DNA of 11,456 nucleotides, from NCBI GenBank assembly GCA_009781575.1, contig WQXW01000026.1:1-11456 (forward strand). Direction: 5' to 3'. Below, piece by piece: positions 1-11,456 of the stretch. The DNA comes from Solirubrobacterales bacterium (GTDB lineage Bacteria > Actinomycetota > Thermoleophilia > Solirubrobacterales > Solirubrobacteraceae). Under the pieces are notes generated by a model. It did not search any database and had not been told where the DNA came from. It saw nothing but the letters and a program-made list of their open reading frames with translations. The translations under genes and the position numbers were made by a program. The first letter of the stretch is position 1, and each line of letters starts with the position of its first letter.

Positions 1-76
1 TCAGACAGGTATGTTCGAGGCCTCCCGTCGGCCTCCCGTCAGCCTCCCGTCAGATTCCCGCAAAATGCGCATTGTC
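1..76 (-). repeat. Dispersed intergenic repeat, copy A (cut by window edge)
   Basis: This stretch matches the reverse complement of the left halves of the repeats at 3004-3150 and 6335-6486. Shared blocks in order are GACAGGTATGTTC (CGGACAGGTGTGTTGG and CGGACAGCCGTGTTCG in the others), GAGGCC, and CAGATTCCCGCAAAATGCGC (CAGATTCCCACAAAGTGCGC in copy B). The palindromic core of the other copies would lie to the left of base 1, outside the window. It sits directly upstream of mreB and is interrupted by an 11-bp tandem array. The element family is not one I recognise. Confidence 0.6.
20..61. repeat. 11-bp tandem array, about 3.5 units
   Basis: Consecutive units GCCTCCCGTCG, GCCTCCCGTCA and GCCTCCCGTCA are followed by a diverged unit GATTCCCGCA. 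The array lies inside dispersed repeat copy A, at the point where copies B and C have only one unit-length segment. It therefore looks like a local expansion within the element. Confidence 0.75.
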
Positions 77-141
77 ATTTGCGCGGGTGCGCGCCCGCGA
101 CCCAAAACCCCCCGCCGGCGGGCTTCTGGCACCCTGTGGGG

Positions 142-1230
142 ATGCTCCTGCGCCGGGAACCCCGCCGCGCGCGCGTGCGCCTGCCGCTCCTGCACACGGT
201 GGGCGCGCGCGACATGGCGATCGACCTCGGGACCGCCAACACGCTCGTGTACGTGGACGGGCGCGGCATCGTGGTGTCGGAGCCCTCGGTGGTGGCGCTC
301 GGCGCCGCCGACAGCCAGATCCATGCCGTGGGCACCGACGCGGAGCGCATGATCGGGCGCACGCCGGCCACGATCACGGCCACGCGCCCGCTCCGCCACG
401 GCGTGATCGCGGACTTCGAGGTCACCGAGGCGATGCTGCGCCACTTCATCGGCAGCGTGCTGGAGCGCACCCGCGCGCGCCCGCGCCTGATCGTGTGTGC
501 GCCGTCGGGGATCACCGACGTCGAGGAACGCGCGCTCGAGGAGGCCTCGCTCGCCGCCGGCGCGCACCGCGTGCGCCTGATCGAGGAGCCGATCGCGGCG
601 GCGATCGGCGCGGGGCTCGAGATCGCGGAGCCCGTGGGCCACATGGTGGTCGATGTCGGTGGCGGCACGAGCGAGATGGCGGTCATCTCGATGGGCGGGA
701 TCGTGCTGTTCCGCTCGCTCCGCGTGGGCGGCTACGAGATCGACGAAGCGATCACCCGCCACCTGCGAGCCGAGCACGCGCTGGCGGTCGGCTCGCAGAC
801 CGCGGAGGCGATCAAGATCGGGATCGGATCGGCGGTGGGCCGCGAGCCGGAGGAGACCTGGGAGGTGCGCGGGCGCCACCTGGAAACCGGGCTGCCAACC
901 GAGGTGACCCTGCGCAGCGACGAGGTGCGCTCGGCGATCCAGGCTCCCCTGCGCGAGATCGTGGACGCGATCAAGGACACGCTCGAGGAAACCCCACCGG
1001 AGCTGACCGGCGACATCGCGCGCGAGGGCATCCTCCTCGCGGGCGGCGGCACGCTGCTGAGGGGGTTTCAGGAGCTCGTGGCCTCCGAGACGGGCCTGCC
1101 CGTGGTGCGGGCCAGGTCGCCGCTCACCTGTGTGGTCACCGGCTCCGGCGAGGCGCTGGCTCACTTCGATCAACTCATCCACACGCGCGGCTCGCGCAGG
1201 CGCCCACTCGAGCTCGCCGGCGTTCGTTAG
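142..1230 (+). CDS. mreB: MreB-family actin-like cell-shape protein
   Basis: MreB is a bacterial actin that polymerises under the cytoplasmic membrane and guides lateral cell-wall synthesis. The ATPase signatures are in order: phosphate-1 loop DLGTANT at about residues 28-34, phosphate-2 loop VDVGGGTSE near 170-178, the EEPIAAAIGAG helix before it, and adenosine motif LLAGGGTLLRGF near 297-308. The length from ATG 142 (362 aa) is slightly above the usual 335-350. The start is uncertain. ATG 214 would leave only three residues before DLGTANT, too short for the family. ATG 142 or GTG 136 keep a basic N-terminus (RREPRRARVR) that could bind membrane, but neither has a clear Shine-Dalgarno. No mreC, mreD, pbp2 or rodA follows; the next gene is convergent with a 21-nt gap. 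The gene therefore stands apart from a mre operon and may be an extra paralogue. Confidence 0.93.
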   Translation: MLLRREPRRARVRLPLLHTVGARDMAIDLGTANTLVYVDGRGIVVSEPSVVALGAADSQIHAVGTDAERMIGRTPATITATRPLRHGVIADFEVTEAMLRHFIGSVLERTRARPRLIVCAPSGITDVEERALEEASLAAGAHRVRLIEEPIAAAIGAGLEIAEPVGHMVVDVGGGTSEMAVISMGGIVLFRSLRVGGYEIDEAITRHLRAEHALAVGSQTAEAIKIGIGSAVGREPEETWEVRGRHLETGLPTEVTLRSDEVRSAIQAPLREIVDAIKDTLEETPPELTGDIAREGILLAGGGTLLRGFQELVASETGLPVVRARSPLTCVVTGSGEALAHFDQLIHTRGSRRRPLELAGVR

Positions 1231-1251
1231 CGGTTCACCCCGCGTCCGCGT

Positions 1252-2031
1252 TCAGCGCGCCCGGCGCGACGCTCGCGAGCGACGACCGAGCGCGGCCGGC
1301 ACATACACGAGCCACGTGGCCAGCGCCAACGCCGCGGCCACGGCGAGCGGAACGAACAGCGCGACCTTCAGAAGCAGCGCACCGGCGATGGCGCCGACGA
1401 GCATCGCCAACACGGCCGCGCTGCGGCGGATCGAACCCTTGCCGGAACCGCCCACCGGCATCGCCTCGGCGGCGAGACCGGTGAGCGTCATGGTCAGCAC
1501 CGTGGTGGTCAGATCGGGCACGCCGATACGGCGGACCACCGCGTTGCGCACGCCCATCGCAAACGCCATCAGCACGATCAGCGCGTAGCCCGCAGCGTTG
1601 CCGGGATGCACGTTTGCCGCCGCCGCCAGCACCGCCGCGACCGCGAGCAGGCCGACCTCGATCGCGAGCGCGCGCGCGAGGAGCGCCGGACGGTGCCCCC
1701 CCAGCCGCGTCATGAGCAGCCCGCCAACACCACCTCCCACCAGGAACGCGCCAAGCGAGACGAGTGGCGCGACCACCGGCAGCCCGCCGCTTTTGGCGAT
1801 GCCAAAGCCGAGCAGCGCGACGTTGCCGGTCATGTTGGCGGTGAACACGTGCCCCAGGCCGAGATAGCTGGCGGCGTCGATCAGCCCGGTGGTGAACGTG
1901 AGCACCAGCAGCGCGCGCGCGAGGGGATGGCGCACGCTGGCGGCTTCGCGCTTGAACGCCTGCTCCTCCTGCTCCTCCTGAAACCGGCCGGCCGCCGCTC
2001 CGCGGCCCGCGGCCCCGCCGATCGTGCTCAC
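1252..2031 (-). CDS. DUF1275 (YoaK-family) membrane protein
   Basis: Predicted integral membrane protein of 259 aa. The family signature is clear near the N-terminus: GLIDAASYLGLGHVFTANMT followed by GNVALLGFG, close to the motif typical of DUF1275/YoaK proteins. About six hydrophobic segments follow, ending in a basic tail (GRRSRASRRAR). Function in the family is not established. The N-terminal 40 residues are hydrophilic with a Glu/Gln cluster (FQEEQEEQAFKRE). The start is set at GTG 2031 because a strong AAAGGAG lies 7 nt upstream. The frame stays open to 2211, and an ATG at 2109 preceded by GGGAG is a weaker alternative. It is transcribed divergently from the aquaporin gene and converges on mreB. 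Confidence 0.85.
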   Translation of the reverse strand: MSTIGGAAGRGAAAGRFQEEQEEQAFKREAASVRHPLARALLVLTFTTGLIDAASYLGLGHVFTANMTGNVALLGFGIAKSGGLPVVAPLVSLGAFLVGGGVGGLLMTRLGGHRPALLARALAIEVGLLAVAAVLAAAANVHPGNAAGYALIVLMAFAMGVRNAVVRRIGVPDLTTTVLTMTLTGLAAEAMPVGGSGKGSIRRSAAVLAMLVGAIAGALLLKVALFVPLAVAAALALATWLVYVPAALGRRSRASRRAR

Positions 2032-2038
2032 AACCCTG

Positions 2039-2045
2039 CTCCTTT
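2039..2045 (-). promoter_or_regulatory. Shine-Dalgarno deciding the GTG start of the DUF1275 gene
   Basis: On the minus strand the sequence reads GAGAAAGGAG, then seven bases, then GTG AGC ACG. This near-perfect anti-16S match at good spacing favours GTG 2031 over the longer open frame. Confidence 0.8.
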
Positions 2046-2230
2046 CTCGGCCCGCCGCGCGCCCCGGGGGCTCGCGCACAACGCCGGCCGGCGATTGCGG
2101 TCGAAGCATGGTGTCACTCCCAGTGCGGGCAGGGATGGGGGAATCGGTGCCGAACCCCGCTTCGATGGCCGCCACAGGCCCACCCCCGCTGCGCTCGCAC
2201 GCGGAGCGCACGCTCTACCGGCGGTGGCTC

Positions 2231-2995
2231 ATGTTCGGCTCCATCGCGGAGTTCGAGGATCCTCGCTTCACCTACCGAAGGCTGTTCTCCGAGCTGCTGG
2301 GCACGTTCCTGCTGGTGCTGGTGGCCGCCGGGGGCGGGGTGCTGCACGCCAAGGGCGAAATCGGCCTGGCGGCCGCGACGGTGGCGCCGGGCCTGATGGT
2401 GCTCGCGATCATCCTGTTCATGGGGGCGGTGTCGGGCGCGCATCTCAACCCGGTGGTCTCGCTGGCGTTCGCGTTGCGGGGTGACTTCCCGTGGCGCCGC
2501 GTGCGGTGGTACGTGGTGGCGCAACTGATCGGAGCCACGCTGGCGTGCCTCTTTCTGCTGGGCATCTTCGGTCAGGTCGAGCACCTCGGCGCGACGCTCC
2601 CCGGACCGGGCTATCACGCGTGGCAGGCATTCCTGATGGAGATCGCCCTGACCGCGGGACTGGTGAGCGTGGTGCTCGGCACCGCGTCGACCGCGCAGAA
2701 CGTGGGCACGATCGGCGCGCTCGGCATTGGCGGGTACGTCGCGCTGGCCGGCCTGTGGGCGGCCCCGGTCAGCGGCACCTCGATGAACCCGGCGCGCTCG
2801 TTCGGGCCGGCGCTCGTGTCCGGCGATTGGCACGCGTTCTGGGCATACGTGGCGGGGCCGCTGGTGGGCGCGGCGATCGCCGTCGGCTTTGCCTGGATCC
2901 TGCGGGGCGCCGGCGGCGACGCGGCCGCGCGCGCGGCGGCGTCGGGACGACTCGAAGAGCTGCTGCCGCCGCCCGGCGATCCGATGGTGGGTTAG
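2231..2995 (+). CDS. Aquaporin / MIP-family channel, atypical pore residues
   Basis: Six-helix channel for water or small neutral solutes. From ATG 2231 it is 254 aa, normal for bacterial MIPs. The N-terminal RRLFSELLGTFLLVL helix and both half-helix motifs are present: SGAHLNPVVS (N73-P74-V75, so NPV instead of NPA) and SGTSMNPARS (N186-P187-A188, R189). Counting from these motifs against E. coli AqpZ (F43, H174, T183, R189), the selectivity filter would be P53, G174, T183 and R189. Losing the bulky Phe and the His suggests a wider, less water-specific pore; that is inference. Upstream in-frame ATGs at 2108, 2135 and 2165 would add an unhelpful polar leader and lack good ribosome sites. The roughly 200 nt before 2231 is shared with the divergent DUF1275 gene and must hold both promoters, but I see no clear -35/-10 pair. 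Confidence 0.9.
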   Translation: MFGSIAEFEDPRFTYRRLFSELLGTFLLVLVAAGGGVLHAKGEIGLAAATVAPGLMVLAIILFMGAVSGAHLNPVVSLAFALRGDFPWRRVRWYVVAQLIGATLACLFLLGIFGQVEHLGATLPGPGYHAWQAFLMEIALTAGLVSVVLGTASTAQNVGTIGALGIGGYVALAGLWAAPVSGTSMNPARSFGPALVSGDWHAFWAYVAGPLVGAAIAVGFAWILRGAGGDAAARAAASGRLEELLPPPGDPMVG

Positions 2996-3003
2996 GAAAA
3001 TGG

Positions 3004-3150
3004 AAAATGCGCACTTTGTGGGAATCTGGGCGCGGCCTCGCCAACACACCTGTCCGAGGCGCCGTTGGGGGATTCAAAAAGAGGATTCGTTCCGCGCGGA
3101 ACCAATCCAAAAAACAAAACACGCAACGGCCGCTGCTGGCGGAGCGGGCG
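3004..3150 (+). repeat. Dispersed intergenic repeat, copy B
   Basis: This fills most of the gap between the aquaporin and DUF5661 genes and aligns with 6335-6486. The shared order is: GAATCTGG-type block, GCGGCCTCG, TGTCCGAGGCGC, GTTGGGGGATT, a run of A or T, an inverted repeat at 3083-3108 centred on TTCCGCGCGGAA, an A-rich run, then CGCAACGG, CGCTGCT and GGAGCGGGCG. Its left end, GCGCACTTTGTGGGAATCT at 3010-3028, is the same motif seen at 6492-6510 and, inverted, at 52-71. Local AT content is much higher than in the surrounding genes. No coding signal is convincing in any frame. Confidence 0.8.
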
Positions 3151-3259
3151 ACAAAGCAAGATCAGAGCCCGGCCCGCCTCCGCGGGGTGCGGTCCACTGA
3201 TCGCACACTTCTGCGAGCATTCCTGCCAACTGGCGATTCGCGACGATCGGAGGCACACG

Positions 3260-3547
3260 ATGAGCAGCCGCGAGAGCTTCTCGGCCGTGGAGGCGCGAGA
3301 GGCGGGAGAGGCGATCGGGATCGACTGGGCCTCGGCGCCGTTTGATGTGGAGCAGTTCCGCATGGGCATGGACGTCGAGCTCGAGCATGGTCTGCACGAC
3401 AGCGCGACAAACGTGACCGGCGACGACCCGATCGTGACCGCCAAGATCGCGCTGGCGCACCTCAACGAGTTCCCCGACTACTACACGCGTCTGGAGCGCA
3501 TGGAGGCCGAGGCCGAGCACGCGCACGAGCACGGAGGGGCCGCGTAA
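3260..3547 (+). CDS. Small DUF5661-family protein
   Basis: A 95-aa soluble acidic protein. The block FRMGMDVELEHG, then HDSATNVTGDDP, then KIALAHLNEFPDYYTRLERM resembles the conserved pattern of DUF5661, a small family of unknown function that I recall from memory. The N-terminal part (ARE AGEAIGIDW) is also family-like. A helical C-terminus ends in a His/Glu-rich tail (EAEAEHAHEHGG), which could bind metal, although that is speculation. The start at ATG 3260 has a GGAGG six bases upstream. It lies just after repeat copy B and about 100 nt before the glycosidase-like gene. It is probably a stand-alone gene, as nothing around it suggests a pathway. Confidence 0.85.
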   Translation: MSSRESFSAVEAREAGEAIGIDWASAPFDVEQFRMGMDVELEHGLHDSATNVTGDDPIVTAKIALAHLNEFPDYYTRLERMEAEAEHAHEHGGAA

Positions 3548-3646
3548 AGACGCACCGCGGCGATCCCGGCGCCGGCACGCGGGCCCGTGTGAAGACTCTC
3601 ACGGCGTCGATAGCTGCTTCTTATCGAGCTCGCCCAACCTGCTCGC

Positions 3647-4723
3647 GTGGCGCCGGCGGCCAGGCACATCTCGACGGTCATTCTCTCGCTCGCCGCGCTC
3701 GCCGGCGCGGGGTGTGGCGCGGCGTCGGGCCCCGCCACATCGGGCTCGGCGCAGGCCGTCCACGGCGCCCCGGGAGCGGCGCGCGCCGGAGCGGCGCGCG
3801 GCCAGAGATCGACCACGCCCGCGTCGAGCGCCGCCGCGTCGACGAGCACGACCACCGCGAGTGCGCCGACCTCAACCGCGACCACCGCGAGCGCGACCGC
3901 GAGCGTAACCGCCGCGAGCGCCGCGCCGAGCCCTCCGCGGGTGAGCGCGCCGGGGCGACTCGGGGCCGGCTGGAGCACCGCCGCGAGCGTGGGCGGTGAC
4001 GCCGTGGCGTGGGCCGCGCAGCGCGGCGGGGTGACGCTCATGCGCTTCGACCAGCGTGTCCTGCACCTCGTGCTCCACGCGGGGACGGCCGAACCGGTGG
4101 GGGTCGGGTGCCCGCACGGATGCGACATCGCGGCCGCCGAACGCCGGCGGGTGGTGGCGGGCTTCAACGGCGGCTTCAAGCTGAGCCTCGGAGCGGGAGT
4201 GGGCTTCATGGACGGCGGCCGCGTTGCGGTGCCCCTGTCGAGCGGGCTCGCCTCGATCGTGACCTACCGCGACGGCGCCACCCAGATCGGGGCGTGGCGC
4301 GAAGGCGTTCCGGTGCGCGGTCACGGCGGCGTGTCGTCGGTGCTCCAGAATCTGCACCCGCTGATCGCGGGCGGCCGGCGGGCGCCCACGCTCGAAAGCT
4401 GCGCGATCGAATGCTGGGGCGCCACGCTCGGCGGGGGGGTGGTCGTGGCGCGCTCCGCGCTCGGAACCACCGGCAACGGGCAGCTCGTGTGGGCCGGCGG
4501 CGAGAGCCTCTCGCCGAGCGCGATCGCGGGCGCGCTGCGCGGCGCCGGCGCGCGGGACGCGGTCGAGCTCGACATCAACCCGGAGTGGGTGGCGGGATAC
4601 CTCTACGAACGCCACCCCGGCGGGCTCACCGCCGCGCCGATGGTGCCCGGCCAGCCCGGCATCCCCGGGCAGTTGCTGAGCCCCGACAGCCGCGACTTCT
4701 TCACGGTGGCAGCAGCCCGCTGA
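3647..4723 (+). CDS. Exported phosphodiester glycosidase-like (NAGPA/DUF2233) lipoprotein
   Basis: Members of this family hydrolyse sugar phosphodiesters (animal uncovering enzyme, NAGPA) or are linked to bacterial exopolysaccharide and cell-wall polymers. The 358-aa protein has a signal peptide at residues 1-23 (VILSLAALAGAGC; Cys23 with a slightly off lipobox). A low-complexity Ala/Ser/Thr linker runs to about 98, and the catalytic domain covers about 105-358. Family hallmarks are VVAGFNGGFKLS (169-180) and AVELDINPEW (305-314). Two close cysteine pairs, C155/C159 and C252/C256, could form disulfides outside the cell. The start is GTG 3647, the only common start codon after the in-frame stop at 3611-3613; its ribosome site is weak. 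The hydrolase gene follows after 40 nt, so the two may be co-transcribed. The natural substrate cannot be read from the sequence. Confidence 0.83.
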   Translation: MAPAARHISTVILSLAALAGAGCGAASGPATSGSAQAVHGAPGAARAGAARGQRSTTPASSAAASTSTTTASAPTSTATTASATASVTAASAAPSPPRVSAPGRLGAGWSTAASVGGDAVAWAAQRGGVTLMRFDQRVLHLVLHAGTAEPVGVGCPHGCDIAAAERRRVVAGFNGGFKLSLGAGVGFMDGGRVAVPLSSGLASIVTYRDGATQIGAWREGVPVRGHGGVSSVLQNLHPLIAGGRRAPTLESCAIECWGATLGGGVVVARSALGTTGNGQLVWAGGESLSPSAIAGALRGAGARDAVELDINPEWVAGYLYERHPGGLTAAPMVPGQPGIPGQLLSPDSRDFFTVAAAR

Positions 4724-4763
4724 AGGCCCCCGCGCGCCGCGCCACTCTAACCTCACCGGGGCC

Positions 4764-5957
4764 ATGTCGACCGGCTCCCGCCTCCCCCCCGCCCCGCGCG
4801 ACGATCCCGACGATCCCGGCGATGCGGCCCGGCGCGAGCGAGCCCGGCGCGAGCGGGCGCGGCGTGAGGCGCGGCGTGAGCGAGCTCGGCGCAGGCGCGT
4901 GGCCACGGGCCGGCGCGAGCGCCGGCGCAGGCTCGCGGCGGCCCTGACGGTGCTGGCCGTGCTGGTCGTGGTGATCGCCGCGACTCTCGCGCTCCTGCCC
5001 GGCAGCACCCAGCGCGAGCACGGGCACGCGGCGCGCGCGGTCTCCCGCCGGGCGCCGCCGCACGAGCCGGGGGCGTTGCGCCGGCCCACCTCCTACGCGG
5101 TGGGGATCGAGGTGCAGCGGCTGGTGGAGCCCGGCCGCACGGTCACCTACGGCGATGGTGACACCGAGCGCCGCGCGCTCGAGATGTACATCCGCTACCC
5201 CGCGGCGGGGCCGAGCGGGGCAACAGATGTGGCGGGCGCGCCGCCGGCGCGCGCCGACGGGCCCTTCCCGCTGGTCGTGTTCGGGCACGGTTACGAAGAG
5301 GCGCCGCAAACCTACAGGCTGCTCCTGCAGAGCTGGGCGCGCGCGGGCTTCGTGGTGGCGGCGCCGGCGTTCCCGGGCGAGGACGCCGACGCCCCGGGCG
5401 GGACCAACGAGGCGGACCTCGTCAACGAGCCCGGCGATGTGCGCGCGGTGATCTCACGCATACTCGTGGCCAGCGCGTCGGGCAGAGGCAGGCTCGCCGG
5501 GCTGGTGAACGCGTCCGAGGTGGCCGTCACCGGGCAGTCCGACGGCGGCGACAACGCGCTTGCCGTGGGCTACGGCGACCCCGACCGCGACCCTCGCGTG
5601 CAGGCTGTGATCGTGCTGTCGGGCGCCGAGGGACCGTTCCGCGAACACATCCGATTCACTCCCGGAAGCCCGCCGATGCTGGCCACGCAGGGCAGCGAGG
5701 ACCCGATCAACCACCCCTGGGAAACCACCGAATTCTTCAGAGCGGCGCGCCGGCCGAAGTACCTGCTGTCGCTCGAGGGGGCCAGCCATCTGCCGCCGTA
5801 CACCGAAGAGCAGCCCCAGCTCGAGACGGTCGAGCGAGTGACGATCACCTTCCTGTACGCCTACCTCGAGCACCGCTCGCAAGCGCTGCGCCGGCTGGCG
5901 TCGGTGGGCAACGTGTCGGGCGTGGCGACGCTCACGGCCGACGCGCCGTCGTCGTGA
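4764..5957 (+). CDS. Membrane-anchored alpha/beta hydrolase (dienelactone hydrolase / PAF-acetylhydrolase-like)
   Basis: A 397-aa serine hydrolase. Residues 1-56 are cytosolic and extremely Arg-rich (repeats of RRERA), and 57-79 form one hydrophobic helix. The catalytic domain should therefore lie outside the membrane (type II topology). The triad is visible: nucleophile Ser259 in GQSDG, probable acid Asp313 in GSEDPINH, and His342 in GASHLPP. The oxyanion turn is FGHGYEE (173-179). This pattern suits bacterial dienelactone hydrolase or chlorophyllase/PAF-acetylhydrolase-like esterases; the substrate is unknown. The ATG start at 4764 has only a weak GGGG upstream. Its partner upstream is the exported glycosidase-like protein, so both may act on cell-envelope or external polymers; that is inference. 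The stop codon directly abuts the broken gene on the opposite strand. Confidence 0.87.
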   Translation: MSTGSRLPPAPRDDPDDPGDAARRERARRERARREARRERARRRRVATGRRERRRRLAAALTVLAVLVVVIAATLALLPGSTQREHGHAARAVSRRAPPHEPGALRRPTSYAVGIEVQRLVEPGRTVTYGDGDTERRALEMYIRYPAAGPSGATDVAGAPPARADGPFPLVVFGHGYEEAPQTYRLLLQSWARAGFVVAAPAFPGEDADAPGGTNEADLVNEPGDVRAVISRILVASASGRGRLAGLVNASEVAVTGQSDGGDNALAVGYGDPDRDPRVQAVIVLSGAEGPFREHIRFTPGSPPMLATQGSEDPINHPWETTEFFRAARRPKYLLSLEGASHLPPYTEEQPQLETVERVTITFLYAYLEHRSQALRRLASVGNVSGVATLTADAPSS

Positions 5958-6248
5958 TCGGCACGAGCGGTCCAGGAACACCCGGTCGTTGGCAATCAGG
6001 TGCAGGTCGAGGTGCACCGACGCGCCGTGGATCTCCCTGGCGTATATGGCCTGGGCGACCGCCACCACGTGGGCGAGGCGACGTTGGGGCGCTTCGCTCG
6101 TCCCAGCCAGCGCGGGGTCGGCGGGGACGCGCGCGAGCGTCGAGTTGGCCCGGTGCGTGGTGGGGCCGTTCGCGGTGGAGCCCGCCCCGCAGGCGGACAG
6201 GAGCGCGGCGGGCAGCGCGGCGATGAGCGCAATCCGCTTTCCCCGCAT
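5958..6248 (-). pseudogene. 5' remnant of a lipoprotein gene (sensor-like extracellular domain start)
   Basis: On the minus strand ATG 6248 opens a classic lipoprotein signal: basic MRGKR, hydrophobic IALIAALPAALL, and lipobox LSAC with Cys20. A Ser/Thr linker follows, then a plausible helix (RRLAHVVAVAQAIYAREIHG and ASVHLDLHLIANDRVFLD) that resembles the first helix of Cache-like extracellular domains. Sensible sequence stops near 5968. The frame then runs antisense through the hydrolase gene with Arg-rich shadow sequence (RSCRSRRRRVG). I read it as a gene that lost its 3' part when the hydrolase region was joined to it. A genuine long overlap of the two genes is less likely. The ribosome site is poor: the nearest GGAGG is about 24 nt away. 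Confidence 0.55.
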
Positions 6249-6334
6249 CACGGGCTCAATCTTGCCCGATCCTCCAAGGGGCGATTCCGCGGAACGTGAG
6301 GATCCGCTCCTCGCAAGAGCGGTCCGTCCTTCGC

Positions 6335-6486
6335 GGCAATCTGAAATCTGGCGGGGCCTCGAACACGGCTGTCCGAGGCGCAGTTGGGGGATTTTTTTTG
6401 AGGATTCGTTCCGCGCGGAACCAATCCTCAAAACAAAAAACGCAACGGACGCTGCTCGACCGGCACCGGCGCCGCCGGAGCGGGCG
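6335..6486 (+). repeat. Dispersed intergenic repeat, copy C
   Basis: This copy is collinear with copy B over about 150 nt: CAATCTGAAATCTGG, GGGGCCTCG, TGTCCGAGGCGC, GTTGGGGGATT, the palindromic core, an A-rich run, CGCAACGGACGCTGCT and GGAGCGGGCG. Relative to copy B it has a short insertion of about 17 nt between CGCTGCT and GGAGCGGGCG. It lies upstream of both the broken lipoprotein gene (minus strand) and vapB (plus strand). The remaining non-coding bases from 6249 to 6334 hold a short hairpin (CCGCTC/GAGCGG, 6304-6322) and TTCCGCGGAA at 6285-6294, which resembles the repeat's core. Confidence 0.8.
6396..6433. repeat. 38-nt palindrome in repeat core
   Basis: Perfectly symmetric around CCGCGCGG except for one C:C mismatch. 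The left arm TTTTGAGGATTCGTTCC pairs with the right arm GGAACCAATCCTCAAAA. A run of eight T precedes it and an A-rich run follows. The copy B equivalent (3083-3108) keeps only the inner 26 nt, with the same mismatch. Because the U run is upstream and A follows on either strand, it is not a standard intrinsic terminator. Confidence 0.85.
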
Positions 6487-6491
6487 CCCGC

Positions 6492-6510
6492 GCGCATTTT
6501 GCGGGAATCT
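6492..6510 (+). repeat. Lone repeat end motif
   Basis: GCGCATTTTGCGGGAATCT matches the left end of copy B (GCGCACTTTGTGGGAATCT, 3010-3028) and the inverted end in copy A (52-71). It lies just beyond copy C rather than at its left end, so it may be the start of a further, truncated copy or a rearranged end. Confidence 0.65.
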
Positions 6511-6583
6511 CGAGAAAGCCGCTCCAGCAAGCGGAATCGTCGCCCCTCCACATAGAACGCCCCGCCTGCCCGCCGAGCGAGGC

Positions 6584-6589
6584 TATGCT
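6584..6589 (+). promoter_or_regulatory. Candidate -10 box for leaderless vapBC transcript
   Basis: TATGCT lies six bases before the GTG start of the antitoxin gene at 6596, so transcription would begin at or next to the start codon. There is no well-placed Shine-Dalgarno; the closest GAGG is 13 nt away. TANNNT boxes at this distance are typical of leaderless actinobacterial genes. No convincing -35 is seen. Confidence 0.5.
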
Positions 6590-6595
6590 GTATGC

Positions 6596-6871
6596 GTGAA
6601 GCGTACGACGGTGATGCTGCCCGACGAGGTCGACGCGCGCCTGCGCCGCGAGGCGCGCCGCCGGGGCGTGTCGATCGCCGAGTTGACGCGGGAGGCGATC
6701 GAGGCGCAGCTGCCGTCGGTCCCGCCGAAGGGCGCGCCGCTGTCGTTCTTCGCGATCGGCGAGGGCGGCCCGCCCGATGCGGCGCGCCGCGCGAAGGAGT
6801 TCGTGGGGGACGCGATCGAGCGACGCGAGCGTGCCGCCAACCGCACCCGCGGACACAGACGCTCGGCCTAG
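6596..6871 (+). CDS. vapB: Ribbon-helix-helix antitoxin (VapB-like)
   Basis: A 91-aa DNA-binding antitoxin. The N-terminus has the ribbon-helix-helix layout: strand KRTTVMLP, helix DEVDARLRREARRRG, turn, then helix SIAELTREAIEAQL (about residues 2-39). Such proteins dimerise on the operator of their own operon. The C-terminal half (FFAIGEGGPPDAARRAKEFV and beyond) would wrap the toxin. It starts with GTG 6596, probably on a leaderless mRNA, and stops 2 nt before the toxin ATG, giving tight translational coupling as expected for a toxin-antitoxin pair. Autoregulation through the promoter region is likely from the family, but no operator palindrome was pinned down. An ATG at 6592 is in the toxin's frame and is not its start. 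Confidence 0.87.
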   Translation: MKRTTVMLPDEVDARLRREARRRGVSIAELTREAIEAQLPSVPPKGAPLSFFAIGEGGPPDAARRAKEFVGDAIERRERAANRTRGHRRSA

Positions 6872-6873
6872 CC

Positions 6874-7284
6874 ATGCTGATCGTCGACGCGGGCCCTCTG
6901 TACGCGGCGGCGGCGAGCGGGGATGAGGATCACGCGCGCTGCGCGGAGTTACTGGCGAGCGCGCCGCGGCCGCTGCTGGTCCCCGAGCTCGTCGTCACTG
7001 AGGTCTCCTACCTGCTGAGCGACCGCATCGGGGCGCACGCGGAGCTGGCGTTCGCGCGCTCGATCGCGGCGGGCGAGCTCACGATCGAACCGGCACTCGA
7101 GAGCGAGTGGGAGCGCGTGGTGGAACTGGTCGAGCGCTACGCGGACCTCCCGCTGGGCGTGGCCGACGCCTCGCTGGTGGCACTCGCCGAGCGCCACGAC
7201 CAGCGGCAGGTCGCGAGCCTCGACCACCGTCACCTGGGCGTGGTGCGCCCACGGCACACAGACCGGCTCACGCTGTTGCCCTGA
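6874..7284 (+). CDS. vapC: PIN-domain ribonuclease toxin (VapC-like)
   Basis: A 136-aa single PIN domain, normal length. VapC toxins are Mg2+-dependent endoribonucleases that cut tRNA or rRNA and are held inactive by VapB. The acidic metal-binding residues appear in order: Asp5 in LIVDAGPLYA, Glu43 in VVTEVSYLL, Asp98 in PLGVADASLVA, and Asp117 in VASLDHRHL. The set is complete, so the toxin should be active. The ATG at 6874 follows the vapB stop by 2 nt. It is flanked upstream by the dispersed repeat and downstream by a nested inverted repeat, then the guanidine riboswitch of the next operon. The RNA target cannot be predicted. Confidence 0.9.
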   Translation: MLIVDAGPLYAAAASGDEDHARCAELLASAPRPLLVPELVVTEVSYLLSDRIGAHAELAFARSIAAGELTIEPALESEWERVVELVERYADLPLGVADASLVALAERHDQRQVASLDHRHLGVVRPRHTDRLTLLP

Positions 7285-7298
7285 CACCGACAACTGCC

Positions 7299-7349
7299 GA
7301 GCCGCCCGCCACAAACTTTGGACGCTGGGCCAAAGAGCGGCGGCGGCTC
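7299..7349. repeat. Nested inverted repeat after vapC
   Basis: Outer arms GAGCCGCC (7299-7306) and GGCGGCTC (7342-7349) enclose a perfect inner hairpin CTTTGG/CCAAAG (7316-7321 and 7330-7335). No U run follows, so a simple intrinsic terminator is unlikely. It could separate vapBC transcription from the riboswitch operon or be an operator. Confidence 0.45.
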
Positions 7350-7365
7350 ACTTCATATGGTTCCG

Positions 7366-7476
7366 CTCGCCCTAGGGTTCCGCTGCCGTGATCGCCGGCA
7401 GGCCTGGTCCGAGAGGGCTGGCCGGCACCTACATAGCCGTGCTTACACGGCGGGACAAAAGCCCGGGAGACATGGC
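7366..7476 (+). promoter_or_regulatory. ykkC-type guanidine-I riboswitch aptamer
   Basis: All conserved blocks of the class are present in order: CTAGGGTTCCG (7372-7382), a P2 hairpin CTGCCG/CGGCAG (7383-7388 and 7396-7401), CTGGTCCGAGAG (7404-7415), then ACACGGCGGGACAAAAG (7445-7461) and CCCGGGAGA (7462-7470). The class senses free guanidine and usually turns on guanidine export or breakdown genes. Related ykkC variants bind ppGpp, PRPP or nucleotides and differ at a few core bases. The downstream hydrolase and transporter fit guanidine best. The 3' conserved strand is also the left arm of a terminator, which indicates an ON switch. A TATGGT at 7356-7361 could be the -10 box; this is weak. 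Confidence 0.92.
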
Positions 7477-7499
7477 TGTTTCCCGGGCTTTTGCCTTTT
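7457..7499 (+). terminator. Intrinsic terminator, riboswitch expression platform
   Basis: A perfect 12-bp stem, AAAAGCCCGGGA (7457-7468) with TCCCGGGCTTTT (7481-7492), has a 12-nt loop and is followed by GCCTTTT. Its left arm overlaps the last conserved aptamer block, so ligand binding should block the hairpin and let transcription continue into the hydrolase gene. Confidence 0.92.
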
Positions 7500-7500
7500 C

Positions 7501-7506
7501 GAGGAG
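7501..7506 (+). promoter_or_regulatory. Ribosome binding site for TTG start of the hydrolase
   Basis: GAGGAG directly follows the terminator, with four bases before TTG 7511. It is the only Shine-Dalgarno near the start of conserved protein sequence. The longer open frame to 7388 runs through the riboswitch and is not coding. Confidence 0.65.
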
Positions 7507-7510
7507 CGTT

Positions 7511-8158
7511 TTGAACTCGTCAACTGCAACAACCGTGTTGGTCTTGATCGACGTACAGCGAGCGGAGGTGCTGGCGGGCGATCACGGCATTCCCGTCATG
7601 GCGGGTGGCGCCGAGCGGCACGAGCGCATCCGCGCGCTGCTGGCGCTCGCGCGCGAGCGCGGCGTGCCGGCGGTGTTCGTCCAGGAGGTGCACAAGCCCT
7701 CGCTGATCGACTTCGGGCGCGAGCTGGACGGCGTCGAGGGAGTGCACTGCCTGGAGGGCGATCCTGCCACCGAGCTGGCCGAAGGGCTGGAGCCGCGGGC
7801 CGAGGAGTACCTGATTCGCAAGCGCCGCTACTCCGCTTTCTTCGCCACCGAGCTCGATCTGGTGCTCTCCTCATATGGCGCGCAGACGCTGATCCTCGTC
7901 GGCGCCTTGACAGATGTGTGCGTTCACTACACCTTCGTGGACGCGCATCAGCACGACTACCGCTGTCTCCTCGTCACCGACTGCGTGGGCGGGTCCTCGG
8001 CGCAGGCGCACGACGCCGCCCTGCGCGCGATGGCCTACCTGCAGCGCGATTGCCTCGTGTGCAGCGCTGAGGTGCGAGCAATGCTGGACGCAGCGCGCGC
8101 GAGCACCGAGTGTACGGCGACACCGAGCAGCGCCATCACGGCAGAGGTGACGGCATGA
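7511..8158 (+). CDS. Isochorismatase-family cysteine hydrolase, guanidine-riboswitch controlled
   Basis: The family cleaves amide or ester bonds through a Cys-Lys-Asp triad; members include nicotinamidase, biuret hydrolase, triuret hydrolase and guanylurea hydrolase. With TTG 7511 as start the protein has 215 aa, a usual length. The triad is seen as Asp14 (VLIDVQ), Lys104 (IRKRRYSAF) and Cys137 (GALTDVCVHYT), with the family's pre-Cys segment before it. The C-terminal segment VDAHQHDYRCLLVTDCVGGS is also typical. It is the first gene after a guanidine-I riboswitch and precedes a peptide-type ABC transporter, so it likely acts on an imported guanidine-related or urea-like amide. The exact substrate is not readable. 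The stop (TGA 8156-8158) overlaps an ATG inside a tandem repeat. Confidence 0.9.
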   Translation: MNSSTATTVLVLIDVQRAEVLAGDHGIPVMAGGAERHERIRALLALARERGVPAVFVQEVHKPSLIDFGRELDGVEGVHCLEGDPATELAEGLEPRAEEYLIRKRRYSAFFATELDLVLSSYGAQTLILVGALTDVCVHYTFVDAHQHDYRCLLVTDCVGGSSAQAHDAALRAMAYLQRDCLVCSAEVRAMLDAARASTECTATPSSAITAEVTA

Positions 8159-8260
8159 CCACGGTGACGACATGGCCGCGGTGGCGGCGTGACCAGGGGG
8201 CGGTGGCGACATGACCAGGATCGTGGCGACGTGACCAGGATCGTGGCGACGTGACGGTGG
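8146..8260 (+). repeat. Degenerate tandem repeat at the hydrolase-ATPase junction
   Basis: Six units of 17 to 21 nt begin at 8146, 8163, 8180, 8201, 8222 and 8242. The pattern is GGTGRCGRC, then ATG or GTG, then RCC plus a variable tail (AGGAT in the last full units). The units starting at 8222 and 8242 are identical over their first 14 bases. Each unit carries a start codon, usually overlapping TGA (ATGA or GTGA), and the hydrolase gene ends inside the first unit. Confidence 0.8.
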
Positions 8261-8263
8261 AGG
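8259..8263 (+). promoter_or_regulatory. Shine-Dalgarno deciding the ATPase start
   Basis: GGAGG lies 8 nt before GTG 8272, whereas the GTG codons inside the tandem repeat, including 8251, have no such site. This favours the start after the repeat. Confidence 0.7.
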
Positions 8264-8271
8264 CAGCGGGT

Positions 8272-10107
8272 GTGAGCACGGTGGCGACGACGCCCGCGCT
8301 GGCGGTGCGGGGGCTGCACGTCACCTTCCCCTCGCCGCGAGGGGACGTCCACGCGTTGCGGGGCGCCACGCTCGACGTGCAGCCGGGCGAGATCATGGGA
8401 TTGGTGGGCGAGTCGGGCTCGGGGAAGAGCGTGCTCGGGCTCGCCGCGCTCGGGCTGCTGCCCAAGCCTGAGCAGCTGCGCATGTCGGGGTCGGTGACCC
8501 TCGACGGCGAGGACATGCTGAGCGCCACCGAGCAGCAGCGGCGGGCGCGGCGGGGCAGTTACATCACGGCCATCTTCCAGGACCCGATGGCGTCGCTGAA
8601 TCCCTCGATGAGGATTGGCGCACAACTCGCCGAGGCCGCGCCGGAAGCGGATCAGGAGCAGATCGTGGCGCTGCTCGCCGACACCGGGATACCGGAGCCG
8701 CGTGCGAAGGTGGGTTGTTACCCACACGAACTCTCCGGCGGGCTGCGCCAGCGGGTCATGATTGCGATCGCGCTGGCGCGCAACCCTCGCCTGGTGGTCG
8801 CCGACGAGCCGACAACCGCGCTGGACGTGACCATTCAGGCGCGGGTGCTCGAGCTGTTGGCGCGCTGCACCGCCGAGCACGGCTCCTCGCTTTTGCTGAT
8901 CACGCACGACCTCGGCGTCGCCGCGCAGCTCTGCGACCGCATCTCGGTCGCCTACGCGGGGCGCATCGTCGAAGTCGGCCCCACCGCCCGGGTGCTGTCC
9001 CGCCCGCGTCACCCCTACACCGTCGGGCTGCTCGCCAGTCGCCCTCGCCTCCACGGGCGGGTCGCGCACGGGAAGCTGCCGGTGCTGCCCGGCCAACCAC
9101 CCGACCCGCGCAGCCCGGCCGGCGGGTGCGCCTTCGCACCGCGCTGTCCCGTCGCCGACGATGCCTGCGCCAGGCCCACGCCGGTGTCGCTGATCGACGG
9201 CCGCCGCTGCGAGTGCCACCACGCCGGCGCGTGCGCGGCGTGGCCCGAGAACGGCTCCTCGCAAACCCACGCCGACGCGCTGCTGCGCGCGGTGCAGGGG
9301 GACATCGCGAGCGCGCAGCACAACGCGGCGCGCCCGCCCGCGCAGACTGTGCCGGTCCTCGCGCTCGAGGTGCGGGAGCTCGTGTGCGAGTTCGCGGCGC
9401 CGCGCCGGCGGATTCGCGGCCGGCCGGGCGCGCCGCTTCGCGCCGTCGGCGGCGTCAGCCTGGCCGTGCCCGCGGGCGGCTCGCTGGCGATCGTGGGCGA
9501 GTCGGGATCCGGCAAGACCACGCTGCTGCGCATGATCGTGGGGCTGCAGCGACCGACGAGCGGCCGCGTGCTGCTGGGCGCGGGCGCGGGCGCGCAGCTC
9601 ATCTTCCAGGACGCCGGCGCGTCGCTGACGCCGTGGATGTCGATCGGCGCGCAGATCGAGGAGCGGCTCGCGCGGCTCGCGCTGGGCAGAGCCGAGCGCG
9701 CCACGCGCGTGCTCGAGGCGCTGCACGCCGTGGGGCTGCCGTCGGAGGCGGCCGGCGCGCTGCCGCGCTCACTGTCGGGCGGCATGCGCCAGCGCGCGGC
9801 GATCGCCCGCGCGATCGCGGTCCCGCCGACGCTGCTGGCCTGTGACGAGCCGGTGTCGGCCCTCGATGTGTCGCTGGCCTCGCAGGTGCTCAACCTGCTG
9901 TGCGAGCTGCGCGCCAAGCTCGGGCTGGCGCTGCTGTTCGTGACCCACGACCTGGCAGCCGCGCGCGCGGTCGCCGACGAGGTGGTAGTGATGAGCGGCG
10001 GCCTCGTGGTCGAGCGCGGGCCGGCCGAGCGGCTGTTCGCCGCGCCCCAGCATCCCTATACGCAGGAGCTGCTCGCCGCGGTCCCCGACATCGCGCGGGC
10101 CGCCTGA
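8272..10107 (+). CDS. Dpp/Opp-type ABC transporter ATPase, two domains fused (DppD-DppF)
   Basis: Energises import by a peptide/nickel/opine-class ABC transporter. The 611-aa protein carries two complete ATPase domains. The first has Walker A GESGSGKS (46-53), Q-loop Gln103, signature LSGGLRQ (154-160), Walker B LVVADEP (174-180) and switch His212. The second has Walker [10 protein letters not shown] (409-417), Gln446, LSGGMRQ (501-507), LLACDEP (521-527) and His559. After the first domain comes the family's oligopeptide C-terminal extension with HPYTVGLL and cysteines 286, 292, 299 and 313, the arrangement that binds an iron-sulfur cluster in some DppD proteins. The fusion resembles glutathione importer GsiA. 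It lies in the riboswitch operon after the hydrolase; the permease follows 4 nt later. Confidence 0.95.
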
Positions 10108-10111
10108 CCCC

Positions 10112-11029
10112 GTGGCGAGCGAAACGGTCGAGATCGGCGTGGGCTCGCCACCAGCGCCAGCCACCAGCGCCCGCCGGCCGGCGCGCCTCTCACTTGGCCG
10201 CCGGCGCCCGGTCGTCGCGCTCACCGCGGGCGGCTCGCTGCGAGGCGCGCTCGCGCCGGTGGGGCTCGTCACACTGATAGTGCTGGCGCTGCCGCTGCTC
10301 GCCACCCACAGCGCCACCGCGGTCACGGCGGCCGGCCCGTTTCACACACCGTCGTGGTCGTATCCGTTCGGCACCGACGACGTGGGCAGAGACGTGTTCT
10401 CGCGCGTGCTCTTCGGCATGCGCGAGTCGTGGCTCAGCGCGCTCGGGGTGATCGCGGTGGGCGCCACCTTCGGCGCCGTGGTGGGAGCGCTCGCGGGGGC
10501 GTTCGGGGGATGGCTCGACATGGTGCTGATGCGCGTCACCGATCTCTTCCTCGCGCTCCCCGCCCCGGTGATCGCGATCGCGGTGGTGGCGTCGGTGGGC
10601 CCGAGCCTCTTTCACACACTGCTGGCACTCAGCGTGGTGTGGTGGCCGTGGTATGCGCGCATCGTGCGCGGTGAGGTTCGCGCCCACGCGGCCCGCCCCC
10701 ACGCCGACGCCGCGCGCCTGGCCGGAGTGGGTCGCGCGCGCCTCGTGCTGCGCCACCTGCTCCCCGGCGCGCTCGCCCCGGTGGTGGTGACCATGTCCCT
10801 GGACGTGGGAAACCTGATCCTCGCCCTCGCGGCGCTGTCGTTCATCGGGCTCGGCGCGCCACCGCCGTCGCCCGAGCTGGGCGCGATGAGCGCCCAGGGA
10901 ATGGAGTACCTGCTCGCCTACTGGTGGGTGCCAATCGCCCCCGCCGCCGCCGCTGCGCTGCTCGCTCTCGTGGCGAACCTGCTCGGCGACCGTGCCAACC
11001 GCCATCTCGACCAGGAGAGAACCCGATGA
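10112..11029 (+). CDS. DppC/OppC-type ABC transporter permease
   Basis: A 305-aa inner-membrane subunit of a peptide-class importer. A polar, Pro/Arg-rich N-terminus of about 45 residues precedes the first helix (APVGLVTLIVLALPLLA). The DppC signature FGTDDVGRDVFSRVLFG (86-102) and the cytoplasmic coupling loop ADAARLAGVGRARLVLRHLL (198-217, EAA-like) are intact, as is the C-terminal ALSFIGLGAPPPSPELGAM segment. Start GTG 10112 has no clear ribosome site and lies 4 nt after the ATPase stop, so translation is probably coupled. Its stop overlaps the next gene as ATGA. The second permease (DppB type) normally needed for a functional pore is not in the window before this gene. Confidence 0.93.
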   Translation: MASETVEIGVGSPPAPATSARRPARLSLGRRRPVVALTAGGSLRGALAPVGLVTLIVLALPLLATHSATAVTAAGPFHTPSWSYPFGTDDVGRDVFSRVLFGMRESWLSALGVIAVGATFGAVVGALAGAFGGWLDMVLMRVTDLFLALPAPVIAIAVVASVGPSLFHTLLALSVVWWPWYARIVRGEVRAHAARPHADAARLAGVGRARLVLRHLLPGALAPVVVTMSLDVGNLILALAALSFIGLGAPPPSPELGAMSAQGMEYLLAYWWVPIAPAAAAALLALVANLLGDRANRHLDQERTR

Positions 11030-11456
11030 CACCTCGCCGCGCCCCGCTCGCCCTGCGCCCTGCCCTGCTCGCCGGGCGCCGCATCCCGCGCGCCGTTCGC
11101 CGCGCCCCGCTGGGCGCGGCCCTGCTCGGGGCGCTGATTCCCGCGGCCGCCGCGCTGTCGAGCTGCGGCGCCACCACCACCGCGACCTCCGCGACCGGCT
11201 CATCGTCGGGCAGTCACGTGCTGACGATCCCCTACCTGGCCGACATGTCGGTGCCGGACCCCGACATCTTCTACGACATCGAGGGCAACTCGGTGATCCT
11301 CTCCGCCTACGAAGGCCTGGTCACATACGCGCCCAACTCCGACCGGATCATCCCCGCGCTGGCGACGAGTTGGAGTGAGTCGCCGGATCGACTGACCTAC
11401 ACCTTCCACCTGCGCCCCAACGTGCACTTCCACGACGGCTCGCCGTTCACCTCCCA
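11026..11456 (+). CDS. Family 5 substrate-binding lipoprotein, partial (3' end beyond window)
   Basis: The N-terminal 143 residues of an extracellular solute-binding protein that delivers ligand to the Dpp/Opp-type transporter. A long Arg-rich leader (residues 1-27) precedes a hydrophobic core and lipobox LSSC, with Cys47 as the lipidation site, then a Thr/Ser linker. The mature start (HVLTIPYLADMSVPDPD) and the later segments SAYEGLVTYAP, IIPALATSWSE and YTFHLRPNVHFHDGSPFTS are the standard opening of SBP family 5. ATG 11026 has AGGAG 8 nt upstream and overlaps the permease stop. The pocket residues that decide the ligand lie outside the window. Order hydrolase, DF, C, A differs from the usual A-B-C-D-F. 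Confidence 0.93.
   Translation, partial: MTPRRAPLALRPALLAGRRIPRAVRRAPLGAALLGALIPAAAALSSCGATTTATSATGSSSGSHVLTIPYLADMSVPDPDIFYDIEGNSVILSAYEGLVTYAPNSDRIIPALATSWSESPDRLTYTFHLRPNVHFHDGSPFTS

What the first reader, a model, noticed from the sequence alone, without database searches (positions are those of the whole stretch)
7366..11456. Guanidine-riboswitch operon joining an isochorismatase-like hydrolase to a Dpp/Opp-type importer
Seen: a complete ykkC/guanidine-I aptamer with overlapping terminator, then a cysteine hydrolase, a fused DppDF ATPase, a DppC permease and a family 5 binding lipoprotein, all collinear with short gaps. Known: guanidine-I riboswitches mostly control SMR exporters, guanidine carboxylase with its partners, and nitrate-type ABC transporters. 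Inferred: here the switch drives uptake and hydrolysis of a guanidine-releasing or guanidine-like compound, with no guanidine carboxylase in view. This could be a little-described scavenging route in actinobacteria.
Basis: partly seen in the sequence, partly recalled or inferred. Interest (0 to 1): 0.85.

Follow-up and report, generated by a model that had tools for sequence, protein, structure and literature searches.

The report
Guanidine-sensing operon with unusual importer
A soil-type actinobacterium carries a guanidine-sensing RNA switch in front of genes that appear to import a guanidine-yielding compound, cut it, and strip the nitrogen from the guanidine part; genes that would finish the job lie on another piece of the same unfinished genome.

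Summary
A guanidine-I aptamer (7361-7471, 73.3 bits, cut-off 63) overlaps a strong terminator-like hairpin. A cysteine hydrolase (HYD), a fused DppDF ATPase, DppC and a cut-off binding lipoprotein follow. The window is a whole contig, so the operon is truncated by assembly. Contig C89 of the same genome starts inside the same type of lipoprotein and continues with DppB, CgdA, CgdB, a stand-alone carboxyltransferase (CT) and allophanate hydrolase. Four relatives in the order have the set contiguously.

Elsewhere in the phylum HYD and the importer sit with guanidinase plus urease (L122, L155) or with full guanidine carboxylase (Mycolicibacterium L150). This supports import and hydrolysis of a guanidine-yielding compound, and corrects 'no guanidine carboxylase in view'.

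HYD fails the tests for known biuret and guanylurea hydrolases, so its substrate is open. The CT lacks biotin carboxylase and carrier domains and has Met where guanidine carboxylases have Asp, in 120 of 120 listed length-matched relatives (118 by script, 2 by eye). Against: most HYD relatives found show no guanidine genes nearby. I rate it a new variant of a known kind; HYD's substrate and the lone CT are the testable points.

The parts
7361..7471 (+). guanidine-I riboswitch aptamer (RF00442)
   Evidence: 73.3 bits, gathering 63, E 7.2e-12, model 1-107
7456..7493 (+). terminator-like hairpin overlapping the aptamer's 3' end, followed by CCUUUU
   Evidence: -30.3 kcal/mol, z -6.28, 0 of 200 shuffles; not reported by the simple scan
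7501..7506 (+). likely ribosome binding site GAGGAG
   Evidence: read from the sequence; inference
7511..8158 (+). isochorismatase-like cysteine hydrolase (HYD), 215 aa; invariant D14, K104, C137
   Evidence: PF00857 137.5 bits; 44-row alignment A3; AlphaFold model pLDDT 93.1, best Foldseek match BiuH
8251..10107 (+). fused DppD-DppF ATPase, 618 aa
   Evidence: two ABC_tran and two oligo_HPY stretches; NF008453 428.2 bits over cut-off 408
10112..11029 (+). DppC-type permease, 305 aa
   Evidence: Opp2C 235.7 bits, below its cut-off 300; NikC and DppC models also below cut-off
11026..11456 (+). family-5-type substrate-binding lipoprotein, first 143 codons; cut by the contig end. A later part lies at the start of G000:C89 (L128:116-949)
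   Evidence: NikA/CntA-type matches, all under cut-off; continuation

Best explanation
The window holds the front half of a guanidine-induced nitrogen-scavenging operon. Without guanidine the transcript stops at the hairpin at 7456-7493; when guanidine binds the aptamer, transcription runs on (inferred from the family). The Dpp-type ABC importer brings in a guanidine-yielding compound, and HYD hydrolyses an amide or carbamoyl C-N bond of it, giving guanidine or directly carboxyguanidine. That product induces the switch further. CgdAB turns carboxyguanidine into allophanate and AtzF breaks it into ammonia and CO2; the stand-alone CT, with an unknown carboxyl donor, probably puts free guanidine back into this path. 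Shown: aptamer, hairpin, gene content and its conservation. Inferred: ligand, substrate class, reaction of HYD, role of CT, adjacency of the two contigs. I put 'guanidine or guanidino-compound scavenging operon' at about 0.9 and 'HYD produces guanidine or carboxyguanidine' at about 0.5.
For: Aptamer and hairpin. The own genome's C89 carries the end of a binding protein, DppB, CgdA (TIGR03425 285.3 bits, cut-off 205.95), CgdB (TIGR03424 309.3, cut-off 284.7), CT and AtzF (TIGR02713 561.2, cut-off 511.05). The same order is contiguous in L113, L114, L115 and L116. In 296 genomes drawn from the phylum, 3 of 9 over-cut-off switches head operons with HYD and Dpp (own, L156, L155), and 5 others have a relative of the L122 guanidinase within 1.5 kb, 4 downstream on the switch's strand and 1 on the other strand. 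HYD and Dpp occur with guanidinase and urease in L122 and L155, and in L156 the operon runs on to a urease gene at the contig edge; in L122 HYD is fused to a metallo-beta-lactamase-fold domain, and the L155 match spans the same fusion. The guanidinase gene of L122 scores 628 and 555 bits to solved proteins named agmatinase 2, which I recall to be the Nitrospira and Synechocystis guanidinases. Mycolicibacterium L150 carries CgdA-CgdB-full guanidine carboxylase-AtzF, then DppDF-C-B-HYD-SBP. P. senegalimassiliensis L147 has a switch before CgdAB, AtzF beside it and two HYDs, but only biotin-carboxylase-type and no CT matches. All 8 HYD-first switch loci of the order have DppDF next; the 3 CgdA-first loci show neither in the DNA held. 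HYD's nearest folds are biuret, maleamate and triuret hydrolases. Precedent: methylguanidine-demethylating genes inside a guanidine-I operon (PMC12508155, abstract and passages).
Against: HYD's family is not guanidine-only. Of the 80 loci, my reading links 18 to guanidine genes or a switch: 16 on the same contig (L019, L020, L021, L023, L031, L052, L055, L060, L069, L071, L074, L075, L079, L085, L087, L088) and 2 only through other contigs of the genome (L022, L044). The other 62 show none in the DNA held, leaving aside partial or weak amidase and arginase matches in some. Guanidine-linked HYDs are not one clade (8 label changes, shuffled mean 20.1). A sister group has HYD and Dpp with LacI-like, PfkB and GATase1-like genes and neither switch nor Cgd genes, which points to a sugar- or nucleoside-like substrate there. 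HYD fails the guanylurea and biuret hydrolase tests. CT fails the guanidine carboxylase signature. G474, a CgdA-first genome, has a HYD (70%) elsewhere, beside an APC permease. The MAG relative of P. senegalimassiliensis (G364) has two short CT-type matches of 80 and 73 bits. C26 and C89 were not physically joined. No ligand or enzyme was tested.
Confidence: 0.55

Rival explanations
1. HYD acts on the allophanate side: it is a biuret-hydrolase-like enzyme that makes allophanate for AtzF, and the importer brings biuret-like or other ureido compounds; guanidine only serves as a nitrogen signal.
For: Best solved relatives and best NCBIfam model are biuret hydrolases; AtzF is in the operon.
Against: 78.4 bits against the BiuH cut-off of 370. 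In L122 and L155 HYD sits with guanidinase and urease, and AtzF did not show in tblastn. A guanidine switch would sense neither substrate nor product.
Confidence: 0.13
2. The Dpp/Nik-type importer supplies nickel (or a nickel chelate) for guanidinase and urease, and HYD is a side enzyme.
For: The ATPase also passes the NikD model cut-off (348.4 against 318.7). L122 and L155 carry guanidinase and urease, L156 a urease gene.
Against: In the own genome and L113-L116 the downstream genes are CgdAB, CT and AtzF, not the nickel enzymes, yet the importer is kept. The NikA match of the (partial) binding protein stays far under cut-off (46.7 against 393).
Confidence: 0.08
3. The importer takes up free guanidine, as other ABC or APC carriers are thought to do, and HYD acts on an unrelated amide.
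For: Guanidine importers are usual in such operons (PMC12186494, PMC11410670, passages).
Against: HYD and DppDF occur together in 8 of 8 HYD-first switch loci of the order, while the 3 CgdA-first loci show neither in the DNA held, 2 of them with an APC permease gene divergent to the switch. Only 836 bases downstream are held on the contig of the third (L118).
Confidence: 0.1
4. The aptamer is a ykkC variant for PRPP, ppGpp or another ligand.
For: Such variants share the fold (PMC6031431, passages), and sub-cut-off ykkC-like sites before EamA and TauE genes exist in the same family.
Against: Over the RF00442 cut-off, with the CUGGUCCGAGAG and ACACGG.GGGA stretches of the consensus; the genes downstream are guanidine genes. 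No PRPP or ppGpp model appeared among the Rfam matches, so that contrast was not scored.
Confidence: 0.03

Closest known systems
Guanidine-I riboswitch / guanidine carboxylase (gca-cgdAB-atzF) operons (Raoultella, Klebsiella, Vreelandella; PMC12186494, PMC12508155, passages)
   Same: guanidine-I switch, CgdA, CgdB and AtzF with an ABC importer
   Different: peptide/nickel-type importer (the known ones are nitrate-type as I recall), extra cysteine hydrolase, and a stand-alone CT with Met in place of the full guanidine carboxylase with Asp
Methylguanidine pathway MgdH/MgdL in a guanidine-I operon (PMC12508155, abstract and passages)
   Same: extra genes in a guanidine operon that free guanidine from a larger guanidino compound
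   Different: dioxygenase and lyase there; here a cysteine hydrolase, in some relatives with a metallo-beta-lactamase-fold partner
Guanylurea hydrolase (Pseudomonas mendocina; PMC9800807, passages)
   Same: isochorismatase-like fold; makes guanidine from guanylurea
   Different: 32% identity to the MET-strain enzyme as I identified it; HYD lacks its loop insertion and its DKPGYGAFY stretch
Biuret hydrolase BiuH
   Same: best Foldseek match
   Different: NCBIfam score 78.4 against a cut-off of 370
Guanidinase operons with urease (PMC12186494, PMC11410670, passages)
   Same: guanidine-I control; HYD and Dpp appear in such operons in L122 and L155
   Different: the window's operon continues, as inferred, with CgdAB, CT and AtzF instead

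Membership tests
Guanidine-I riboswitch | RF00442 gathering score | tested here: met
   73.3 against 63
Guanidine-I riboswitch | terminator alternative to the aptamer's 3' end | tested here: met
   hairpin 7456-7493, z -6.28; simple scan negative
Guanidine-I riboswitch | binds guanidine and rejects PRPP/ppGpp | not testable with these tools
   needs in-line probing
Isochorismatase-like hydrolases | PF00857 and Asp-Lys-Cys triad | tested here: met
   137.5 bits; D14, K104, C137 invariant in 44 rows; that these are the triad is recalled
Biuret hydrolase BiuH | NF050097 cut-off | tested here: not met
   78.4 against 370
Guanylurea hydrolase | orthology to a characterised enzyme | tested here: not met
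   32% identity, missing loop insertion; only the MET-strain enzyme, identified by me, was compared
Carboxyguanidine deiminase CgdAB (own genome, C89) | two adjacent DUF1989 subunits over TIGR03425 and TIGR03424 cut-offs | tested here: met
   285.3 against 205.95 and 309.3 against 284.7; DUF1989
Allophanate hydrolase AtzF (own genome, C89) | TIGR02713 cut-off | tested here: met
   561.2 against 511.05 although cut by the contig end
Guanidine carboxylase | biotin carboxylase, CT and biotin carrier in one protein; TIGR02712 cut-off | tested here: not met
   own: profile 445-1116 of 1201, 784.7 against 1303.85; no biotin carboxylase match listed on C89
Guanidine carboxylase | Asp at K. lactis position 1330 (criterion in PMC11410670, passage) | tested here: not met
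   Met in own and in every CT-only locus that showed the motif, and in 120 of 120 listed CT relatives (118 by script, 2 by eye); Asp in 120 of 120 listed full-length-search relatives; position placed by my count on the alignment
Guanidine carboxylase | Asp at K. lactis position 1584 | tested here: met
   LGLGDV stretch in L113 (my count); the column is not among those that differ
Guanidinase (L122, L155) | Thr, His and Trp signature residues of PMC11410670 | not tested
   assigned by 628 and 555 bits to solved relatives and 91% identity of L155 to L122
Dpp/Opp/Nik importer | ATPase over a curated cut-off | tested here: met
   NF008453 428.2 against 408; NikD 348.4 against 318.7, so substrate not decided

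The most novel reading that the evidence does not exclude
A carboxylase-free entry into guanidine metabolism: HYD hydrolyses a carbamoyl- or acyl-guanidine straight to carboxyguanidine, which CgdAB and AtzF mineralise without ATP or biotin. P. senegalimassiliensis, with switch, CgdAB, AtzF and two HYDs but no CT match, would be the pure form. In the window's relatives the lone Met-type CT would be a biotin-carboxylase-free enzyme with a changed substrate, as the 5-oxoprolinase subunits that share its domains are.
Probability: 0.2. Interest if true: 0.82.

Novelty: new variant of a known kind. Interest (0 to 1): 0.62.

Why it matters
Where natural guanidine comes from is called a major gap (PMC12186494, abstract). 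A hydrolase that recurs beside both described guanidine-breakdown routes, together with an importer, gives a concrete enzyme and binding protein with which to look for an environmental guanidine source. The stand-alone Met-type CT questions what counts as a guanidine carboxylase and can be tested directly.

Tried and rejected
Guanylurea hydrolase orthology was the first lead and failed on sequence. Inferring the substrate from the binding protein (of L113) failed: its solved relatives carry many names, among them YliB, AgaA, heme-, nickel-, dipeptide- and agrocinopine-binding proteins. Inferring it from shared neighbours of HYD across the 80 loci gave mostly lineage-specific sets. No Rfam family at gathering score explains 9 loci without a switch; one tRNA was the only match. 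Alignment A1 had 9 of 14 aptamers on the wrong strand and was redone. Alignment A4 has two rows (L099, L104) at wrong coordinates and was used for no count. In the HYD tree the bootstrap had not settled; 13 of 99 rows were dropped first: second copies of the same gene, three fragments (L048, L076, L082), and, by oversight, both copies (L106, L115) of the G563 gene, so that gene is missing. L022, L025 and L026 were labelled 'other' there although their genomes or close kin may be guanidine-linked.

The CT samples are capped and length-filtered: one search lists the 120 best of 5361 and admits only proteins of about 360-1150 aa, so full-length carboxylases could not appear; one search lists the 120 best of 7997 and admits only about 670 aa and more (a few of its 120 rows are shorter than full length). 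The first leans to Solirubrobacteraceae, the second to Mycolicibacterium, as far as names are given.

Novelty searches of the held open-access library: 'guanidine riboswitch' + isochorismatase, 0 papers; five terms with oligopeptide and actinobacteria, 1, an unrelated genome paper by title; ykkC + isochorismatase, 2, unrelated by title; 'guanidine-I riboswitch' + dipeptide, 0; three of four carboxylase terms, 20, none on a lone guanidine CT by title. Subscription papers and supplements were not seen.
Full report
What is there. The window is one whole contig (C26, 11456 bases) of a 2.25 Mb, 401-contig genome rated 73% complete. At 7361-7471 it holds a guanidine-I aptamer over the Rfam cut-off, the only match found in that genome. 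A hairpin at 7456-7493 that uses the aptamer's 3' end folds at -30.3 kcal/mol; 0 of 200 shuffles fold as well. HYD, the fused DppDF ATPase, DppC and the first 143 codons of a family-5-type binding lipoprotein follow.

Where the operon goes. Contig C89 (6935 bases) of the same genome starts with a later part of the same kind of binding protein, then DppB, CgdA, CgdB, a carboxyltransferase protein and AtzF, the last cut by the contig end. The order equals that of four relatives in which the whole run is on one contig: L113, L114, L115 and L116. L113, and the pieces L131 and L132, have an extra metallo-beta-lactamase-fold gene after DppB. In the genomes of L021 and L020 the later genes lie on other contigs (L131, L132), and in that of L019 (83% complete) no CT was found. 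That C26 and C89 are neighbours is a strong inference, not a join.

How often. In 232 genomes of the order, 14 have an aptamer match and 11 one over the cut-off. Of the 11, 8 have HYD first and DppDF next (own, L099, L102, L103, L105-L108) and 3 have CgdA first (L100, L101, L104). The 3 weaker sites precede an EamA and two TauE transporter genes, the context described for ykkC subtype 2d with unknown ligand (PMC7266159, passages). In 296 genomes drawn from the phylum, 16 have a match and 9 one over the cut-off; HYD or the fused form is in the operon in 3 of these 9 (own, L156, L155). In 5 others (L004, L005, L007, L009, L010) a gene 66-70% identical to the L122 guanidinase lies within 1.5 kb, in L004 on the other strand; L003 shows neither (its wider stretch L157 neither).

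Links to guanidine breakdown. HYD stands with: (a) CgdAB, lone CT, AtzF and Dpp (order of the window; in the Frankiales genome, in pieces L060, L125, L130, with two switches); (b) full guanidine carboxylase, CgdAB, AtzF and Dpp in Mycolicibacterium L150, with no switch found there; (c) guanidinase, urease and Dpp behind a switch in L122 and L155, HYD being fused to a metallo-beta-lactamase-fold domain; (d) Dpp, a metallo-beta-lactamase-type match and a urease gene fragment behind a switch in L156; (e) CgdAB, CT and AtzF without Dpp in the 20 kb of Conexibacter L151, and, next to an APC permease, divergent from them in Patulibacter L152, with no switch found in either genome; (f) another ABC importer (nitrate type by eye) and AtzF in P. 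senegalimassiliensis L147, where the switch precedes CgdAB on the other strand. In Microbacterium, HYD with an Opp-type importer (L023) and the full carboxylase set (L153) lie on one 39741-base contig about 12 kb apart, with genes on the other strand between them. The carrier type changes while HYD stays, which argues for a small guanidino compound.

Carboxylase. In the own genome the CT covers profile 445-1116 of 1201 of TIGR02712. Of 17 genomes searched, 0 have a match over that family's cut-off and 11 have a CT-type match of this kind (my reading of the rows), while Mycolicibacterium scores 1724.5 against 1303.85. By the criterion in PMC11410670 (methods passage) guanidine carboxylases have Asp at K. 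lactis position 1330. The CT-only proteins have Met there, in every CT-only locus in which the motif was found and in 120 of 120 listed relatives (118 by the script's rule, 2 by eye), while L150, L153, L154 and 120 of 120 relatives listed for the full-length query have Asp. Both lists are capped and length-filtered, as told in Tried and rejected. The second signature Asp is kept. G545, a single-contig genome, has switch-CgdA-CgdB-CT-AtzF and only a 32%-identical HYD-like match. There the CT is the only visible source of carboxyguanidine, which favours a split carboxylase using a carrier from elsewhere. P. senegalimassiliensis has no CT match in two searches, which favours direct formation of carboxyguanidine by HYD there; its MAG relative G364 has two short CT-type matches of 80 and 73 bits. 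Both routes can be true.

Hydrolase. D14, K104 and C137 are invariant in 44 rows, with R106, Y107, S108 and F110 of the KRRYSAF stretch. The model (pLDDT 93.1) is closest to biuret hydrolase, then maleamate and triuret hydrolases, nicotinamidase and RutB. HYD is 32% identical to the MET-strain guanylurea hydrolase, which I identified in CP098607.1 as the cysteine hydrolase next to a nucleoside deaminase, following PMC9800807 (passages). So it may work like a guanylurea hydrolase but is not shown to be one.

Results against the reading. Of the 80 loci, I link 18 to guanidine genes or a switch, 2 of these only through other contigs of the genome; the other 62 show none in the DNA held. Guanidine-linked HYDs do not form one clade. 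A sister group couples HYD and Dpp with LacI-like (by eye), GATase1-like and PfkB genes without switch or Cgd genes in L043, L063, L070 and L077; L061 and L084 are cut short. L055 of that branch has the switch and an EamA gene, but no breakdown genes on the stretch held. G474, whose switch operon starts with CgdA, has a HYD elsewhere beside an APC permease. Gene starts come from my own codon model and are approximate. DppDF of L114 is in two pieces in tblastn.

Verdict. A real, conserved guanidine operon of new composition.

Noticed in passing
L119, L120, L121 (G509, G557, G556): Sub-cut-off ykkC-like sites before one EamA and two TauE transporter genes, the context of the orphan subtype 2d (PMC7266159 passages).
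   Followed up: partly
L150:18752-19768: The Mycolicibacterium cluster ends with a DIOX_N/2OG-Fe(II) oxygenase; related genes recur in 5 loci, L044, L052, L069, L074, L079. Some 2-oxoglutarate oxygenases release guanidine (PMC12186494 passages).
   Followed up: partly
L151:16721-18340: Fusion of a creatininase domain to a metallo-beta-lactamase-fold domain beside the Conexibacter guanidine genes.
   Followed up: no
L043, L063, L070, L077 (L061 and L084 cut short): HYD and Dpp set with LacI-like regulator, GATase1-like and PfkB genes, no switch: possibly a nucleoside- or sugar-like substrate.
   Followed up: partly
window 6592-7284: PIN-domain gene directly upstream of the switch, preceded by a small 86-aa ORF: looks like a toxin-antitoxin pair by eye.
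   Followed up: no
L155:11625-11919 and L156:1-164: Rfam 5_ureB_sRNA matches on the strand opposite to the urease genes.
   Followed up: no
L125:1097-1612 and L150:18195-18725: A related 172-177 aa protein without Pfam match after the metallo-beta-lactamase-fold gene.
   Followed up: no
plasmid NZ_CP107787.1, 226779-227387: A 62.7%-identical HYD relative on a Streptomyces plasmid, the best of 603 plasmid records with a match.
   Followed up: no
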